Source of the DNA: Sulfobacillus acidophilus DSM 10332
Lineage (GTDB): Bacteria > Bacillota > Sulfobacillia > Sulfobacillales > Sulfobacillaceae
Direction: 5' to 3'
Length of the DNA: 64,000 nt
NCBI GenBank assembly: GCA_000237975.1
Contig: CP003179.1
Span: 1,550,001 to 1,614,000 of the forward strand
Part shown: piece by piece, positions 1 through 64,000 of the stretch
Numbering within the stretch: the first letter of the stretch is position 1
Layout: the number at the start of each line of letters is the position of its first letter
Notes under the pieces: generated by a model
Database searches by the model: none
The model's input: only the letters and a program-made list of their open reading frames with translations
Told to the model about the DNA's origin: nothing
Translations under genes and position numbers: made by a program

Positions 1-1
1 G

Positions 2-757
2 TTGTTCGAAAAAGGCATTACCCATCAATGGACCGCCGACGAAATTGATTGGGGCGCGGTGCAAAATATCAGCACCGCTCAAAAAGAGGCCATTGGGCAA
101 CTGATGACACCGGTTTACCTTGGGGAACAAACCGCCATGCTGGGCGTCAGCGCGGTTATCCCGATGATCTTGAATCAAGGCCATCCGGAACCCGCCCTGT
201 ACCTGTCCAGCATGGGGTTGGACGAGGCTCGGCACTTTCGGAATTTAAACCGGCTCTACCGTACGTTAGGGGTGGATCCTTTGCCGAGTCGGCGTATTCC
301 CGAAATGTGGCGGTATCATGCCCGTCTGTTGCAGAAACGGGATCCGGTGCAATGGGTCTTTGGGATTTTAATTAGCGATTTGTTCGCGAAAACGTTTTAC
401 GGGGGATTTGGCCGGCGGTTTCCGGATACCGTAGTTGGCCGGTTGTCGCGGCGCACCCTACAAGACGAGGCCCGACATCAAGCGTTTTCCGATCGGTACT
501 TAAATGGGGTATTGCCGACCTTGGACCCCGATGCCAAAAAGGAACTCCTCTCCTTGCGGGACGATTTATTCCGCGTGATGGATAAACTGGGGGGACGGCT
601 CCAACCCGCCATGGAAACCCTGGAATGGTCGAGCGAGGAGTTTCTCACCGAATTGTGGGATGACACCGAACGATGGGCGGTTCGACTCGGATTGGTCGAT
701 CACACCACGAGCTGGACGGATCACCGGGAATCGATGTCGACCCCGGAGGGAGCGTAA
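2..757 (+). CDS. Ferritin-like diiron protein, function unknown
   Basis: The protein belongs by motif to the all-helical ferritin-like/ribonucleotide-reductase-R2-like diiron family. Visible candidate iron ligands are E42, then E75 and H78 in a DEARH motif, D126 on the third helix, and E156 and H159 in a second DEARH motif. The spacing fits a four-helix bundle with two ExxH helices. Such proteins act as oxidases, oxygenases or iron-handling proteins, and the substrate cannot be read from the sequence. The reading frame is open at the left edge of the window and the first possible start is TTG at base 2, so the real start may lie upstream. The rhodanese gene follows after about 110 bases with its own promoter, so the two are probably not one unit. 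Confidence 0.7.
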   Translation: MFEKGITHQWTADEIDWGAVQNISTAQKEAIGQLMTPVYLGEQTAMLGVSAVIPMILNQGHPEPALYLSSMGLDEARHFRNLNRLYRTLGVDPLPSRRIPEMWRYHARLLQKRDPVQWVFGILISDLFAKTFYGGFGRRFPDTVVGRLSRRTLQDEARHQAFSDRYLNGVLPTLDPDAKKELLSLRDDLFRVMDKLGGRLQPAMETLEWSSEEFLTELWDDTERWAVRLGLVDHTTSWTDHRESMSTPEGA

Positions 758-784
758 ATAGCATTTTCCGTCCCAAACTGACCA

Positions 785-813
785 TTGTAGGTGATACCCT
801 ACAGCGGTATAGT
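785..813 (+). promoter_or_regulatory. Promoter with overlapping operator ahead of the rhodanese gene
   Basis: TTGTAG at 785-790 and TATAGT at 808-813 are separated by exactly 17 bases, a good sigma-A pair. Inside lies a perfect inverted repeat, TGTAGG (786-791) and CCTACA (798-803). Overlapping it is ATACCC (794-799), six bases, then GGTAT (806-810), a layout very close to the element in the DUF302 promoter at 7942-7957. The position suggests repression by the CsoR-family protein encoded at 8025, which is an inference. Confidence 0.6.
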
Positions 814-867
814 ACTTAGTAAGGGGTCTGTCCCGGTTGACTTGGTCACATCATGGGGGGGCGGTCT

Positions 868-1206
868 ATGCTTAACTGGCTCTTTGGTCCACGGGTGCAG
901 CATATTCATGCGGACGAGTTGAAGACGCTGATGAAAAGCGAAAATCCGCCGGTGATTGTGGACGTGCGGACCCATCCGGAATTTCGGGAATCGCACATAC
1001 CGAAGGCGGTCCATATACCGTTACCGGAAGTTCGGACGCGAATGGACGAGTTGCCGAAGGAAAAGGTCATTGTCACGGTCTGTCGTACGGGCCATCGGAG
1101 TTTGGTGGCGGCGCAGGCATTGCACAGTGCCGGGTATCAAGTTAAAAATTTACAGGGCGGGATGGAGTTGTGGACCGGGGACGTCGTACCCCGTTCACGG
1201 CGGTAA
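868..1206 (+). CDS. Single-domain rhodanese-like sulfurtransferase
   Basis: This 112-residue protein is one rhodanese domain with the CH2A/CH2B-type signatures and the active-site loop C72-R-T-G-H-R-S, where C72 would carry the persulfide. It would move sulfane sulfur between thiols, thiosulfate or protein acceptors in the cytoplasm; no signal peptide is seen. I prefer the ATG at 868, because a G-rich ribosome site (855-861) lies just upstream; the in-frame ATG at 853 has no such site. It fits functionally with the persulfide dioxygenase-like and glutaredoxin genes a few kb downstream, and its promoter carries a similar operator. The partner substrate is unknown. Confidence 0.9.
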   Translation: MLNWLFGPRVQHIHADELKTLMKSENPPVIVDVRTHPEFRESHIPKAVHIPLPEVRTRMDELPKEKVIVTVCRTGHRSLVAAQALHSAGYQVKNLQGGMELWTGDVVPRSRR

Positions 1207-1224
1207 TCTCGTCGGCGGTTTGGG

Positions 1225-1255
1225 ATCACGGGAGCGACGGCTTCCGTGATTTTTT
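1225..1255 (+). terminator. Rho-independent terminator after the rhodanese gene
   Basis: Arms at 1225-1235 and 1240-1250 pair in 10 of 11 positions around a GACG loop and are followed by a run of T (1251-1255). It separates the rhodanese unit from the biotin operon. Confidence 0.85.
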
Positions 1256-1384
1256 GTTGCCGGTGGGGGTAACCAGGCGGGTCAAATATTCCGGTTATGG
1301 AAATTTTGCCGCCAGGACTTTACGGCGTTAGGAATTCGGATATTGTATTAAGGGAATGGTATCATTTGGTTGGGGAGGAAACCC

Positions 1385-2551
1385 GTGACACCCTGGGATG
1401 GTGGCATACAACAGTTAAAGCGGGACGCCTTATTTCGTGAACTGACCCTACGGACTCCCGGACCCCGATTTTCCGACGGGGATCGCCTGGTTACCAATTT
1501 TGCCACCAACGACTATCTAGGCCTCACCCAAGATGACCGGGTCAAAGCCGCCGCCTTAGAGGCCATCCGGCGATTCGGTACCGGAAGTGCCTCGTCTCGG
1601 CTTTTAGGCGGTCATTTTGCCGTTCATGAGGAATTGGAATCGGTTTTGGCGGAATGGAAAGGGACCGAAAAAGCCTTGGTGTTTTCCAGCGGGTATGCGG
1701 CCAATGTCGGGGTCTTGACGGCTTTGACCGGACCGGACGACGGGATTTTTTCCGACGCGTTAAACCATGCCAGCATTATCGACGGTTGTCGGCTGAGCCG
1801 GGCCACCGTTCAAGTTTATCCCCATGGCGATATCGACTATTTGGCCTCGCTCCTCGCGAAAACGCCTTTAAAGGGGCGCCGCTTCATTGTCAGCGATGGG
1901 GTATTTTCCATGGATGGCGACATTGCTCCGCTTCGGCAACTGATCGAGCTGGTCGAACGATTTGACGCTTGGCTGGTGGTCGACGACGCGCATGGTCATG
2001 GCGTGGTTGGACGCTTCGGACGGGGCGTGGTGGACGCCTTGGACATCCATCATGAACGCGTGGTCCAGGTCGGCACGTTGTCCAAGGCACTCGCCTCCCA
2101 AGGCGGCTTTATTACGGGATCGCGGGCGTTAATCGACTGGATCGTCAATTCCGCGCGATCCTTTATTTTTTCGACCGGATTGGCACCGGCTGCGGCCGCC
2201 GCCGCGATGAAAGCGGTGGAAATCATTCGCACCGAGCCCAGCCGGCAAACGCGCTTGCAGCAATATATCACGCAAGTGTTGACCGCCCTCGGGCGCCCGT
2301 TACCGCGAGTGTCGACACCGATAATTCCGCTTCTCGTGGGCACCGCCGACCGCGCCCTTCACGTCGCGGGCGCGTTATGGGAAGAAGGTGTTTGGGCACC
2401 GGCGATTCGGCCGCCGACGGTTCCGGTCGGCACCAGTCGCATCCGGATTTCTTTAAGTGCGGCACACCAACCGGCCGAGATCGAAACGCTCGTGGAGGTG
2501 CTTAAGCGCCTGGGAATGGGGGGGACTTCGGTTGATGGAATTACCGGTTGA
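1385..2551 (+). CDS. bioF: 8-amino-7-oxononanoate synthase
   Basis: BioF condenses pimeloyl-thioester with L-alanine, using PLP, in the first dedicated step of biotin ring assembly. The protein is a class II alpha-oxoamine synthase of 388 residues: NDYLG near the N-terminus, the GTGSASSRLLGG segment, the VVDDAHGHG motif that positions PLP, and the Schiff-base lysine in TLSKA at about residue 234. The start chosen is GTG at 1385, preceded at good distance by GGGGAGGA (1372-1379); the upstream TTG at 1370 lies on that ribosome site. The 3' end overlaps bioA by 17 bases, so the genes are translationally coupled. No BirA-type operator was recognised in the upstream gap. Confidence 0.95.
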   Translation: MTPWDGGIQQLKRDALFRELTLRTPGPRFSDGDRLVTNFATNDYLGLTQDDRVKAAALEAIRRFGTGSASSRLLGGHFAVHEELESVLAEWKGTEKALVFSSGYAANVGVLTALTGPDDGIFSDALNHASIIDGCRLSRATVQVYPHGDIDYLASLLAKTPLKGRRFIVSDGVFSMDGDIAPLRQLIELVERFDAWLVVDDAHGHGVVGRFGRGVVDALDIHHERVVQVGTLSKALASQGGFITGSRALIDWIVNSARSFIFSTGLAPAAAAAAMKAVEIIRTEPSRQTRLQQYITQVLTALGRPLPRVSTPIIPLLVGTADRALHVAGALWEEGVWAPAIRPPTVPVGTSRIRISLSAAHQPAEIETLVEVLKRLGMGGTSVDGITG

Positions 2552-3890
2552 TCCGGCGCGTTTGAAAGCATGGGATCACCAATATCTCTGGCATCCGTTT
2601 ACGGATATGCAGCAGTATTTGGCGGAGGAACCGCTCGTCATCTGGCGTGGCGAGGGTATTCGCCTGCAAGATGTGGATGGCCGATGGTATTACGACGGGG
2701 TATCGTCGATTTGGCTCAACGTGCATGGCCATCGGGTTCCCGAATTGGACCGGGCGATCGAAAGGCAATTGGCGCGTCTAGCCCATAGTACGTTGCTGGG
2801 GCAATCCAATGTGCCGGCGGTGATGCTGGCCGAACGTCTGATTGCGGTTGCTCCTGCCGGATTGCAACGGGTGTTTTATTCCGATTCCGGAGCCACCGCG
2901 GTGGAAATTGCCGTTAAAATGGCAATTCAATATTGGTACAACCAAGGAATGGCCAAATCCAAGATCCTCGGTTTTACCCGGAATTATCACGGAGACACCG
3001 TGGGGGCCATGGCGGTGGCACCTGACCCGCTTTTTCATAGGCCGTTTTTATCGTTATTGCCGGAGAATCCCCGGGTGCCGTATCCCTATTGTTACCGGTG
3101 TCCGCTCGGCGAAACCTATCCCGGATGCGGCTTAAAGTGCCTGGATTCGGTAGAATCCGCGCTTGACCAATATCAAGACGAACTGGCAGCCGTCATTATC
3201 GAGCCGGTCGAAGGGGCCGGGGGGATGATCCCCTTGCCGCCCGGTTACCTGAAACGGCTGCGGGAAATGACCCGGGCGCATGACGTCCTTTTAATCGTAG
3301 ACGAGGTGGCGACGGGATTTGGGCGGACCGGCAGCTGGTTTTATTGTGCGGCGGCTGGCGTCACACCCGACATTCTTTGTTTAGCCAAAGGCATCACCGG
3401 GGGCTATTTGCCGTTAGCCGCCACGCTGGCCACGGAGGCGGTCTTCCGCGTATTTTTGGGGCCGCCGGAGGCCAAGAAAACGTTATTTCATGGCCATTCC
3501 TATACCGGTAACGCGCTGGCGTCGGCGGTGGCCCTAGCCAATCTGGAGCTGATGGGCCCCTTGATGGAGACGTTGGCGGAAAAGATCGCGGCGATTGGCC
3601 AAGGACTCGAACCGCTAACAGACGATCCCTGGGTGGGGGATATCCGGCAAGCCGGATTTATGGTCGGCATTGAGCTGGTGCAAGACCGACAGCAAAAAAC
3701 CCCGTTTGCCTGGGAACGCCAAATCGGGTGGGCGGTAGCCCGCCGGGCACGAGCCGCCGGACTTTTAGTGCGTCCTTTAGGCTCGATCGTCGTTTTCATG
3801 CCGCCACTCGCGAGTACGGTTGAGGAAATTCAGGAGATGCTCGCCATCTTGCGTCGGGCCATTCGTGAAGTCGAGGAGGCAGGGATATGA
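2535..3890 (+). CDS. bioA: Adenosylmethionine-8-amino-7-oxononanoate aminotransferase
   Basis: BioA transfers an amino group (from S-adenosylmethionine in most family members, lysine in a few) to make 7,8-diaminopelargonate. The 451-residue protein is a class III PLP aminotransferase with the DEVATGFGRTG motif (D256) and the PLP lysine K285 in AKGITGG. A Cys-rich insertion (C186, C189, C198, C202) is also present. The open frame extends further upstream, but the ATG at 2535 gives the normal family N-terminus and overlaps the bioF end. It shares an ATGA overlap with bioD. Which amino donor is used cannot be decided here. Confidence 0.95.
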   Translation: MELPVDPARLKAWDHQYLWHPFTDMQQYLAEEPLVIWRGEGIRLQDVDGRWYYDGVSSIWLNVHGHRVPELDRAIERQLARLAHSTLLGQSNVPAVMLAERLIAVAPAGLQRVFYSDSGATAVEIAVKMAIQYWYNQGMAKSKILGFTRNYHGDTVGAMAVAPDPLFHRPFLSLLPENPRVPYPYCYRCPLGETYPGCGLKCLDSVESALDQYQDELAAVIIEPVEGAGGMIPLPPGYLKRLREMTRAHDVLLIVDEVATGFGRTGSWFYCAAAGVTPDILCLAKGITGGYLPLAATLATEAVFRVFLGPPEAKKTLFHGHSYTGNALASAVALANLELMGPLMETLAEKIAAIGQGLEPLTDDPWVGDIRQAGFMVGIELVQDRQQKTPFAWERQIGWAVARRARAAGLLVRPLGSIVVFMPPLASTVEEIQEMLAILRRAIREVEEAGI

Positions 3891-4612
3891 CGATACCCGG
3901 TCTTTTTGTTACGGGGACGGATACCGGTGTCGGCAAAACGGTCGTGACCGCAGCCCTCTGTCATATCTTGAATCGTTTAGGCTGGTCGTATGGGGTGATG
4001 AAGCCGATCGAAACCGGGTGGGACGGTACGACCGGGGACTGGCCGCCGGACGCTGGCCGTTTGGTTGAAATCAGCGGATATACCGGTGATCCGGAGGATG
4101 TATTGCCGATCTTTTTTGAGCAACCGGCGGCTCCTCTGATGGCGGCTCGCTGGACTGGACAAACGGTGGACGTAGACCGATTGGATCGGGCCTGGGAGCG
4201 GCAGCGCCGCCGACACGATTTTGTTTTGGTGGAAGGGGCTGGAGGCCTGGCGGTCCCGATTACGGAGGATCTGGATATGGCGGGGCTGGCCCGACGATGG
4301 GGATTGCCGCTGGTGGTGGTCGCCCGGGCGGCCTTAGGGACCATCAACCACACCGTATTAACGGTGGCCTACGCGCGCGCCAAAGGGATTCCCGTCGCCG
4401 GCATCGTGGTCAATCAGTTTGTACCCGATCCGGCCGACCCCACCCGCCCGGACAATGCGGGGATGATCGAAGAATTGACCCAAGTCCCGGTGTGGGCGGT
4501 TCTTCCTCACTTTCGGGATCCGGATGCCCCGGCCGTGGGGGAGGCACTGGCCGCGTCGCCGGGGTTTCGGCGCTGGCTGACCGGGCTTTTACAGGAATCA
4601 CGAAAGGGGTAA
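3887..4612 (+). CDS. bioD: Dethiobiotin synthetase
   Basis: BioD closes the ureido ring of dethiobiotin from diaminopelargonate, CO2 and ATP. The 241-residue protein begins with the P-loop GTDTGVGKT at residues 10-18 and has the KPIETG and VEGAGGL motifs of the family. It starts on an ATGA overlap with bioA and ends three bases before bioB, as expected inside one transcript. Length is normal and no key motif is missing. Confidence 0.95.
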   Translation: MTIPGLFVTGTDTGVGKTVVTAALCHILNRLGWSYGVMKPIETGWDGTTGDWPPDAGRLVEISGYTGDPEDVLPIFFEQPAAPLMAARWTGQTVDVDRLDRAWERQRRRHDFVLVEGAGGLAVPITEDLDMAGLARRWGLPLVVVARAALGTINHTVLTVAYARAKGIPVAGIVVNQFVPDPADPTRPDNAGMIEELTQVPVWAVLPHFRDPDAPAVGEALAASPGFRRWLTGLLQESRKG

Positions 4613-4614
4613 CC

Positions 4615-5631
4615 ATGATGAGAGAGTGGGATGCGGTCGCTCAATCCGTATTGGCGGGCAACCTGTTGACGTCGGAAGAGGCCTTAGCCGGGCTACAGAC
4701 ACCCGACCGGGATCTTTTGGACTTGCTGGCGGCGGCCTATCGGGTGCGCTATTACTACTATCAAAATCGGGTGAAGTTGAATTATTTGGTGAACGCCAAG
4801 AGCGGCTATTGTCCTGAGGATTGTCATTATTGTTCACAGTCGCGCCTGTCCACCGCCGAAATTCCGAAATATCATCTGTTGGAGGCGAGCGACATTGTGG
4901 CTCGGGCTCGCCACGGCATTCAGTTGCAAGCCGGCACCTGCTGTATCGTGTTGAGCGGTCGACGGCCTGCCGCCAAAGAACTTGACGTGGTCGCGGAAGC
5001 CGCCCGGATATTGAAAGCCGAACACCCCGGGGTGAAAATTTGTGCCTGCCTGGGGCTCTTGTCGGAGGCGGAGGCTCGCCAACTCAAAGCGGCGGGGGTT
5101 GACCGCTATAACCATAATCTGAATACCGCACCTGATCGGTATGACGAGATTTGTAGCACGCATACCTACGAGGACCGGGTCCATACGGTCGGATCGGTTC
5201 AATCCGCGGGCATTTCTCCGTGCTCGGGCGTCATTATCGGTATGGGCGAAACCCCCGACGATATTGTCCGAATGATTGACGAACTCCGCCGGTTAAATGT
5301 CGATTCGGTACCGGTGAACTTCCTGCTGCCCATTCCCGGCACCCCTTTAGCCGAGCGCCCGTTGTCGATGACGCCGACATGGGTTCTGAAGGTGTTAAGT
5401 GTTTTTCGGTTGGGTTTGCCGGACAAGGAAATTCGTATTTCCGCGGGGCGGGAGGTGCATTTGCGGAGCCTACAACCCATGGCGCTTTATGCCGCCAACG
5501 CCCTTTTCGTGTCCGATTACCTCACCGAACCGGGACAGGACGCGGCCCTCGATTGGGCGATGATTGAGGATCTCGGATTTGAAATCGAACCGTTAGGGAC
5601 TCCAATGGGACCGGTCCCGGCGCGAGCCTAA
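4615..5631 (+). CDS. bioB: Biotin synthase (radical SAM)
   Basis: BioB inserts sulfur into dethiobiotin, sacrificing its own auxiliary Fe-S cluster, so it depends on Fe-S assembly such as the suf genes further on. The radical-SAM cluster motif CPEDCHYC supplies C66, C70 and C73. The 338-residue length is typical. The frame is open far upstream inside bioD, but the ATG at 4615 (or 4618) follows AAAGGGGT at 4603-4610 and gives the family N-terminus. It is the last gene of bioFADB and runs into a strong bidirectional terminator. Genes for making the pimeloyl precursor (bioC/bioH or bioW) are not in the window. Confidence 0.95.
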   Translation: MMREWDAVAQSVLAGNLLTSEEALAGLQTPDRDLLDLLAAAYRVRYYYYQNRVKLNYLVNAKSGYCPEDCHYCSQSRLSTAEIPKYHLLEASDIVARARHGIQLQAGTCCIVLSGRRPAAKELDVVAEAARILKAEHPGVKICACLGLLSEAEARQLKAAGVDRYNHNLNTAPDRYDEICSTHTYEDRVHTVGSVQSAGISPCSGVIIGMGETPDDIVRMIDELRRLNVDSVPVNFLLPIPGTPLAERPLSMTPTWVLKVLSVFRLGLPDKEIRISAGREVHLRSLQPMALYAANALFVSDYLTEPGQDAALDWAMIEDLGFEIEPLGTPMGPVPARA

Positions 5632-5635
5632 AGAG

Positions 5636-5665
5636 AAAACCGGAGGGGATGCCCCCTCCGGTTTT
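5636..5665. terminator. Bidirectional terminator between bioB and the minus-strand redox operon
   Basis: A perfect 13-base-pair stem (5636-5648 with 5653-5665) with A-rich and T-rich ends works in both directions. On the minus strand it overlaps the stop codon of the selenoprotein candidate. Confidence 0.9.
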
Positions 5666-6314
5666 ACATTCCCAGCGCTTTTTTAATGACCTGCGCCAAT
5701 CGGTTTTCCGGTACGGCCCCGACTTGTTGTTCGGAGCCGTTGACCACCGTGACCGGGACGCTGTAGACCTGGAAGCGTTCCGATAGGCGGGGAAATGTCG
5801 CCGCATCAACCATGTCGGCCGTAATCATGGCCGGGTTGACCCGTGCCATTTGGTGTGCCAGGCGAACCGCCCGGGGACAGTACGGTCAGGTGGGGGTTAC
5901 AAACACCTCGAGGTGTAAGGGTGTCGTCAATCCCCGTAACCAGTCCTGGGTGGCTTCGCTTAAAGAGACCGGCCGCTCGACGGACAAATCCACAATGTCC
6001 TCTAAAAAGGTCCCAAATTCCTGTCCGCCCGGAAATCCCAGATAACGGATCCCGGTCGACTGGCCATTGACGCTAAAAATGGTAATGGGCCCTTCGAGAT
6101 CCTCCGGGGTTTCCGGAGGCACCGGGGGGAGCAACATCGAGTGCTCCACCACTTCAACTTTGGGATTAATGTCATGAAGTTCGTTGAGCAACTGCCGCAT
6201 GGGATCCGTGGCCGGATTGGACGGATGCGCATAGAACTCCATCGTGACCGGCTGTTTCATGTCCGCCAAAAATTGGCTGACCTCTTGCCGGATGTTGTCC
6301 GAAATAATATTCAT
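5664..6314 (-). CDS. Probable selenoprotein: two-thioredoxin-fold disulfide oxidoreductase with a UPYC site
   Basis: Read as one frame with the UGA at 5886-5888 taken as selenocysteine, this gives a 216-residue protein of the glutaredoxin-like PDO / AhpF N-terminal type. The first thioredoxin fold (about residues 1-115) has no CxxC. The second holds FVTPT-Sec143-P-Y-C146 followed by PRAVRLAH, then the cis-Pro segment VPVTVVNG. The UGA sits exactly on the attacking Cys of the usual CPYC, the sequence stays family-like to the TAA stop, and a stem-loop of the right size and position follows. The start is ATG 6314, with AAGGGAG upstream. It is the last gene of the DUF302-glutaredoxin-hydrolase operon and would reduce disulfides or persulfides. 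A nonsense mutation is the alternative. The Sec insertion genes (selA, selB, selC, selD) are outside the window. Confidence 0.8.
5858..5874 (-). promoter_or_regulatory. Candidate bacterial SECIS hairpin
   Basis: In the mRNA, 11 bases after the UGA, a 7-base-pair stem CCGGGCG / CGCCUGG (one G-U) closes a GUU loop. The loop lies 19-21 bases after the UGA, within the range known for SelB-bound bacterial SECIS elements, which carry G and U in the apical loop. The stem is inside the coding region, as is normal in bacteria. Confidence 0.65.
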
Positions 6315-6419
6315 CGTGTCACTCCCTTCGGGACCAACGTCCCGGGGTATCAAACGGTATCGGACCCGCGTTGCGGTCAGTATGGCCGAAATCGTCCGTC
6401 ACCATACTTAAGCGTACTC

Positions 6420-7181
6420 TTAGATAACCGATTCGGCTAGCCCTAAGTTTTGTGACCGGATTTGGGCGGCATTTTCCGGCGGGGGCTTTAACAACCGCTT
6501 TTGCTGGTCCATGAACTCGGCTTCGTCCTGGATTCGGATAAACCGGTTGAAGTGTCGCTCGTAACCAATCGTCGAACTTGGCTTACGGCTCATGTAAAGA
6601 CCGCCGCACGGCGAGGCTCCATAATGGGCCGGCCACAGTTCCGTGAAATCGGGCAGTTGCATAATCCGGTGCACGGTTTGGAATTGGGCACGAGAGGCCG
6701 CGTCAATCCCCTCGTCGGTCGGATTGGCCAGGTCCGGTCGGCCCACGTCGCCGACAAAAAGACTGTCGCCGCTTAAAATCGCCCAGGGTTGGTCGCCCCG
6801 GGTGAGGTCGGTGAGTAATACGGAAATACTATCGGGTGTATGCCCGGGGGTTTCCCAAAACGTCACCTTGAGAGATCCCAAGTCGAGAACCTGGCCGTCG
6901 TGGACCGGTTCAAAGGGGAACTGGGCCGGGGCTTGATGACTCAAGTAAATAGGGACATGCAGCGCGTCGGCGACGTCACGGGCCGCGGAGGCATGGTCCG
7001 CATGGACGTGGGTTTCAATAACCCCTCGCACCGATACGCCCAATTCGGCCGCGGCCAAGACGTAGGCTTCGGCGCCCAATGCCCCCAACGGATCAACGAT
7101 GATGCCTTGGGTCGTGACTTCATCGGCCACGATAAATGAGGAGCATCCGAGATTTTCGTCATGCATCGGAACAAAGATCAT
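6420..7181 (-). CDS. Metallo-beta-lactamase-fold hydrolase, ETHE1-like persulfide dioxygenase candidate
   Basis: The 253-residue protein has the THVHADH motif (H58, H60, D62, H63), H114 in PGHT, and D139 in the GDSLFVGDVGRPDL segment that is characteristic of ETHE1/CstB-type persulfide dioxygenases rather than generic glyoxalase II. Such enzymes hold a mononuclear iron and oxidise glutathione or other low-molecular-weight persulfides to sulfite. The C-terminal part (LWPAHYGASPCGG and beyond) is retained and there is no fused rhodanese domain. A ribosome site AAAGGAGG precedes the ATG. The neighbours (glutaredoxin, UPYC protein, DUF302, CsoR-like regulator, nearby rhodanese) support a sulfane-sulfur role. 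The substrate thiol is unknown. Confidence 0.85.
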   Translation of the reverse strand: MIFVPMHDENLGCSSFIVADEVTTQGIIVDPLGALGAEAYVLAAAELGVSVRGVIETHVHADHASAARDVADALHVPIYLSHQAPAQFPFEPVHDGQVLDLGSLKVTFWETPGHTPDSISVLLTDLTRGDQPWAILSGDSLFVGDVGRPDLANPTDEGIDAASRAQFQTVHRIMQLPDFTELWPAHYGASPCGGLYMSRKPSSTIGYERHFNRFIRIQDEAEFMDQQKRLLKPPPENAAQIRSQNLGLAESVI

Positions 7182-7215
7182 GGGCCCGCCTCCTTTGGGA
7201 TGTCTTTTGGATTGC

Positions 7216-7455
7216 TTATTCGACCGAACGAATGCCGAGGGCCCGGTCGAGTTTCGGGCGGTTGAACCCGACGATAATCTGCCCGTTGACGTCGATGACG
7301 GGCACCCCGGTTTGGCCGGATTTGCGCTTCAGGCTTTTCAGCCCTTCTTCCGACCGAGTCACGTCGACTTCTCGGAACGGAACCTTTCGCTCACTCAAAT
7401 ACCGTTTGGCAGATTTGCAGTGGGGGCAGGTGGGCGTGGTATAGACAATCACCAT
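7216..7455 (-). CDS. Glutaredoxin-like / NrdH-type thioredoxin-fold protein
   Basis: A 79-residue glutaredoxin-like protein with the redox motif C-P-H-C near the N-terminus (YTTPTCPHC) and the TGVPVIDVNG cis-Pro segment. It would reduce disulfides or carry persulfide sulfur in the cytoplasm. The start chosen is ATG 7455, since the in-frame GTG at 7464 lies inside the GGAGGTG ribosome site. It sits 34 bases ahead of the ETHE1-like gene in the same transcript. Unlike the downstream two-fold protein it keeps both cysteines. Confidence 0.88.
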   Translation of the reverse strand: MVIVYTTPTCPHCKSAKRYLSERKVPFREVDVTRSEEGLKSLKRKSGQTGVPVIDVNGQIIVGFNRPKLDRALGIRSVE

Positions 7456-7473
7456 CGACAACACCTCCTGGGA

Positions 7474-7890
7474 TTATTGGGCTGCTTTCCGAATGGCTGC
7501 CATGAGACTGGCTTCCACTTCCTGGGCCAACTCTTGTAATGCCGCGGGCGGATTGTCGGTCAAATCCACCAGCACCTGCGGTCGTTGGAGCCCAATGACG
7601 GTCTGTCCGGTTGCGTCCTCTTGATAGACCACGATTTTACATGGTAAAAAGTACCCTGTGGATTGTTGCAGGGTAAGGGCCCGGCGGGCACGAGGAGCAC
7701 TGCAGACTTCCAACACATGAAACGGGGCTACCGGCTCCTGCCCTTTGGTTTGTAACGTCTGATTAATGTCCAAGTGCCATAAGACCCCAAACTGATAGGG
7801 GACGACGGCCGCTTGGACGGCTTCCACAGCTTCCGCCACCGACTTTTCGGTGGTGACGGCAAAGCGGCTCGCGGTTTGGATTTCCGCCAC
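7474..7890 (-). CDS. DUF302-family protein
   Basis: The first gene of the operon encodes a 138-residue DUF302-type protein: the segment PYQFGVLWHLDINQTLQTKG, then FHVLEVCSAPRARRAL and the LPCKIVVYQ strand, are typical. No biochemical role is established; family members are common next to sulfur oxidation and thiol stress genes in sulfur-oxidising bacteria. Two cysteines (in EVCSAP and LPCKI) are conserved-looking. The start is GTG 7890, nine bases after AAAGGAG; the longer frame from 7926 would put the ribosome site inside the gene. Confidence 0.75.
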   Translation of the reverse strand: MAEIQTASRFAVTTEKSVAEAVEAVQAAVVPYQFGVLWHLDINQTLQTKGQEPVAPFHVLEVCSAPRARRALTLQQSTGYFLPCKIVVYQEDATGQTVIGLQRPQVLVDLTDNPPAALQELAQEVEASLMAAIRKAAQ

Positions 7891-7931
7891 CGTCGAACGC
7901 TCCTTTCCGACAACTCCGCTTTCCAAATCCT

Positions 7932-7960
7932 ATGATACCAAATACCCCATGAGGTATCAA
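7932..7960 (-). promoter_or_regulatory. Promoter and CsoR-type operator of the persulfide operon
   Basis: On the minus strand TTGATA (7960-7955), 17 bases and TATCAT (7937-7932) form a good promoter for the DUF302 operon. The spacer contains ATACCCC-AT-GAGGTAT (7942-7957), a near-palindrome of the kind bound by CsoR/CstR tetramers, nested in a wider repeat TGATACC (7933-7939) and GGTATCA (7953-7959). The divergent regulator gene begins 65 bases away, so autoregulation is likely. Confidence 0.7.
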
Positions 7961-7992
7961 CAAACAACTAGCCGAGCAAATACAGCCCAGGG

Positions 7993-7998
7993 TATAAT
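7993..7998 (+). promoter_or_regulatory. -10 box of the CsoR-family regulator gene
   Basis: A perfect TATAAT lies 27 bases ahead of the start at 8025. No convincing -35 hexamer is seen at 17 bases, so the promoter may be weak or activator-dependent. Confidence 0.4.
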
Positions 7999-8024
7999 AT
8001 TGCTGAACGACGGGGGGGTTATAC

Positions 8025-8306
8025 ATGGACACGGAAGATCGCATTGTCTATTGGGACGACCAGGAAATCTTAAACCGCCTTCGGCGCATTGAGGGTCAGA
8101 TTCGGGGCGTTCAACAGCTGGTATTAAAGCACGAAACCTGTCGCGCCATTCTCACCCAGCTTTCGGCGGTGGAAGGGGCGCTCCGTCAGGTGAGCCGGAT
8201 CGTCCAAACCTGTAGTGTGGCCGAAGCCTTGGTGGAAGAAGCCCAATTCACCGAGGTGGACGTCTCACAAATTCGCGAGACATTAAAAAAAGTCCTCAAA
8301 TCGTAA
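8025..8306 (+). CDS. CsoR/FrmR/RcnR-family metal- or persulfide-responsive repressor
   Basis: A 93-residue all-helical DUF156 repressor of the CsoR/RcnR/CstR type. The helix-1 signature LNRLRRIEGQIRGVQQL is clear. C39 (HETCRAI) matches the first conserved cysteine. The usual second cysteine, 29 residues later, is missing; instead C63 lies 24 residues after C39, and the His of the Cu(I)-binding CsoR is absent. This argues against copper sensing and is compatible with thiol or persulfide sensing, though the cysteine spacing is odd even for CstR. It is divergent from the DUF302-glutaredoxin-hydrolase-UPYC operon, whose promoter contains a fitting operator. A strong ribosome site (GGGGGGG, 8012-8018) precedes the ATG. 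Confidence 0.88.
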   Translation: MDTEDRIVYWDDQEILNRLRRIEGQIRGVQQLVLKHETCRAILTQLSAVEGALRQVSRIVQTCSVAEALVEEAQFTEVDVSQIRETLKKVLKS

Positions 8307-8413
8307 TCCGGCAAACGGTGCCAGGCACACCGGTCGGGGTCTCTTCATAGCATAGATAACTGGCCATTTCACCTGATTCGGCTCAGCGGTTGTGAGGATC
8401 CAAAGGAGTGGTG

Positions 8414-8767
8414 ATGCTGATGCTCGGCACCGTTTCGCTTTTGTTGGTGACCCTGGGATTAGTCCAAGGTGCGGTTTGGCTAGCCGGGTATATTGGGGGC
8501 AACGCTTTTCCGCAACCCCTGTCGGAAGCGGAAGAAGAGGATCATTTGCGACGGTTGAAAGCGGGCGATCCGGCTGCGCGGCAAGCTCTGATCGAACATA
8601 ACTTACGGTTGGTGGCGCATGTCGTCCGTAAGTATGCCTCCACCGGCGAAGACAATGACGATCTCATCTCGATCGGGACCATCGGCCTTATTAAAGGCAT
8701 TGATTCGTTTGATCCGGATAAGGGGGTCCGATTGGCGACCTATTGTGCCCGATGCATTGACAACGAG
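8414..8767 (+). CDS. sigK: Sporulation sigma factor K, N-terminal half (interrupted gene)
   Basis: These 118 codons match the N-terminal half of pro-sigma-K: a hydrophobic pro-sequence, [24 protein letters not shown], and the [17 protein letters not shown] region-2 core, ending in CIDNE. Without rearrangement the frame runs into foreign sequence and stops at 8827. Joined at the repeated ACGAG to 11449-11817, it gives a continuous 240-residue sigma factor, nearly the length of Bacillus subtilis SigK (241), with the join at the position where the B. subtilis skin element inserts. Sigma-K drives late mother-cell genes. The start is ATG 8414, after AAAGGAG at 8402-8408. Confidence 0.93.
8763..8767 (+). 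repeat. Left crossover repeat of the skin element (ACGAG)
   Basis: ACGAG at 8763-8767 is repeated at 11444-11448. Recombination anywhere inside these five bases restores the sigK frame exactly, giving D-N-E-V-L-M-H-L-R. Confidence 0.8.
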
Positions 8768-8799
8768 ATGGTATGGTCAAAGATTTTTTATTTGATCTC

Positions 8800-8828
8800 T
8801 TGTGAGACAAAGTCTCACGTGATATGAT
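8800..8828 (+). promoter_or_regulatory. dps promoter with a perfect palindrome between the boxes
   Basis: TTGTGA (8800-8805) and TATGAT (8823-8828) are 17 bases apart. A perfect palindrome, GTGAGAC-AAA-GTCTCAC (8802-8818), overlaps the -35 box and the spacer. The Fur/PerR-type gene just downstream is the obvious candidate regulator, though the palindrome is not the classical PerR or Fur box. Transcription would begin very close to the dps ribosome site. Confidence 0.55.
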
Positions 8829-8847
8829 TTTCACGGAGGTGGCGAAT

Positions 8848-9330
8848 ATGAGTTTACGGGCAACACGGATTGAGATGCCTGCATCAACGCGGGAGCAGGT
8901 GGTCACCCTATTAAACCAGCGGGTCGCCGAGGTGACCGACGTCTGGATGCAGATTAAATTAGCCCATTGGAATGTGCGGGGGCCGCATTTTCAGGCGTAC
9001 CATACGTTATTTGACACCCTGGCCGATCATCTATTGGAGGCCCAAGACGCGCTGGCCGAACGGGCGGCCACACTCGGCGGGGAGGCGGGAATGCCGCTTG
9101 GCCAAATGGCACAAATGGCCAATGGCCCCACCTGGCCGATGGGGGTGCGCCAAGACCGGCAGGTAATCATTTTGGTCGCGGACCGGCTGAGCCATATCGC
9201 GAACCGAATCCGTCAGGATATTGACGAAACGGCCGCCTGGGGCGACGCCGGAACCGCCGATTTGTTGACCGAAATATCCCGACAACTGGATCACGACTTG
9301 TGGTTAGTGGAAGCACATGGGGAGGCCTAA
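8848..9330 (+). CDS. dps: Dps-family ferritin-like DNA-protection protein
   Basis: A 160-residue Dps/miniferritin. The ferroxidase signature is visible: KLAHWNVRGPHF, then HTLFDTLADHL, and D-x3-AERAATLGG. Dps forms dodecamers that oxidise Fe(II) with peroxide and store the iron, protecting DNA, which is relevant in an iron-rich acidic habitat. The start is ATG 8848 with GGAGG seven bases upstream; an earlier in-frame ATG at 8824 lies in the promoter. The gene lies inside the skin-like element and so would be lost from the mother-cell chromosome on excision. The Fur/PerR gene follows after 27 bases, probably in the same transcript. Confidence 0.93.
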   Translation: MSLRATRIEMPASTREQVVTLLNQRVAEVTDVWMQIKLAHWNVRGPHFQAYHTLFDTLADHLLEAQDALAERAATLGGEAGMPLGQMAQMANGPTWPMGVRQDRQVIILVADRLSHIANRIRQDIDETAAWGDAGTADLLTEISRQLDHDLWLVEAHGEA

Positions 9331-9357
9331 GGCCCATGACGGAGGAGGCAAGCACGG

Positions 9358-9786
9358 GTGAGTCTTTCGTGGCGGGCGGACGACTTGTTAAAAGCGCACG
9401 GGATGCGGGTGACCCCCCAACGCCGGCATATTCTCACCGTATTTTTGGAGGATACAGGCATGCATCGGTCCGCCGACGAGGTGCGCGAACGAATTTTGCC
9501 CGTGTTGCCGGAGTTGGCTCGGGGAACCACCTATAATACGTTGCGGGAGTTGGTCCGGCAAGGCATATTAGAGGAAATCCCGAGTCCTGAGGGCGTGATG
9601 CTGTATGGACTCCGTCTGGTTCCGCATCACCATTTTGTGTGCGATCGGTGCCATCGATATTTTGACGTGCCTTGGGATACGGTTCCGGTCCCGGCATTTC
9701 CGTTGCCGCCGGACATTGGCCAGGTGAACGGGGTGACGCTCGTCGCCCATGGCATCTGTGCCGCTTGCCAAAAAGGCCAGGCCTAG
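9358..9786 (+). CDS. Fur-family regulator, PerR-like
   Basis: A 142-residue Fur-superfamily repressor: winged helix (RVTPQRRHILTVF, ARGTTYNTLREL) and a dimerisation domain with two CxxC pairs (C95/C98 and C134/C137) that would hold structural zinc. H36, the H90-H92 cluster and D103 resemble PerR regulatory-metal ligands, so it may sense peroxide through iron or manganese; Fur or Zur function is not excluded. The start is GTG 9358 after GGAGGAGG (9341-9348). It lies between dps and the recombinase on the skin-like element, and the palindrome in the dps promoter is its likely target. Confidence 0.88.
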   Translation: MSLSWRADDLLKAHGMRVTPQRRHILTVFLEDTGMHRSADEVRERILPVLPELARGTTYNTLRELVRQGILEEIPSPEGVMLYGLRLVPHHHFVCDRCHRYFDVPWDTVPVPAFPLPPDIGQVNGVTLVAHGICAACQKGQA

Positions 9787-9846
9787 TTTTTCGGTCGTGT
9801 CGCGTACATTCCACCGAAGCCTTTCAAGGTTCTGGGAAAGGAGTCG

Positions 9847-10029
9847 GTGGTTTTGCGTCGATCACATCGAAAAGAGAATCCGTTTCAAAACTGGCCGGTG
9901 GTGATCCAAGGAACCGAAGAACCCTTGCCGAATACGGTGTGGGAGGCATTCCAGCGGATTTTGGCCCGGGATCCGGAGAGGGGGCGAGACCGTGAAGGCC
10001 GCCATTTATCTTCGCGTCTCGAGCGATGA
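9847..10029 (+). CDS. Possible small protein between the Fur-type regulator and the recombinase
   Basis: A 60-codon frame starting at GTG 9847 with AAAGGAG (9837-9843) four bases upstream. The first ~45 residues use codons like those of neighbouring genes and include the plausible segment NPFQNWPVVIQGTEEPLPN. The last 13 codons overlap the recombinase start. I recognise no family. It could be a real small gene of the element or a chance frame. Confidence 0.4.
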   Translation: MVLRRSHRKENPFQNWPVVIQGTEEPLPNTVWEAFQRILARDPERGRDREGRHLSSRLER

Positions 10030-11455
10030 GCAAGCGCTTCACGGGTATAGCCTCGCGGCACAGCGGCACGCCTGCCGGGAACGGGCCCGGCAATTGGGAG
10101 CCGAGGAGATTCAAGAGTGGGCAGACGAAGGCATTCCCGGTACCGTCTGGGATCGGCCGGGATTGACACAGTTACGGCAAGCGGTCAGTGCCCGTGCGAT
10201 CGATTTGGTGGTGATTTACGATCCGGATCGGTTTGCCCGCTCGCTGGCCTTGCAGTTGGTGGTGACGGAAGAGATTGAGCGGGCGGGGGTTCAGCTGGAA
10301 TTTGTCAACTTCGACTGGCAAGATACGCCGGAGGGCAAGCTCTTTTATGCCATGCGGGGCGCGTTTTCGGAGTACGAACGGGAAAAGATTCGCTTACGCA
10401 CCTCTCTCGGCCGCCTACAGAAAGCCAGGCAAGGGCATATGCCGATGGCGGTGGCCCCCTATGGTTACCGCTATGATCCGGCGACGGCTCGTTTAGAGGT
10501 ACATCCGCAAGAGGCCCCGATTGTTGTGCGCATGTTTACCGAATGTGTGCAGGAGCAAAAAAGCCTGAATTCCATCGCCCGTCAGTTGACGACCGAGAAG
10601 ATTCCCACCCGTAAAGGGCTCGGCGTTTGGCACCGCCAAGTGATCCGGCAAATCCTGCAAAATCCGGTCTATACCGGAACCTTTTATGCCAACCGGTATG
10701 AAACCTACGGGGTCGGGCTGAATCGCTTTCGTCCGGCCGGCACCAAAGTTCGGCGTAAAGTGCGCCCCCGTTCGGAGTGGATTGGCATTCCGGCGCCACG
10801 CCTCATCGACCCGGTGATTTGGGAGGCGGCCCAACAGCGGATACGCGAGCGCACCCGGACGCCGGGGACGTCCTATCTTTTAGCCGGGTTGGTGCGCTGC
10901 GGCTTGTGCCGGCAAACATTGGTGGGGCGTCGCGACCAATCGTGGGGTCGCCCAAATCGCATCTATACCTGTCGGAAACATTCGGCCGGTGCGGCTCACC
11001 CCGGATGTCGGCCCGAGCGTCGGCTAGACGCCGATGCGCTCGAAGACGCGATTTGGCAGGGAATGAAATCCTATGGGAGCCGCCTGTTGCAGCAGTTGGC
11101 GGAGAGGCCCGCCGGGGAAGGAAATGACCGGCACGCACGGCTGGACCGCATTACCCGGGCCCAAGGCCATTTACTGGACGCATTGGCGGAAGGTCTCGGC
11201 GATCCGGCCGTCATTCGCCGACGCCTGCGGGCGTTAGAGGAGGAACGACGAGCGTTGGACCCCTCGCTGAGCCCTCCCTCCGTCCGCTCGGGGCGGGTCT
11301 TCGAGTGGGAGGCGATACCGGTCTATTGGCGGCGGGAAATTTTAGAGGTGTTGGTCCGCAGGATCGTCGTCGGCGACGGGCAACTCACGATTGTGCTGAA
11401 GACCGATCCGGAAAACATTTCCGTGGCCCGTATGACGGTACCGACGAGGTGTTGA
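9992..11455 (+). CDS. Serine site-specific recombinase, SpoIVCA-like (skin excisionase)
   Basis: A 487-residue large serine recombinase. The resolvase domain begins YLRVSSDEQ with the nucleophile at S10, followed by R80 and R83 in DPDRFARS and the EREKIRLRTSLG helix near residue 130. A recombinase domain follows (PYGYRYD, then IARQLTTEKIPTRKG), then a zinc-ribbon (CGLC at one end, YTCRKH with HPGC at the other) and a short C-terminal tail. It should excise the element to rebuild sigK. The start is GTG 9992 after GAGGGGGCG. Its final codons cross the right crossover repeat, so the stop lies in sigK sequence; in the excised circle the C-terminus would change to a slightly longer tail. Confidence 0.93.
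   Translation: MKAAIYLRVSSDEQALHGYSLAAQRHACRERARQLGAEEIQEWADEGIPGTVWDRPGLTQLRQAVSARAIDLVVIYDPDRFARSLALQLVVTEEIERAGVQLEFVNFDWQDTPEGKLFYAMRGAFSEYEREKIRLRTSLGRLQKARQGHMPMAVAPYGYRYDPATARLEVHPQEAPIVVRMFTECVQEQKSLNSIARQLTTEKIPTRKGLGVWHRQVIRQILQNPVYTGTFYANRYETYGVGLNRFRPAGTKVRRKVRPRSEWIGIPAPRLIDPVIWEAAQQRIRERTRTPGTSYLLAGLVRCGLCRQTLVGRRDQSWGRPNRIYTCRKHSAGAAHPGCRPERRLDADALEDAIWQGMKSYGSRLLQQLAERPAGEGNDRHARLDRITRAQGHLLDALAEGLGDPAVIRRRLRALEEERRALDPSLSPPSVRSGRVFEWEAIPVYWRREILEVLVRRIVVGDGQLTIVLKTDPENISVARMTVPTRC
11444..11448 (+). repeat. Right crossover repeat of the skin element (ACGAG)
   Basis: This second copy of ACGAG lies at the end of the recombinase gene and directly before the sigK C-terminal half, in the same reading phase as the left copy. 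Confidence 0.8.
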
Positions 11456-11817
11456 TGCATCTCCGGAATCGTAAAAAGACGAATCGGGAAGTCAGTTTAT
11501 ATGACCCGATCGGGGTCGACCGGGAAGGGAACGAGATCTCCTTGGTCGATGTATTGGGAACCGACCCGGAAGTGGTGGCCGATCAGGTAGAAGTGTTGGT
11601 CGTCATCGAGTGGGTGCGAAATTTTGTACAGTCGCTCACTCAAAAAGAGAAAATGGTGCTGGATTTGCGTTTCGGCTTGAACGGTCATCCGCGAATGACC
11701 CAACGAGACATTGCTCGTCATTTAAATATTTCCCGTAGTTATGTATCACGCATCGAAAAGCGTGCCGTACGCAAGATTTTGCGGGAATTGGGGTCATCCG
11801 ATCGGATGCCGCAATAA
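11449..11817 (+). CDS. sigK: Sporulation sigma factor K, C-terminal half (interrupted gene)
   Basis: 122 codons plus stop encoding sigma regions 3 and 4 of SigK. Visible are VLMHLRNRKKTNREVSLYDP, the GNEISLVDVLG segment, the KMVLDLRFGL turn and the DNA-binding helix ISRSYVSRIEKRA. The fragment has no ribosome site or proper start of its own, so it is expressed only after excision joins it to 8414-8767. Compared with B. subtilis SigK the C-terminus lacks the last Lys-rich residues. Confidence 0.93.
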   Translation: MLMHLRNRKKTNREVSLYDPIGVDREGNEISLVDVLGTDPEVVADQVEVLVVIEWVRNFVQSLTQKEKMVLDLRFGLNGHPRMTQRDIARHLNISRSYVSRIEKRAVRKILRELGSSDRMPQ

Positions 11818-11911
11818 AACAAACGGCCGGGGGAGCCGGAAAGGGCTTGGGCATGGGGACTTGAACGAGGGTGGGCGATTTGAAAAGTCCCGGTACGAGA
11901 CTCAACGTGAA

Positions 11912-11936
11912 GGGGGCGGGTGAATCCCCCGCCCCC
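11912..11936. terminator. GC-rich hairpin between convergent sigK and suf transcripts
   Basis: Arms GGGGGCGGG (11912-11920) and CCCGCCCCC (11928-11936) form a 9-base-pair stem between converging genes. The T tract is poor on both strands, so termination is likely but not certain. Confidence 0.6.
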
Positions 11937-11947
11937 GTTCTGTGAGA

Positions 11948-12256
11948 TTAGTCAACGGCGATAAATACGGTGCCGTTTTCAATTTTTACGGGATAGGTGC
12001 GAATAGGCGAGACCGCCGGAAAATGTTTCGCTTTACCGGTCCGGATGTCAAACCGCCCACCGTGCCGAGGACATTCGATGATATAGCCATGTTGGTCGCC
12101 CTCGGACAGGGACGCTTCCGCATGACTGCACAAATCCTCGGTGGCAAAGATTTCGTCTTGTACCCGGTACAGCGCAATATCGTCTTCACCGACGACCACC
12201 AGGACCGGCTGGCCCTCCCGAATCTCGTCGGCCTGTGCCACAGGTTGCCAAGCCAC
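11948..12256 (-). CDS. Rieske-type [2Fe-2S] ferredoxin at the end of the suf operon
   Basis: A 102-residue single-domain Rieske protein with both cluster motifs: C43-S-H45 and C62-P-R-H65-G. There is no membrane helix, so it is a soluble electron carrier like those that serve oxygenases, or a partner in Fe-S assembly. The gene begins on GTG 12256 and overlaps the sufB stop by one base, so it is part of the suf operon. Its partner is not known. Confidence 0.92.
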   Translation of the reverse strand: MAWQPVAQADEIREGQPVLVVVGEDDIALYRVQDEIFATEDLCSHAEASLSEGDQHGYIIECPRHGGRFDIRTGKAKHFPAVSPIRTYPVKIENGTVFIAVD

Positions 12257-13647
12257 TACCCGATAGCCCCTTCCATCTCAAACTTGATTAAGCGGTTCAT
12301 TTCCACGGCAAATTCCATGGGCAACTCGCGCGTAAAGGGTTCGATAAATCCCATGACAATCATGCGCGTGGCTTCTTCTTCACTGAGGCCACGACTGGTG
12401 AGGTAGAATAAGGCTTCTTCACTCACCTTGGTCACGGTCGCCTCATGCTCCATTTCCGAGTTGGCGTTTTCGACTTCGCTATAGGGAATCGTATCCGATG
12501 TCGACAAATCGTCCATAATCAACGTGTCACATTTGACGTTGGATTTTGACCCGTCCGCATCCGGAGCAAAGTGTACGAGCCCGCGATAGGTGGTTTTCCC
12601 GCCATGCTTGCTGATGGACTTGGATACGATGGTCGAGGTGGTATGGGGCGCCGCATGAATCATTTTGGCGCCGGTATCTTGGTGCTGGTCTTTACCGGCC
12701 ACCGCAATCGAGAGGACCATGCCTTTAGCTCCGGGTCCCACCAAATAGACGGAGGGATACTTCATGGTGGCTTTTGAGCCGATGTTACCGTCGACCCATT
12801 CCATGGTGGCGTCCTGGTAGGCAATAGCCCGCTTGGTCACCAAGTTATAAATATTAGGTGCCCAGTTTTGGACGGTCGTGTAGCGCATCCGCGCCCGATC
12901 TTTGACGATGATTTCGACCACCGCGGAATGTAAGGACTCGCTGGAATAGACCGGAGCGGTACAGCCTTCCACGTAATGACCGAAGGAATCCTCTTCGGCG
13001 ATGATGAGCGTTCGCTCAAATTGCCCCATATTTTCCGAGTTAATCCGGAAATAGGCTTGTAACGGGATATCGGTCTTCACGCCTTTGGGAATGTAGACGA
13101 ACGACCCGCCGGACCACACGGCCGAATTTAAGGCGGCAAATTTATTGTCCTCCGGAGGGATGACGGTCCCGAAATATTCCCGGAACAGTTCCGGATATTC
13201 GCGTAACGCGGAATCGGTGTCGGTAAAGATAATGCCCTTCGCTTTCAAATCATCCCGGATACTGTGGTAAACCACTTCCGATTCGTATTGGGCCGATACC
13301 CCGGCGAGAAACTTCCGCTCGGCTTCCGGTATCCCCAGCCGTTCGAACGTATCTTTAATCGCCTGCGGAACATCCTCCCAGGTCCGTCCTTGCCGTTCGG
13401 ACGGTTTGACGTAATAGACAATATCGTCGAAGTTGAGGGCGTCGAGGTTGGCTCCCCACTTCGGCATCGGTTTTTTATAAAAGACATCCAGCGCATGCAG
13501 GCGGAAATCTAACATCCACTTCGGTTCTTGCTTGATGCGGGAAATCTCTTCGACGGTTTCCCGGCTCAGGCCGCGGTTAAACTTTAAGACCGCAACATCG
13601 CCGTCGTTAAAGCCGTATTGATATTCCGATTGAATATCTGACGCCAT
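12256..13647 (-). CDS. sufB: Fe-S cluster assembly scaffold SufB
   Basis: SufB is the scaffold of the SufBCD complex on which Fe-S clusters form. The 463-residue protein shows the family core throughout, including [37 protein letters not shown], the GRGLVHF-like turn [30 protein letters not shown] and the conserved Glu-rich C-terminal region. The start is ATG 13647, preceded by AAAGGAGG; the longer frame would begin inside the ribosome site. It lies 28 bases after sufU. Confidence 0.97.
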
Positions 13648-13675
13648 GGGTTCTTCCTCCTTTAATCCCAATCCC

Positions 13676-14107
13676 TTATTCCGCCGGTTGCTCGGGTTCC
13701 GTCAAGCCCTTTTCCAAGGCATTATGCGCCAAAGTGGCGCACTTTACGCGGCTTGGAAACTGGGAAACCCCTTTCAATGCTTCCAAATCGCCCAAGGGAA
13801 CCGGCGAGGGCTCCCCGGTCAAAAAGGATTTAAAGCTCCGGGCTAGCATGAGTGCCTGATCCACCGGTTGGCCTTTAACCGCTTCCGTCAACATGGAGGC
13901 GGAGGCCATGCTAATTGAGCACCCGTGGCCTTCAAATCGAATATCGGCGATCCGGCCGTCGTGAATCTCCAACTCCAATTGAATCTGGTCTCCACAGGTC
14001 GGGTTAAGCAACCCGACCACGCGTGTCGGGTGCTCTAAATGGCCCCGATTGCGCGGCGACTGATTATGATCCAAAATCGTTTCGCGATAAAGATCGTCTA
14101 AATTCAT
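13676..14107 (-). CDS. sufU: Zinc-dependent sulfurtransferase SufU
   Basis: SufU accepts sulfur from the SufS cysteine desulfurase by zinc-ligand exchange and passes it on to SufBCD. The 143-residue protein has the three ligands C38 (NPTCGDQ, with D40), C63 (GHGCSIS) and C123 (VKCATLAHN). The 18-21 residue insertion that separates SufU from the scaffold IscU is present between C63 and C123. It starts on an ATGA overlap with sufS. Confidence 0.95.
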
Positions 14108-15327
14108 CAGCGAAAGTACCTCTGCGTTTCTCCGATGACTTCCACCAAGGTATCGATGTCAGCCTCGGTATTATAGACATAGAAACTGGCACGGGCGGTA
14201 GATCCCACGCCTAACCACGCCAACAGCGGTTGTGCGCAATGATGCCCGGCTCGGATGGCCACGCCATTGGAGTCAAACACTTGGGCCACGTCATGGGGAT
14301 GGATACCTTCCAGGTTAAATGCCACCAGGGCACCGCGAGGTGCGGGGGGGCCATAAACGGTCACGCCGCCGACGGCTTTTAGCCGTTGGTAGGCCAATTC
14401 GCCTAAGGCTTGCCCGTGCGCGGCGACGACGTCCATGCCAATGGCGGTTAAATAATCGACGGCCGCCCCTAACCCAATGGCTCCGGCGATGTTTGGCGTG
14501 CCGCCCTCCAATTTGGCCGGCAATTCGGCCCACGTCGCCGTTTCCCGATCGACATAGGCAATCATTTCCCCGCCAAAAAGCACGGGATCCATCGCGTCTA
14601 ACAACTCGCGACGTCCCCATAAGACACCGATGCCGGTCGGCCCTAACATTTTGTGCCCGGAAAAGGCCAAAAAATCCGCTCCCAGACGTTTGACGTCCGT
14701 CGGTTCGTGCGGCACCGACTGCGCGCCGTCCACCACCATCACCGCACCCTGTTGATGGGCTAAAGCACTGATTTCCGCAATCGGGTTAATGGTCCCGAGA
14801 ACATTGGAAATGCGGGATAGGGCCACGATTTTGGTTTTGGCGTTAATCACCCGACGGACCTCGTCCAAGGCAATCGTGCCGTCGCCGTTTAATTCCACAA
14901 AGCGTAAAACGGCTTGCCGGCGTTGCGCCAATTGCTGCCAAGGAATTAAATTCGAATGATGCTCCATCGGTGACACGACAATTTCGTCGCCCGGCTGGAC
15001 AAATTTATCTCCCCAGCCTCGCGCGACGACGTTTAAACTCTCGGTGGTCCCGCGAGTAAAAATCACTTCTTGCGAGGTTTTGGCGCCAATGAAGCGGGCC
15101 ACCTTGCGCCGCGCGTCTTCATAGAGCGTGGTCGCCTCCTCCGCGAGCGTATGCACACTCCGGAGCACATTGGCATTCGAGTGTCGATAATAGTGGTCAA
15201 TGGCTTGAATGACCGACTCCGGCTTTTGGGAGGTGGCGGCACTGTCAAGATATACGAGTCGATGACCGTGAATTTCCCGCGTCAAAATGGGAAAATCCTG
15301 CCGGATATCCACTAAAGTCCGTGTCAT
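14107..15327 (-). CDS. sufS: Cysteine desulfurase SufS
   Basis: SufS releases sulfur from L-cysteine as an enzyme persulfide, using PLP. The 406-residue class V aminotransferase has the PLP lysine in SGHKMLGPTG, the VDGAQSVPH motif, and the catalytic cysteine in RAGHHCAQP. The start is ATG 15327, which overlaps the sufD stop; the in-frame upstream start at 15357 lies within sufD. It is the third gene of sufCDSUB. Confidence 0.96.
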   Translation of the reverse strand: MTRTLVDIRQDFPILTREIHGHRLVYLDSAATSQKPESVIQAIDHYYRHSNANVLRSVHTLAEEATTLYEDARRKVARFIGAKTSQEVIFTRGTTESLNVVARGWGDKFVQPGDEIVVSPMEHHSNLIPWQQLAQRRQAVLRFVELNGDGTIALDEVRRVINAKTKIVALSRISNVLGTINPIAEISALAHQQGAVMVVDGAQSVPHEPTDVKRLGADFLAFSGHKMLGPTGIGVLWGRRELLDAMDPVLFGGEMIAYVDRETATWAELPAKLEGGTPNIAGAIGLGAAVDYLTAIGMDVVAAHGQALGELAYQRLKAVGGVTVYGPPAPRGALVAFNLEGIHPHDVAQVFDSNGVAIRAGHHCAQPLLAWLGVGSTARASFYVYNTEADIDTLVEVIGETQRYFR

Positions 15328-16586
15328 GGGCGGATCTTCCTTTCGACGGCCGACCACACGTGTTCGCGCACAGATTCTAACGGAATCGAGTCGATCACGG
15401 GCGACAAAAAGCCTTCAATCATGAGACGACGGGCTTCACTTTCCGGGAGTCCGCGGCTCATGAGATAGAATAAGGCGGCCTTATCGAGAGGACCCGCACT
15501 GGCCGCATGCGCCGCGTAGACATCGCGTTCGTCAATAATGAGCGAGGGGATGGCATCGGCACGCGCCGCATCGGACAGCATCAAGGCTTGTTGCTTTTGG
15601 CGGCCGTCGGATCCTCGGGCGCCCGCTTGAATCAGGGTCAGGCCGTTAAAAATGCTACGAGCCTCATCGTCCATGACGCCCCGCGCAACCATGTCGCTGG
15701 TCGTGTGGGGGGCCAAATGGTGGTGTTCGGCTTGGTAATCAAGGTGTTGTTGATCCGTGCCGAATAGCACACTCACGCTTCGGGTGGTGGCTCCCGGCCC
15801 TTCCAGCTTGGTCACATGTTCGGCAATTTCCAGTCCGGTACCAAATTCACCGACGTTCAGGTGAAGACGTCCGTCTTGCATCACCCGATGATATCGGCGG
15901 ATGACCGCATCCCAATGGCTTCCCATCTGTTGAATAATGCCCCAGGTGACTTCGGCGCCAGGGTGAATCGCCATCTCGGTGACTTCCAGGCCTAACCCGC
16001 GTGGCACGTCATCTTCGGCTTGAATGTGTTCGACGAGTTGAATGCGGCTCCCGGCTTCCGCCACAATCAGGTTTCGGGCAAACCAGGTGGGCGCCTCTCC
16101 GGCGGTCAGAAATCCCCAGGTCATCACGGGATCGACCTGGACATGGGCCGGTACATAAACGAAGAGACCCTCGCGCCAAAGGGCTGCATTGAGAAGGGCC
16201 GCCCGGTCCCGGGAATCGTCGGCGATTTGGCCTAAATAGGGCCTCACCAAGTCCGGATGATTGCGGGCGGCTTCCAATAAGGGCATCACGATGACGCCCG
16301 ACGGGAGGGCCGCTCGGGTGGGGGATGCCAACGCCGTTCCGTTGACGAAGAGCCAGTCTACCGATGTTGGGGGCATCGAGGTCGGCGGGGTAACAGGCGT
16401 AGTCCAAGGAAGGGTGTCCCATTTGCGGCGTTTTAACGACGTGCGCTCGCGGACCGGCCAATCGGCCGCAAACACCCGTTCCGCCAACTCGAGCCGACGC
16501 GCACGTAGCCAATCCGGATCCGCGGCAAATTGGATTTCAATAAATTGTTGCAGCCGTAATACCTCGTCGGTGATTATGGGGCTCAT
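15324..16586 (-). CDS. sufD: Fe-S cluster assembly protein SufD
   Basis: SufD is the SufB paralogue of the SufBCD scaffold and is needed for iron entry. The 420-residue protein shares the beta-helix core with SufB (for example YQAEHHHLAPHTTSDMVARGV and ARSIFNGLTLIQAGARGSDG) and the C-terminal region FYLMSRGLPESEARRLMIEGF. N-terminal helical residues are less conserved, as is usual. It lies 11 bases after sufC and overlaps sufS. Confidence 0.94.
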   Translation of the reverse strand: MSPIITDEVLRLQQFIEIQFAADPDWLRARRLELAERVFAADWPVRERTSLKRRKWDTLPWTTPVTPPTSMPPTSVDWLFVNGTALASPTRAALPSGVIVMPLLEAARNHPDLVRPYLGQIADDSRDRAALLNAALWREGLFVYVPAHVQVDPVMTWGFLTAGEAPTWFARNLIVAEAGSRIQLVEHIQAEDDVPRGLGLEVTEMAIHPGAEVTWGIIQQMGSHWDAVIRRYHRVMQDGRLHLNVGEFGTGLEIAEHVTKLEGPGATTRSVSVLFGTDQQHLDYQAEHHHLAPHTTSDMVARGVMDDEARSIFNGLTLIQAGARGSDGRQKQQALMLSDAARADAIPSLIIDERDVYAAHAASAGPLDKAALFYLMSRGLPESEARRLMIEGFLSPVIDSIPLESVREHVWSAVERKIRP

Positions 16587-16597
16587 TCCCTGTCCTC

Positions 16598-17368
16598 CTA
16601 ACGGTCGCCTACGTGGGCCAATTCTTCCCGGATCCAGTCGTAGCCCTTTTGCTCAAGCTCTTCGGCAAGACGGGCATCGCCCGATTTCACGATCCGGCCG
16701 TCAAACATGATGTGGACGTAATCCGGCTTGACGTAACTTAAAATGCGTTGATAGTGGGTAATGATGAGGGCTCCAAATTCGGGCCCAATCAGGGAATTGA
16801 CCCCTTTGGCGACGACCTTGATGGCATCGATGTCCAGACCCGAGTCAATTTCGTCTAAGATTGCGATCCGGGGCTCCAGCATCAGCATTTGGACGATTTC
16901 ATTACGCTTTTTTTCTCCTCCGGAGAATCCTTCGTTTAAGTAGCGATTCGCGAACTTCGGGTCCATCTCCAGAAAACGCATGACCTCATCTAAGCGATCG
17001 CGAAATTCTTTTAACGGAATGGGATGCTTTTCGTCGCGGCGTGCATTAATGGCCGCCCGGAGAAAATTCGCCGTGGTGACGCCGGAAATCTCACTCGGAT
17101 ATTGCATGGCCAAGAAAAGGCCCTTACGCGCTCGCTGATCCGGTTTCATGGCCAAGACGTCCTCGCCGTCTAATAAAACCTGGCCCTCGGTCACCTGATA
17201 CCGCGGATGTCCCATTAACGCTTGCGAGAGCGAGGTTTTTCCCGTGCCGTTCGGTCCCATAATCGCGTGAATTTCGCCGCCGCGGATCGTCAGGGAGAGT
17301 CCTTTTAAGATGGGTTTCCCGTCAATGGCCAAGTGTAGATTATGAATTTCCAGTACTGGAGTTGTCAT
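16598..17368 (-). CDS. sufC: Fe-S cluster assembly ATPase SufC
   Basis: SufC is the ABC-type ATPase that drives conformational change in SufBD. The 256-residue protein has Walker A GPNGTGKTS, the ABC signature FSGGEKKRNEI and Walker B AILDEIDSGLD. It has no transmembrane partner, as expected. The start is ATG 17368 after GAAGGAGG. It is the first gene of the operon, and a perfect palindrome lies 27 bases upstream. Confidence 0.96.
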   Translation of the reverse strand: MTTPVLEIHNLHLAIDGKPILKGLSLTIRGGEIHAIMGPNGTGKTSLSQALMGHPRYQVTEGQVLLDGEDVLAMKPDQRARKGLFLAMQYPSEISGVTTANFLRAAINARRDEKHPIPLKEFRDRLDEVMRFLEMDPKFANRYLNEGFSGGEKKRNEIVQMLMLEPRIAILDEIDSGLDIDAIKVVAKGVNSLIGPEFGALIITHYQRILSYVKPDYVHIMFDGRIVKSGDARLAEELEQKGYDWIREELAHVGDR

Positions 17369-17394
17369 AGGTGCCTCCTTCGCACGAACCATTT

Positions 17395-17411
17395 CTGAGT
17401 ATTTTACTCAG
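17395..17411 (-). promoter_or_regulatory. Perfect palindrome ahead of sufC, Rrf2/IscR-like operator candidate
   Basis: CTGAGTA-TTT-TACTCAG is a perfect 17-base palindrome. On the minus strand it reads GAGTAAAATACTC at its core, which has the same layout as the IscR type-1 core GACTRWWWYAGTC, with symmetric C-to-G changes. TAAAAT inside it could serve as a -10 box. A regulator of the Rrf2 family responding to Fe-S status is the natural guess. Confidence 0.5.
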
Positions 17412-17544
17412 TATTCCTAGTTCCAGTGTAGCCGTGTTGGATGAAATGTCAACTCGTCGTCCTTATCCTTCGGCGGAAGGCAGACTTTCATGAGTGCTCG
17501 GTGATCCAATTTTGGGCAGATTTTAGCGAGATTTCGGCGTTTCC

Positions 17545-17553
17545 TGGTATACT
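17545..17553 (+). promoter_or_regulatory. Extended -10 promoter ahead of yqeG and the aro genes
   Basis: TGGTATACT forms an extended -10 element (TG-N-TATACT), 30 bases before the ATG at 17583. No clear -35 box is seen, as is acceptable for extended -10 promoters. Confidence 0.45.
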
Positions 17554-17582
17554 GACAACGTATCCGAAGGGAGGGTGTGTGG

Positions 17583-18083
17583 ATGATTCGACTACTGAAG
17601 CCACGCTTGTTTGTTCAGTCTATTTATGATCTCGACTTGGCCGGTCTGGTCGGGCGTGGCATTCGCGGACTGATTCTCGACCTCGACAATACCTTAGTCG
17701 GTTGGAATCAGCCACACGCCCCGCGGGAGTTGTTGGATTGGTTTCAACGCGTTCAACAACAAGGCATCAAAACCTATATTGTCTCGAATAACTGGGAGGC
17801 CCGGGTGACGGCGTTTTCCCGGCTAGTGGGCGTCGCCGGCATTGCCAAGGCGGCCAAACCCCGGCGCTGGGCCTTTCGCCAAGCGATGGCGGCGATGGGG
17901 ACGGAGCACGAGACGACGGCGGTCATCGGCGACCAAATTTTTACCGACATCCTGGGTGGCAACCGGCTGAACTTATTTACGATTCTTGTGCACCCGATGG
18001 ATAGCCGGGAATTTTGGACGACCCGCATTGTGCGCCGTATCGAACGGGCCTTGGTGGCGGAAAGCCTTTCCTCGGGAGCGTAA
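17583..18083 (+). CDS. YqeG-family HAD-superfamily phosphatase
   Basis: A 166-residue HAD phosphatase of the YqeG group (IIIA). Motif I is D-L-D-N-T, motif II is SNN, and the GDQIFTDILGGN motif carries the metal-binding acidic residues. In Bacillus relatives yqeG precedes yqeH and aroE, and it is coupled to aroE here, too (one base apart). Substrate unknown. ATG 17583 is preferred over GTG 17577 because of the spacing to GGGAGGG (17567-17574). Confidence 0.88.
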   Translation: MIRLLKPRLFVQSIYDLDLAGLVGRGIRGLILDLDNTLVGWNQPHAPRELLDWFQRVQQQGIKTYIVSNNWEARVTAFSRLVGVAGIAKAAKPRRWAFRQAMAAMGTEHETTAVIGDQIFTDILGGNRLNLFTILVHPMDSREFWTTRIVRRIERALVAESLSSGA

Positions 18084-18084
18084 A

Positions 18085-18903
18085 ATGGGGCAACAGGTGC
18101 AATTATTTGCGGTAATGGGACAGCCCATTGCCCATTCCTTATCGCCGGTGATGCATAATCAGGCGTTTCGCCAGCGAGACTGGCCCGCGTTTTATTTCCC
18201 GGTGGAAGCGGGGCCCGACCAATTGACCCAAAAGTTGGCGGCGTTTCAAAGTTTGGGCGGCGTCGGCGCCAACTTAACCCGACCGCTCAAAGAGGTGATC
18301 GTGCCGCTTTTGCGCGAAGCCTCTCCCTGGGTGCAGCGAACGGGCGCATGTAACACCATCGCGTGGCGTGATGGAGGCTGGGTGGGCGACAATACGGACG
18401 TTCAGGCATTACTGGAGGCCTTGCCGCCCGCCCGTCCGGGGGAACGCGCCTTGGTGTTGGGGGCCGGAGGGGCAGCCCAAGCCAGTGGCGTTGCCCTAAC
18501 CGAGCGGGGGTATCATGTCACGGCGGCTTTGCGTCATCCCCGTTCACTTCCTTGGGCCACCTCGATTATCGACTGGGATGAACGGTTAAAAGAAGCGGAG
18601 TGGGCCGTCGTCGTCAACGCCACCCCCTTGGGCCAGGCCGGGGAAGAATCTCTTCTGCAGTGGCCTCGCCCGATACCCGGCGGTATTGGCGTGGATTGGG
18701 TCTATCGGCCCCGTTGGACGCCATTTTTGGAATCGGTTCGGCAATCCGGCGGCCGACCCATTGACGGGCTCACCTTGTTGGTCGAGCAAGCCCGCCTCGC
18801 CTGGCGGTTATGGTTTCAGGAAACGGCACCGGCCGCCCCCATGTGGGACGCGGTAGCGCCCTGGCTGGATGAAGGCATGAAAAGCGAGAACCTGAAAGAA
18901 TAG
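18085..18903 (+). CDS. aroE: Shikimate dehydrogenase
   Basis: AroE reduces 3-dehydroshikimate with NADPH. The 272-residue protein has the substrate site SLSPVMHN, the catalytic-lysine motif NLTRPLK, GDNTDV, and the Rossmann loop LGAGGAAQA. It begins one base after yqeG. The shikimate enzymes AroE, C, K, B and Q are all encoded between here and 23449. Confidence 0.94.
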   Translation: MGQQVQLFAVMGQPIAHSLSPVMHNQAFRQRDWPAFYFPVEAGPDQLTQKLAAFQSLGGVGANLTRPLKEVIVPLLREASPWVQRTGACNTIAWRDGGWVGDNTDVQALLEALPPARPGERALVLGAGGAAQASGVALTERGYHVTAALRHPRSLPWATSIIDWDERLKEAEWAVVVNATPLGQAGEESLLQWPRPIPGGIGVDWVYRPRWTPFLESVRQSGGRPIDGLTLLVEQARLAWRLWFQETAPAAPMWDAVAPWLDEGMKSENLKE

Positions 18904-18914
18904 GAGTCGTGACG

Positions 18915-20072
18915 ATGGGGACCTGGCATTGGCTGACGGCCGGCGAATCACACGGGCCCGGATTAGTGGGCATTATTGAAGGGGTACCGGCTGGGGTGCC
19001 GTTAACCCGGGATATGATTAATGAAGACTTGGCCCGCCGTCAGAAAGGGTATGGACGGGGCGGTCGGATGGCGATTGAGCGTGACATGGTGGACATTTGG
19101 GGTGGGGTTCGCCACGGCCGGACACTCGGTAGTCCGGTGGCACTGACCATTCAAAATCGGGATTTTACCAATTGGGCGGAATCGATGTCCCCGGATCCGG
19201 GTCAACCGGATCGCGTGGTGACGCGTCCCCGACCCGGCCATGCCGATTTGGTCGGCGGCATAAAGTATGGCCACCGTGATTTACGAAACGTCCTGGAACG
19301 GGCGTCGGCCCGGGAGACGACCATGCGGGTGGCGCTCGGGGCCGTCGCGCGGGCCTTTTTACGCCCGTTAGGGATTGAGGTCTATGGCCACGTCACGCGA
19401 ATTGGACCTGTCAGTGCACCGGCCGGCGAATGGACCCTGGAGGACATCCGCCGTGCCGAGGAGTCTCCGGTGCGAGTGGTGGACGACACGGTGGCGGCCG
19501 CGATGATGGCGGCTATCGATCAGGCGAAGGAGGCCGGCGATACGTTAGGCGGAACATTTGAGGTCGTGGCCTTCGGTCTGCCGGTGGGACTGGGCAGTTA
19601 CGTACAGTGGCATCGGCGGCTGGAAGCGCGCCTCGGGGCTGCTCTGCTTTCCATCCCGGCCATGAAAGGGGTTGAAGTAGGCACAGGGTTTGAGCAAGCC
19701 GGCCAGGAAGGCTCCATGGTGCATGATGCGATCTGGTGGGAAGAGGGGCAAGGATTTCGCCGCTTGTCCAACCGGGCCGGGGGGCTCGAAGGCGGTATGA
19801 CGACCGGCATGCCGTTAACGGTGCGCGTCGGGATGAAGCCCTTGTCCACCCTCATGTCGCCGTTAGGGTCTTTCGACATCGAAACCAAGGAACCGTTTTT
19901 GGCTCAGGTCGAACGGTCGGATGTCACCGCGGTGCCGGCGGCGGTGGTTATCGGAGAGGCGATGGTGATGCTGGTGCTGGCGGAAGCGATTTTAGAAAAG
20001 TTTGGCGGCGACAGCTTGCCGGAAGTGCAGGACCGTATCCGGCGGTGGCAGGAGACGGTGCGTGAATTTTAA
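18915..20072 (+). CDS. aroC: Chorismate synthase
   Basis: AroC converts EPSP to chorismate with reduced FMN. The 385-residue protein begins with the family signature TAGESHGPGLVGIIEG, and has RQKGYGRGGRM, RPRPGHADLVGGIKYGHRDLRNVLERASARET and the NRAGGLEGGMT FMN-binding segment. ATG 18915 sits eight bases after TAGGAG; GTG 18909 would be too close. It overlaps aroK by 11 bases. Confidence 0.96.
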   Translation: MGTWHWLTAGESHGPGLVGIIEGVPAGVPLTRDMINEDLARRQKGYGRGGRMAIERDMVDIWGGVRHGRTLGSPVALTIQNRDFTNWAESMSPDPGQPDRVVTRPRPGHADLVGGIKYGHRDLRNVLERASARETTMRVALGAVARAFLRPLGIEVYGHVTRIGPVSAPAGEWTLEDIRRAEESPVRVVDDTVAAAMMAAIDQAKEAGDTLGGTFEVVAFGLPVGLGSYVQWHRRLEARLGAALLSIPAMKGVEVGTGFEQAGQEGSMVHDAIWWEEGQGFRRLSNRAGGLEGGMTTGMPLTVRVGMKPLSTLMSPLGSFDIETKEPFLAQVERSDVTAVPAAVVIGEAMVMLVLAEAILEKFGGDSLPEVQDRIRRWQETVREF

Positions 20073-20589
20073 GTCGATTGCCGTGGTGGGCATGATGGGA
20101 GCCGGGAAATCGACCGTGGCCCAGCAGTTGGCCACGCGGCTCGAGTGGCCTTGGTACGATCTCGATCACGTAACCGAGACGGTGGCGGGCGAATCCATTC
20201 CCCGGCTGTTCGCCCAGAGCGGAGAAACCGGGTTTCGCCGGTGGGAACGCGAGGCGCTCACGGTCGTGGCCATGACGTATCCGCGTCCGCATGTGCTGGC
20301 GACCGGCGGTGGCACTCCTCTTTCGTCGGCCAATCAGGAGATTTTGGGTCAAGCCTATCATGTCATCTGGTTAGATGCCGATCCCGAGCTTTTATGGGCC
20401 CGCGTGGCGGATTCCGATCGCCCGCTGGTCCAGCACGGTAAAGCCGATTTTCTGAAACTGGCCGCCGCGCGCCGACCGGTCTATCGCCAAGTGGCCCATA
20501 TGCGGATCGACGTGGGAAGCTTATCCCCGGCCGAGATCGTCGACGTCATTTTAAAAATTTGGCCAGAGCAAGAGGGGGGAGAGTTATGA
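20062..20589 (+). CDS. aroK: Shikimate kinase
   Basis: AroK phosphorylates shikimate. The 175-residue protein starts at GTG 20062 and has the P-loop GMMGAGKST (residues 10-18), the D-x-D shikimate-binding pair in YDLDHV, R59-type arginine in FRRWE, and the GGGTPL loop. It overlaps aroC at the start and aroB (ATGA) at the end. Confidence 0.94.
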   Translation: MNFKSIAVVGMMGAGKSTVAQQLATRLEWPWYDLDHVTETVAGESIPRLFAQSGETGFRRWEREALTVVAMTYPRPHVLATGGGTPLSSANQEILGQAYHVIWLDADPELLWARVADSDRPLVQHGKADFLKLAAARRPVYRQVAHMRIDVGSLSPAEIVDVILKIWPEQEGGEL

Positions 20590-21731
20590 GCACCCGCCGG
20601 ATTACGGTCGACATGGCACGGACTTCCGACGTCATATTGGGCCGCGGTCTCGTCCAACAAGTGGCGGAGACCTGGACACGCCCCTTGTATCTGGTCTATG
20701 ACGCTTTTTTGGAAGAGCAGGCGGAGGCGCTATGGCAGCGGATTCCCCCCACGGCTCACGTGGGCCGTTTGGGCATTCCTTTGGGCGAATCGCGAAAGAC
20801 GTTGGCGACCGTGGAAAGCGTGTACGCGGATTGGGGACGTCACGCGGTGACTCGCGACGTGCACATTGTCGCGTTAGGCGGCGGGGTCCTGACCGATTTG
20901 GCGGGATACGCGGCATCGACCTACTTACGGGGATTGAGTTGGACGGCGATTCCCACCACGCTCTTGGCCCAAGTGGATGCGGCCATCGGCGGCAAAGTGG
21001 CGGTGAATACCCCCTGGGGAAAAAATTTGGTCGGGTCTTTTCATTTGCCGGAAGCCGTGTACATCGATGCGGATTGGCTGAATAGTTTGCCGCTCGCGGA
21101 GTGGCGCGTGGGATTGGGCGAGATTATCAAATCGGCTTTGATTGCCGGAGATCCGCTGTACAGTCGATTGGAGCAAGACCGGCCGCCGCTCGGGACGGTA
21201 ACCGATGATTGGCAATGGCTGATTGAGACGACGGCCACCATCAAAGTCGACGTGGTTAACCAAGACCTTTATGAGTCGGGACCGCGCATGTTTTTAAACT
21301 TTGGTCACACGGTGGGCCATGCCCTCGAACGCGTCGTGGGCTATGGGCGTATTCAACATGGGGCGGCCGTGGCCATTGGGAGTTTGGTCGCCTTAATATT
21401 GTCCGAAACCCATCGGGGCTTGGATCCGCGAGTTCGGCAGACGGTTGTGGGGTGGCTTCGGGATTGGCAATTACCCACAAAATGGCCGGCCTCGGTGACG
21501 TTCGGCGCGATTTGGGATGCCCTATCACACGATAAAAAGGCTCGGCAGTTCGGGTCGCAGTGGGTGTTGTTGGATGCCGTGGGCCGCCCCGTCATTGTCC
21601 GGGGAATTGCCCGGGAGCAAGTGCAGGCGGCCATTGAGCGGCTAAAAGACGAGTACGGCGTATTTGTGTTGGCCGACGGGAGCGGAGATCGCGAAGCGAC
21701 GGCACAGCGACCGACGCCGGATGTGAATTGA
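20586..21731 (+). CDS. aroB: 3-dehydroquinate synthase
   Basis: AroB makes 3-dehydroquinate from DAHP, using NAD and a divalent metal. The 381-residue protein shows [19 protein letters not shown], the [15 protein letters not shown] motif, the [11 protein letters not shown] helix and the metal ligands in [11 protein letters not shown]. The C-terminus carries about 20 residues of variable tail. Start ATG 20586 overlaps the aroK stop. Confidence 0.96.
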
Positions 21732-21750
21732 GGAAGGGGTAAAACCGATC

Positions 21751-23016
21751 ATGAGTTTAGAGCATTTAAAGACCGTCGATCCGGCCGTTTATCAGGCCAT
21801 TCGACAAGAAGAAGCTCGGCAAGCCAACCATCTGGAGTTAATCGCGTCGGAAAACTGGACGTCCCCGGCCGTACGGGAAGCGGTCGGATCGGTCATGACC
21901 GATAAATATGCTGAAGGGTATCCGGGGCATCGTTATTACGGTGGTTGTGAAAATGTCGACACGGTGGAGGATTTAGCGCGGCAACGGGTTTTGGCGCTTT
22001 TTGGGGGCGAACATGCCAATGTGCAACCGCATGCCGGTGCCCCGGCCAATATGGCGGTATATTTCACCGCTCTAAAGCCGGGCGATACGTTGATGGGGTT
22101 GGAACTCAGCCACGGGGGGCATTTAACCCACGGGAGCCCCGTGAATTTATCCGGTCAGCTCTATCGGCCGGTCGCTTATCAAGTCGACCCGGTAACCGAG
22201 CGGATCGATATGGATCAGGTACGCGAAAAAGCGTTGGCGGAAAGACCGCAGATTATCGTGGCAGGTGCGTCCGCCTATCCCCGAAGCTGGGATTTTGCCG
22301 CGTTTCGCCAGATTGCCGACGAAGTCGGTGCCCTTTTCATGGTGGATATGGCGCATTTTGCCGGGTTGGTGGCGGCCGGTCTACATCCGAATCCCGTGCC
22401 GTATGCCGATTTTGTCACGTCGACGACGCATAAAACCCTCCGTGGGCCGCGAGGCGGGTTCATCATCTGCCGCCAATCCTGGGCGAAGGCCATCGATAAG
22501 ACGATTTTTCCGGGCCTGCAAGGGGGTCCCTTAATGCATGTCATTGCCGGTAAGGCGGTTGCCTTTTATGAAGCGCAACAGCCCTCGTTTCAGGCCTATC
22601 AAAAACGGGTGGTGGCCAACGCCCAACGCTTGGCCGACCGCTTGATGGCCAAGGGGCTCCGGTTGGTGTCGGGCGGCACCGATAACCATCTTTTGGTCAT
22701 CGATGTGAAGTCCAGTGCCGGCATTACCGGGAAAGAGGCGCAGGAGCGGTTAGCCTTAGTGGGGATTACGGTCAATAAAAACACGATTCCCTTTGATCAA
22801 GAAAAACCCACGGTAACGTCCGGGATTCGGATTGGGACGCCTCAGGTGACGACCCGCGGCCTCGGCCTTGACGAAATGGATCGGTTGGGCGATTTGATTG
22901 CCGACGTCTTGACGGCTCCGGAACGACCGGCGGGTGACCGGTTACGCGAGTGGGCCGGTGTGGTGCAAGAGTTGGCGGAGGCGTTTCCGTTGCCGGGGTT
23001 GGATTCCCGTGACTGA
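21751..23016 (+). CDS. glyA: Serine hydroxymethyltransferase
   Basis: GlyA interconverts serine and glycine with tetrahydrofolate, the main source of one-carbon units, and so feeds FolD at 35913. The 421-residue PLP enzyme has [32 protein letters not shown] and the PLP lysine in [14 protein letters not shown]. It follows aroB after 19 bases and overlaps aroQ by eight. Its place among aro genes is common in Firmicutes-like clusters only loosely. Confidence 0.97.
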
Positions 23017-23449
23017 TATCGGCGTCATGAACGGCCCCAATCTCGGGCGCTTAGGTCGTCGGCAGCCGGAGATCTATGGCCATCTCGGCTTAGCCGACAT
23101 TGAACGCGACCTTTTAGGGGAATTTCCCGAGGTGACCTTTCACTTTTTTCAGTCCAATCATGAAGGCCGGTTGATTGATCAATTGGAAGCCTGGGCCGAC
23201 CAGGGCATCCGGCGGGTGGTCCTCAACCCGGGTGCACTGACCCATACGTCGTATGCACTGCGGGATGCGATTGAAGGGTTGGAATTGTGGGTGGTAGAGG
23301 TCCATCTCAGTAATATCTATCGGCGGGAAGGCTTTCGGGCCCATTCGGTCATTGCCCCGGTGGCCCGCGGGCAAATTAGCGGATTGGGTGCTCTCGGCTA
23401 TCGTTTAGCCGTCCGTTACCTGCTGGATGAAGCCGGGGTGGAGGCATGA
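23009..23449 (+). CDS. aroQ: 3-dehydroquinate dehydratase, type II
   Basis: Type II AroQ dehydrates 3-dehydroquinate as a dodecamer. The 146-residue protein has [17 protein letters not shown] with the catalytic Tyr, [22 protein letters not shown] and [16 protein letters not shown]. Start GTG 23009 overlaps glyA and gives the exact family length. It overlaps the next gene by ATGA. Confidence 0.95.
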
Positions 23450-24528
23450 ACGTTTTTCAGCGCCGACGGGCTAAATTATGGCAGGCCTTGCGTGATGAGC
23501 CGGTCGATGCGGTGTGGGTGACGTCCCCGGTTGCGCGGCGGTATTTCAGCGGATTTACCGGCAGTGCCGGCTACCTGTTGCTCACACCGGATCAGGGCTG
23601 GCTGGTGACCGATTTCCGCTACCTGGAGCAAGCGGGAATGGAAGCGCCCGATTTGACGGTAATGCGCCAACAACGCGCGGTCTTACGACAATGGGCGGAT
23701 TGGCTACCCGGAAGCCCGCCTTATCGCGTGGGATTTGAGGCGGACCACGTGACGGTGGCCCAATGGCGCCCCTTAGAGAATCCCGATTTTCGTTGGCATC
23801 CGGTGGACGACGCATTGGCCAATGTCCGGATGGTGAAGTCGGCCGACGAAATCGAAGCGATTCGTAAGGCGTGTCAGATTGCCGGGCAAGCGCTCGGCCG
23901 GGTGATGCCGGCGATTTTACCCGGCATCAGCGAGCGTGATATCGCACGCCGGCTGTGGCAGGAAATGCTGACGGGCGGAGCGGACGGGTTGGCGTTTGAT
24001 CTCATCGTGGCGTCCGGCGAGCGGGGCGCGTTACCGCATGGCCATCCGACCGATCGACGCCTAAAAGCCGGCGATATGGTGACGATTGATTTTGGCGCTG
24101 TTTGGGCAGGGTATCATTCAGATGAGACCGTGACGTGGGCAATCGGGAGCACGGGGCCTGACCGGGAGCGACAACGGACAATTTATGATATTGTGTTGAT
24201 GGCGCAAAAGCAGGCGATTGACGCGGTACGACCGGGCGTCTCGTTTGACCATATCGATCAGATCGCCCGCTCGGTGATTGAGGCCCATGGCTACGGAGCG
24301 TATTTTGGTCATGGGGTGGGCCATGGGGTCGGATTGGCCGTGCACGAGGCGCCCTGGGTCAACCGGGGACGGCCCACATGCTTAGAACCGGGTATGGTGA
24401 TTACCGTGGAACCAGGCATCTATCTCCCCGAATGGGGTGGAGTGCGGTTGGAGGATACGCTGGCGGTAACCGAAACCGGCGCCGAACGCCTTACGTGGTT
24501 TGAGAAAACTTGGACGGAAGTGGGTTAG
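23446..24528 (+). CDS. M24-family Xaa-Pro aminopeptidase
   Basis: A 360-residue M24 metallopeptidase that removes an N-terminal residue ahead of proline. An N-terminal creatinase-like domain (residues ~1-125) precedes the pita-bread domain, where the metal ligands appear in order: DFGAVWAGYHSDET, GHGVGHGVGLAVHE, VEPGIYLPEWGG and LEDT. It directly precedes efp, the usual Firmicutes arrangement (pepP/ypdF-like with efp). Confidence 0.93.
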   Translation: MNVFQRRRAKLWQALRDEPVDAVWVTSPVARRYFSGFTGSAGYLLLTPDQGWLVTDFRYLEQAGMEAPDLTVMRQQRAVLRQWADWLPGSPPYRVGFEADHVTVAQWRPLENPDFRWHPVDDALANVRMVKSADEIEAIRKACQIAGQALGRVMPAILPGISERDIARRLWQEMLTGGADGLAFDLIVASGERGALPHGHPTDRRLKAGDMVTIDFGAVWAGYHSDETVTWAIGSTGPDRERQRTIYDIVLMAQKQAIDAVRPGVSFDHIDQIARSVIEAHGYGAYFGHGVGHGVGLAVHEAPWVNRGRPTCLEPGMVITVEPGIYLPEWGGVRLEDTLAVTETGAERLTWFEKTWTEVG

Positions 24529-24563
24529 TCCGTTCATCAAATTTTGGCTGAGGAGTATAGGGA

Positions 24564-25121
24564 ATGATTTCAAGTAACGATTTTCGCAACGGGGTTACGA
24601 TTGAATTAGACGGGGTCGTCTATCAGGTCATCGAGTTTCAGCACGTCAAACCCGGTAAAGGATCGGCGTTTGTCCGGACGAAACTCAAGAATCTGCAAAC
24701 GGGCGGGGTGGTCGAGCGGACCTTTAACGCCGGTGAACGGGTACCGTCGGCTCGTGTGGAAAAACGCGAAATGCAGTTTTTGTATAACACGGGTAACGAG
24801 TATACCTTCATGGACACCGAAACGTTTGAACAAATTACCTTGTCGGCCGAGGATATTGGCGACGGGGTCCGTTTTCTCAAAGAAAACATGTTATGTCACG
24901 TCGTATTGTTTAAAGGGACCAGCATCGGTGTCGAGTTACCCAACAGCGTCGATTTACGGGTCGTCGAGACCGATCCCGGGTTTAAAGGCGATACGGCAAC
25001 CGGGGGCAGTAAGCCGGCCACGCTGGAAACCGGTGCCGTGGTTAAAGTTCCCTTATTTATCGAGCCCGGGGATTTAATAACGGTCGACACGCGAACCGGA
25101 CTATATGTCGGTCGGGCCTAA
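24564..25121 (+). CDS. efp: Elongation factor P
   Basis: EF-P relieves ribosome stalling at polyproline stretches. The 185-residue protein has the KOW-like N-terminal domain with K32 at the tip of PGKGSA, the position modified in many bacteria, and two OB domains ending [11 protein letters not shown] ribosome site (GAGGAG) precedes the ATG. A strong terminator follows, although the next gene has little space for its own promoter. Confidence 0.97.
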
Positions 25122-25125
25122 AAGA

Positions 25126-25154
25126 CGGCGCCTCATGGGAGGCGCCGAATTTTT
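25126..25154 (+). terminator. Terminator after efp
   Basis: A 9-base-pair stem (25126-25134 with 25139-25147) is followed by AATTTTT. Because only about 50 bases then remain to the next gene, it may attenuate rather than fully end transcription. Confidence 0.85.
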
Positions 25155-25205
25155 GTGCATGAAATGACGGCAGATGGTTAGCTTATGGCTGGGGAGGTGG
25201 TGTTG

Positions 25206-25691
25206 GTGGCCGAATTACGGCGACGAATTTCCCAGCTGGCCAATCTGGCTGACCGGTATGATATCCGGGAGCGCGGCCGCGAAGGACAGCTCTTGGCGGA
25301 TGTAGTGGAGGTTTTGCGCGAGCTGAGTCTTGATATCGAAGAGGTGCAGGCCAACCAGTGGGAGCTCGCGCAATACGTGGAGGAAATTGATTCCGACTTA
25401 TTGTCGTTGGAAGAAGATATCTTCACGCCTGACGAAGACGGCTTTGACGAGGAGGACGATGACCCGTCTTTTTCCGGCAAAACCCGAACGGATGGCATTA
25501 ACTACATTCAATTAGAATGTCCGGTCTGCGAGTTGGAGTCGTCCTTTAATGAGCAACTATTCCATCAAGACGGGATCCAACTGACCTGTCCCCATTGTGG
25601 CAATGTCGTGTTCGATTCCGACGAAGACTACTTGGTGTTGGAAGACGATGATGAGGACGAAGAGTCCCCGTCATTAAAATCTCGCCGGTAA
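25206..25691 (+). CDS. CD1247-type acidic protein with zinc ribbon
   Basis: A 161-residue protein of the group annotated as CD1247 N-terminal domain proteins, which often sits beside efp in Clostridia and relatives. The N-terminus is a helical segment (LRRRISQLANLADRY). The middle is extremely acidic, and the C-terminal part is a zinc ribbon with CPVCELESSF and CPHCGN. The function is unknown. The start is placed at GTG 25206, eight bases after GGGGAGG; the ATG at 25185 lies upstream of that ribosome site. Confidence 0.8.
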   Translation: MAELRRRISQLANLADRYDIRERGREGQLLADVVEVLRELSLDIEEVQANQWELAQYVEEIDSDLLSLEEDIFTPDEDGFDEEDDDPSFSGKTRTDGINYIQLECPVCELESSFNEQLFHQDGIQLTCPHCGNVVFDSDEDYLVLEDDDEDEESPSLKSRR

Positions 25692-25708
25692 CCCGGACCC
25701 GTCCCCAG

Positions 25709-25741
25709 GCTGTTTCAGCGGACACGCTGAAACAGCTTTTT
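25709..25741 (+). terminator. Terminator closing the aro-efp region
   Basis: A perfect 12-base-pair stem (25709-25720 with 25725-25736), GACA loop and five T residues. Confidence 0.95.
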
Positions 25742-25795
25742 CATAGCGCGGATATTCGCTACACTAAGGGCCGAACAACAAAAGGGGCGTGGACC

Positions 25796-27859
25796 ATGCG
25801 TAAACCCTCTATCGTCATCGGAGCTTGGATTCTCTTCGTCCTTCTCTTGTCGCCGTTGGCGCTTCATGTGACCCATGGCTTATCGCCGTACGGATTTGAT
25901 AATCCCCGTAGCCAAGTCGTGTGGGCCGACAACCAGGTGGCGCACGTGGCCGGTCTGAAATCCGATCCCCCTTGGCTGATTCAAGGCGTCAGTTTTTCGG
26001 CAGCGGATCATTGGGCCCGGCAAACCGCGGTGCCGACCCGTTGGCTTTACCGCCTGGACCAAGGAATCGTCTTGTTGCCCGGAGCCTCGAGGAAAGCGGC
26101 GATATCGGCGTTTTTGGGCGACTTGCGTCACCAGGGGGCCACGTTGACGCCGGTGACGCAGAACCAGGTCGCCCAAAAAGTGATTCATGACACCAAGGCG
26201 ACTTTAGGCAAAAGCAGTCTGGTGGCGTTTCCGCTGTTGGCCATTTTGCTGTTGGCGGTGTTTGGCTCGGTTATGGCCGCCTGGTTGCCGTTGGTTGTGG
26301 CGTTGGCCGGTTCGGTGGTCGCGTTGGCGGTCGTTGACCTACTGGAGCGTTGGCTGACATTGTCCATTTACCTGACGGATATCGTGAGCTTTTTGGCGCT
26401 CGGTGTCGGGGTGGATTACGCCCTTTTTATTAGTAGTCGGTTTCGCCAGGAGTTACGCGCCGGTCGCTCGGTTTCCGAAGCTTTGACCCTCAGTATGCGA
26501 CGCGCCGGCCGCTCGGTCCTCTTTTCGGGAATGGCCGTCAGTTTGGCGGTTATTACGCTCGTATTTGGCGGGAATGCCTATTGGCGGGGATTGGCTATCG
26601 GCGGTGCCGTGGCCGTCTTGGCGGATTTGCTCGCCACCCACACCTTATTACCGGCAATTTTGGCTGCCTTGGGACCGCGCATCGAATGGGGCAAGATTCC
26701 CGGGCTATCCGGCGGACGCTTATGGAGCCGACTGGCGGCGTGGGTGGCCGCCCGGCCCCTCCCGGCGCTTGTTCTCGGACTCATCATATTGGCGGTGCCG
26801 GCTTTTTGGGGACGACAGCTGGTGATGCAGACCCCGGCCAATTTAGCGGTCATGTTGCCGGCGCAGGATCCCTTGCGGCAAGCGGTGCGGCTGGAACAAC
26901 GGGTATGGGGGCGAGGGACGTTGGCCCCCTTGGAAATCGTATTGGATTACCCCACGACGACCGCCAATCCGGCAACCTGGTCCAACGTAGCCCGAGTCCG
27001 GTCCCAATTGGCCGGTTTTCCCGACGTCGCTCAGGTCTATAGCCCACAGATCCCGGGCATGTCGCCCCGAGACATGGCGGCTCTCTTTCGCCAGGCCTCC
27101 CTTCTGCCGTCGGCGGAAAAACGCGCGGTCGGTGCCTTTACGGCCCCACAGGATCCCCATTTGGTGGTTCTTTATGTGATTTCCAGGAGCGGTCCGGATG
27201 CCCCGGCCACCATTCGGCTCAGTCGGCATCTGGTAAACGTCTTGCCCCACTGGGTGCCCTCCGGTACCCGCACCGGGGTCGGCGGACTGGTCCCGTTTCT
27301 GGATAGTTTCAATCAATTGACGGATCGTCGCCTACCCTATATCTTGGCGGCGGTCTCCCTTGTGGCCTTAGGCATTTTGACGTGGGCGACCGGATCGGTG
27401 ACGCAAGCGGTCTTTGGAGTGCTGTTCGACGGGGCGGTGGCCTTCGCGACCGCCGGTGTGCTCGTCCTCACCGTGCAACAAGGACATTTCGGGTTGGCAC
27501 CGCTCGATCCGGAAAGTGCGATTACCCCTTTAATTTTTGTCTTGTTATTCGGTTTATCGATGGATTATGAGGTGATTTTGCTCCACCGGATGGAAGAAAT
27601 CTGGCGGCGTCCCACGTCGGTTCAAGAAGCGGTAGAGGCCGGTCTCAGAAGCACCGGCAGCATGATAACCGGGGCGGGCATGATTATGGTCGTGGTCTTT
27701 CTGGCCCTTTTTCGAAGCCCGTTGGAAATTATGAAGACCTTGGCGATTGGGATGACGGCCGCCATTTTGTTGGACACCTGGATTGTCCGAACCCTTTTGG
27801 TCCCGTCGGCGACAGCCCTTGCGAAACGCTGGGCGTTTTGGCCCGCAAAAAACCTTTAA
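25796..27859 (+). CDS. MMPL-family RND-type membrane transporter
   Basis: A 687-residue protein of the MMPL/SSD-like RND family, common in Gram-positive bacteria for export of lipids or toxic compounds by proton antiport. It has the duplicated layout: a first TM helix, an extracytoplasmic domain (~residues 30-140), five TM helices including GVGVDYALFISSRFR, then a second half with another extracytoplasmic domain (~350-500) and five helices including LSMDYEVILLHRMEE. The Asp in the two GxxxDY motifs are the probable proton-relay residues. It stands alone between a terminator and the spoIIIA promoter. Substrate unknown. Confidence 0.88.
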   Translation: MRKPSIVIGAWILFVLLLSPLALHVTHGLSPYGFDNPRSQVVWADNQVAHVAGLKSDPPWLIQGVSFSAADHWARQTAVPTRWLYRLDQGIVLLPGASRKAAISAFLGDLRHQGATLTPVTQNQVAQKVIHDTKATLGKSSLVAFPLLAILLLAVFGSVMAAWLPLVVALAGSVVALAVVDLLERWLTLSIYLTDIVSFLALGVGVDYALFISSRFRQELRAGRSVSEALTLSMRRAGRSVLFSGMAVSLAVITLVFGGNAYWRGLAIGGAVAVLADLLATHTLLPAILAALGPRIEWGKIPGLSGGRLWSRLAAWVAARPLPALVLGLIILAVPAFWGRQLVMQTPANLAVMLPAQDPLRQAVRLEQRVWGRGTLAPLEIVLDYPTTTANPATWSNVARVRSQLAGFPDVAQVYSPQIPGMSPRDMAALFRQASLLPSAEKRAVGAFTAPQDPHLVVLYVISRSGPDAPATIRLSRHLVNVLPHWVPSGTRTGVGGLVPFLDSFNQLTDRRLPYILAAVSLVALGILTWATGSVTQAVFGVLFDGAVAFATAGVLVLTVQQGHFGLAPLDPESAITPLIFVLLFGLSMDYEVILLHRMEEIWRRPTSVQEAVEAGLRSTGSMITGAGMIMVVVFLALFRSPLEIMKTLAIGMTAAILLDTWIVRTLLVPSATALAKRWAFWPAKNL

Positions 27860-27872
27860 AGCCGTTTTCCCG

Positions 27873-27900
27873 TCATATTCTCGGCGCCTGTCCCATAGAT
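27873..27900 (+). promoter_or_regulatory. Sigma-E promoter of the spoIIIA operon
   Basis: TCATATT (27873-27879), exactly 14 bases, then CATAGAT (27894-27900) match the B. subtilis sigma-E consensus, which is the sigma factor known to transcribe spoIIIA in the mother cell. Confidence 0.85.
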
Positions 27901-27939
27901 ATGAACTGGGTCGGACGAGAAGAGGGGGAGGGTGTCGAC

Positions 27940-28818
27940 ATGGACCAGCTTCCGTGGCAATGGTTACCCAACCCCTGGCGCCAAGCGCTCATGGACTTAC
28001 CTCACGAATTACAAACCTCCCTTGAAGAAGTCCGTTTTCGTCTCGGCCGACCGGTCGTGTTATATGGCGGCCATGGCTGGCAGCCTCTGGTGGCGCCAAA
28101 GGTGCCGGAACGCGTAACGCAGGCGGACCTGAACCGGATTGTCGATATCCTGGCCGATTTTTCGTTATATGCGCGTCTCGAGGAATTACGGCAAGGCTTT
28201 CTGACGTTACCCGGCGGCCATCGGGTCGGTCTGGCCGGCTATGCTGTCGGCGAGGGGAGCCAGATTGCCACGTTACGGGCCGTGACCGGCTTAAACTTCC
28301 GTCGCGCCCGCGCCTTTACCGATATCGGATTGTCGGTGATGGAAGCGGTCGGATCCCCGTACGGCTCGTGGCTCTTGGCCGGGCCGCCGCGTTCGGGGAA
28401 GACCACGTTCTTGCGGGATTTAATCAGGCTGTGGAGCAACCGCGGACTGCGCGTGGTCGTGATTGACGAACGGCTCGAGATTGCCGGCGGCAGTCAATCC
28501 GAGGGGTTTTCGTTCGACGTCGGGCTTCATACTGACGTGCTGGAGGCTTGGCCGAAATTGGCAGGCATCTCGGTGGCGATCCGGACGTTGGGTCCGGATG
28601 TGATTGCCGTGGATGAAATCGGGTCGGTTGACGAATTGGCCGCCGTAAGCCGGGCACGGCAGGCGGGGGTGACCGTGTTGGCCACCGTTCATGCACGGGA
28701 TTGGCATGACTTGGAAATGCGACCGGAATGGCAACCGTTTTGGTCTGCATGGGACGCCGTCATTGGCGTGTCCCCTTACGAAGCGCCGCGGGTGTGGTGG
28801 ACGTATGCTGGCGCTTAA
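27940..28818 (+). CDS. spoIIIAA: Stage III sporulation ATPase SpoIIIAA
   Basis: SpoIIIAA is the mother-cell ATPase of the SpoIIIA-SpoIIQ channel (feeding tube) and resembles type II/IV secretion ATPases. The 292-residue protein has Walker A GPPRSGKT (148-155), an acidic Walker B-like segment IAVDEIG and the ATVHARD motif. The start is ATG 27940 after AGAGGGGGAGGG. It is the first gene of the eight-gene operon and overlaps spoIIIAB by 14 bases. Confidence 0.95.
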   Translation: MDQLPWQWLPNPWRQALMDLPHELQTSLEEVRFRLGRPVVLYGGHGWQPLVAPKVPERVTQADLNRIVDILADFSLYARLEELRQGFLTLPGGHRVGLAGYAVGEGSQIATLRAVTGLNFRRARAFTDIGLSVMEAVGSPYGSWLLAGPPRSGKTTFLRDLIRLWSNRGLRVVVIDERLEIAGGSQSEGFSFDVGLHTDVLEAWPKLAGISVAIRTLGPDVIAVDEIGSVDELAAVSRARQAGVTVLATVHARDWHDLEMRPEWQPFWSAWDAVIGVSPYEAPRVWWTYAGA

Positions 28819-29314
28819 AGTGACCGGATTGGTCGTTACCGGGGGGGCCATTTTAGGCATCACGCGGCAGGCCGGATTTCCCTATCGGCAACGGGTGCGG
28901 GTGCTGGAGGAATGGGAACGGGCATTGGCAAGATTGGTTCCGTTAATCGGGTGGCGGCATCTGCCCTTGAAAGACGCCTGCCGTTTGGCGGTCAAAGGGC
29001 TGCCGATGATCGGGCCCTATTGGCTTCGAATGGTGGCGTCGTTGGACGATCGTGAGGTGGATTTCCTGACCGCCTTTAACACGATGGTGGATCACCTACC
29101 CGGTCTTTGGGCTGAGGATAGACCGGTGTTGCAAGAAGTCGGCCGATTATTGGGACAGTCCGCCGCCGTTTATCAAGAGGCGCTATTGGCCCGGGGATTG
29201 GCCGACGTATCACGGTTATTGGAGGAAGCTCGGCAACAAAGCCAATCGGATGGACGGGTCATGCCCGCCCTGGTGGGGGCGGTCGGTGCTCTCCTCTTGA
29301 TTTTATTGCTCTAA
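28805..29314 (+). CDS. spoIIIAB: Stage III sporulation protein SpoIIIAB
   Basis: SpoIIIAB resembles type II secretion GspF-like components and is part of the mother-cell engulfment channel. The 169-residue protein has an N-terminal TM helix, a helical soluble domain and a C-terminal TM helix ending GALLLILLL, as in the family. The start is ATG 28805, overlapping spoIIIAA. Confidence 0.9.
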   Translation: MLALKVTGLVVTGGAILGITRQAGFPYRQRVRVLEEWERALARLVPLIGWRHLPLKDACRLAVKGLPMIGPYWLRMVASLDDREVDFLTAFNTMVDHLPGLWAEDRPVLQEVGRLLGQSAAVYQEALLARGLADVSRLLEEARQQSQSDGRVMPALVGAVGALLLILLL

Positions 29315-29331
29315 ACCGGGGAGTGACCACG

Positions 29332-29529
29332 GTGTCGGGAGTGGATCTGATTTTAAAGCTGGTCGGACTGGGGATTTTGGTCACCGTTTCCTATAGTGTG
29401 CTGGAGCGACTGGATCGCAAAGAGTGGGGGCAATTGATTGCCCTGGCGGGTATTGCCGTGGGATTTCTCTTGGTGTTACGGGAAGTATCGCAGCTGTTTC
29501 AGTCGGTCCGGACCATGTTTAACCTGTAG
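29332..29529 (+). CDS. spoIIIAC: Stage III sporulation protein SpoIIIAC
   Basis: A 65-residue protein with two TM helices, the size and layout of SpoIIIAC. The first segment begins SGVDLILKLVGLGI and the charged connector LERLDRKEWGQLI links to the second helix. The start is GTG 29332, eight bases after GGGGAG. Confidence 0.9.
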   Translation: MSGVDLILKLVGLGILVTVSYSVLERLDRKEWGQLIALAGIAVGFLLVLREVSQLFQSVRTMFNL

Positions 29530-29540
29530 GAGGCCATCCG

Positions 29541-29933
29541 GTGCCAGAGCTCTTACGGATTATCGGGCTGGGGTTGATGGCGACCATCGTGATTGTGGTG
29601 TTACGCGAGCAACGGGCGGAGTGGGCGTTGTTAATCCGGCTCGGGGTAGGGGTCGCGTTATTCCTCCTGTTGGTGCCCGATTTGGCCAAGTTGTTGTCCA
29701 GCCTGATCAAACTTAGTGAGTTGGCCCAAATATCGGGTACCTATGTCGCCTTATTGCTGAAAGTGATTGGCATTGCCTATTTAACCATGTTTGTGGCGCA
29801 CATCGCGTATGACGCAAATGAGGTGGGGACAGGATGGCGGATCGAATTGGCGGGCAAAGTGGTCATCTTATTACTGGCCGTCCCGCTGATTGCCAGCATC
29901 GCCGAAACCATTTTAAAATTTATTCCCTCCTAA
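29541..29933 (+). CDS. spoIIIAD: Stage III sporulation protein SpoIIIAD
   Basis: A 130-residue membrane protein with four predicted TM helices and the conserved segment YDANEVGTGWRIELAGKVVILLLAVPLI. It follows spoIIIAC after 11 bases, with AGGAGG before its GTG start. Confidence 0.92.
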   Translation: MPELLRIIGLGLMATIVIVVLREQRAEWALLIRLGVGVALFLLLVPDLAKLLSSLIKLSELAQISGTYVALLLKVIGIAYLTMFVAHIAYDANEVGTGWRIELAGKVVILLLAVPLIASIAETILKFIPS

Positions 29934-31105
29934 CCGCCCGTCGCTGGTGGGGGGTTGTAGCCGGCTTGTTGTTGGTTTTGGGCTGGGCATCGGCCCCCGT
30001 GTACGCGACCAGCGTATCCGACCTGGTCAACCAACAAATCCAGTCGCTCAACACGAACGGTCTGGAAAATCAGGTGACCGCACTCATCCAGGGCCAGTCC
30101 CCATTGCCGATCCCGACCTTGACCGACATCGTGAAAGCCCTCAGCACTCATCAGATGCCGTTTGATCCCCGCCAACTGATCGCGGCCATAGGGCGCCAAT
30201 TAGCCGGCGACCTTCGCACCGAGAGCCGGGTACTCGGCATCATCTTTCTTTTGACCGTGTTGGCGGCCATGCTCCAACGACTGGCCGACGCGTTTGAAGG
30301 CAAAGATGCCAGCGGGTTGGTGGGCCTATCCCGGATGATTGTCTTGTCGGCCATTTTGTTGGTTGCCCTTCGGTCGTTTAGCATTGCCGTGGGGATGGTT
30401 GAAGGGGTGGTGGGGAATTTAGTCCACCTCATGGAGTCGCTGATTCCCTTGTTGTTGGTGTTGTTGGCCGGGAGCGGCGCGATTGCATCCGCCGGGATTT
30501 TTCACCCGTTGATGATGGCCGTAACCAATCTGGTGGCGGTGCTGACCAAACGCTGGGTGTTACCGTTGGTTCTTTTTGCGACCGTGACGGAATTGGTGTC
30601 GCAATGGTTGCCGAAGTACTCGTTGAAAAATCTAGGCAGTTTGTTTCGTCAAGTGGGGCTAACGCTATTAGGCGGTCTGATGACCCTTTTTATCGGGGTC
30701 ATGGCCGTCGAAGGGGCTGCCGGCGCGGTCGCCGACGGAGTCACGCTCCGGACCGGTAAATTTTTAGCCAACACGTTTGTGCCGGTGGTCGGCAAAATGT
30801 TTTCCGATGCCATGGAAGCGGTGCTGGGGTCGTCGCTCTTGTTGAAAAACGCGGTCACGGTGTTGGGGGCTTTGGGCATCATCGTGTTGGTGACGTTTCC
30901 CTTGATTAAGTTATTTCTCATGATGTTTCTCTATCGTCTGGGCGGCGCGTTGTCGGAGCCCTTAGGGGTCAGCGGGGTGGGCGACACGCTGAACGTCATG
31001 GCCAATGCCTTAGGGTGGTTAATCGCCATTGCGGGAGCGGTTGCCTTGATGTTCTTTTTGGTGATTACAGTGGTCGTCGGGACCACCAACGGGGTGCAAT
31101 TATAG
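29834..31105 (+). CDS. spoIIIAE: Stage III sporulation protein SpoIIIAE (start uncertain)
   Basis: SpoIIIAE is the large polytopic protein of the SpoIIIA channel. A signal-peptide-like segment (TARRWWGVVAGLLLVLGW, cleavage near VYA) is followed by a soluble region and about six TM helices, with the family segments RMIVLSAILLVALRSF and GAAGAVADGVTLRTGKFLANTF. The only ATG/GTG ahead of the signal peptide is 29834, which overlaps spoIIIAD by 100 bases and adds about 30 unconvincing residues. An ATT start at 29918 would fit the signal peptide best, and TTG 29966 would truncate it. The body of the gene is certain; the N-terminus is not. Confidence 0.88.
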   Translation: MADRIGGQSGHLITGRPADCQHRRNHFKIYSLLTARRWWGVVAGLLLVLGWASAPVYATSVSDLVNQQIQSLNTNGLENQVTALIQGQSPLPIPTLTDIVKALSTHQMPFDPRQLIAAIGRQLAGDLRTESRVLGIIFLLTVLAAMLQRLADAFEGKDASGLVGLSRMIVLSAILLVALRSFSIAVGMVEGVVGNLVHLMESLIPLLLVLLAGSGAIASAGIFHPLMMAVTNLVAVLTKRWVLPLVLFATVTELVSQWLPKYSLKNLGSLFRQVGLTLLGGLMTLFIGVMAVEGAAGAVADGVTLRTGKFLANTFVPVVGKMFSDAMEAVLGSSLLLKNAVTVLGALGIIVLVTFPLIKLFLMMFLYRLGGALSEPLGVSGVGDTLNVMANALGWLIAIAGAVALMFFLVITVVVGTTNGVQL

Positions 31106-31107
31106 CC

Positions 31108-31572
31108 ATGAGCAGTATCGCAGAGTGGGTCCGCACTCTCATTGTGGTGGTGTTATTGGGTAATTTGGTGGAGTTTTTGTTGCCTAAAAGTGACATGAAG
31201 CGTTATGCCGGGCTGGTTGTGGGTTTGGTCATTTTAGCGGTTATGCTGGCTCCCGTATCCCGGTGGGTTTCCGCACTCGAGCATGCCGGCACCCCTTTGG
31301 CTTTGGAATCATGGACCAACACGGGGCCGGGATTTCGGCAGGTGACAATCAATGAGGAACTTCACCAAGCGGAAGCCATCGTGTTGACCTATCCCGGGGT
31401 TCGTCAATGCCGGATTACCGAAACGGGAACCGGGCGATTTCGCGCGACCATCGCCGTCGTCGGGTCGGTACCGCCCTCGACGCTACAGCAGTATGTGGCT
31501 GATGCAATTCAAGTGACGACTGGGGCGCCGGCCTCGGTCGAGGTGATCCGCTCGCGGATGCCCGCATCTTAA
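31108..31572 (+). CDS. spoIIIAF: Stage III sporulation protein SpoIIIAF
   Basis: A 154-residue protein with two N-terminal TM helices (WVRTLIVVVLLGNLVEFLLP, then YAGLVVGLVILAVMLAPVS) and a C-terminal soluble domain with the ring-building fold expected for SpoIIIAF. It begins two bases after spoIIIAE. Confidence 0.9.
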   Translation: MSSIAEWVRTLIVVVLLGNLVEFLLPKSDMKRYAGLVVGLVILAVMLAPVSRWVSALEHAGTPLALESWTNTGPGFRQVTINEELHQAEAIVLTYPGVRQCRITETGTGRFRATIAVVGSVPPSTLQQYVADAIQVTTGAPASVEVIRSRMPAS

Positions 31573-31586
31573 CAGGAGGAATGGCC

Positions 31587-32111
31587 ATGAATGTCCGTGA
31601 ATGGTGGACGAAGTTTATCGAGACCGATCGCCCCGGGCTGGTGCGTTTGCTTCTGATTGGCGGCTTGGGAGTGGCCCTATTGGCCTTTGGCAATTTCGGG
31701 GTACCCCGTCCCTCGCCCCCGTCCACCAATGCGTCTACAACACCTCATCTGGCCGAGACGCCGTTGAGTCAGCAAGAAGCGATGGTGTCGGCCCAACTGA
31801 CCGGGATTTTGGAAGCGATTCCGGGAGTCCGTCAAGTCTCGGCCGCCGTTACGCTCACCCGTAGCATCCAGTCGCAGTACGTCTCCAGTAGTGGAGGCGG
31901 AAACGGTACCAGCCCGGTGGTCGTCAGCAATCAAAACGGGGAGAGTGTGGTGCCGTTAGATCAAGTCGGCCCGGCCATCGGGGGGGTGGTGATTGTCAGT
32001 CCTTCGGCGGCGAACCCCCTCTTACGGGCGGAAATGGCCCAAGCGGTCGAAACGCTATTGCAGATTCAACCCTATCAGGTATTGGTGTTGCCGACAGCGC
32101 CGACTCCTTAA
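31587..32111 (+). CDS. spoIIIAG: Stage III sporulation protein SpoIIIAG
   Basis: SpoIIIAG forms a large ring in the intermembrane space of the engulfed forespore. The 174-residue protein has one N-terminal TM helix, a low-complexity linker and a C-terminal ring-building domain (LTGILEAIPGVRQVSAAVTL, GPAIGGVVIVSPSA). ATG 31587 is chosen for spacing to CAGGAGGA; ATG 31581 touches the ribosome site. Confidence 0.92.
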   Translation: MNVREWWTKFIETDRPGLVRLLLIGGLGVALLAFGNFGVPRPSPPSTNASTTPHLAETPLSQQEAMVSAQLTGILEAIPGVRQVSAAVTLTRSIQSQYVSSSGGGNGTSPVVVSNQNGESVVPLDQVGPAIGGVVIVSPSAANPLLRAEMAQAVETLLQIQPYQVLVLPTAPTP

Positions 32112-32145
32112 GAGGAGCGGATATGATCCTAGAGGAGGAATGGAA

Positions 32146-32652
32146 ATGAAAAAGCCTCAGATGATTCGATTTGCCGCATTTGTCACCGTATTGGCGGTAC
32201 TTTTGGGTTATGTCGTTTATCATCGGACGGGTCCCGCGGCGGTGTCGACGGGTCACCCCTCCTCGATTACGACGAATACCGCCGAAGCCAAACTCACACA
32301 GCTGGAAAATTATTTCGTCAACTTCCGTATGCAGCGGGATCGGTTGATGAGCCAAGAAATCGCGACGTTGGAAAGCTTGGTCAAGAACCCCGCGATTTCC
32401 CAAAGCGCCAAGTCGGAAGCCGCTCAGACCATGGTGCGCGACACGGAAGAATTAAAGCAAGAGATGCGGATTGAGGGCTTATTGAGCGGACGGGGATTTC
32501 CCTTGGCCGCCGCGACGGTGACGCAAAACCAGGTGGTGGTGGTCGTGGCCGCTCAAACGTTGACGTCGCAAGATGTCGCCAAAATTGCCGATACCGCGAC
32601 GACCGTCACGGGATTGCCGCCGGAAGACGTGGTGATTTTGCCGAAGTCGTGA
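32146..32652 (+). CDS. spoIIIAH: Stage III sporulation protein SpoIIIAH
   Basis: SpoIIIAH reaches from the mother cell to bind forespore SpoIIQ. The 168-residue protein has an N-terminal TM helix (FAAFVTVLAVLLGYVVY), a helical part (NYFVNFRMQRDRLMSQEI) and the C-terminal ring-building domain. ATG 32146 sits at good distance from AGAGGAGGA; ATG 32140 is adjacent to it. It is the last gene of the operon. Confidence 0.92.
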   Translation: MKKPQMIRFAAFVTVLAVLLGYVVYHRTGPAAVSTGHPSSITTNTAEAKLTQLENYFVNFRMQRDRLMSQEIATLESLVKNPAISQSAKSEAAQTMVRDTEELKQEMRIEGLLSGRGFPLAAATVTQNQVVVVVAAQTLTSQDVAKIADTATTVTGLPPEDVVILPKS

Positions 32653-32738
32653 GCTCGGGAAGGGGCACTGGCCATCCCCCTAGACATCCCTACGGGATTA
32701 TGGTCTATTAAACAGTGGAAGTCAGGGAGGTGTGGCCA

Positions 32739-34085
32739 GTGTTCAACAAAATTTTAGTGGCTAACCGTGGGGAAATTGCGATTCGAGTCATGCGGGCGGC
32801 TCGCGAACTGGGAGTAAAAACAGTGGCGGTTTATTCCGACGCGGACAAGGACGCGCCTCATGTGGCCTACGCCGACGAAGCGTATCCCATCGGGCCGGCG
32901 CCGGCGACCTTAAGCTACTTGCATATTCCTAACATTATTAATGCAGCGGTACATACCGGGGCCGAAGCGATTCATCCGGGCTACGGCTTTCTTTCCGAGA
33001 ACGACCACTTTGCGCGAATTTGTGAAACGTGGGGGTTGGTCTTTATTGGCCCGCCGGCCGAGGCGATCGAAAAAATGGGCATCAAAGCCGAAGCGCGGCG
33101 GATGATGCAAGAAGCCGGGGTACCGGTGGTTCCGGGTACCGAAGGCACCGTCTCTGACATGGAAGAGGCTCAGCGGGTGGCCGAAGCCATTGGCTACCCG
33201 ATTTTGGTCAAGGCTTCGTTTGGCGGGGGCGGGCGCGGCATTCGTATTGTGGAAAACTCCTCCGAATTGGCGGAAGCGATTGAACGGGCCAGCCGGGAAG
33301 CCAAGTCGGCGTTTGGAAACGGCGAAGTCTATTTGGAAAAGTATCTTGACAATCCCCGGCATATCGAAATCCAGGTGATAGCCGACAAACACGGCAATAT
33401 CGTCACGTTGGGCGAACGGGAGAGCTCGTTGCAACGGCGTCGGCAAAAAGTGTTGGAAGAGGCGCCGTCCGCCGGGATGACGGAAACTTTACGCCGGCAA
33501 ATGAGCCAAGCTGCCGCACAAGCGGCGCGCGCGGTCAATTATTCCAGTGCCGGCACGTTAGAATTTTTGCTGGACAAGTCTGGTCAGTTTTATTTTATGG
33601 AAATGAATACCCGGGTTCAGGTCGAGCATCCCTGCACCGAGATGGTGACCGGGGTGGATATCGTGAAAGAACAGATTCGGGTAGCGGCCGGTCTGCCTCT
33701 CTCCATTACGCAGGAGCAAGTGGAAATGCGCGGCTGGAGTATCGAATGTCGCATCAATGCCGAAGATCCCGCTCAGCAATTTCGTCCAAGTCCGGGGACG
33801 GTGACCGTGTGGGAGGAACCGGGCGGTCCTTGGGTGCGGGTAGACGCGGCGGCGCGGGCCGGTTATGTGGTGCAGCCGTTCTATGATTCGTTGTTGGCCA
33901 AGTTGGTGGTGTGGGGACGGGATCGCGCGGAAGCCATTGCGCGTATGCGGCGCGCGTTGGACGAATTCCATGTGGAAGGCGTGGCGACGACGATTCCCTT
34001 GCATCGGCAATTAATGGAAGACGAAGCGTTCCAAGCCGGGGATATTCACATTAATTTTCTGGCGGAACGCATTAAAGGGGCTTAA
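32739..34085 (+). CDS. accC: Biotin carboxylase subunit of acetyl-CoA carboxylase
   Basis: AccC carboxylates biotin on the carrier protein AccB with ATP and bicarbonate, in the first step of fatty acid synthesis. The 448-residue ATP-grasp enzyme has NRGEIAIRVMRA, HPGYGFLSEN, the glycine-rich loop KASFGGGGRGIR, and EMNTRVQVEHPCTEMVTG. GTG 32739 follows GGGAGG by eight bases. In Bacillus accB lies immediately upstream; here it is missing, so the carrier must be encoded elsewhere. Confidence 0.95.
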   Translation: MFNKILVANRGEIAIRVMRAARELGVKTVAVYSDADKDAPHVAYADEAYPIGPAPATLSYLHIPNIINAAVHTGAEAIHPGYGFLSENDHFARICETWGLVFIGPPAEAIEKMGIKAEARRMMQEAGVPVVPGTEGTVSDMEEAQRVAEAIGYPILVKASFGGGGRGIRIVENSSELAEAIERASREAKSAFGNGEVYLEKYLDNPRHIEIQVIADKHGNIVTLGERESSLQRRRQKVLEEAPSAGMTETLRRQMSQAAAQAARAVNYSSAGTLEFLLDKSGQFYFMEMNTRVQVEHPCTEMVTGVDIVKEQIRVAAGLPLSITQEQVEMRGWSIECRINAEDPAQQFRPSPGTVTVWEEPGGPWVRVDAAARAGYVVQPFYDSLLAKLVVWGRDRAEAIARMRRALDEFHVEGVATTIPLHRQLMEDEAFQAGDIHINFLAERIKGA

Positions 34086-34105
34086 CGAAAGGAGCCGAAG
34101 CGGTC

Positions 34106-34498
34106 ATGGAAACGGAGACACCGAGCGTCCTACCCGTAATCCATCTAGCCAATGACGTTATCGCCGGTATTGCCGCCTTGGCGGCCTTAGAAGTGCCGGG
34201 TGTAGCGGCGCTGGGGAGCCGGTTGGTCGAGGGTTTGGGGGAGTGGCTCGGCCAGGCTTCCGACCATCGCGGCGTGCGCGTTGAGGTGAATCAACGACGG
34301 GTCAGCTTGGCGTTAAATCTCGTGGTACAATATGGCACGCGCATCCCGGACGTCGCCGCCAAAGTTCAAGAGCGCGTCAAATCCCAAGTGGAGTACATGA
34401 CCGGATTGGTTGTGGTGCAAGTGGATATCCATATCCAAGGGGTGGCAGTGGCCTCTTTGGGGGACACTGCCGGAAAGAGCGGGGAACCGGCCCGGTAA
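34106..34498 (+). CDS. Asp23/Gls24-family protein (YqhY-like)
   Basis: A 130-residue Asp23/DUF322 protein, with VLPVIHLANDVIAGIAALAALEVPGV and the C-terminal VNVYVQGV-like strand VVQVDIHIQGVAV. YqhY in B. subtilis, between accC and nusB as here, limits acetyl-CoA carboxylase activity. The same context makes this role likely. It begins 20 bases after accC. Confidence 0.88.
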   Translation: METETPSVLPVIHLANDVIAGIAALAALEVPGVAALGSRLVEGLGEWLGQASDHRGVRVEVNQRRVSLALNLVVQYGTRIPDVAAKVQERVKSQVEYMTGLVVVQVDIHIQGVAVASLGDTAGKSGEPAR

Positions 34499-34511
34499 AG
34501 GAGAGAAACGG

Positions 34512-34937
34512 GTGGCACGCCGACATGCGCGGGAATTAGCGTTACGCATTTTGTTTGAACATGATTTGGCTCACACCGAGTGGGAGGTCTTATTGGATCG
34601 GGGACTGGCCGGCGCGTCGCCGGGCGACGCGGATTACGCCCGGACCTTGGTACGCGGGGTTGCGGATCATTTGCCGGAATTGGACCGTTGGATATCGGAC
34701 GCGGCGATTGACTGGCGGCTTCATCGGATGCCGACCGTAGACCGGAATATTCTTCGATTGGCCGCATATGAAATCGGCTATGAAAAAGAGATCCCGCTGT
34801 CGGTGATTATCAATGAGGCGGTAGAACTCGCCCAAGCCTATAGCACGGATGATTCCAAACGGTTTGTCAATGGCGTCTTAGGCACGATTGGCCAAAAAAT
34901 TCGTCCGGAAGGAGATCCAGACCGCCCCCGTGAATAA
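34512..34937 (+). CDS. nusB: Transcription antitermination factor NusB
   Basis: NusB binds boxA RNA with NusE and prevents early termination in rRNA operons. The 141-residue helical protein has ARELALRILFEHD, the D-R-NILRLAAYEI segment and the VIINEAVELAQAYSTDDSKRFVNGVLG signature. GTG 34512 follows AAAGGAGAG. It overlaps the next gene by eight bases. Confidence 0.94.
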   Translation: MARRHARELALRILFEHDLAHTEWEVLLDRGLAGASPGDADYARTLVRGVADHLPELDRWISDAAIDWRLHRMPTVDRNILRLAAYEIGYEKEIPLSVIINEAVELAQAYSTDDSKRFVNGVLGTIGQKIRPEGDPDRPRE

Positions 34938-35895
34938 TCCGGCTGTGGCATTAGGGATTGATACCAGCGCCTACACCACGTCGGTGGCGGTTTACGGCGC
35001 GGAGGGGCTCGTCGCCGAGGCCCGACAAATCTTGCCGGTACCCCAAGGGCAGCGGGGGCTCCGGCCGTCGGAGGCCGTTTTTTATCATGTGCGTCATTTG
35101 CCCCGTTTGTTGGAACAACTGATGCCCGTGATTACCGGGCGTCCGGTCGCGGTGGTCGCCGCGTCTATCCGACCGCGTCCCCTGCCGTCGTCTTATTTGC
35201 CGCCGTTCACGGTCGGCGAAGGATGGGGTCGATCGTTGGCGCTTGCGTGGGCGGTTCCCTTTCGGCCCACCAGTCATCAGGAAGGACATATCCAGGCGGG
35301 ACTGGTGGGAGCGGGGTGGCAGGCCCGCGAACCGTTTTGGGCGCTTCATCTATCGGGAGGTACCACGGAATTGTTACGGGTGACCCCCGATTTTCCCGGG
35401 TTTCGGATTGAATGGGCCGGGGGCAGCGATGACTTATATGCCGGGCAGTTTATAGACCGGATAGGGGTTCGCCTGGGCTTGCCGTTTCCGGCCGGACCGC
35501 AGGTCGAGGCGCTGGCGAAAAGCCTGGACGGGGAACCGGCTCCGGTCCCGGTGAGTATGCCCCGATTGATTGAGGGGGCCTGGCGGGTGAGTTTTTCCGG
35601 GCCTCTGACGGCGGCCGAACGGCTGTTACAACAAGGTTATACACCGGCTCAGGTGGCTCGTGGGGTAGAGTTGGCGTTGGCCCGGACGATCTCGCGCTGG
35701 ATTCGGCGCGCAACGGCTCCCGCCTCCTTGCTTTTGGTGGGCGGAGTGGCCGCTAACGGCTTTTTGCGCCATCATTTACGCGAGACGTTACCGGATTATT
35801 CCCTCCATGTCGCGCCGCCCGAACTCAGTCGCGATAACGCGGTCGGCGTGGCGGCATTGGGATGGCGGTCGCTGACGCAGCCGGGGGAGGATTAA
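34930..35895 (+). CDS. TsaD/Kae1-like ASKHA-family protein (paralogue)
   Basis: A 321-residue protein of the TsaD/Kae1 fold with GIDTSAYTTSVAV, the metal-motif equivalent SHQEGHIQAG, and LHLSGGTTELL. TsaD makes the t6A modification in tRNA, but this copy looks divergent and shorter, and Firmicutes often carry such a paralogue in this spot between nusB and xseA. It is therefore called TsaD-like rather than TsaD. GTG 34930 overlaps nusB. Confidence 0.8.
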   Translation: MNNPAVALGIDTSAYTTSVAVYGAEGLVAEARQILPVPQGQRGLRPSEAVFYHVRHLPRLLEQLMPVITGRPVAVVAASIRPRPLPSSYLPPFTVGEGWGRSLALAWAVPFRPTSHQEGHIQAGLVGAGWQAREPFWALHLSGGTTELLRVTPDFPGFRIEWAGGSDDLYAGQFIDRIGVRLGLPFPAGPQVEALAKSLDGEPAPVPVSMPRLIEGAWRVSFSGPLTAAERLLQQGYTPAQVARGVELALARTISRWIRRATAPASLLLVGGVAANGFLRHHLRETLPDYSLHVAPPELSRDNAVGVAALGWRSLTQPGED

Positions 35896-35912
35896 CAAGG
35901 AGGTCCGAAGAA

Positions 35913-36776
35913 TTGACGGAACCGATGCTTTTAAACGGGCAACGCCTGGCGGCGGAGATGCGCGGACAGTTGGCCGCGCAAATCGCCCGCGTACGGGCGC
36001 AGGGATACCGCGCACCGGGATTAGCCGTGATTTTGGTGGGGGATGACCCGGCCTCGGCGATTTATGTGCGTAACAAAAAACGAGCCGCGCAGGAAATCGG
36101 CATCGAGCCGGTCGATGCCGTGCTGCCGCAAGGGAGCACCACGGAAGACGTACTCAGGGTAGTCGATCAATTTAATCAGGATCCGGCTATTGACGGGATT
36201 CTGGTTCAAATGCCCTTACCGCCCCAAATTGAGACGGAAACGGTCTTGGCTCGCGTCCGGCCGGATAAGGATGTCGATGGCTTGACGGTAACCAATTTGG
36301 GGCGGCTGACGGCGGGGGAGGAAGGGTTGGTGCCCTGTACGCCGAAGGGGATTCTCCGTTTACTGGAGGCTTACGATATTGCCCTGGCCGGTCGGCGCGC
36401 GGTTGTCGTCGGGCGCAGCCGTTTAGTGGGATTGCCGGTGGCCCTGTTGTTGATGCAACGGCAAGCCACCGTCACCGTCATCCATTCCCGGACTCCGGAA
36501 CCGGAGACGATTGCCCGACAAGCCGACATTTTGGTGGTCGCGGCCGGGAAACCGCACTTAGTGACCGAAGACTGGATTAAACCGGGAGCGGTCGTCATTG
36601 ATGTGGGGATTCACCGGGGGGACCACGGTCTTTTGGGCGACGTGGACCGCGAAAGGGTTTGGTCGCGGGTCGGCGCGCTATCCCCGGTGCCCGGGGGCGT
36701 AGGGCCGATGACCATTCTCGAGTTGTTGGACAATACCTGGACGGCGTATCGTCGCCATGAGGGACTATCGGAATGA
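35913..36776 (+). CDS. folD: Methylenetetrahydrofolate dehydrogenase/cyclohydrolase FolD
   Basis: FolD converts 5,10-methylene-THF to 10-formyl-THF, using NADP, and so works with GlyA. The 287-residue protein has VGDDPASAIYVRNKKRAAQEIGI (with the catalytic Lys and Tyr), QMPLPPQI, DKDVDGLTVTNLG, GRSRLVGLPVALLL (NADP site), and VPGGVGPMTILELL. A TTG start at 35913 has a well-spaced AAGGAGGT (35897-35904); ATG 35925 would be 20 bases away. Confidence 0.93.
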   Translation: MTEPMLLNGQRLAAEMRGQLAAQIARVRAQGYRAPGLAVILVGDDPASAIYVRNKKRAAQEIGIEPVDAVLPQGSTTEDVLRVVDQFNQDPAIDGILVQMPLPPQIETETVLARVRPDKDVDGLTVTNLGRLTAGEEGLVPCTPKGILRLLEAYDIALAGRRAVVVGRSRLVGLPVALLLMQRQATVTVIHSRTPEPETIARQADILVVAAGKPHLVTEDWIKPGAVVIDVGIHRGDHGLLGDVDRERVWSRVGALSPVPGGVGPMTILELLDNTWTAYRRHEGLSE

Positions 36777-37987
36777 GTCATATTCAGACCCTGACCGTGT
36801 CAGAATTGGTGCAGGGCATTCGTCAATTAATCGAAGGGGTACCGGCTTGGCAGCGGGTTTGGGTCGTGGGGGAACTGAGTGCCGTCAAACGGCATAGTTC
36901 CGGTCACTGGTATTTTTTATTGAAAGATGCGAGTGCCCAGTTGCGGGCGGTGATGTTCCGACGCGACGCTGAAAGTTTGAAGGAGCCCTTGCAAGACGGG
37001 ATGGCGGTCATGGCGTTCGGGCGGGTCGGGGTTTTCGAACGGGACGGCCAAACGCAATTCTATGTCCAGCTCATCCGCCCGGTTGGTCTGGGGGCGCAAG
37101 AGGCGGCTTTACAGCAACTGAAAGAGCGTTTATGGCAAGAAGGGCTTTTTTCCCGTCCGAAGCGACCGCTTCCGCGGCTTCCGCGAGCCGTGGGCGTCAT
37201 TACGTCGGATAGCGGGGCGGCACGATATGATATTGAAACGGTGATTCGTCGGCGATATCCCGGTATGCCTATTCTGCTCTATCCGGTCCGCGTGCAGGGG
37301 GCAGATGCCGTGAGGGATATTTGTGCCGCGGTGGAACGGATGCAGCATCAGCCGATTGATGTCCTGATTATCGGTCGCGGGGGCGGCTCGCGGGAAGATT
37401 TAATGACCTTTAATCAGGAAGCGGTTGTGCGTGCCGTGTTCCAATCGCGGGTACCGGTGATTTCCGCGGTCGGCCATGAAATTGATACCACGCTGGTCGA
37501 CCTGGTCGCCGATTTGCGGGCTCCGACCCCTTCGGCGGCGGCGGAATTAGCCGTTCCGGTCAAGGCACAATTGGCCGAATGGCATCGGCAATTGTCGGCC
37601 CGGGCTTTCGAAGCCCTGCGCGGCCGCTTGGAGTGGGAGCGCCGCCGGCTTCGAGGATGGACCGACCATGGGGTGTTAACCCGCCCCGACGCCATGATCC
37701 GGGAATACCGCTACCGCCTTGAGCGCCTGGACGAACGTGCCCAACGGCAAATCGACCATCGGCTATCCGAGGCACGCCATACCTGGGAAAAATGGGCGAC
37801 CAAAGTGGCGCTGTTAGACCCGCGGGCGCCGTTAAGCCGCGGTTATGCCTACGTCACCGACGAGGCGGGGGAGTTGGTCACGCGGCAAGGAGTACAATGG
37901 AACCAGCGTTATCAAATTCACTGGTCCGATGGGGACTTATGGATTAGGCCGACCGAAAGTGAGGCGAAAACCAATGGAAACGGATAA
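36773..37987 (+). CDS. xseA: Exodeoxyribonuclease VII large subunit
   Basis: XseA is the catalytic large subunit of exonuclease VII, a single-strand DNase. The 404-residue protein has an N-terminal OB domain (WVVGELSAVKRHSSGHWYFLLKD), then GVITSDSGAARYDI, RGGGSREDLMTFN and SAVGHEIDTTLVDLVADLRAPTPSAAAEL. An ATGA overlap joins it to folD, and it overlaps xseB. Confidence 0.95.
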   Translation: MSHIQTLTVSELVQGIRQLIEGVPAWQRVWVVGELSAVKRHSSGHWYFLLKDASAQLRAVMFRRDAESLKEPLQDGMAVMAFGRVGVFERDGQTQFYVQLIRPVGLGAQEAALQQLKERLWQEGLFSRPKRPLPRLPRAVGVITSDSGAARYDIETVIRRRYPGMPILLYPVRVQGADAVRDICAAVERMQHQPIDVLIIGRGGGSREDLMTFNQEAVVRAVFQSRVPVISAVGHEIDTTLVDLVADLRAPTPSAAAELAVPVKAQLAEWHRQLSARAFEALRGRLEWERRRLRGWTDHGVLTRPDAMIREYRYRLERLDERAQRQIDHRLSEARHTWEKWATKVALLDPRAPLSRGYAYVTDEAGELVTRQGVQWNQRYQIHWSDGDLWIRPTESEAKTNGNG

Positions 37988-38207
37988 TGCCGGGCCCGAT
38001 CAGCTCGATCGGTACGAAGAGATTATTCAGCGCTTAGAAGAGATTGTCCGGCTTTTAGAAAGCGGGAAAGCCCCGTTAGGGGAAAGTTTACGGCTCTATC
38101 AAGAAGCGAAAACCTTAAGTGAACGGGCTAACCGGCTTTTAGAACGAGCCGAGGCGCTCTTGACGCAAACGGATAATCACCCGAAGGAGGTCCTCGGTGA
38201 GTTTTGA
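37974..38207 (+). CDS. xseB: Exodeoxyribonuclease VII small subunit
   Basis: XseB, 77 residues, two coiled helices: EEIIQRLEEIVRLLESG is the family signature, followed by PLGESLRLYQEAKTLSERANRLL. The start at ATG 37974 overlaps xseA by 14 bases. It overlaps ispA by 11 bases. Confidence 0.93.
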   Translation: METDNAGPDQLDRYEEIIQRLEEIVRLLESGKAPLGESLRLYQEAKTLSERANRLLERAEALLTQTDNHPKEVLGEF

Positions 38208-39075
38208 CGAATGGAAAACGCGAACCGAATCGTTAATCGACCACTGGATTGAGGGATTGGTCGCCAAATGGAGTGTCCGTCCGGGATCGGTGGAAGAAGC
38301 CATGCGCTATTCGTTGCTGGCGGGCGGGAAACGTCTTCGCCCCCTGTTGGTGTTGGCTGCCGCGGCTTATCTCAACCAAGAGCCGGAGCGGTTTGCCCCT
38401 GTCGCTTTGGCGGTGGAACTCATTCATACCTACTCGTTGATTCACGACGACTTGCCGGCCATGGATGATGACGACTGGCGCCGGGGTCAGCCCACGTCGC
38501 ACAAGGTCTTTGGCGAAGCGATGGCGATTTTGGCCGGCGATGCCTTGTTAACCGAAGCGTTTTCGGTTTATGCGGAGACTTTGGATCAAGGCTTCGAACC
38601 CGCACGGGTCGTGAGCGGGCTTCATCTGTTGGCTTATGCCGCTGGCCGGGACGGGCTGATTCGCGGACAAGTGGAGGATTTACAAGCCGAACACCAAGCG
38701 GTCACGCTAGCGGAATTAGAAGCCATTCATCGGCGGAAGACCGGCGCGTTATTTCGGGCGGCGGTGGTGCTTCCCGCCGTTTTGAGCGGAGGTATCGAGG
38801 CTAAACCCGCGTTGGAAGCCTATGGGGAGCACTTTGGGTTGGCATTTCAGATCGTGGATGATATTTTAAACGTGATTGGTGACCAAAAGACCATGGGTAA
38901 AGCGACAGGAACTGATCAAGTGCACGGGAAAGCCACATACCCGTCTTTGGTCGGGTTGGCGGAAGCGAAACGCCTGGCGGAAGCGCACCGCGACCAGGCT
39001 GCTCAAGCGATTGCCGGACCACGGGGGGAGCCGCTTTTAGGCTTAGTGCGGTTGGCGGTCGAGCGGGCGGGGTAG
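38197..39075 (+). CDS. ispA: Farnesyl/geranylgeranyl diphosphate synthase
   Basis: A 292-residue trans-prenyl transferase that extends isoprenoid chains from IPP and DMAPP. The two aspartate-rich motifs are DDLPAMDDDDWRRG (first) and VDDILNVIGD (second). GGKRLRP near the N-terminus binds the diphosphate. The chain-length class (C15 or C20) is not certain from sequence alone. GTG 38197 follows GAAGGAGG. Confidence 0.92.
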   Translation: MSFDEWKTRTESLIDHWIEGLVAKWSVRPGSVEEAMRYSLLAGGKRLRPLLVLAAAAYLNQEPERFAPVALAVELIHTYSLIHDDLPAMDDDDWRRGQPTSHKVFGEAMAILAGDALLTEAFSVYAETLDQGFEPARVVSGLHLLAYAAGRDGLIRGQVEDLQAEHQAVTLAELEAIHRRKTGALFRAAVVLPAVLSGGIEAKPALEAYGEHFGLAFQIVDDILNVIGDQKTMGKATGTDQVHGKATYPSLVGLAEAKRLAEAHRDQAAQAIAGPRGEPLLGLVRLAVERAG

Positions 39076-39090
39076 AAAGGGGGGAATTTT

Positions 39091-40971
39091 GTGGGCTTAT
39101 TGGATCATATTCACACACCGAACGACTTTCGGCACTTTACCATCAGCCAATTGGAGGCGTTGGCGCGGGAGGTTCGCCAAACCATCATTGAAACCACGGC
39201 TAAAACCGGGGGCCATATCGGGGCCAGCCTGGGAGCGGTGGAGTTGGCGATCGCCTTGCACTACGTCTATCATACCCCGGAAGACCAGCTGGTGTGGGAT
39301 ATCGGACACCAGGCGTATGCACATAAAATTTTAACCGGGCGATATGCGGAATTCCCCACGATTCGGCAATTGCACGGGCTTTCGGGATTTTTAAAACGCC
39401 GGGAAAGCGTCTATGACGTTTGGGAGGCGGGTCATGCCGGGACGTCCTTGTCGGGGGCACTCGGACTGGCGGTCGCCCGAGACAAAAAGCATGAGCATTT
39501 TCGCGTGGTGACGGTGATTGGCGATGGGGCGCTGACCGCCGGCATGACGTGGGAGGCTTTGAATCAAATCGGGCATTTGAAGACGCGACTCGTCATTGTG
39601 ATCAACGACAACTCCATGTCGATTGCACCCAATGTGGGGGCTTTTTCCCGGTATCTGACGGATCTGCGGTCGTGGCCGGGATACGCCCGACTTAAGCAAG
39701 AAGTGGAATCGCTGCTGGACGGGATCCCGGTGTTTGGCGGATCGCTGAAGCGCAGCATCGAACGGGTCAAGGATTTGCTGCACTATGCGGTATTGGCCGG
39801 CAACGTGTTTGAAGAATTGGGATTCAAATATTTCGGTCCGCTTGATGGACATGATCTCGACAGTCTGATTCCGGTTTTGGCCAACGCCGCCAATTTTGAC
39901 GGCCCGGTGGTGGTGCACGTGGTCACCCAAAAGGGGCGGGGCTACAAACCGGCCGAAGAGGCGCCGGTCGCCTTTCATGGGCCGGGGCCGTTTGAGGTCA
40001 GTTCGGGCAAAATGGTGAAAAAGGCGGGTCCTCCGTCCTATAGTCAGGTATTTAGCCAAACCCTGATCGAGATTGCCCGGGTGCATCCGGAAGTGGTGGC
40101 GATTACGGCGGCTATGCCCGACGGTACCAAACTAGACCTGTTCCAACGGGAATTTCCCGACCGCTTTTATGACGTGGGCATTGCCGAGCAGCATGCCGCC
40201 ACGTTTGCCGCGGGTTTGGCGCTCGGTGGCATGCGTCCGGTGTTTGCGGTGTACAGCACGTTTTTACAGCGTGCCTATGACCAGGTGGTCCACGATATCT
40301 GTCATCAAGACCTCCCGGTCATTTTGGGGGTGGACCGGGCCGGGTTGGTCGGGGGAGACGGCGCAACCCATCAGGGCATCTACGATTTGGCTTTCTTGCG
40401 GACCGTACCCAATATCGAGATTGCCATGGGCAAAGACGAGGCGGAGCTTCGGCAACTCTTATGGGCGGCGCTTGACCGACCTCATCCGGTCGCCATTCGG
40501 TACCCCCGGGGCGCCGGGCGGGGACTCGATCTCTCCGGGCCCGTGGAACCGTTGGTCTGGGGTAGTGGCGAATGGTTGGCGGCCGGTGAGGATCTCACCA
40601 TATTGGCGTTGGGGCCTTTAGTGTACACCGCGCTGGAAGTGCGGGAGATTTTGCGTACCCGCGGGATTGCGGTGGGGGTCGTCAATGCCCGATTTGTCAA
40701 ACCCTTGGATGAGGCCTTGTTGCATCAAGTGTTGCCCAACACCCGGGCCGTAGTGACGCTGGAAGAGCATGCGCGGGCGGGCGGATTTGGATCGGCGGTG
40801 TTGGAATGGATGGCCGGGCACGGCTATCGTCAACCGGTGCTCATTCAAGCGTTGCCCGACGAATTTATTGATCACGGGCCGCGCGAATACTTTTTAGATC
40901 AATTTGGGCTGACGACGGATGCGCTCGCGCGTCTTTTGGAAAGTTTTCTGGCGCGGTTGCCGCAGGCATAG
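39091..40971 (+). CDS. dxs: 1-deoxy-D-xylulose-5-phosphate synthase
   Basis: Dxs condenses pyruvate and glyceraldehyde 3-phosphate with TPP, the entry step of the MEP isoprenoid pathway that feeds IspA. The 626-residue protein has VWDIGHQAYAHKIL, the TPP motif GDGALTAGM followed by NDNSMSIAPNVGA, GLDGHD-like PLDGHDLDSL, GIAEQHAATFAAG and the C-terminal transketolase domain. GTG 39091 follows AAAGGGGGG. Its cofactor links to the TPP-riboswitch transporter at the end of the window. Confidence 0.97.
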   Translation: MGLLDHIHTPNDFRHFTISQLEALAREVRQTIIETTAKTGGHIGASLGAVELAIALHYVYHTPEDQLVWDIGHQAYAHKILTGRYAEFPTIRQLHGLSGFLKRRESVYDVWEAGHAGTSLSGALGLAVARDKKHEHFRVVTVIGDGALTAGMTWEALNQIGHLKTRLVIVINDNSMSIAPNVGAFSRYLTDLRSWPGYARLKQEVESLLDGIPVFGGSLKRSIERVKDLLHYAVLAGNVFEELGFKYFGPLDGHDLDSLIPVLANAANFDGPVVVHVVTQKGRGYKPAEEAPVAFHGPGPFEVSSGKMVKKAGPPSYSQVFSQTLIEIARVHPEVVAITAAMPDGTKLDLFQREFPDRFYDVGIAEQHAATFAAGLALGGMRPVFAVYSTFLQRAYDQVVHDICHQDLPVILGVDRAGLVGGDGATHQGIYDLAFLRTVPNIEIAMGKDEAELRQLLWAALDRPHPVAIRYPRGAGRGLDLSGPVEPLVWGSGEWLAAGEDLTILALGPLVYTALEVREILRTRGIAVGVVNARFVKPLDEALLHQVLPNTRAVVTLEEHARAGGFGSAVLEWMAGHGYRQPVLIQALPDEFIDHGPREYFLDQFGLTTDALARLLESFLARLPQA

Positions 40972-40974
40972 CCC

Positions 40975-41781
40975 ATGACCAAAGAGCGGTTGGATCGGGC
41001 GTTGGTGAACCGGGGATTGGTCGAGTCGCGGAGTCGGGCCCAAGCGTTAATTTTGGCCGGCCAGGTGCTGGTTAACCGCCAACGGGAACTTAAGGCGGGG
41101 CGGATGGTGGAGGCCGCCGATACGGTGGAGTTGGTGTCCCCGATGCCGTACGTGAGCCGCGGGGGGGTGAAATTGGCTGCCGCCTTGGAGGCCTTTGAAG
41201 TGAACCCGACCGGATGGCACGTGGTGGATATCGGGGCTTCGACCGGCGGGTTTACGGATTGCTGGTTGAAACATGGTGCACGGCACGTCTGGGCGGTCGA
41301 TGTGGGCTATGGCCAATTGCACTGGCAACTCCGTCAAGATCCCCGTGTGAGCGTTTACGAGCGGACTAATGCCCGCTATGTCACACGAGACCAGTTGGGG
41401 CTAGAGGACGGGGTCGATGCCGGATCCGTGGACGTGTCATTTATCGGGCTGCGCCTCATTTTAGAGCCGTTGAGAAACCTGGTGAAAACCCAAGGGCTGG
41501 TGATAGTGTTGATAAAACCGCAATTTGAGGCGGGGCCGACGGCGGTCGGCAAAGGGGGCGTGGTGCGTGATCCGGCCGTTCACCGGCAGGTTCTGTACCG
41601 GGTGCTGGAGGACGCGGCCGGCTTGGGGTGGGCGCCGGAAGGGCTTATCGCCTCCCCGATACGCGGTCCGGAAGGTAATATCGAATTTCTGGCGGCATTA
41701 CGATTAGACGGGGACGCCCGCCCGTTACCGATCGAGGATGTGGTGGAAAGAGCGTGGCAGGGCGAGGGTGCCCATGGGTAA
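40975..41781 (+). CDS. tlyA: TlyA-family rRNA 2'-O-methyltransferase
   Basis: A 268-residue protein with an N-terminal S4 RNA-binding domain (RLDRALVNRGLVESRSRAQALILAGQV) and a FtsJ-like SAM methyltransferase domain with VVDIGASTGGFTDC and the catalytic-type D and K residues (DVSFIGL, LIKPQFEAG). Homologues methylate 16S C1409 and sometimes 23S C1920. It follows dxs after three bases. Confidence 0.92.
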   Translation: MTKERLDRALVNRGLVESRSRAQALILAGQVLVNRQRELKAGRMVEAADTVELVSPMPYVSRGGVKLAAALEAFEVNPTGWHVVDIGASTGGFTDCWLKHGARHVWAVDVGYGQLHWQLRQDPRVSVYERTNARYVTRDQLGLEDGVDAGSVDVSFIGLRLILEPLRNLVKTQGLVIVLIKPQFEAGPTAVGKGGVVRDPAVHRQVLYRVLEDAAGLGWAPEGLIASPIRGPEGNIEFLAALRLDGDARPLPIEDVVERAWQGEGAHG

Positions 41782-42628
41782 AGTGCTCTTATGGCCAAAT
41801 CCGGAAAAAGACCAGGTGCGCGGCTTATCAAGCCGCATTTATCAATGGTTGACCCAACAGCAACGAGAATTGGTGATGCCGGACGATTTAGCCTTGGCGG
41901 TGGATTTGCCTCAATTGGGGGTGCCCTGGGAGACCTTGCGGCAAGAGTCCGTGGACTGGATTGTGGTGTTGGGTGGCGACGGTACGCTATTACGAGCCGC
42001 CAAACAATTAGCCCCATTGGCCGCGCCCATATTGGGAGTGAACCTGGGGCACCTGGGGTTTTTGACCGAGGTCGAGGTGCCGGACTTGTTTTCCGCGCTG
42101 GCTGCGGTGATGCGGGGGGAGTTTGTCACCGACGAGCGCCATTTGCTGGAAGCGCGGGTCTACCGCCAGGATCAGTTGATGGCCACATTTCAGGCGATGA
42201 ACGATGTCGTGGTGGCGAAAGGACCGTTTGCCCGCCTCATTAATTTGGAAACGTTTGTGGATGCGGCTTATGTGACGACGTACCCGGCCGATGGATTGAT
42301 TGTGGCCACCCCGACCGGCTCGACCGCCTATTCCTTGTCCGCCGGGGGTCCCATTTTGGCGCCGGATTTGGACGTGATGGTGATGACGCCGATCTGTCCC
42401 CATTCGTTTTTTGACCGCTCGATCGTGATAAGCGCCCGACAGGAAGTGCGTATTCGGGTACGGACGATCCATCGTGACACGTTGGTGACGATCGACGGGC
42501 AAGAAGTCCATCCGTTAGAAGACGGGGACGAAGTCGTGGTGGTCTCCAGTCCGACCACGATTCAGCTCATTCGGCGACCGGGGTGGAGCTTTTTTCATGT
42601 TTTGCGCGGGTGGCGTCACGGTCACTGA
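41774..42628 (+). CDS. nadK: NAD kinase
   Basis: NadK phosphorylates NAD to NADP. The 284-residue protein has VVLGGDGTLLRAAKQL, NLGHLGFLTEVE, DGLIVATPTGSTAYSLSAGGPI and the C-terminal TICPHSF-like TPICPHSF. It overlaps tlyA by eight bases, with ATG 41774 just after GGCGAGGGTG. Confidence 0.94.
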   Translation: MGKVLLWPNPEKDQVRGLSSRIYQWLTQQQRELVMPDDLALAVDLPQLGVPWETLRQESVDWIVVLGGDGTLLRAAKQLAPLAAPILGVNLGHLGFLTEVEVPDLFSALAAVMRGEFVTDERHLLEARVYRQDQLMATFQAMNDVVVAKGPFARLINLETFVDAAYVTTYPADGLIVATPTGSTAYSLSAGGPILAPDLDVMVMTPICPHSFFDRSIVISARQEVRIRVRTIHRDTLVTIDGQEVHPLEDGDEVVVVSSPTTIQLIRRPGWSFFHVLRGWRHGH

Positions 42629-42640
42629 GAGGTGGGCCTC

Positions 42641-44296
42641 ATGCTAGAACGACTGGATATTGAAAACTTTGGCTTGTTCCGAAAAGCGGAATGCCTCTTT
42701 TCGCCAGGGTTTAATGTCATCACCGGAGAATCGGGAGCCGGCAAATCGTTAGCCTTGGAAAGCTTGGCGGCTTTGTTGGGGGCGAGGGCGGTTACCGACC
42801 GGATTGGACCGTTTGGCGACCGGTTTCGTGTCCGTGGAGAATTTTATGTCGATCCCACCGCACCTTGGTGGGAATCGCTGGCGGGCTTCGGGATTGAGCC
42901 GGACGAGCTCTTGGTATTGGAGCGGCAAACCGGTCAAGATGGCCGTAGTGTGTTTCGGTGTCAAGGGATCGCGGTACCGGCGCAAACCATTCGCGGATTA
43001 GGCGAAGTTCTTGTCCAATATCAGGGCCAGCACGTGTGGACACGGATGCTGGAACCGGAATATTTTTTGGCTTGGGTGGACCGGGTAGCGGATCTCACGC
43101 CCTGGGTCGACGCCGTCCGCGAGCGATATCAGGCGTGGCGGGCTGCCGAACAGCGGTTGGCGGAGTTGATGCGACACGATCGAAGTCCGGATGCCATCGA
43201 GGCCAAACGTGAACTCTTACGGGAGCTCGAAGCTTATCATTTGGTACCTGGGGAAGACGAGGCCATTCAAGGGCGTTTGACCCGCTATCGTAGCCTTCGG
43301 CGCTTACTGGACGGGTATCAACAGCTCCTCGGACTATTGGACGGCACCGAGGATCTCCCGGGAATTCTGCCGGGAATGAGTCAGGTCACGCGTCTCTTGG
43401 ATCAATTGGCGGCATTGGACTCGGAGCTAAACGCTTGGCGTGGGATCGCTAGCGAAAGCTTCGGGTTGTTGGATGACTTGCGTCAAGGGTTGAGCGGTTG
43501 GGCGCGTGCCTTGGAGCTTGACCCGGGAGCCCTAGAGGCGCTGGAAGAACGGGCGGATATTCTGAGTCGCCTTAAACGGCGATTTGGACCGACACTGGAC
43601 GAAGTCATCGCCTATCAGACGGCGTTGGCCCAGGAAGTGCAGGAATTGGACGAGCTGAGTTGGCGTCAAACGCGGTACCGGCAAGAGGCCGAACGCCTGC
43701 ACGAACAATTGGCGGCCGCCAGTGAAGAACTGTCGCGCCGTCGGCAGGCGGGGCTAGCGGATCTGGAGGCGCAAATCACCCGATTAATTCGTCAAATGGA
43801 GATGCCCACCGGTGAACTGCGTTTGGTACGGGAACCGGTCTCCCTCTCCGAACGGGGCGAAGATGTGATTATCCCGTGGTTTTCCGCGAGTCGTGGGCAG
43901 CCGGCCAAACCTTTGGCCAAAGTGGCATCGGGCGGAGAGTTGGCCCGGGTGGCATTAGCACTTGCCGTGGTCGGAGGACAAGCCGGCCAGATCTATGTCT
44001 TTGATGAAGTGGATACGGGCCTCGGAGGCGAAAGCGCAGCCCAAGTGGGGGCCTTATTGCGGCAATTAGGGGAGAAGAGCCAAGTGATTGCGGTCAGTCA
44101 CCAACCGGTTGTGGCGGCGCAGGCTACCGTCCAGTTTCGGGTCGAAAAAGGACTGCAAGACGGGCGGACCCAGTCTGTCATCGAACGATTGTCGGACCGG
44201 GCGCGGGCACAGGAGATTGCCCGAATGCTGAGTGGACAGACCGAAGGCGTGGCGATCGATCATGCCCAATCGTTGTTAGCTCGATATCATCCATAA
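42641..44296 (+). CDS. recN: DNA repair protein RecN
   Basis: RecN is an SMC-like ATPase that acts at double-strand breaks. The 551-residue protein has Walker A GESGAGKS, a long coiled-coil middle (about residues 150-370) interrupted by a short hinge, the signature KVASGGELARVALAL and Walker B VFDEVDTGLGG. ATG 42641 follows GAGAGGTGGG. An ArgR/AhrC gene is usual beside recN in Bacillus but absent here. Confidence 0.94.
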   Translation: MLERLDIENFGLFRKAECLFSPGFNVITGESGAGKSLALESLAALLGARAVTDRIGPFGDRFRVRGEFYVDPTAPWWESLAGFGIEPDELLVLERQTGQDGRSVFRCQGIAVPAQTIRGLGEVLVQYQGQHVWTRMLEPEYFLAWVDRVADLTPWVDAVRERYQAWRAAEQRLAELMRHDRSPDAIEAKRELLRELEAYHLVPGEDEAIQGRLTRYRSLRRLLDGYQQLLGLLDGTEDLPGILPGMSQVTRLLDQLAALDSELNAWRGIASESFGLLDDLRQGLSGWARALELDPGALEALEERADILSRLKRRFGPTLDEVIAYQTALAQEVQELDELSWRQTRYRQEAERLHEQLAAASEELSRRRQAGLADLEAQITRLIRQMEMPTGELRLVREPVSLSERGEDVIIPWFSASRGQPAKPLAKVASGGELARVALALAVVGGQAGQIYVFDEVDTGLGGESAAQVGALLRQLGEKSQVIAVSHQPVVAAQATVQFRVEKGLQDGRTQSVIERLSDRARAQEIARMLSGQTEGVAIDHAQSLLARYHP

Positions 44297-44317
44297 GCGC
44301 AGGGAGGCGCACACGCG

Positions 44318-45370
44318 ATGCGCGTATTAATTGCCAGTTTGCCCATCGGCACCGGCCATGATATTGCGGCGCGGGCTATGGCGGAGGCATTCGCACGCCG
44401 CGAAGTGGATGTGGAATTTTCCCACCATTTGGTGACCGCCGTTCGCTGGCAGGCGCGTTTGTATTTTCTGGGCATTAGCGCGTTACCGGGACTGTACGGG
44501 CCTTTGTTTCGGCTGGCCGATCATGCCCCGACGCTTTGGAGTCGCCATCGGGATAATTGGCGGCAAGCGGGTCGACGGTTTTTGGAACATGTTTATCAAA
44601 GTTATCAACCTGATGTCGTGGTGGCGACCCATCCCTTCGCATTGAGCGCCTGGTCGGTGATGAAAGAACGGCATCCGCATTTGCGCTTAATCGCGGTCTT
44701 GACCGACTTGTCGGTCCATCGGTTTTGGTATGAACCGTTGGCGGATGCCTATAGTGTGTGGCTCCCGGAACAAGTGGAGGATTTAACCCGCTTAGGCGTG
44801 GTGCCCGAAAAGATTTGGCCGGTGGGCATTCCGATTCGATCATCTTTTCAGTGGGACAATCCGTTATTGACTAAATTTCGGTCGGGTCCGGTCGTTCTCT
44901 TGGGTGGGGGATTAGGTCTCGGGCCTTATTACCGGATTCTCCGACAATTGGCCGAATTGCCCTATCCAGTATTGGCTATATGTGGACACAACGAGAAACT
45001 CCGATGGCAGTTGGACGAACATCAATGGCCGGAACGGGTTCACATCGTCGGCTACATCGAACATATGCCCAGTCTTTTGCGAAACGCCCGGCTGGTCGTC
45101 GGTAAGCCGGGGGGCGTTACCGCGGCCGAAGTCGCCCAATCGCAAGTGCCCTGGATTTTGACCCATTGGATTGCCGGTCAAGAAGAAGCTAACCGGGATC
45201 GGTTGATTGCACATTTTTTGGCTGTCCGGGGAGATACTAACCTTAACCAATGGGTGGTGCGGCTGGCCGAGGACTCGTCCGATGCCCGTCGCCGCATGCT
45301 GGAGGCGCAAAAAGAATGGGCCCGGCCTTATGCCGCAGAACATCTGGTCGATCATATTTTGCGGCAGTAA
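44318..45370 (+). CDS. MurG/MGDG-synthase-like glycosyltransferase
   Basis: A 350-residue GT28-type glycosyltransferase resembling processive diacylglycerol glucosyltransferases (UgtP/MGDG synthase family). The N-terminal acceptor half begins IASLPIGTGHDIAARAMAEAF, and the C-terminal half has GGGLGLGPYYRIL and VGKPGGVTAAEVAQS (sugar-nucleotide site), followed by GQEEANRD. It probably makes glycolipids of the membrane. It lies between recN and spoIVB, an extra gene compared with B. subtilis, and has ribosome site GCAGGGAGG. Confidence 0.82.
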   Translation: MRVLIASLPIGTGHDIAARAMAEAFARREVDVEFSHHLVTAVRWQARLYFLGISALPGLYGPLFRLADHAPTLWSRHRDNWRQAGRRFLEHVYQSYQPDVVVATHPFALSAWSVMKERHPHLRLIAVLTDLSVHRFWYEPLADAYSVWLPEQVEDLTRLGVVPEKIWPVGIPIRSSFQWDNPLLTKFRSGPVVLLGGGLGLGPYYRILRQLAELPYPVLAICGHNEKLRWQLDEHQWPERVHIVGYIEHMPSLLRNARLVVGKPGGVTAAEVAQSQVPWILTHWIAGQEEANRDRLIAHFLAVRGDTNLNQWVVRLAEDSSDARRRMLEAQKEWARPYAAEHLVDHILRQ

Positions 45371-45391
45371 ATCTTTAGGTATTTGTCCAAG

Positions 45392-45449
45392 GCCGTTCGG
45401 GTCACCGGAAGCGACGCTTCAGGGAGGCCGGAACGGTTTCTTTTTTTGA
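45392..45449 (+). terminator. Terminator after the glycosyltransferase gene
   Basis: Complementary outer arms near 45392-45400 and 45427-45436 enclose an inner hairpin (GAAGC, GAC, GCTTC at 45408-45420) and are followed by TTTCTTTTTTT. The outer pairing is imperfect. Confidence 0.6.
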
Positions 45450-45524
45450 CAACACCTGTCTCGATTTCCGGGAATGGCGGATACCCTGATTGGGCCACCT
45501 TATGGCCCACGAGGAGGTGACGTT

Positions 45525-46790
45525 ATGGGATGGCTGAAGCGCATGTTTGCCGTCCTCTTGGCTCTGGCGGTCCTCACCGTCGGCGTGTGGCCGTCCATGG
45601 CCCGGATTTGGTTGTGGCCGACGGCGTTATGGTTACCGCGCGGGGAAACGGTGGCGATGCCCTGGAGCCGGTGGATTCCGGTGGCGTTAAAGCTGAACCA
45701 GGGCCCGGAAGTGGTGATTCGACATGCGGCCCATTTAGATTTTGTGGGGTTAGATGACGGACATTATCAATTAGACGTCAAGCTATTTGGTTGGATCCCG
45801 TGGCGCAGTTTGCCGGTAACGGTGCAAAATCCGCTACGGGTCGTGCCGGGCGGCGAATCGGTCGGCATTGTGGCCCGTACCGAAGGGCTGATTGTCACGG
45901 ATACCTTGCCGGTTCTCACCGGTCGGCAAGCCGTCGATCCGGCGCTAGCGGCCGGTATTAGCCGTGGCGATGTCATCGTGGCCGCAAATGGGCATCAGGC
46001 ATTGACGATTCGGCAATTTACCGCCTTCGTGCAGAGGGCGGGCCGCGACCATCGTCCGCTTCGCATAACCGTCAAAACGCGATATGCGGTTAAGCAGGTG
46101 TACTTGCGGCCGGTCTGGTCGTCTCATGACAAAAGGTGGGCTGTGGGCCTGAAACTGCAAGATCGCACCAGTGGCGTGGGGACGCTTTCGTTTTATAACC
46201 CGAGGACTTTGCAATATTTTGCCTTGGGCCATTCGATGACCGACGGACTCAGCCGACGGCCGGTCAGCGTATCCGGGCATATTTTGGGGGCGGATATTGT
46301 CGGGATCGTTCCGGCGACGGCGCATAGTCCGGGGCAAAAGGTGGGGATATTAGCCGGGAGTCAAAATATTGAGGGTACGGTGTCTGATAACAATGCGTTT
46401 GGCATCACCGGAAACCTGTCCCATCCCCCCATTTGGGGACCTCAACATCCGTTGCCGTTGGCGATGCCGGACCAAGTGCATTCCGGGCCGGCCGAAATCA
46501 TTACGGTATTATCGGGGCAAACGCCCGAGGCCTATTCGATTGATATTCTCAAAACGGTTCCGCAATACGCACCACATATCAAAGGGATTCTTTTTCGGGT
46601 CACGGATCCCCGATTGATTTCCCGCACCGGCGGGGTTGTCCAGGGCATGAGCGGCAGTCCGATTATTCAAGATCAGCGGGTCGTGGGCGCCGTGACCCAT
46701 GTCATCTTGAGTCGTCCGACTCTCGGATATGGGTGTTATGCCTACTGGATGGTCTTAACCCATCAGGAGTCGTCGGCATTAGCGAGCTAA
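45525..46790 (+). CDS. spoIVB: SpoIVB serine peptidase
   Basis: SpoIVB is secreted by the forespore and triggers processing of pro-sigma-K by SpoIVFB in the mother cell, so it acts on the sigK product encoded at 8414. The 421-residue protein has an N-terminal TM/signal helix, a PDZ domain (about 115-195), and an S55 domain with the catalytic His in YFALGHSMTD and Ser in GMSGSPI. ATG 45525 has a strong GAGGAGG site. A small hairpin (45492-45508) lies just upstream. Confidence 0.94.
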   Translation: MGWLKRMFAVLLALAVLTVGVWPSMARIWLWPTALWLPRGETVAMPWSRWIPVALKLNQGPEVVIRHAAHLDFVGLDDGHYQLDVKLFGWIPWRSLPVTVQNPLRVVPGGESVGIVARTEGLIVTDTLPVLTGRQAVDPALAAGISRGDVIVAANGHQALTIRQFTAFVQRAGRDHRPLRITVKTRYAVKQVYLRPVWSSHDKRWAVGLKLQDRTSGVGTLSFYNPRTLQYFALGHSMTDGLSRRPVSVSGHILGADIVGIVPATAHSPGQKVGILAGSQNIEGTVSDNNAFGITGNLSHPPIWGPQHPLPLAMPDQVHSGPAEIITVLSGQTPEAYSIDILKTVPQYAPHIKGILFRVTDPRLISRTGGVVQGMSGSPIIQDQRVVGAVTHVILSRPTLGYGCYAYWMVLTHQESSALAS

Positions 46791-47122
46791 TTACGAAAAA
46801 ACTTTAGACAAAAGAAGGAATTTGACGAGCGTAAGGAGAATCGTTCGTCAAATTCTCCTGTTATGGGAATTTTGTGGCGGCGACCGGATTGCCGGGAGAG
46901 AGAGTCTAAAGCGTCGTCCCTTCCACGGTTCGTCAAATGGAAGGGCGTAACCCTGGGGCCGGAGGATTACGGTGGATAGTTGGTATATATGTCGGATTTT
47001 GTACCTTGTTCCCGATTCATGGTGGGGATTTACCGCTTTCGGGCAGCAGGAAATCGGCGGAAATGGGAGAAGTCAGAGAACGCTAAGGCAAATGGCAAAT
47101 ATTTACGGCAGGGGGCAACAAC
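46791..47122 (+). other. 332-base noncoding region between spoIVB and spo0A with repeated TTCGTCAAA boxes
   Basis: No convincing gene is seen here. Three copies of the same box occur: inverted at 46819-46831 (AATTTGACGAGCG), direct at 46842-46854 (CGTTCGTCAAATT) and direct at 46927-46937 (GGTTCGTCAAA). The first two are complementary in 12 of 13 positions. The second and third each sit in the loop of a perfect 8-base-pair hairpin (46834-46841 with 46852-46859; 46918-46925 with 46938-46945). TTTGACGAA differs by one base from the Spo0A box TTTGTCGAA. The rest, from about 46950 to the spo0A ribosome site, shows nothing I recognise. Confidence 0.6.
46814..46843 (+). promoter_or_regulatory. Sigma-H-like promoter of spo0A
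   Basis: GAAGGAATT (46814-46822), 12 bases, then GGAGAATCG (46835-46843) fit the sigma-H consensus RnAGGAwWW and RnnGAATww, with a mismatch only at the last two bases of the -10. In B. subtilis the sporulation promoter of spo0A is sigma-H dependent. It overlaps the first two TTTGACGAA-type boxes, which would allow autoregulation. Confidence 0.55.
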
Positions 47123-47905
47123 GTGGCGATAAAGGTGTTGATCGCGGATGACAATCGCGAATTTTGTGAGTTACTTAAAGAGGCGATTCGGCAAGAAGAC
47201 GGACTTGAAGTCGTCGGCATGGCCGGTCACGGGATGGAAGTGCTGGAGTTTCTCAGTCATCAAATTCCGGACGTGATTGTGCTGGACATTATCATGCCGC
47301 ATTTAGACGGCATTGGGGTGTTGGAGCGGCTGAGCCAAATGGAGTGGGATCAACGGCCGCGGGTTGTCGTATTAACGGCGTTCGGGCAGGAAACCATGAC
47401 GCAAAAAGCCTTGGAGTTAGGGGCCGATTATTACATTCTAAAGCCCTTCAACTTAAAGGTGTTGGCCTCACGGATTAAACAATTGGCGGGAACCCCTGCT
47501 GCCGAACGCAAAGGCGCTCTGCCGAGCGGAAAACTGGCCCTCGTGCCCGTGAAGCATTTGGATGTCGAGGTCACCAATATTATCCACGAAATTGGCATTC
47601 CGGCCCATATTAAAGGTTATCTCTACCTACGGGAAGCGATTTTGATGGTGATCAACCGCGTTGATTTACTCAGCGGGGTTACGAAAGAACTCTATCCGGC
47701 GATTGCCAGCAAGTATAAAACCACGCCGAGCCGGGTCGAACGGGCCATTCGCCACGCGATCGAGGTGGCGTGGTCGCGGGGCAATGTCGATGTCATTAAC
47801 GGGATTTTTGGCCATACGGTTAACCGGGATCGGGGTAAACCGACCAATTCGGAATTTATCGCCATGGTTGCCGATAAATTGCGGATGCAAATGAAAGCCA
47901 GCTAA
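47123..47905 (+). CDS. spo0A: Sporulation master regulator Spo0A
   Basis: Spo0A is the phosphorelay response regulator that commits the cell to sporulation. The 260-residue protein has a receiver domain with D9/D10, phospho-acceptor D55 (VLDIIMP), the T in VVLTAF and K in ILKPFN, then a C-terminal DNA-binding domain with [18 protein letters not shown] and [21 protein letters not shown] 47123 follows GGCAGGGGG. Next to spoIVB, it is placed as in Bacillus. Confidence 0.97.
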
Positions 47906-47910
47906 CCCTA

Positions 47911-47935
47911 ACCGCCCACCGAGGGCGGTTTTTTT
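47911..47935 (+). terminator. Terminator after spo0A
   Basis: ACCGCCC (47911-47917) pairs with GGGCGGT (47923-47929) and runs into seven T residues. Confidence 0.92.
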
Positions 47936-47969
47936 ATGGTTTTGGCAACGGGCAACCGTCGGAGAATTC

Positions 47970-47998
47970 TTGACGCCGTAGCGGGCACATGATATCGT
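47970..47998 (+). promoter_or_regulatory. Promoter of the phenylacetate operon
   Basis: TTGACG (47970-47975), 17 bases, TATCGT (47993-47998): a strong-looking sigma-A promoter, with a predicted start near 48005, about 55 bases before paaA. Confidence 0.7.
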
Positions 47999-48005
47999 TC
48001 TAGTA

Positions 48006-48035
48006 AACAAGCGATTGTTAGGTGTAATTGCTAAC
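48006..48035 (+). promoter_or_regulatory. Repeated operator-like elements at the paa transcription start
   Basis: AACAA-GCGA-TTGTT (48006-48019) and an overlapping inverted pair GTTAG (48017-48021) and CTAAC (48031-48035) lie at the predicted transcription start. The position fits a repressor site such as a TetR-type PaaR, but no regulator gene is nearby and the sequence does not match a known box. Confidence 0.4.
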
Positions 48036-48059
48036 TACTCCGGTAGAGGAGGCGGAAAC

Positions 48060-49010
48060 GTGGAAGACGCGGGGCGACTACGCGAGTTTCTGGCGCGCAT
48101 TGAGGCCGGGGAAAAAATTGAGGCCACGGATTGGATGCCCGAAGAATACCGCGACTTATTGATTAAACAGATTCACATGCACGGCATTAGCGAAATCATG
48201 GGTGCGTATCCCGAAAAGGAATGGGTTCCGAAAGCCCCGACCATTCGACGCAAATTAGCGCTAAATGCCAAGGTGCAGGATGAAATCGGCCATGGCCAGA
48301 TGTTATTGCGGTTAGCCGAAGATTTGAGTCGACCCTATGGCCGCGGGCGCGAGGAATTGATGGACGACGTGATTGACGGTCGTATTAAATTTCATAATGT
48401 TTTTCATATGGAAGCTCCGACCTGGGCCGACGCCGGGGTCATTGGGTTTTTGGTGGACGGGGGCGCGATTATAACCCAAGCGATGTTACTCGACAGTTCT
48501 TACGCGCCTTATGCCCGGATGTTAAAGCGCATTGTGGCGGAAGAGTCTTTTCATATGCAGCACGGCGAGTCGGTCGTGCTCGCACTGGCGGAAGGCACGG
48601 ACGCGCAGCGGGAGATGTTGCAAAACGCCATTAACCGCTGGTGGGAACCTATGATGTTCTTTTTCGGTCCCCGCGAGATGGGGCGCGGCTCCCGACGCAT
48701 GATGGAGTATAAGATCCGCTCCAAGACCAATGAAGAATTGCGGCAAAAGTTCATTAACCGATATGTCCCGCGGATTCGCGCGCTGGGCCTTGAGATTCCG
48801 GATGCCCGACTGAAACAAGACCCGGTTACCGGTGAATGGCAATATACGGATCCGGATTGGGACTGGTTCAATCAAATGGTTCGGGACAATTCGGGACCGA
48901 TGTCGCAAGCGCGCATTGCCTTAAGGCGGTGGGCCCATGTCGAACAGCGGTGGGTTCGGCAAGCGGCCAACACGGCGGTCAATGTAATTGCGGCACGGCC
49001 AGGAGCTTAA
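48060..49010 (+). CDS. paaA: Phenylacetyl-CoA 1,2-epoxidase subunit A
   Basis: PaaA is the catalytic diiron subunit of the multicomponent enzyme that epoxidises the ring of phenylacetyl-CoA. The 316-residue protein has QDEIGHGQMLLRL (an ExxH helix), AEESFHMQHGE (second ExxH) and the segment PREMGRGSRRMMEYKIRSKTNEELRQ. GTG 48060 follows AGAGGAGG; the frame's earlier start at 48015 lies in the operator region. It is the first gene of the operon. Confidence 0.95.
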   Translation: MEDAGRLREFLARIEAGEKIEATDWMPEEYRDLLIKQIHMHGISEIMGAYPEKEWVPKAPTIRRKLALNAKVQDEIGHGQMLLRLAEDLSRPYGRGREELMDDVIDGRIKFHNVFHMEAPTWADAGVIGFLVDGGAIITQAMLLDSSYAPYARMLKRIVAEESFHMQHGESVVLALAEGTDAQREMLQNAINRWWEPMMFFFGPREMGRGSRRMMEYKIRSKTNEELRQKFINRYVPRIRALGLEIPDARLKQDPVTGEWQYTDPDWDWFNQMVRDNSGPMSQARIALRRWAHVEQRWVRQAANTAVNVIAARPGA

Positions 49011-49022
49011 GGGGGTGAGCCG

Positions 49023-49361
49023 ATGTCCAGCGAATATCCGGTCTATGAGGTATTTGGACGGCGAGAGCCGTTAGGGTTTCATACCCATGTGGGCAGCATT
49101 CGCGCCGCGAGTCCCGAACTGGCGCTGCAAATGGCTCGCGAGGCGTTTTTTCGGCGTGAGTCGGCGGTCGATATCTGGGTGGTTTCGCAAGACGCGATTT
49201 TTAGTGCAGCCACCGAACCGGCGTATTTACCGGAGGTGGGTGAGGACAAAAAGTACCGGATGCCGTCCGGCTATGACAACGCGCCCCATTGGAAGCGGTT
49301 TAAGGCGCGCGCGATGACGATTGAAGAAGTTGCGGAAGAAATGACCGGTAAGAAAGGGTGA
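49023..49361 (+). CDS. paaB: Phenylacetyl-CoA epoxidase subunit B
   Basis: PaaB, 112 residues, is the small structural subunit bridging the PaaAC heterodimers. It has YEVFGRREPLGFHTHVGSIRA and ALQMAREAFFRRESAVDIWVV, the family hallmarks. It starts 12 bases after paaA. Confidence 0.94.
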   Translation: MSSEYPVYEVFGRREPLGFHTHVGSIRAASPELALQMAREAFFRRESAVDIWVVSQDAIFSAATEPAYLPEVGEDKKYRMPSGYDNAPHWKRFKARAMTIEEVAEEMTGKKG

Positions 49362-49366
49362 GAGGT

Positions 49367-50131
49367 GTGGACGCCCAACAGCAACAGGATCTGATTCGGT
49401 TATTGCGGCCCATTGCGGACGACGAATGGATCGTAGGGCATCGGGGTTCCGAATGGTTGGGACTCGCCCCGGATCTGGAGGAAGACCTGGCATTTAGTTC
49501 AATTCACCAAGACGAGATGGGTCATGCGCTCTTTTTTTATGAATTGCTGCACAGCTTAGGCGATCCGGAACCCGATCATCAGGTGTATTTTCGTTCGCCT
49601 GAAGCGTGGCACAACGCCCGACTGGTGGAACAGCCTAACGGCGACTGGGCGACGACCGTTCTTCGGCGCTATTGCTATGAAGTGTTCGATGATTTGCGGC
49701 TGGCCGCGTTAGCCGAATCGTCCTACGCTCCCCTTCGAGACGGGGTGAAGAAAATTCGCCGGGAAGAAGCCTATCATCTGAAGCATTTTACCCTCTGGAT
49801 GGAACTGTTGGCCCGGGGCGGGGAGGAGGCCTTCCAGCGCCTCACGGCGGCTATCCCTACGGTGTGGGGAGAATTAGGGGATCTGTTTTATGTCGGCGAG
49901 TCGGAAGCCTTTCTACATCGGTTAGGGCTTCCGGGGTTGACTGAAAGCGTCTTGCGTGAGCGCTGGCGGGCGACCGTACGGTCGGCCATGGAGGACTGGG
50001 GGCTTCCGTGGCCCGGAGATCCGAGCCCGGTCCGTGCCAGCGGGCGGCTTGGACACCATTTGCCCGAGATGACGGCGCTTTTAGACACGATGACCGAGGT
50101 TCGACGGTTCGCCCCGGATTCAGTGTGGTGA
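49367..50131 (+). CDS. paaC: Phenylacetyl-CoA epoxidase subunit C
   Basis: PaaC is the non-catalytic structural partner of PaaA, with a ferritin-like fold. The protein (254 residues from GTG 49367) has DDEWIVGHRGSEWLGLAP, LEEDLAFSSIHQDEMGHA, and KIRREEAYHLKHFTLWM. GTG 49358, which overlaps the paaB stop, is the alternative start; 49367 is better spaced to AAAGGG. The operon continues with paaD. Confidence 0.92.
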   Translation: MDAQQQQDLIRLLRPIADDEWIVGHRGSEWLGLAPDLEEDLAFSSIHQDEMGHALFFYELLHSLGDPEPDHQVYFRSPEAWHNARLVEQPNGDWATTVLRRYCYEVFDDLRLAALAESSYAPLRDGVKKIRREEAYHLKHFTLWMELLARGGEEAFQRLTAAIPTVWGELGDLFYVGESEAFLHRLGLPGLTESVLRERWRATVRSAMEDWGLPWPGDPSPVRASGRLGHHLPEMTALLDTMTEVRRFAPDSVW

Positions 50132-50155
50132 AAACGCGAACGGGAGGTGATGGGC

Positions 50156-50605
50156 ATGGTTACCGAAACCGAAATATTGGAAAAATTGGGCACCGTCATG
50201 GATCCCGAAATTCCCGGACTCAGCATTGTAGAAATGGGTATGGTCGGGGAGGTCCGGGTCCGTCAGGACGAGGTGGCGGTGGACTTGATTCCCACGTTTC
50301 TCGGATGTCCGGCCCTCGAGCTGATTCAACAGCGGGTGGAGGCGGCGTTGAAGCCGTATGGGGCAACCGTGCGCTTTCGATATGACATTCCCTGGTCTTC
50401 GGATCGCATTAATCAGGCGGGCCGGGCCCGCTTGGCCGCTTGGGGAGTCGCTCCGCCTTTGCCGGAGACCCGGACGTTGCCTCGTTGTCCGTTGTGCGGC
50501 TCGCCCAATACGGAAAAACAAAGCGACTTTGGTCCTAGCTTATGCCGGGCCCTCTATTACTGCCGGGATTGCCAACAGCCGTTTGAAGGCATGAAAACCA
50601 TTTAA
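50156..50605 (+). CDS. paaD: Phenylacetate pathway protein PaaD (MIP18/DUF59 family)
   Basis: PaaD, 149 residues, is thought to help mature the Fe-S or diiron parts of the epoxidase. The N-terminal DUF59 domain has VMDPEIPGLSIVEMGMV and FLGCPALELI (conserved Cys), and the C-terminal zinc-ribbon has CPLCGSPNTE and YYCRDCQQPFEGMK. ATG 50156 is best placed for GGGAGG (50142-50147). Confidence 0.92.
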   Translation: MVTETEILEKLGTVMDPEIPGLSIVEMGMVGEVRVRQDEVAVDLIPTFLGCPALELIQQRVEAALKPYGATVRFRYDIPWSSDRINQAGRARLAAWGVAPPLPETRTLPRCPLCGSPNTEKQSDFGPSLCRALYYCRDCQQPFEGMKTI

Positions 50606-50621
50606 CGGAAGGGGTTTGGGC

Positions 50622-50933
50622 GTGGTTAAATTAATCGCCCTTTATCGTCGGCCGGATGACCCGGCCGCGTTTGACCGCCATTATGCCGAGGTGCACACAC
50701 CCTTGGTCCGGAAGATGCCCGGGTTACAAGCGTTGACCGTGGTTAAACTGAACGATCTGCCGGGGATGTCGACGCCATACTATTTGTTGGCGGAGATGAC
50801 GTTTGCCGATCAGGAGGCGTTGAATCAGGCGATGCGGTCGGAAGCGGGACGGGCGGCCGCAAAAGATTTACAGCAATTTGCCGGTGGGCTGGTCGACATG
50901 ATGGTTGGGGAAGAGTTCACCGCTGCACGCTAG
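50622..50933 (+). CDS. EthD-domain protein in the phenylacetate operon
   Basis: A 103-residue dimeric alpha-beta barrel (EthD) protein: KLIALYRRPDDPAAFDRHYAEVHTPLVRKMPGL is the family N-terminus. EthD proteins are small cofactor-less enzymes or stabilising partners found in oxidative degradation pathways. It stands where other organisms have the reductase gene paaE, but is too short to replace it. GTG 50622 follows GGAAGGGG. Confidence 0.85.
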   Translation: MVKLIALYRRPDDPAAFDRHYAEVHTPLVRKMPGLQALTVVKLNDLPGMSTPYYLLAEMTFADQEALNQAMRSEAGRAAAKDLQQFAGGLVDMMVGEEFTAAR

Positions 50934-50946
50934 AAAGGGGTAAGCC

Positions 50947-52275
50947 ATGATTTTCGATCCGGAAATTGAAATGATGGCTCGGCCGCAAATGGAAGCGCTG
51001 CAACTAGATCGGCTGAAAGCCACCGTAGAACACGTCTATCAACACGTGCCGTTTTATCGGCAGGCCATGGATGAAGCCGGGGTCCGTCCGGCGGACATTC
51101 AATCGCTGGCCGATTTGACCCGTTTGCCGTTTACCCGCAAAACCCATTTGCGGGAACATTATCCGTTTGGGCTTTTGGCGGTACCGCTGGAACAAGTGGT
51201 TCGATTTCATGCGTCGTCGGGCACCAAGGGAAAGCCGACGGTTGTGGCCTATACCAAGGGGGACATTCAACGCTGGGCGCGGATTGTGGCTCGGGCGGTC
51301 GCGACCGCCGGCGGACGACCGGGTGACCGATTTCATAACGCGTACGGTTATGGGCTTTTTACCGGTGGGTTGGGATTGCACTATGGGATTGAAGAATTAG
51401 GCGCGGCCGCGATTCCCGTATCCGGCGGCAATACCCCCCGACAGGTGCGATTAATTCAAGACTTTCAACCGCGAGGGATTGCCGGGACGCCCAGTTATGT
51501 GATGAACATTGCCGAAGAAATGCAGCAGATGGGATTTGATCCGCGCTCGACGAGTTTGGAGTACGGCATTTTAGGGGCGGAGCCCTGGAGCGAAAATTTG
51601 CGCCGGGAAATTGAAGAGGCTCTGGCGATTAAAGCCATGGACATCTATGGTCTCAGCGAAGTCATGGGGCCCGGCGTCGCGATTGAATGTATTGAAGCGC
51701 AGGACGGCCTTCATATCGCGGAAGATCATTTTTTACCGGAAATTATCGATCCCGACAGCGGGTTACCCGTACCCTATGGAGAAACCGGGGAGCTCGTGTT
51801 TACGTCTCTCACTAAAGAGGCGTTTCCGGTCATTCGCTATCGGACAGGCGATATCGCGTCTTTAAATCCGGAACCCTGTCGGTGCGGCCGTACGTTAATC
51901 CGTATGTCGCGGGTTAAAGGGCGCTTGGACGACATGCTCATTATTCGGGGGGTCAACGTGTTTCCGACCGAAATCGAGTATGTGTTGTTGCAAGTGCCGG
52001 AATTGGCGCCCCATTATCAAGTGGAGGTGGAACAGGTCGGGGTATTGGATTCGCTGGATGTGCACTGTGAAGTGACGCCGGAATATTGGGCGACACACGG
52101 TTCGGTGGCCCATGATCATCCAACGACCCGCGACCTTCGCCAACGCATTAGCTATCTCTTAAAAACGGATTTAGGGATTTCGGTCGGGGTTCATGTGCAC
52201 AAGCCCGGCGCCATTCCCCGTAGCGAAGGCAAAGCGGTGCGCATCGTCGATAAACGAAGCCAGGTCCGGGAATAA
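50947..52275 (+). CDS. paaK: Phenylacetate-CoA ligase
   Basis: PaaK activates phenylacetate to the CoA thioester with ATP, giving the substrate for PaaABC. The 442-residue adenylate-forming enzyme has the P-loop-like SSGTKGKPTVVAYT, YGLSEVMGPGVAIEC, and TGELVFTSLTKEAFPVIRYRTGD near the C-terminus, with GRLDDMLIIRGVNVFP. It starts 13 bases after the EthD gene. Confidence 0.95.
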   Translation: MIFDPEIEMMARPQMEALQLDRLKATVEHVYQHVPFYRQAMDEAGVRPADIQSLADLTRLPFTRKTHLREHYPFGLLAVPLEQVVRFHASSGTKGKPTVVAYTKGDIQRWARIVARAVATAGGRPGDRFHNAYGYGLFTGGLGLHYGIEELGAAAIPVSGGNTPRQVRLIQDFQPRGIAGTPSYVMNIAEEMQQMGFDPRSTSLEYGILGAEPWSENLRREIEEALAIKAMDIYGLSEVMGPGVAIECIEAQDGLHIAEDHFLPEIIDPDSGLPVPYGETGELVFTSLTKEAFPVIRYRTGDIASLNPEPCRCGRTLIRMSRVKGRLDDMLIIRGVNVFPTEIEYVLLQVPELAPHYQVEVEQVGVLDSLDVHCEVTPEYWATHGSVAHDHPTTRDLRQRISYLLKTDLGISVGVHVHKPGAIPRSEGKAVRIVDKRSQVRE

Positions 52276-52305
52276 TTCGGATACGACATAAGGAGGAATT
52301 GACCG

Positions 52306-53802
52306 GTGAGCGAGAGCACCACGACCCACATTTTACCGGCTGTTGAATCATTTTTGGCACGTCCGCACCACCACTTTATCAATAATGAATGGGTTCCGTC
52401 GGCATCGGGACAAACCATGGAGGATGTGAACCCGGCTACCCGCCATGTGTTGACCGAGGTCGCACGCGGCAACGGAGATGATGTCGACCGGGCGGTTTCG
52501 GCAGCCCGGCGCGCTTTTCGCGACAAGTCCTGGGCGCAAATGCCGCCGAATCGTCGAGGGATTTTGCTCTGGCGCTTGGCCGACCTCATGGAACAGCATC
52601 TGGAGGAATTAGCCCAGCTGGATAGCTTGGACATGGGCATGCCGATCCGCCAAGCCCAATACGGGACAACGCCGATGGCCATCGATCATATACGGTATAT
52701 GGCCGGTTGGGCGACAAAAGTGGAAGGCGAAACGATTCCCGTTTCGGCCGGCAACTTTTTCAATTACACCGTGCGCCAGCCGGTGGGAGTCGTCGGGGCG
52801 ATAATTCCGTGGAACTTTCCGCTGCTTATGGCGGTATGGAAACTGGGCGCGGCCTTGGCCGTCGGGTGTACCGTCGTGTTGAAACCGGCGGAACAGTCGC
52901 CCCTCAGTGTTCTGCGATTGGCGGAGCTGGCGGTGGAAGCCGGTTTTCCACCCGGTGTGATCAATGTGGTGACGGGCTATGGCCCGGAGGCGGGTGCGGC
53001 GCTGGTGGCCCATCCGGGAGTCAATAAGATTTCCTTTACCGGATCGACTGAAGTCGGCAAATCGATTATGCGGACGGCAGCCGATCGGATGGCCCGGGTC
53101 TCGATGGAGTTAGGCGGTAAATCGCCCAATATTATCTGTGCGGACGCCAACCTCAAGCGGGCGGTTTCGGGTTCCATGTTGGGCATTTTTATGAATCAGG
53201 GGGAAGTGTGTTCGGCGGGATCCCGCATCTACGTGGCACGTAGTATCTACGACCAAGCCTTGGAACACATGGCTGATTATGCCAAAACGCTTCGGGTCGG
53301 TCAGCCGCTGGATCCGAAAACCCAAATGGGACCGGTGGTCTCTGATGAACAATACCAACGGGTGATGCGCTATATTGAGATTGCTCAACGCGAAGGGGCC
53401 ACGTTGGTGGCCGGCGGCAGTGACATGCCCGAAGCCGGACCGGGGTTCTTTGTTCGGCCGACCGTGTTTGCCGGGGTTCGGGATACGATGACCATCGCCC
53501 AGGAAGAAGTGTTTGGGCCGGTCGTGGCCGTCATGCCGTTTGACGATATCGAAGAAGTGATCGAACGGGCCAATCAGTCGATTTACGGGTTGGCTGCAGG
53601 CGTATGGACGGAAAATGTCCGCACCGCCCACTATCTGTCTCAACGGCTGGAAGCGGGGACGGTTTGGGTTAATGCCTATCACGTGTATGATGCGGCGGCG
53701 CCCTGGGGCGGATTTAAAGAATCGGGATTTGGCCGGGAAATGGGTAAACAGGCGTTGGAGCTTTATACCGAAGTGAAAGACGTGTGGATCAGCCTCGGCT
53801 AG
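52306..53802 (+). CDS. NAD(P)-dependent aldehyde dehydrogenase, phenylacetaldehyde dehydrogenase candidate
   Basis: A 498-residue ALDH with PWNFPLLMAVWKLG, FTGSTEVGKSIMRTAADRMARVSMELGGKSPNII (catalytic Glu region) and the nucleophile in NQGEVCSAGSRI. As the last gene of the paa operon it may oxidise phenylacetaldehyde to phenylacetate, which would feed PaaK. The family is broad (betaine- or other aldehyde dehydrogenases look alike), so the substrate is an inference from context. Confidence 0.88.
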   Translation: MSESTTTHILPAVESFLARPHHHFINNEWVPSASGQTMEDVNPATRHVLTEVARGNGDDVDRAVSAARRAFRDKSWAQMPPNRRGILLWRLADLMEQHLEELAQLDSLDMGMPIRQAQYGTTPMAIDHIRYMAGWATKVEGETIPVSAGNFFNYTVRQPVGVVGAIIPWNFPLLMAVWKLGAALAVGCTVVLKPAEQSPLSVLRLAELAVEAGFPPGVINVVTGYGPEAGAALVAHPGVNKISFTGSTEVGKSIMRTAADRMARVSMELGGKSPNIICADANLKRAVSGSMLGIFMNQGEVCSAGSRIYVARSIYDQALEHMADYAKTLRVGQPLDPKTQMGPVVSDEQYQRVMRYIEIAQREGATLVAGGSDMPEAGPGFFVRPTVFAGVRDTMTIAQEEVFGPVVAVMPFDDIEEVIERANQSIYGLAAGVWTENVRTAHYLSQRLEAGTVWVNAYHVYDAAAPWGGFKESGFGREMGKQALELYTEVKDVWISLG

Positions 53803-53816
53803 CCTTCTTGCGTCAA

Positions 53817-53845
53817 AAGCCCCGCCGGTCTTTCGGGCGGGGCTT
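53817..53845 (+). terminator. Terminator after the phenylacetate operon
   Basis: AAGCCCCGCC (53817-53826) and GGCGGGGCTT (53836-53845) form a perfect 10-base-pair stem, followed by ATTCA rather than a long T run. Confidence 0.75.
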
Positions 53846-53966
53846 ATTCACGGCGATTGATGCTTGGACAAATACCATGACTTGACGTCGGATTTATGGA
53901 TGTGTGAAGATTATGGATGGCGAAACCCTCTAGGGGTGTCCTTCTGCCGTTGAGAGGAGGTGACGT

Positions 53967-54164
53967 ATGCAACCGATGCGGACCACCGGATGGGCGTGGT
54001 TATTTATCATTCCCTTCGCGGCTTTATTATTCCCGGGTCTTTACGCCCATTATCAGCCCACCTGGGCCGGATTTCCGTACTTTTACTGGTACATGTTACT
54101 GTGGGTGGTGCTCACGGGGATTTTAAGCGGGATTGTCTATGCGTTGAAAAATCGCGGTCAGTAG
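53967..54164 (+). CDS. DUF3311 small membrane protein
   Basis: A 65-residue protein with two TM helices (WAWLFIIPFAALLFPGLYA and WYMLLWVVLTGILSGIVYAL) and a short acidic-poor loop. It is the usual small partner encoded beside sodium:solute symporters such as the one downstream, and may be its auxiliary subunit. AGAGGAGGTG precedes the start. Confidence 0.82.
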   Translation: MQPMRTTGWAWLFIIPFAALLFPGLYAHYQPTWAGFPYFYWYMLLWVVLTGILSGIVYALKNRGQ

Positions 54165-54189
54165 GGACACCAAAAGGAGGTGACAGCAA

Positions 54190-55686
54190 GTGAATTGGAC
54201 ATCTTTTAGTGTGTTTGCCGTTTTGTTCGTAGTGGTGGCCGTTGCGGGCTTTTTGTCCGCCCGTTGGCAACGGGGGGACCTGGACTTATTGGATGAATGG
54301 GGGTTGGCCGGTCGCCGATTTGGCACCTGGGTCACCTGGTTCCTCCTTGGAGGGGACTTATATACCGCGTATACGTTTATTGCGGTACCCGCCGCGGTAT
54401 ATGGACAAGGCGCAATTGGATTTTTCGCGGTACCCTATACGATTTTGGTTTTCCCGATCATGTTTTTGGTGATACCGCGTTTGTGGACGGTTTCCAAACA
54501 GCATGGGTACGTGACACCCGCCGATTTCGTCCGCGGTCGTTACGACTCCAGCGGTTTGGCCTTGGCGGTGGCGGTGACCGGCATTTTGGCCACCATGCCC
54601 TATATCGCTTTACAATTAGTCGGCATTGAAGCGGTGCTGAAAGTGATGGGAATCAGCGGAAGCTGGCCGCTGTTTATCGCATTTGCGGTCTTGGCCGCCT
54701 ACACCAGCATGAGTGGTCTCAGAGCCCCGGCGCTGACGGCCATTATTAAGGATATCTTGATTTACACGACGATTATTGCCGCCATTATTATCATTCCGGC
54801 CAAACTGGGTGGCTTTGGACACATTTTCCAAGTCGCCAGTCAGACCTTGCCGACCTTAAAAGTGCCGGCCTCGGTGATTTTGAGTCCTAAAGCGTATAGC
54901 GCGTTTGCGACGCTGGCGCTCGGTTCCGCTTTCGCGCTCCTGTTATATCCTCATGCGGTGACCGGGGCGCTCGGAGCCAAAAGTGCCCAAACGATTGAGC
55001 GTAACGCTTCGATTTTACCGCTTTACTCCTTGGCGCTGGCCTTTATTGCCATGTTGGGGTATATGGCGATTGCCGCGCACATTCATTCGAAAGTGACGAG
55101 TTTGATTGTGCCGTTGCTTTTTGCCAAGATGTTTCCGAAGTGGTTTGCCGGGTTTGCGTTTGGGGCGGTCGCCATCGGAGCCTTGGTGCCGGCGGCGATC
55201 ATGTCGATTGCGGCGGCTAACTTGTTTACCCGCAATATCTACAAGGAATACTTTGTCCCCAACGCGTCCTCGCGGCAAGAGTCGCGAGTGGCGAAGATCC
55301 TGTCGTTGATCGTGATTGCCGGAGGGCTGGTGTTCGTGGTCGCGATGCCGCTGCAATACGCCATTAACCTGCAATTGTTGGGCGGTATCTGGATTTTGCA
55401 GACCATGCCGAGCATTGTGGTCGGACTCTACAGCCGGTACTTCCATCGCTACGCCTTGATTGTGGGATGGGCGGTCGGAATGGTGACCGGGACGTTAATG
55501 GCGGCTTCCACCAGTTTCAAGAGTTCGGTGTTTGCGCTTCACCTGGGCCATTCCGTCATTGCGATGTATGCCGCCGTGTGGGCGGTATTGGCCAATTTTG
55601 TGGTTTCCCTGGTCCTGACGTGGCTCTTTAACGCCGCCAAAGTTTCTAAGGGCGAAGATCTGACTCTCCAGTCGATTGCCCAATAA
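54190..55686 (+). CDS. Sodium:solute symporter family permease
   Basis: A 498-residue SSS permease with about 13 TM helices. Family signs are WGLAGRRFGTWVTWFLLGGDLYTAYTF, FVRGRYDSSGLALAVAV, and GAVAIGALVPAAIMSIAAANLFTRNIYKEY. It may take up monocarboxylates or aromatic acids; closeness to the paa operon suggests phenylacetate or related acids, which is only a guess. GTG 54190 follows AAAAGGAGGTGA. Confidence 0.9.
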   Translation: MNWTSFSVFAVLFVVVAVAGFLSARWQRGDLDLLDEWGLAGRRFGTWVTWFLLGGDLYTAYTFIAVPAAVYGQGAIGFFAVPYTILVFPIMFLVIPRLWTVSKQHGYVTPADFVRGRYDSSGLALAVAVTGILATMPYIALQLVGIEAVLKVMGISGSWPLFIAFAVLAAYTSMSGLRAPALTAIIKDILIYTTIIAAIIIIPAKLGGFGHIFQVASQTLPTLKVPASVILSPKAYSAFATLALGSAFALLLYPHAVTGALGAKSAQTIERNASILPLYSLALAFIAMLGYMAIAAHIHSKVTSLIVPLLFAKMFPKWFAGFAFGAVAIGALVPAAIMSIAAANLFTRNIYKEYFVPNASSRQESRVAKILSLIVIAGGLVFVVAMPLQYAINLQLLGGIWILQTMPSIVVGLYSRYFHRYALIVGWAVGMVTGTLMAASTSFKSSVFALHLGHSVIAMYAAVWAVLANFVVSLVLTWLFNAAKVSKGEDLTLQSIAQ

Positions 55687-55704
55687 GACGTCAGGAATTC
55701 TCCC

Positions 55705-55735
55705 GGGCGTTGCAGTTCGCTGCAGCGCCCTTTTT
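55705..55735 (+). terminator. Terminator after the symporter
   Basis: An 11-base stem with one mismatch-like wobble (55705-55715 with 55720-55730), TTCG tetraloop and five T residues. Confidence 0.92.
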
Positions 55736-55765
55736 GGTGTAGACTCAGATGCGGGGGTGAGACGC

Positions 55766-56341
55766 ATGGACCCTATTCACATTGATGTACAAAAGACGGC
55801 GTTGGTCGTGATCGATTTACAAAAAGCGATTGTCGCCAATCCGGTGGTGCCGCACGCCAGTGCCGATGTGGTGCGCCACGCGGCAGAGTTGGCCGACGCG
55901 ATGCGGGAGCGCGGCGGATTTGTGGTGTTGGTTCGGGTGGCCAGCCATGATGGGCGGGACATGTTAGTGCCCGATGCCGATCTGCCCCGTTTCAGCCGGG
56001 CGCAGGTGCCGGACGGGGCGACGATTGTGGAAGAACTCGGCCCCCGGGCAGGCGATTATGTGTTGACCAAGCGGCAATGGGGCGCGTTTTACGGCACTGA
56101 TCTGGACTTGCAACTTCGGCGGCGGCACTTGGATACCATAATATTGTGTGGGATAGCCACCGGGATTGGGGTGGACACTACCGCCCGAGAGGCATACGCC
56201 CGCGGTTATCGTCAAATCTTTGTGGAAGATGCGATGGCCGGCCTCAGCGAACTGGAGCACCGGTATACCATTGAACAGGTGTTTCCCCGGATTGGGCGCG
56301 TGCGTTCGACGGCGGAGGTCCTACGGGCGATTCGCGGCTAA
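55766..56341 (+). CDS. Isochorismatase-fold hydrolase lacking the catalytic cysteine
   Basis: A 191-residue isochorismatase-family (cysteine-hydrolase fold) protein with VVIDLQKAIV (D), TKRQWGAFYGTDLD (K) and ILCGIATGIGVDTTAREAY. Nicotinamidases and related amidases have C at the position of the second G in ATGIGV; here it is Gly, as in true isochorismatases (EntB, PhzD). So it may act on a vinyl ether or be a non-amidase. No siderophore genes are nearby. Ribosome site GCGGGGGTGAG precedes ATG 55766. Confidence 0.85.
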   Translation: MDPIHIDVQKTALVVIDLQKAIVANPVVPHASADVVRHAAELADAMRERGGFVVLVRVASHDGRDMLVPDADLPRFSRAQVPDGATIVEELGPRAGDYVLTKRQWGAFYGTDLDLQLRRRHLDTIILCGIATGIGVDTTAREAYARGYRQIFVEDAMAGLSELEHRYTIEQVFPRIGRVRSTAEVLRAIRG

Positions 56342-56448
56342 TTCGGTCTTTACCGGTCAAGACGATTGTGCCATGATGGGGAGCGGACATTCGGGCCTCG
56401 CCTCGAGACCAAGAAGGGAGTGACGCTCGCGCGTTGCGCGGGCACAAC

Positions 56449-57525
56449 ATGAACATATTTGAGCAGATGGAGAAGTACGGACACGAACAGGTCGTGTTCT
56501 GGTATGACAAAACCACGGGTCTAAAGGCCATTGTCGGCATTCATGATACGACACTCGGGCCGGCGTTGGGCGGATGCCGGATGTGGCCTTATGCCTCGGA
56601 GGAGGACGCAATAACGGACGTGCTGCGTCTGTCCCGGGGGATGACGTATAAAAATGCCGCCATGGGGCTCGACTTGGGGGGCGGCAAGTCGGTCATTTGG
56701 GCCGATAGCCGTACCGACAAAAGCGAAGCGCTCTTCCGCTCGTTCGGCCGTTTGATTCAAAGCTTGGGCGGTCGTTATATTACCGCGGAAGATGTCGGAA
56801 CCAATGCCGACGACATGGCCGTCGTCGCTCGCGAAACCGCATTTGTGGGCGGGCTCAAAGAGACGAGCGGCGATCCCTCTCCAGCGACCGCTTTGGGTGT
56901 GTTAGAGGGAATGAAGGCGGCGGCGAACATGGTGTGGGGATCCGAAAGTTTACGCGGCAAACACGTCGCCATCCAAGGGTTGGGTCATGTGGGGTCGATT
57001 TTGGCCCGGATGTTGCTCGACGAAGGGGCTCAATTAACCGTGACCGATATTCACGTCGAAGAAGCCCGGCCGCTAGCCGAATCTTTAGGCGTCGCCTGGG
57101 TGGATCCCGAAGCCATTTATGATGTGGCCTGCGATATCTTTGCGCCGTGTGCCCTCGGAGCGATATTGAATGACGAGACCATCCCCCGACTGCAATGTAA
57201 AATTGTGGCGGGTTCGGCCAACAATCAACTCAAAGAGCCTCGCCACGGCTTAGAGTTGATGCGCCGTAACATTTTGTACGTACCCGATTACGTCATTAAC
57301 GGCGGCGGCGTCGTCAATGTGGCGGATGAATTTCACCGTGACGGGTATCACCGTGAGCGGGCCTATGCCCGGGTTCGGCAAATCGGTCAGCAGGTAAGCC
57401 AAATCTTGGCCCATGCGGAAGAGACGAACGTGCCCACCCAAGAAGCGGCCGATCAGGTGGCCGAACAGCGCATTCGGACCTTGGGGAAAGTAAAATCCGG
57501 CTTTCTTCCACCGGCTCGACGGTAG
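56449..57525 (+). CDS. Leucine dehydrogenase (Glu/Leu/Phe/Val dehydrogenase family)
   Basis: A 358-residue NAD-dependent amino-acid dehydrogenase very like leucine dehydrogenase: VGIHDTTLGPALGGCRMW, MTYKNAAMGLDLGGGKSV (catalytic Lys), GRYITAEDVGT, IQGLGHVGSIL (NAD site) and ADNQLK-type SANNQLK. It would deaminate branched-chain amino acids; phenylalanine dehydrogenase is closely related and would link to phenylacetate metabolism, but the overall match is to the leucine enzyme. ATG 56449 matches the family start; TTG 56434 is nearer to the upstream AAGGGAG. Confidence 0.9.
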   Translation: MNIFEQMEKYGHEQVVFWYDKTTGLKAIVGIHDTTLGPALGGCRMWPYASEEDAITDVLRLSRGMTYKNAAMGLDLGGGKSVIWADSRTDKSEALFRSFGRLIQSLGGRYITAEDVGTNADDMAVVARETAFVGGLKETSGDPSPATALGVLEGMKAAANMVWGSESLRGKHVAIQGLGHVGSILARMLLDEGAQLTVTDIHVEEARPLAESLGVAWVDPEAIYDVACDIFAPCALGAILNDETIPRLQCKIVAGSANNQLKEPRHGLELMRRNILYVPDYVINGGGVVNVADEFHRDGYHRERAYARVRQIGQQVSQILAHAEETNVPTQEAADQVAEQRIRTLGKVKSGFLPPARR

Positions 57526-57545
57526 AAAAAAGAGGAATTTTGTAC

Positions 57546-57585
57546 TAGGGTGCCGAACCCTCGTTCGGTGCCCTAATTTTATTTT
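57546..57585 (+). terminator. Terminator after leucine dehydrogenase
   Basis: A 13-base-pair stem with two G-U pairs (57546-57558 with 57563-57575), loop CCTC, and ATTTTATTTT. Confidence 0.93.
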
Positions 57586-57617
57586 CGGTGAATAATTCAC
57601 AAAAGGAGTCCAGAACG

Positions 57618-58289
57618 TTGGCGGACGACGATTTTAATCATGTGTCGGTTCAGGACATGGAAACTCTCATTTGTCAATTACCGTCGGTGCTTCGCTGTGC
57701 GGTGACGGTGACGGACTGGGGAGCGGTAGAAGAAATCCATGTGTTGGCCACCACCGACCGTTCACCCAAGCAAATTGTCCGGGATGTGGAGAGTGCGCTA
57801 TTGGCGCGGTGGAACTTGCGTGTGGATCACAAGCGGATCTCCGTAGCCCAAATCGTCGACGAAGAAAACGGTCCCACGGTACGCCAGCCCGCGCGCCTAA
57901 CCATTGTGGAGTACCATATGGATATCGATTCGATTCAGCATCTGGCCACCACCCGGGTCATTCTGAAATGGAGTGATGCGGTGGACGATCAAACCTATAC
58001 CGGCCATTGGAGCGGGCGCTATCTCGGGACCCAATACTATCATGTCATGGCTTGGGCAGCGGTGGATGCGCTCAACCAGTTACCGGAGCTACCCCGTCCG
58101 TTGGTGTTGTTGGACTTAAAAACCCTAATCCTCGCCGAGCGGACGGTGGTGGCAGTGGCGCTCGGACAACCGGGTACGCGGCGGCAAACCACCGTACTCA
58201 TCGGAGCCGCCGAAGAGCGCGGCGACGGCCAGGGGGCCAGTGTGCGCGCTGTGCTGGATGCCGTTAATCGGCGGATTTCCCGGGTTTAA
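57618..58289 (+). CDS. Uncharacterised two-part protein upstream of an LSm-like gene
   Basis: A 223-residue protein I cannot assign. The N-terminal ~85 residues contain a compact alpha-beta pattern (VLRCAVTVTDWGAVEEIHVLATTDRSPKQIVRDVESALLARWNL is the region 20-70), a type seen in unannotated Firmicute proteins. The C-terminal half (from about YHMDIDSIQHLATTRVILKW) forms a second domain rich in strands. No cysteine cluster, TM helix or signal is visible. TTG 57618 is placed nine bases after AAGGAG; GTG 57588 lies upstream of that site. It probably forms a transcript with the LSm-like gene and NUDIX gene. Confidence 0.7.
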   Translation: MADDDFNHVSVQDMETLICQLPSVLRCAVTVTDWGAVEEIHVLATTDRSPKQIVRDVESALLARWNLRVDHKRISVAQIVDEENGPTVRQPARLTIVEYHMDIDSIQHLATTRVILKWSDAVDDQTYTGHWSGRYLGTQYYHVMAWAAVDALNQLPELPRPLVLLDLKTLILAERTVVAVALGQPGTRRQTTVLIGAAEERGDGQGASVRAVLDAVNRRISRV

Positions 58290-58327
58290 ATTCCTCGACC
58301 GGGCGGGAAAGCTGAAGGAGGCGCAAG

Positions 58328-58672
58328 ATGAATCAGAAGCCCTTTATCGAGGTCCCTCCCCGCGACGATCAGGCGCGAATCCGAGTGCCTCAACGCGAAC
58401 AAAAACCGGCACCGGGATCTCATGCCAACACACCGAAAAAAGGTAGCGGGTCCGGGGTTTTGTCGCCACGTCATACGAGCGCCCAAGAACCGTTGTATGA
58501 CCGATGGATGGAAAACCAAACCGTGTTGGAATTGGTGTTTGATGACGGTAGTCGGATGATCGGTCAGCTTCGTGCATACGATACCTATGCCGTGCACCTG
58601 GTCGCCGACGAGACGGATATGGTAATTTTTAAGCAATCCTTACGTTGGATTCGGCCGGTGCCCGAGGCGTAA
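58328..58672 (+). CDS. Hfq/LSm-like protein with a disordered N-terminal extension
   Basis: A 114-residue protein. Residues 53-110 align by eye with the Hfq Sm fold: QEPLYDRWMENQTVLELVF, DDGSRMIGQLRAYDTYAVHL (Sm1-like) and DMVIFKQSLRWIRP (Sm2-like, FKQ where Hfq has Y-K-H). Hfq is normally 70-100 residues with an acidic C-terminal tail; here the extra ~52 residues are N-terminal, Pro/Lys/Ser-rich and probably disordered. Whether it binds RNA is an inference. GAAGGAGG precedes the ATG. Confidence 0.7.
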   Translation: MNQKPFIEVPPRDDQARIRVPQREQKPAPGSHANTPKKGSGSGVLSPRHTSAQEPLYDRWMENQTVLELVFDDGSRMIGQLRAYDTYAVHLVADETDMVIFKQSLRWIRPVPEA

Positions 58673-58690
58673 CCGAGGAGGGGTAAGCTG

Positions 58691-59221
58691 GTGGAAAAGT
58701 CCCGCGGAAAGAGCCACATTGCGTTTCAAGGGCGGGTCCTCACGGTGCGGGTCGACCCGGTAGAAGCGAAGTCCGGTCCCACCACCCGGGAAGTGGTGGA
58801 GCGTCGACCGGCCGTGGGCATTGTGGCCGAAACCCCCGATCAACGGGTGGTCGTAATCCGGCAATTTCGCTGGCCGGTCCAGGACACGCTGTGGGAGTTG
58901 CCGGCGGGGTTAATTGACGCGGGGGAAGAGCCTGTTCAGGCGGCCGCACGCGAATTGGCCGAAGAAACCGGGTATCGTGCGCAGCATTGGCAATTGCTCC
59001 ATCATTATTATTCCAGTCCGGGATTTACGACGGAGGAAATCTATTTATTTAGTGCTTCTGATCTCACGGAGGGGGATTGCCGACCGGATTCCGACGAAGA
59101 AATCGAGCGGGACTTATGGGACGCGGATCAAGTCCGGCGGGCCCTGGCGAATGGGGACGTCCGGAACGGGATTGCGCTCATCGGCCTTTATTGGTGGCTT
59201 TCCGGGCGTAAACGCGGTTAA
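58691..59221 (+). CDS. NUDIX hydrolase, ADP-ribose pyrophosphatase type
   Basis: A 176-residue NUDIX protein with the box G-L-I-D-A-G-E-E-P then REL-AEETGY, following the FRWPVQDTLWELPAG strand typical of ADP-ribose/ADP-sugar pyrophosphatases. It would split ADP-ribose to AMP and ribose 5-phosphate. GTG 58691 follows GAGGAGGGG. It lies 19 bases after the LSm-like gene. Confidence 0.9.
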   Translation: MEKSRGKSHIAFQGRVLTVRVDPVEAKSGPTTREVVERRPAVGIVAETPDQRVVVIRQFRWPVQDTLWELPAGLIDAGEEPVQAAARELAEETGYRAQHWQLLHHYYSSPGFTTEEIYLFSASDLTEGDCRPDSDEEIERDLWDADQVRRALANGDVRNGIALIGLYWWLSGRKRG

Positions 59222-59230
59222 TGTGTATAA

Positions 59231-59263
59231 CCTCCCCTCTGGTAGCATATGGTAGAGGGGAGG
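59231..59263 (+). repeat. Perfect inverted repeat covering the spoIIM ribosome site
   Basis: CCTCCCCTCT (59231-59240) and AGAGGGGAGG (59254-59263) are perfect 10-base arms with a 13-base loop. The right arm is the ribosome-binding site of the next gene. As RNA it could block translation; as DNA it may be an operator, because a sigma-E-like CATATGGT lies in the loop at 59246. Confidence 0.7.
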
Positions 59264-59273
59264 CGGTGCAGGC

Positions 59274-59906
59274 ATGGTGGTGGCCCAACCCGGAAATCCG
59301 TTGCAGGCCCATTTCGGACGATACACGGGAGCGCTATACATTGTATTAGCCGTGTTTTTGGTCGGAGGCCTGTTTGGCGCGTTGGCCCTCGGGACGTTGA
59401 CCGTCGCTGATCGGGTCTTGTTAATCGGGTATATCCATCGTTTCGTAGAGGTGGAGGCGGTGGCGCCGACCTGGCATGGTGTATTTCGTCCCGCGTTAAC
59501 CCAAAACCTCAAATTGCTGGGGTTATTGTATCTATTGGGTGTCTCGGTGGCCGGGATGCCGTTTGTCGTGATCATTGTGTTTTTTCGCGGCTTTGTGTTA
59601 GGGTTTTCGGTGGCGTTTTTAGTCGGTACGCTCCATTGGCCGGGCATTTGGCTTAGTCTAATTACCATCGGCCTCGACAATATGTTTTTGTTACCGGCCT
59701 TATTAATTGTGGCGGCCGTCGGCCTCGGATTTTCTTGGGAATTAATCTCTCCTGGCACACGGGATAGTCACCCCTCCGCGTTAGAAGGATTTGCCTACTT
59801 TACGGGATTAGTCATGGTGATGGCTTTGGTCTTTTTGGTCGGAACCGGCTTGGAATCGTATGTCGCCCCGGGATTGGTGCACTGGCTTAGCCCCTGGGGG
59901 GTTTAG
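59274..59906 (+). CDS. spoIIM: Stage II sporulation protein M
   Basis: SpoIIM is a mother-cell membrane protein that works with SpoIID and SpoIIP to hydrolyse septal peptidoglycan in engulfment. The 210-residue protein has about six TM helices, GVFRPALTQNLKLLGLLYLLG (conserved amphipathic region) and FFRGFVLGFSVAFL, GLDNMFLLPALLIVA. It belongs to a probable late sporulation regulon (sigma-E). The start at ATG 59274 is ten bases after GGGGAGG. Confidence 0.88.
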   Translation: MVVAQPGNPLQAHFGRYTGALYIVLAVFLVGGLFGALALGTLTVADRVLLIGYIHRFVEVEAVAPTWHGVFRPALTQNLKLLGLLYLLGVSVAGMPFVVIIVFFRGFVLGFSVAFLVGTLHWPGIWLSLITIGLDNMFLLPALLIVAAVGLGFSWELISPGTRDSHPSALEGFAYFTGLVMVMALVFLVGTGLESYVAPGLVHWLSPWGV

Positions 59907-59965
59907 CGGTTTGTTCAAGCGCATGACATTTGGTACGCTAGGGGACGAGAAGGAGGACAAACCGC

Positions 59966-60337
59966 ATGGTGAGTTTATTGTTTGTGGCGGCCGTATTAGG
60001 GTTTTTAGGTGTCGGGTTGGGCGCTTTTGGCGCTCATGGGTTACGCGCCAAGATCACGCCGGAATCCCTCGCGGTTTATCAAACCGGGGTGCAATATCAT
60101 CTCATCCATACCGTCGCGATTGTGTTGGCCGCCCTTTTGACGGATCGATTAGCGGCCACCAATTGGGTCTTGTTAGCCGGGTGGTTCTTTTTTGCCGGCA
60201 TCATCGTGTTTTCGGGCAGTCTCTATATCTTGGCGATTTCCGGCCAACGGCGGTGGGGTGCGGTGACGCCGATTGGCGGTCTTTTGTTTTTAGCCGGGTG
60301 GGCACTCTTGGCGATCTCGGCGCTCTCCGGCATCTAG
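59966..60337 (+). CDS. DUF423 membrane protein
   Basis: A 123-residue protein with four TM helices and the family signature GVGLGAFGAHGLRAKITPESLAVYQTGVQYHLIHT. The function is unknown; members are widespread small inner-membrane proteins. AGAAGGAGGAC precedes the ATG. Confidence 0.9.
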   Translation: MVSLLFVAAVLGFLGVGLGAFGAHGLRAKITPESLAVYQTGVQYHLIHTVAIVLAALLTDRLAATNWVLLAGWFFFAGIIVFSGSLYILAISGQRRWGAVTPIGGLLFLAGWALLAISALSGI

Positions 60338-60356
60338 CCTTCGGAGTGGAAACCTG

Positions 60357-61007
60357 TCAGAAGGGCTTCACCGTATACCAGAGCCACCAATACCCATAAC
60401 CCATTCGTATGGTCAGATGATCCGCATAGGGTTCGAAGAGGGACCATAGTTCTTCTGAGGTGTAATAGTTTTTTAAGACCTCGTACACGCGGCCGTCGCA
60501 CTGACGCCGCTTATAGGTGTTGTCATCCGCGGGCTTGGTGATTAAATCACCGCCGACGCCCGGAATATAGACATTATCCGCCAGCATGACGGTGGCTTTC
60601 GGCTCTAGGCGCCGGTGAAATTGGGTTAGAAACGCGTGGAGACGAGATTTGGGCACATGGGACAGCCAGAAATTCGCCATCCCGCCCGAAAAGGTGCCGG
60701 GCACGGCATCGAGGTGATAGGCATCGGCATGATAAAAGGTGACCGTGGTCGACGCGACGAGGTGGGATTGAGCCACTTCCAACATCGCGGTCGACGCATC
60801 TATGGCCACGACTTGCGCCGCTTTAGCCGCCAGTGCCCGCGTCCAGTAGCCGGTGCCGCAGGCCACCTCCAAAACGGTGTGACCGGCAAAGAGGTCGGTT
60901 AGGATGTTGCGGATCTGATTGAGCTCCGAGCGGCGGGTCGCGTCCACTTCGGTATAGACGTTCTCATATGCTTTGGCCCGGGCGCTATAGTACGCGTCTA
61001 ACGACAC
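60357..61007 (-). CDS. SAM-dependent methyltransferase
   Basis: A 216-residue class I methyltransferase with SAM-binding motif VLEVACGTGYWTRALA, VAIDASTAML and the ADAYHLDAVPGTFSGGMANFWLSH region. No substrate can be named. It stands alone on the minus strand. Upstream, a -10 box TATAAT (61053-61048, minus strand) and a perfect palindrome at 61022-61035 suggest autogenous or local regulation. Confidence 0.85.
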   Translation of the reverse strand: MSLDAYYSARAKAYENVYTEVDATRRSELNQIRNILTDLFAGHTVLEVACGTGYWTRALAAKAAQVVAIDASTAMLEVAQSHLVASTTVTFYHADAYHLDAVPGTFSGGMANFWLSHVPKSRLHAFLTQFHRRLEPKATVMLADNVYIPGVGGDLITKPADDNTYKRRQCDGRVYEVLKNYYTSEELWSLFEPYADHLTIRMGYGYWWLWYTVKPF

Positions 61008-61021
61008 GGCATGGCCTCACT

Positions 61022-61035
61022 TTCGAGATCTCGAA
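61022..61035. promoter_or_regulatory. Perfect 14-base palindrome ahead of the methyltransferase gene
   Basis: TTCGAGATCTCGAA lies 15-28 bases upstream of the methyltransferase start and 13 bases downstream of the minus-strand TATAAT, the position of a repressor site. No regulator gene is adjacent. Confidence 0.4.
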
Positions 61036-61155
61036 CCTTATTAGGTTATTATACCGGTAAATGGGCAAGAGACGGGTGCCAAAGGCTCTTGGTTTCGGAT
61101 CTTTACCTGGGGGCCGAATGGTGATAGCATACCATTAGCCGAATATGTTGGGATT

Positions 61156-61241
61156 GGCGCTAGGGGTGCCGAAAGGCTGAGAAACGGAAGACCGTTAACC
61201 CTTAGGACTCGAACTGGATAATGCCAGCGGGAGAAAGTGCC
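61156..61241 (+). ncRNA. TPP (THI-element) riboswitch
   Basis: The conserved aptamer pieces are present in order: P1 arms GGCGC (61156-61160) and GTGCC (61237-61241), GGGGTGCC, CTGAGA (61177-61182), ACCCTT (61198-61203) and GAACTGGATAATGCCAGCG (61211-61229). It binds thiamine pyrophosphate and controls the thiamine transporter genes that follow. Confidence 0.95.
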
Positions 61242-61251
61242 GGAATACGTC

Positions 61252-61292
61252 GCCTCTGATGCTGGCTTTAGGCATGGAGGCATTTATTTTTT
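61252..61292 (+). terminator. Riboswitch expression-platform terminator
   Basis: GCCTC and ATGC (61252-61262) pair with GCAT and GAGGC (61272-61281), and a T-rich tail follows. The segment GCTGGC (61261-61266) can instead pair with GCCAGC (61223-61228) of the aptamer, giving an antiterminator when TPP is absent. So TPP turns the transporter off. Confidence 0.85.
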
Positions 61293-61351
61293 GGCGAGGC
61301 TTTCGGTAGTCCTATCAGGTTCCCGGTCTTCCCGAAAATGGGGGACGTACG

Positions 61352-61924
61352 ATGGGTTGGAAAATGCGGGATATTGTGCTGACGGCCATCTTTGCGGCCA
61401 TTTCGGGCGCGATTTATTTAGGCTGGGATTTTTTGTTTAAGTTATTGCCGCCCACGATTAATCCGGTGGCGGAGGCCGCGTTTAATGGGCTTTGGTGGAT
61501 TGCCGGGGGGATTGTGCCGTTTATTGTGCGTCGGCCCGGGGCCGCCTTCTTGGCGGAATCCATCGGAGGATTTGTCGAGTTTGCGTTAGGGAGTCCGTAT
61601 GGAATTCAGGCCTTCACCATCGGCATGGCGCAAGGGCTCGGCATTGAGCTCGGCTTCATGATCGGTCGCTACCGCCGTTACAGTTTAGGCTGGCTCATGT
61701 TTGCCACGGCGTTGGGCGGCATCGGCAATTATGTCTACTCCTATTTTTATTACGGGGTCAATCAATATCGCCCCGGCGTGCAACTGGGTTATCTTATCGT
61801 GACGATGGTGAGCGGCGCCGTTTTGTCCGGCCTCATCTCGTGGCTTATCGGGCGCGGGTTGGACCGTACCGGCGTGCTGCGGAATTACGCGATTGACCGA
61901 GACAATCAGGCGATGTCCACATGA
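61352..61924 (+). CDS. YkoE-family substrate-binding (S) component of a thiamine ECF transporter
   Basis: A 190-residue membrane protein with about five TM helices and the family segments AAFNGLWWIAGGIVPFIVRRPGAAFLAESIGGFVEFALGSPYG and NYVYSYFYYG. YkoE binds thiamine or a precursor (such as HMP) for uptake by an ECF transporter. It follows the TPP riboswitch directly, and ATG 61352 comes eight bases after GGGGGAC. The stop overlaps the next start (ATGA). Confidence 0.92.
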   Translation: MGWKMRDIVLTAIFAAISGAIYLGWDFLFKLLPPTINPVAEAAFNGLWWIAGGIVPFIVRRPGAAFLAESIGGFVEFALGSPYGIQAFTIGMAQGLGIELGFMIGRYRRYSLGWLMFATALGGIGNYVYSYFYYGVNQYRPGVQLGYLIVTMVSGAVLSGLISWLIGRGLDRTGVLRNYAIDRDNQAMST

Positions 61925-64000
61925 TGGAACGCCCTCTCGGTGTAGACTCTCGCGAATCCTCATATTGGCTCCAATGCCGCGGGGTGTCGGTGGCCTACCG
62001 CCGACGCCTCGTCCTTCAGGCGATTGATTGGACATTTCGTGAAGGGTCGGCCGTCTTGCTCATCGGGCCCAGTGGAGCCGGTAAGTCGACGTTGGCGGGG
62101 TTGGTCGCCGGCTTGATTCCCGGCGTAATCGAAGCGGATATTCAGGGAAGCTGGTCCCGTCATCCGCGGCTATCCCGGCCAGGCCAAGTGGGATACGTGT
62201 TCCAAGATCCCGACAGTCAATTTTGCCAATTGCGGGCGGGAGAAGAGGTTGCGTTCGGCCTGGAAAACCTCCAGGTGGATCCGGCCCGGATGGATCCGAT
62301 GATTCTCCGGGCATTGGCGCATGTGGATTTACCGATTCCGTTAGAGTTGGAACATGACGTGTTATCCGGCGGACTGAAGCAACGGCTGGCCATCGCGAGT
62401 GCGCTGGCCATGGAGCCGCCTCTTCTGATTTTAGACGAGCCGACCGCCAATCTCGATCCCCGCGCGACGGCTCAAGTGTTTGAGACTATTCGCCAACTGG
62501 TCGACCGGCAACAAAGTCTTTTGGTTATTGAGCACAAGTTTTGGGATTTATTGACCGTGATGCCGGACGTGGTGATACTCGACGCCACGGGACATCTGCG
62601 AGACGCCGGGCCCACGGATGACGTGGTAGGACGGCAAGAGTCTTGGATGAAGGCAGCCGGGCTTTGGCGAGAGGATCCGGTGCGGCAATGGCCGGGTTGG
62701 GATTTTGAGGATAGGCCATCTTTGGTATCGTTGGCGCAGGTGACGGTGGAACGCGGTCGACCGCTCCGGCCGGTGCTACACGATGTGTCGGTGGAGATCC
62801 GGGCCGGGGAACTGATTGCGGTGGTGGGACCCAACGGAGCCGGCAAATCAACGCTCCTTAAAGTGTTGGCGGGACTTCTCAAACCGCGTCAAGGCGTTCG
62901 TCGGCTAGCGACCCAACATCCGCCGGCATTTGGGTTTCAAAATCCGGAGCATCAGTTTGTCTTTGAACGTGTCGGGGACGAGCTGGCCAATCGCATCGTC
63001 GGGGATGCCTTGCCGCCGGATACCGAGGCGCTGTTGCGCACCTTCGGCCTGGCCGACCATGCTCACGAAAGTCCCTATAGTCTCAGCCAAGGGCAGAAAC
63101 GGCGGTTGAGTGTGGCCACCATGATCGCCCAACCGCATGAGGTCTATCTGCTGGACGAACCCACTTTTGGGCAAGACCCTAAAACGCAAGACCTCATTAT
63201 GAAGACGTTGGTCGACCTATGCCGAGAAGGGCGGGCGGTGGTCTTCGCCACGCACGATCTCGACTTGGTCCAGCAGTATGCCTCGACGGTGTGGGTGGTC
63301 CAGCAGGGCAAAATTTTGTGGCAGGGGCCGCCCGATCAGCTCTTAGACCGGCCGGAACTCATGAAATCGGCTCATTTAATGCCGGACCGAGCGGGTTTAA
63401 ATACCGAGCCGATGACCCCTATTCCTCGATTTGCCAGACCGGAGCGGTCGACGGTGTTAACCCGGTTAAATCCGGCCGGGAAGCTGGTGAGTTTTTTTGT
63501 CGCGGTCGGGCTGACGGTTTTCATCCATCACTTGAGCACGGCGATGGCGTTTGCCGGTCTGGGGATTCTCTTGTTGACGGGTTTCAGTGGACTTCGGGTG
63601 ACGCAGGCCATCAAAAGGCTGTTGCCGTTTAGCGTGTTTTTTGGTCTTTATACCTGGATGATGGCGGCTTACGCGGCCGTGGGGCCGCATACCCCGACGG
63701 TGTCCGTGCTATGGTATCACCTCAGTTACCCGGGTCTCATTAAGGGGTTGATTTTAGGGTTTCGGATGTTGGCCGCCGTCACATTTGGGCTGGTGCTGGT
63801 ATCAACGGTCGATATGGTCGACTTGGTTAAAAGTCTCAGCCGATGGTTTCGCGTTCCGCCTAAGTTTTCCTATGGCACGTTGGCCGGCCTCCGATTTTTC
63901 CCGCGTTTTGAGGAAGAATGGCGGCAATTAACCGAAGCCCGGCGCGTGCGCGGGCGAGAAACCCGTCAAGGGTGGATGAAGGTGGTCACCTATGCCCTGC
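61921..64000 (+). CDS. Fused ECF transporter: two ATPase domains plus T component (partial)
   Basis: One open frame runs from ATG 61921 past the window end (693 codons seen, no stop). The first ATPase domain has GPSGAGKST (49-57), signature LSGGLKQ (about 148) and Walker B LILDEPT; the second has GPNGAGKST (303-311), signature LSQGQKRR (388) and Walker B LLDEPTFGQD. Tandem A-A' proteins such as YkoD are normal. Here a membrane T domain (YkoC-like) follows from about residue 520, with the coupling motif A-R-R-V-R-G (673-678). The reading frame is continuous across the junction, so this looks like a real fusion. It powers YkoE. Confidence 0.92.
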   Translation, partial: MMERPLGVDSRESSYWLQCRGVSVAYRRRLVLQAIDWTFREGSAVLLIGPSGAGKSTLAGLVAGLIPGVIEADIQGSWSRHPRLSRPGQVGYVFQDPDSQFCQLRAGEEVAFGLENLQVDPARMDPMILRALAHVDLPIPLELEHDVLSGGLKQRLAIASALAMEPPLLILDEPTANLDPRATAQVFETIRQLVDRQQSLLVIEHKFWDLLTVMPDVVILDATGHLRDAGPTDDVVGRQESWMKAAGLWREDPVRQWPGWDFEDRPSLVSLAQVTVERGRPLRPVLHDVSVEIRAGELIAVVGPNGAGKSTLLKVLAGLLKPRQGVRRLATQHPPAFGFQNPEHQFVFERVGDELANRIVGDALPPDTEALLRTFGLADHAHESPYSLSQGQKRRLSVATMIAQPHEVYLLDEPTFGQDPKTQDLIMKTLVDLCREGRAVVFATHDLDLVQQYASTVWVVQQGKILWQGPPDQLLDRPELMKSAHLMPDRAGLNTEPMTPIPRFARPERSTVLTRLNPAGKLVSFFVAVGLTVFIHHLSTAMAFAGLGILLLTGFSGLRVTQAIKRLLPFSVFFGLYTWMMAAYAAVGPHTPTVSVLWYHLSYPGLIKGLILGFRMLAAVTFGLVLVSTVDMVDLVKSLSRWFRVPPKFSYGTLAGLRFFPRFEEEWRQLTEARRVRGRETRQGWMKVVTYAL

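Follow-up and report, generated by a model that had tools for sequence, protein, structure and literature searches.

The closest described proteins belong to a selenoprotein family that was found in Carboxydothermus hydrogenoformans and Symbiobacterium thermophilum in 2006 as 'homolog of AhpF N-terminal domain' (PMC1794560), and that a review lists under TIGR02187 as 'Homolog of AhpF N-terminal domain', with the motif UxxC and predicted with high confidence (PMC13188914). In Sulfobacillus, selenocysteine (Sec)-containing formate dehydrogenases have been reported (PMC4378227), and a Sec peroxiredoxin, up-regulated, was seen by proteomics in S. thermotolerans (PMC7409299); no Sulfobacillus member of the TIGR02187 selenoprotein family was found in the papers cited here. 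The gene described here, from S. acidophilus DSM 10332, adds a member to a family catalogued as predicted selenoproteins since 2006 and is not a new kind of system. A sequence-only reading of the locus had called a selenoenzyme at this place notable; the selenoprotein itself is well supported, and the claim to notice has to be put more mildly, the family being already catalogued (PMC1794560, PMC13188914).

The window, that is, the whole stretch of DNA that was analysed (64,000 nucleotides), corresponds to bases 1550001-1614000 of the chromosome (3,472,898 bases; the two-replicon genome totals 3,557,831 bases). On its minus strand, a frame starts with ATG at 6314, runs for 142 codons to a TGA at 5888-5886 and continues without any shift for 73 more codons to a TAA at 5666-5664, as the sequence-only reading had described it, with correct coordinates and a family-like continuation. 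The TGA is the single in-frame UGA and is the first position of FVTPT-U-PYC; in the translation of the frame, LEVFVTPT and the UGA are followed directly by PYCPRAVRLAHQMARVNP. When the TGA is read as a residue, the resulting 216-residue protein, with Cys146 as its sole cysteine, matches Pfam Thioredoxin_3 (134-205) and Glutaredoxin (136-193); because both profile matches cross the UGA position, the sequence past it is family sequence. The part before the UGA by itself still matches DUF7088. Prodigal was used to call the genes of this strain (PMC3558970). Gene calling under the standard code truncates the protein at two thirds of its length, with loss of the active site, and does the same to dozens of relatives. 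The features of the gene are as follows.

5664..6314, minus strand: predicted selenoprotein gene, 216 codons on readthrough plus TAA; two thioredoxin folds, PDO / AhpF-N-terminal-domain type
5886..5888, minus strand: in-frame UGA, predicted Sec143 of the U-P-Y-C active site (frame reading and homologue alignment)
5858..5874, minus strand: SECIS-type hairpin, 6-bp stem CCGGGC / GCCUGG, loop GGUUC, 11 nt past the UGA (conservation)

The nearest NCBIfam model is TIGR02187 (PDO_seleno_TRX), matched over its full length at 184.3 bits when U is treated as C, which is 0.7 bits under the curated cut-off of 185. Orthologues span that cut-off (169-214 bits), with L035 (187.4), L057 (206.7) and L052 (213.6) above it and L032 (179.4) and L041 (172.5) below. 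The UxxC motif and the two thioredoxin folds are shared with the TIGR02187 selenoproteins. The AlphaFold model of the window protein has a mean pLDDT of 97, and its top Foldseek match is the Pyrococcus furiosus PDO (1a8l), with further PDO-like proteins and N-terminal domains of AhpF next in rank; a family profile matches 1a8l over its whole length (E 2.8e-49) and also matches AhpF. These results agree with the two-fold PDO/AhpF type that had been assigned from the sequence. The motif FVTPTCPYCP of 1a8l is identical apart from Sec in the window protein. Whereas 1a8l carries CxxC in both folds, the first fold of the window protein has no cysteine, so that its N-terminal site is gone and the dual-site PDO pattern (CxxC in both folds) is absent, and Sec replaces the first Cys of the second site. 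The AhpF N-terminal domain (1zyn, 6il7, 5h29) likewise has two folds and a single active pair, located in the second; the window protein differs from it in having Sec for the first Cys, in an identity of just 22-24 %, and in ending at residue 216, without the fused FAD/NAD(P)H thioredoxin-reductase-like part of AhpF. Among 80 named loci, the N-terminal CxxC is kept in 57 of the 61 Cys forms and absent from 18 of the 19 UGA forms, a pattern that partly follows phylogeny, because close Cys relatives also lack the CxxC.

The protein is present in 95 of 154 genomes of the class, in most with one TGA inside. At the codon aligned with Sec143, the 30 best-matching class loci (41-100 % identity) have TGA in 27 and TGC in three (L038, L048, L049), and the 80 named loci, from GTDB genomes, have TGA in 19, TGC in 43 and TGT in 18 (Cys in 61); the two sets share some genomes and are not independent. 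Neither in the 30 class loci nor in the 80 named loci was a residue other than Sec or Cys, or a stop other than TGA, found at this position, so the UGA does sit on the first Cys of the redox motif, as the sequence-only reading had placed it, and the homologue alignment that it proposed as a check gives Cys or UGA and nothing else. Since TGA recurs at the same codon in both sets, with Cys codons in the rest, chance is excluded. The standard code would end the frame at the UGA, and a recent nonsense mutation, leaving a pseudogene or a truncated protein of 142 residues, would account for that much; this reading is refuted by 26 further family members that have UGA at this codon, and it is rendered very improbable by the class-wide retention of the UGA with a conserved downstream half, by a hairpin under synonymous constraint and by the Sec machinery of the genome. 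A random nonsense mutation had been judged unlikely from the sequence as well. It is even less probable that a sequencing error conceals a TGC or TGT: Cys is indeed the only alternative residue in relatives, but the TGA occurs in independent genomes, from isolates and metagenome assemblies, and the hairpin accompanies it.

The machinery for Sec insertion, for which a genome search had been suggested, is present in full. The genome encodes tRNA-Sec, the selC product (73 bits, Rfam; anticodon tca by ARAGORN), and profile searches recovered selA (551 bits), selB (339 bits) and selD (357 bits). The selB product has the SelB Pfam domains, a SelB beta-barrel and two winged-helix domains, and selD carries an in-frame UGA of its own, at SGUGC, a place at which many SelD proteins have Sec. 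A second Rfam tRNA-Sec match over the cut-off (L002, 56 bits) was rejected as a second selC, ARAGORN identifying it as tRNA-Cys with anticodon gca. Across the class, SelA is over the cut-off in 72 of 76 genomes with the UGA form and lacking in six of 13 with Cys forms only (Fisher p = 0.0005, kinship not corrected). The four UGA genomes without SelA over the cut-off, all draft assemblies, are G089, G093 and G123, with none, and G052, with a fragment at a contig end; in G094 and G095, of one genus (g3), the codon is TGC and no SelA reaches the cut-off. Other ways of reading the UGA, namely a UGA=Trp code, a suppressor or unprogrammed readthrough, or the making of two proteins by reinitiation, have a very small probability in our judgement. 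An in-frame ATG does lie 12 codons past the UGA, at 5849, but a start there loses the active-site motif and the preceding strand; relatives without the UGA have Cys here in every case, never Trp; and the set of tRNA-Sec, SelA, SelB and SelD is complete. Taken with the conserved codon, the evidence indicates that Sec is almost certainly inserted at codon 143, as far as can be judged from sequence comparison.

Bacterial SECIS elements of the Escherichia coli fdhF type are short hairpins that follow closely on the UGA and carry GU in the apical loop. The window hairpin resembles the fdhF element in place and in the GU of its loop, and differs from it in having its own sequence and its own stem. 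All six stem pairs are formed in 25 of 27 UGA homologues; when synonymous codons were drawn at family frequencies (2000 trials), full stems averaged 2.2 of 27, with a maximum of nine. In a register scan of 600 positions, 24 of 26 UGA genes form the 6+5+6 frame at +14 from the first UGA base, and every other position is reached by at most four of 26. Over 25 distinct rows, pairs are kept at 97 % in register versus at most 51 % when slid, and the second and third loop bases are G and U, without exception, in the 26 UGA genes. Exchange of A-U for G-U is common in the stem across the family; changes on both sides of the stem occur in one row alone, the paralogue L012. The stem is broken in each of the close Cys homologues L038, L048 and L049 (five of six pairs), and two UGA members (L044, L046) form just four of six pairs in the shared register. 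For the window gene, the 45 nt behind the UGA fold with an energy that is not unusual against synonymous shuffles (z -0.18; GC-rich coding sequence), and the claim for the hairpin therefore rests on conservation. The element is a SECIS-type hairpin at the correct distance from the UGA, with conservation both of its register and of its synonymous sites, and is predicted to bind SelB. An Rfam scan of the window gave no SECIS family; its single match is a TPP riboswitch (61152-61252, plus strand, 65.4 bits).

Two homologues outside this pattern were seen. At the Sec codon, a Bacillota MAG homologue (L124:4001-4606, plus strand) reads TGT (Cys), yet its hairpin is complete, with loop GGUCC, and resembles a fossil SECIS left behind by a recent change from Sec to Cys. 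In a MAG titled Candidatus Aquidulcis (L138:4001-4657, plus strand), the UGA is at the site, the N-terminal CxxC is kept and the hairpin was not seen in the shared register; a different SECIS or another origin may account for this.

Three other UGA-containing thioredoxin-fold genes were observed. Two UGA-interrupted thioredoxin-fold genes of the same genome, L011:1300-1872 (plus strand; UPRC) and L012:1390-1917 (plus strand; UAFC), are distant paralogues, well below the TIGR02187 cut-off, and their families are possibly undescribed selenoprotein subfamilies. In the L012 family, most relatives have one in-frame UGA, and SelA-less G094 has no stop; behind the UGA, L012 reads ACCAGAU-GGUCC-AUCUGGU. 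The third, a thioredoxin (L013:1411-1758, minus strand), has UGA for the first Cys (WUPHC) and, behind it, a perfect 6-bp hairpin, CGACUG-GGUC-CAGUCG.

The neighbours of the selenoprotein gene are as follows.

5631..5661, minus strand: terminator-like stem-loop CCGGAGGGG-GCAT-CCCCTCCGG with a T-run, immediately past the TAA (sequence, partly by scan)
6420..7181, minus strand: metallo-beta-lactamase (MBL)-fold protein; nearest solved relatives 3r2u and 3tp9, with ETHE1 and BpPRF weaker
7216..7464, minus strand: small glutaredoxin-like (Grx) protein (CPHC), YruB / UXX-star group (profile matches)
7474..7926, minus strand: DUF302 protein, opening the co-directional run (profile match)
8025..8306, plus strand: CsoR/RcnR-family regulator (PF02583), divergent (profile matches)

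The DUF302, Grx, MBL and selenoprotein genes run in one direction from 7926 to 5664, and are followed by the stem-loop and its T-run (5661-5631), which extends to the last base of the convergent bioB; this arrangement fits the earlier proposal that the gene ends an operon, itself a prediction. The MBL-fold protein is likely of the persulfide dioxygenase type; 3tp9 is a structure named lactamase and rhodanese protein. Beyond the regulator, at 8408-11814 (plus strand), sigK is split into an N-half (8408-8827) and a C-half (from ~11446) by a gap of ~2.7 kb that holds a Dps gene (8824-9330), a Fur/PerR gene (9358-9786) and an XisF-like serine recombinase (9992-11455). The insert is a skin-like element with iron/peroxide-stress genes, and sigK is unbroken in the relative L061.

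The evidence as a whole makes it highly probable that the gene encodes a selenoprotein, a tandem thioredoxin-fold oxidoreductase in which Sec143 is inserted by means of SelA, SelD, SelB and the hairpin. SelA and SelD would make Sec-tRNA(Sec), which SelB, bound to the hairpin that begins 11 nt past the UGA, would deliver at codon 143, so that the ribosome would finish 216 residues instead of halting at 142. The first fold would have lost its CxxC, and the second would hold one selenenylsulfide pair, Sec143-Cys146, ahead of the cis-Pro loop (SVP); its mode of action would be that of the N-terminal domain of AhpF, or of a protein disulfide oxidoreductase with a single site, and a role as thiol-disulfide reductase is probable. 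By analogy with thioredoxin-fold UxxC proteins, for which these steps are established, the Sec143 selenolate would attack a sulfur atom of a disulfide, persulfide or polysulfide, Cys146 would resolve the adduct, and a flavin thioredoxin reductase would recharge the pair. A thioredoxin reductase is encoded in the genome (C1:2518540-2519442, 403 bits), and we give it an even chance of being the electron donor.

The natural substrate is less clear-cut. Across the order, CsoR-like, Grx, DUF302, MBL and rhodanese genes recur beside the selenoprotein gene in shuffled orders; these recurrent neighbours are suggestive of a common pathway, most simply the handling of sulfane sulfur. A per- or polysulfide or a protein persulfide may accordingly be proposed as substrate from the neighbouring genes, at somewhat less than even confidence; the tie to persulfide chemistry, which the sequence-only reading had also proposed, comes from this conserved neighbourhood and from the family assignments of the genes. 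In known systems, AhpC receives its electrons from the AhpF N-terminal domain, and the selenoprotein could instead be a general disulfide reductase or peroxiredoxin donor in that role, its neighbourhood reflecting shared control of thiol stress. We give this alternative, which contests the substrate alone and not the selenoprotein, close to an even chance: the protein matches the N-terminal domain of AhpF in fold and in having a single active site, and the MBL gene is not adjacent to the selenoprotein gene in several genera, but the linkage of MBL, rhodanese, Grx, DUF302 and CsoR-like genes recurs across families of the order. Under the reading with sulfane sulfur as substrate, the one-site Sec PDOs of the Sulfobacillus order might be dedicated selenyl reductases for persulfides or polysulfides, inherited together with the genes for persulfide dioxygenase, rhodanese, glutaredoxin and DUF302 proteins, and derived from a two-site PDO that lost its N-terminal CxxC and gained Sec at the other site; we offer this as a tentative idea, rather doubtful at present.

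What is added for this family member is the hairpin signal and the conserved place beside sulfur-handling genes, by which a selenoprotein family without known function is linked to sulfane sulfur as a concrete chemical setting. Close relatives carry either the Cys or the Sec version, some with SelA and some lacking it, and amount to a natural experiment on the retention of Sec; an acidophilic oxidizer of sulfide minerals apparently uses selenocysteine in several thiol enzymes at once.
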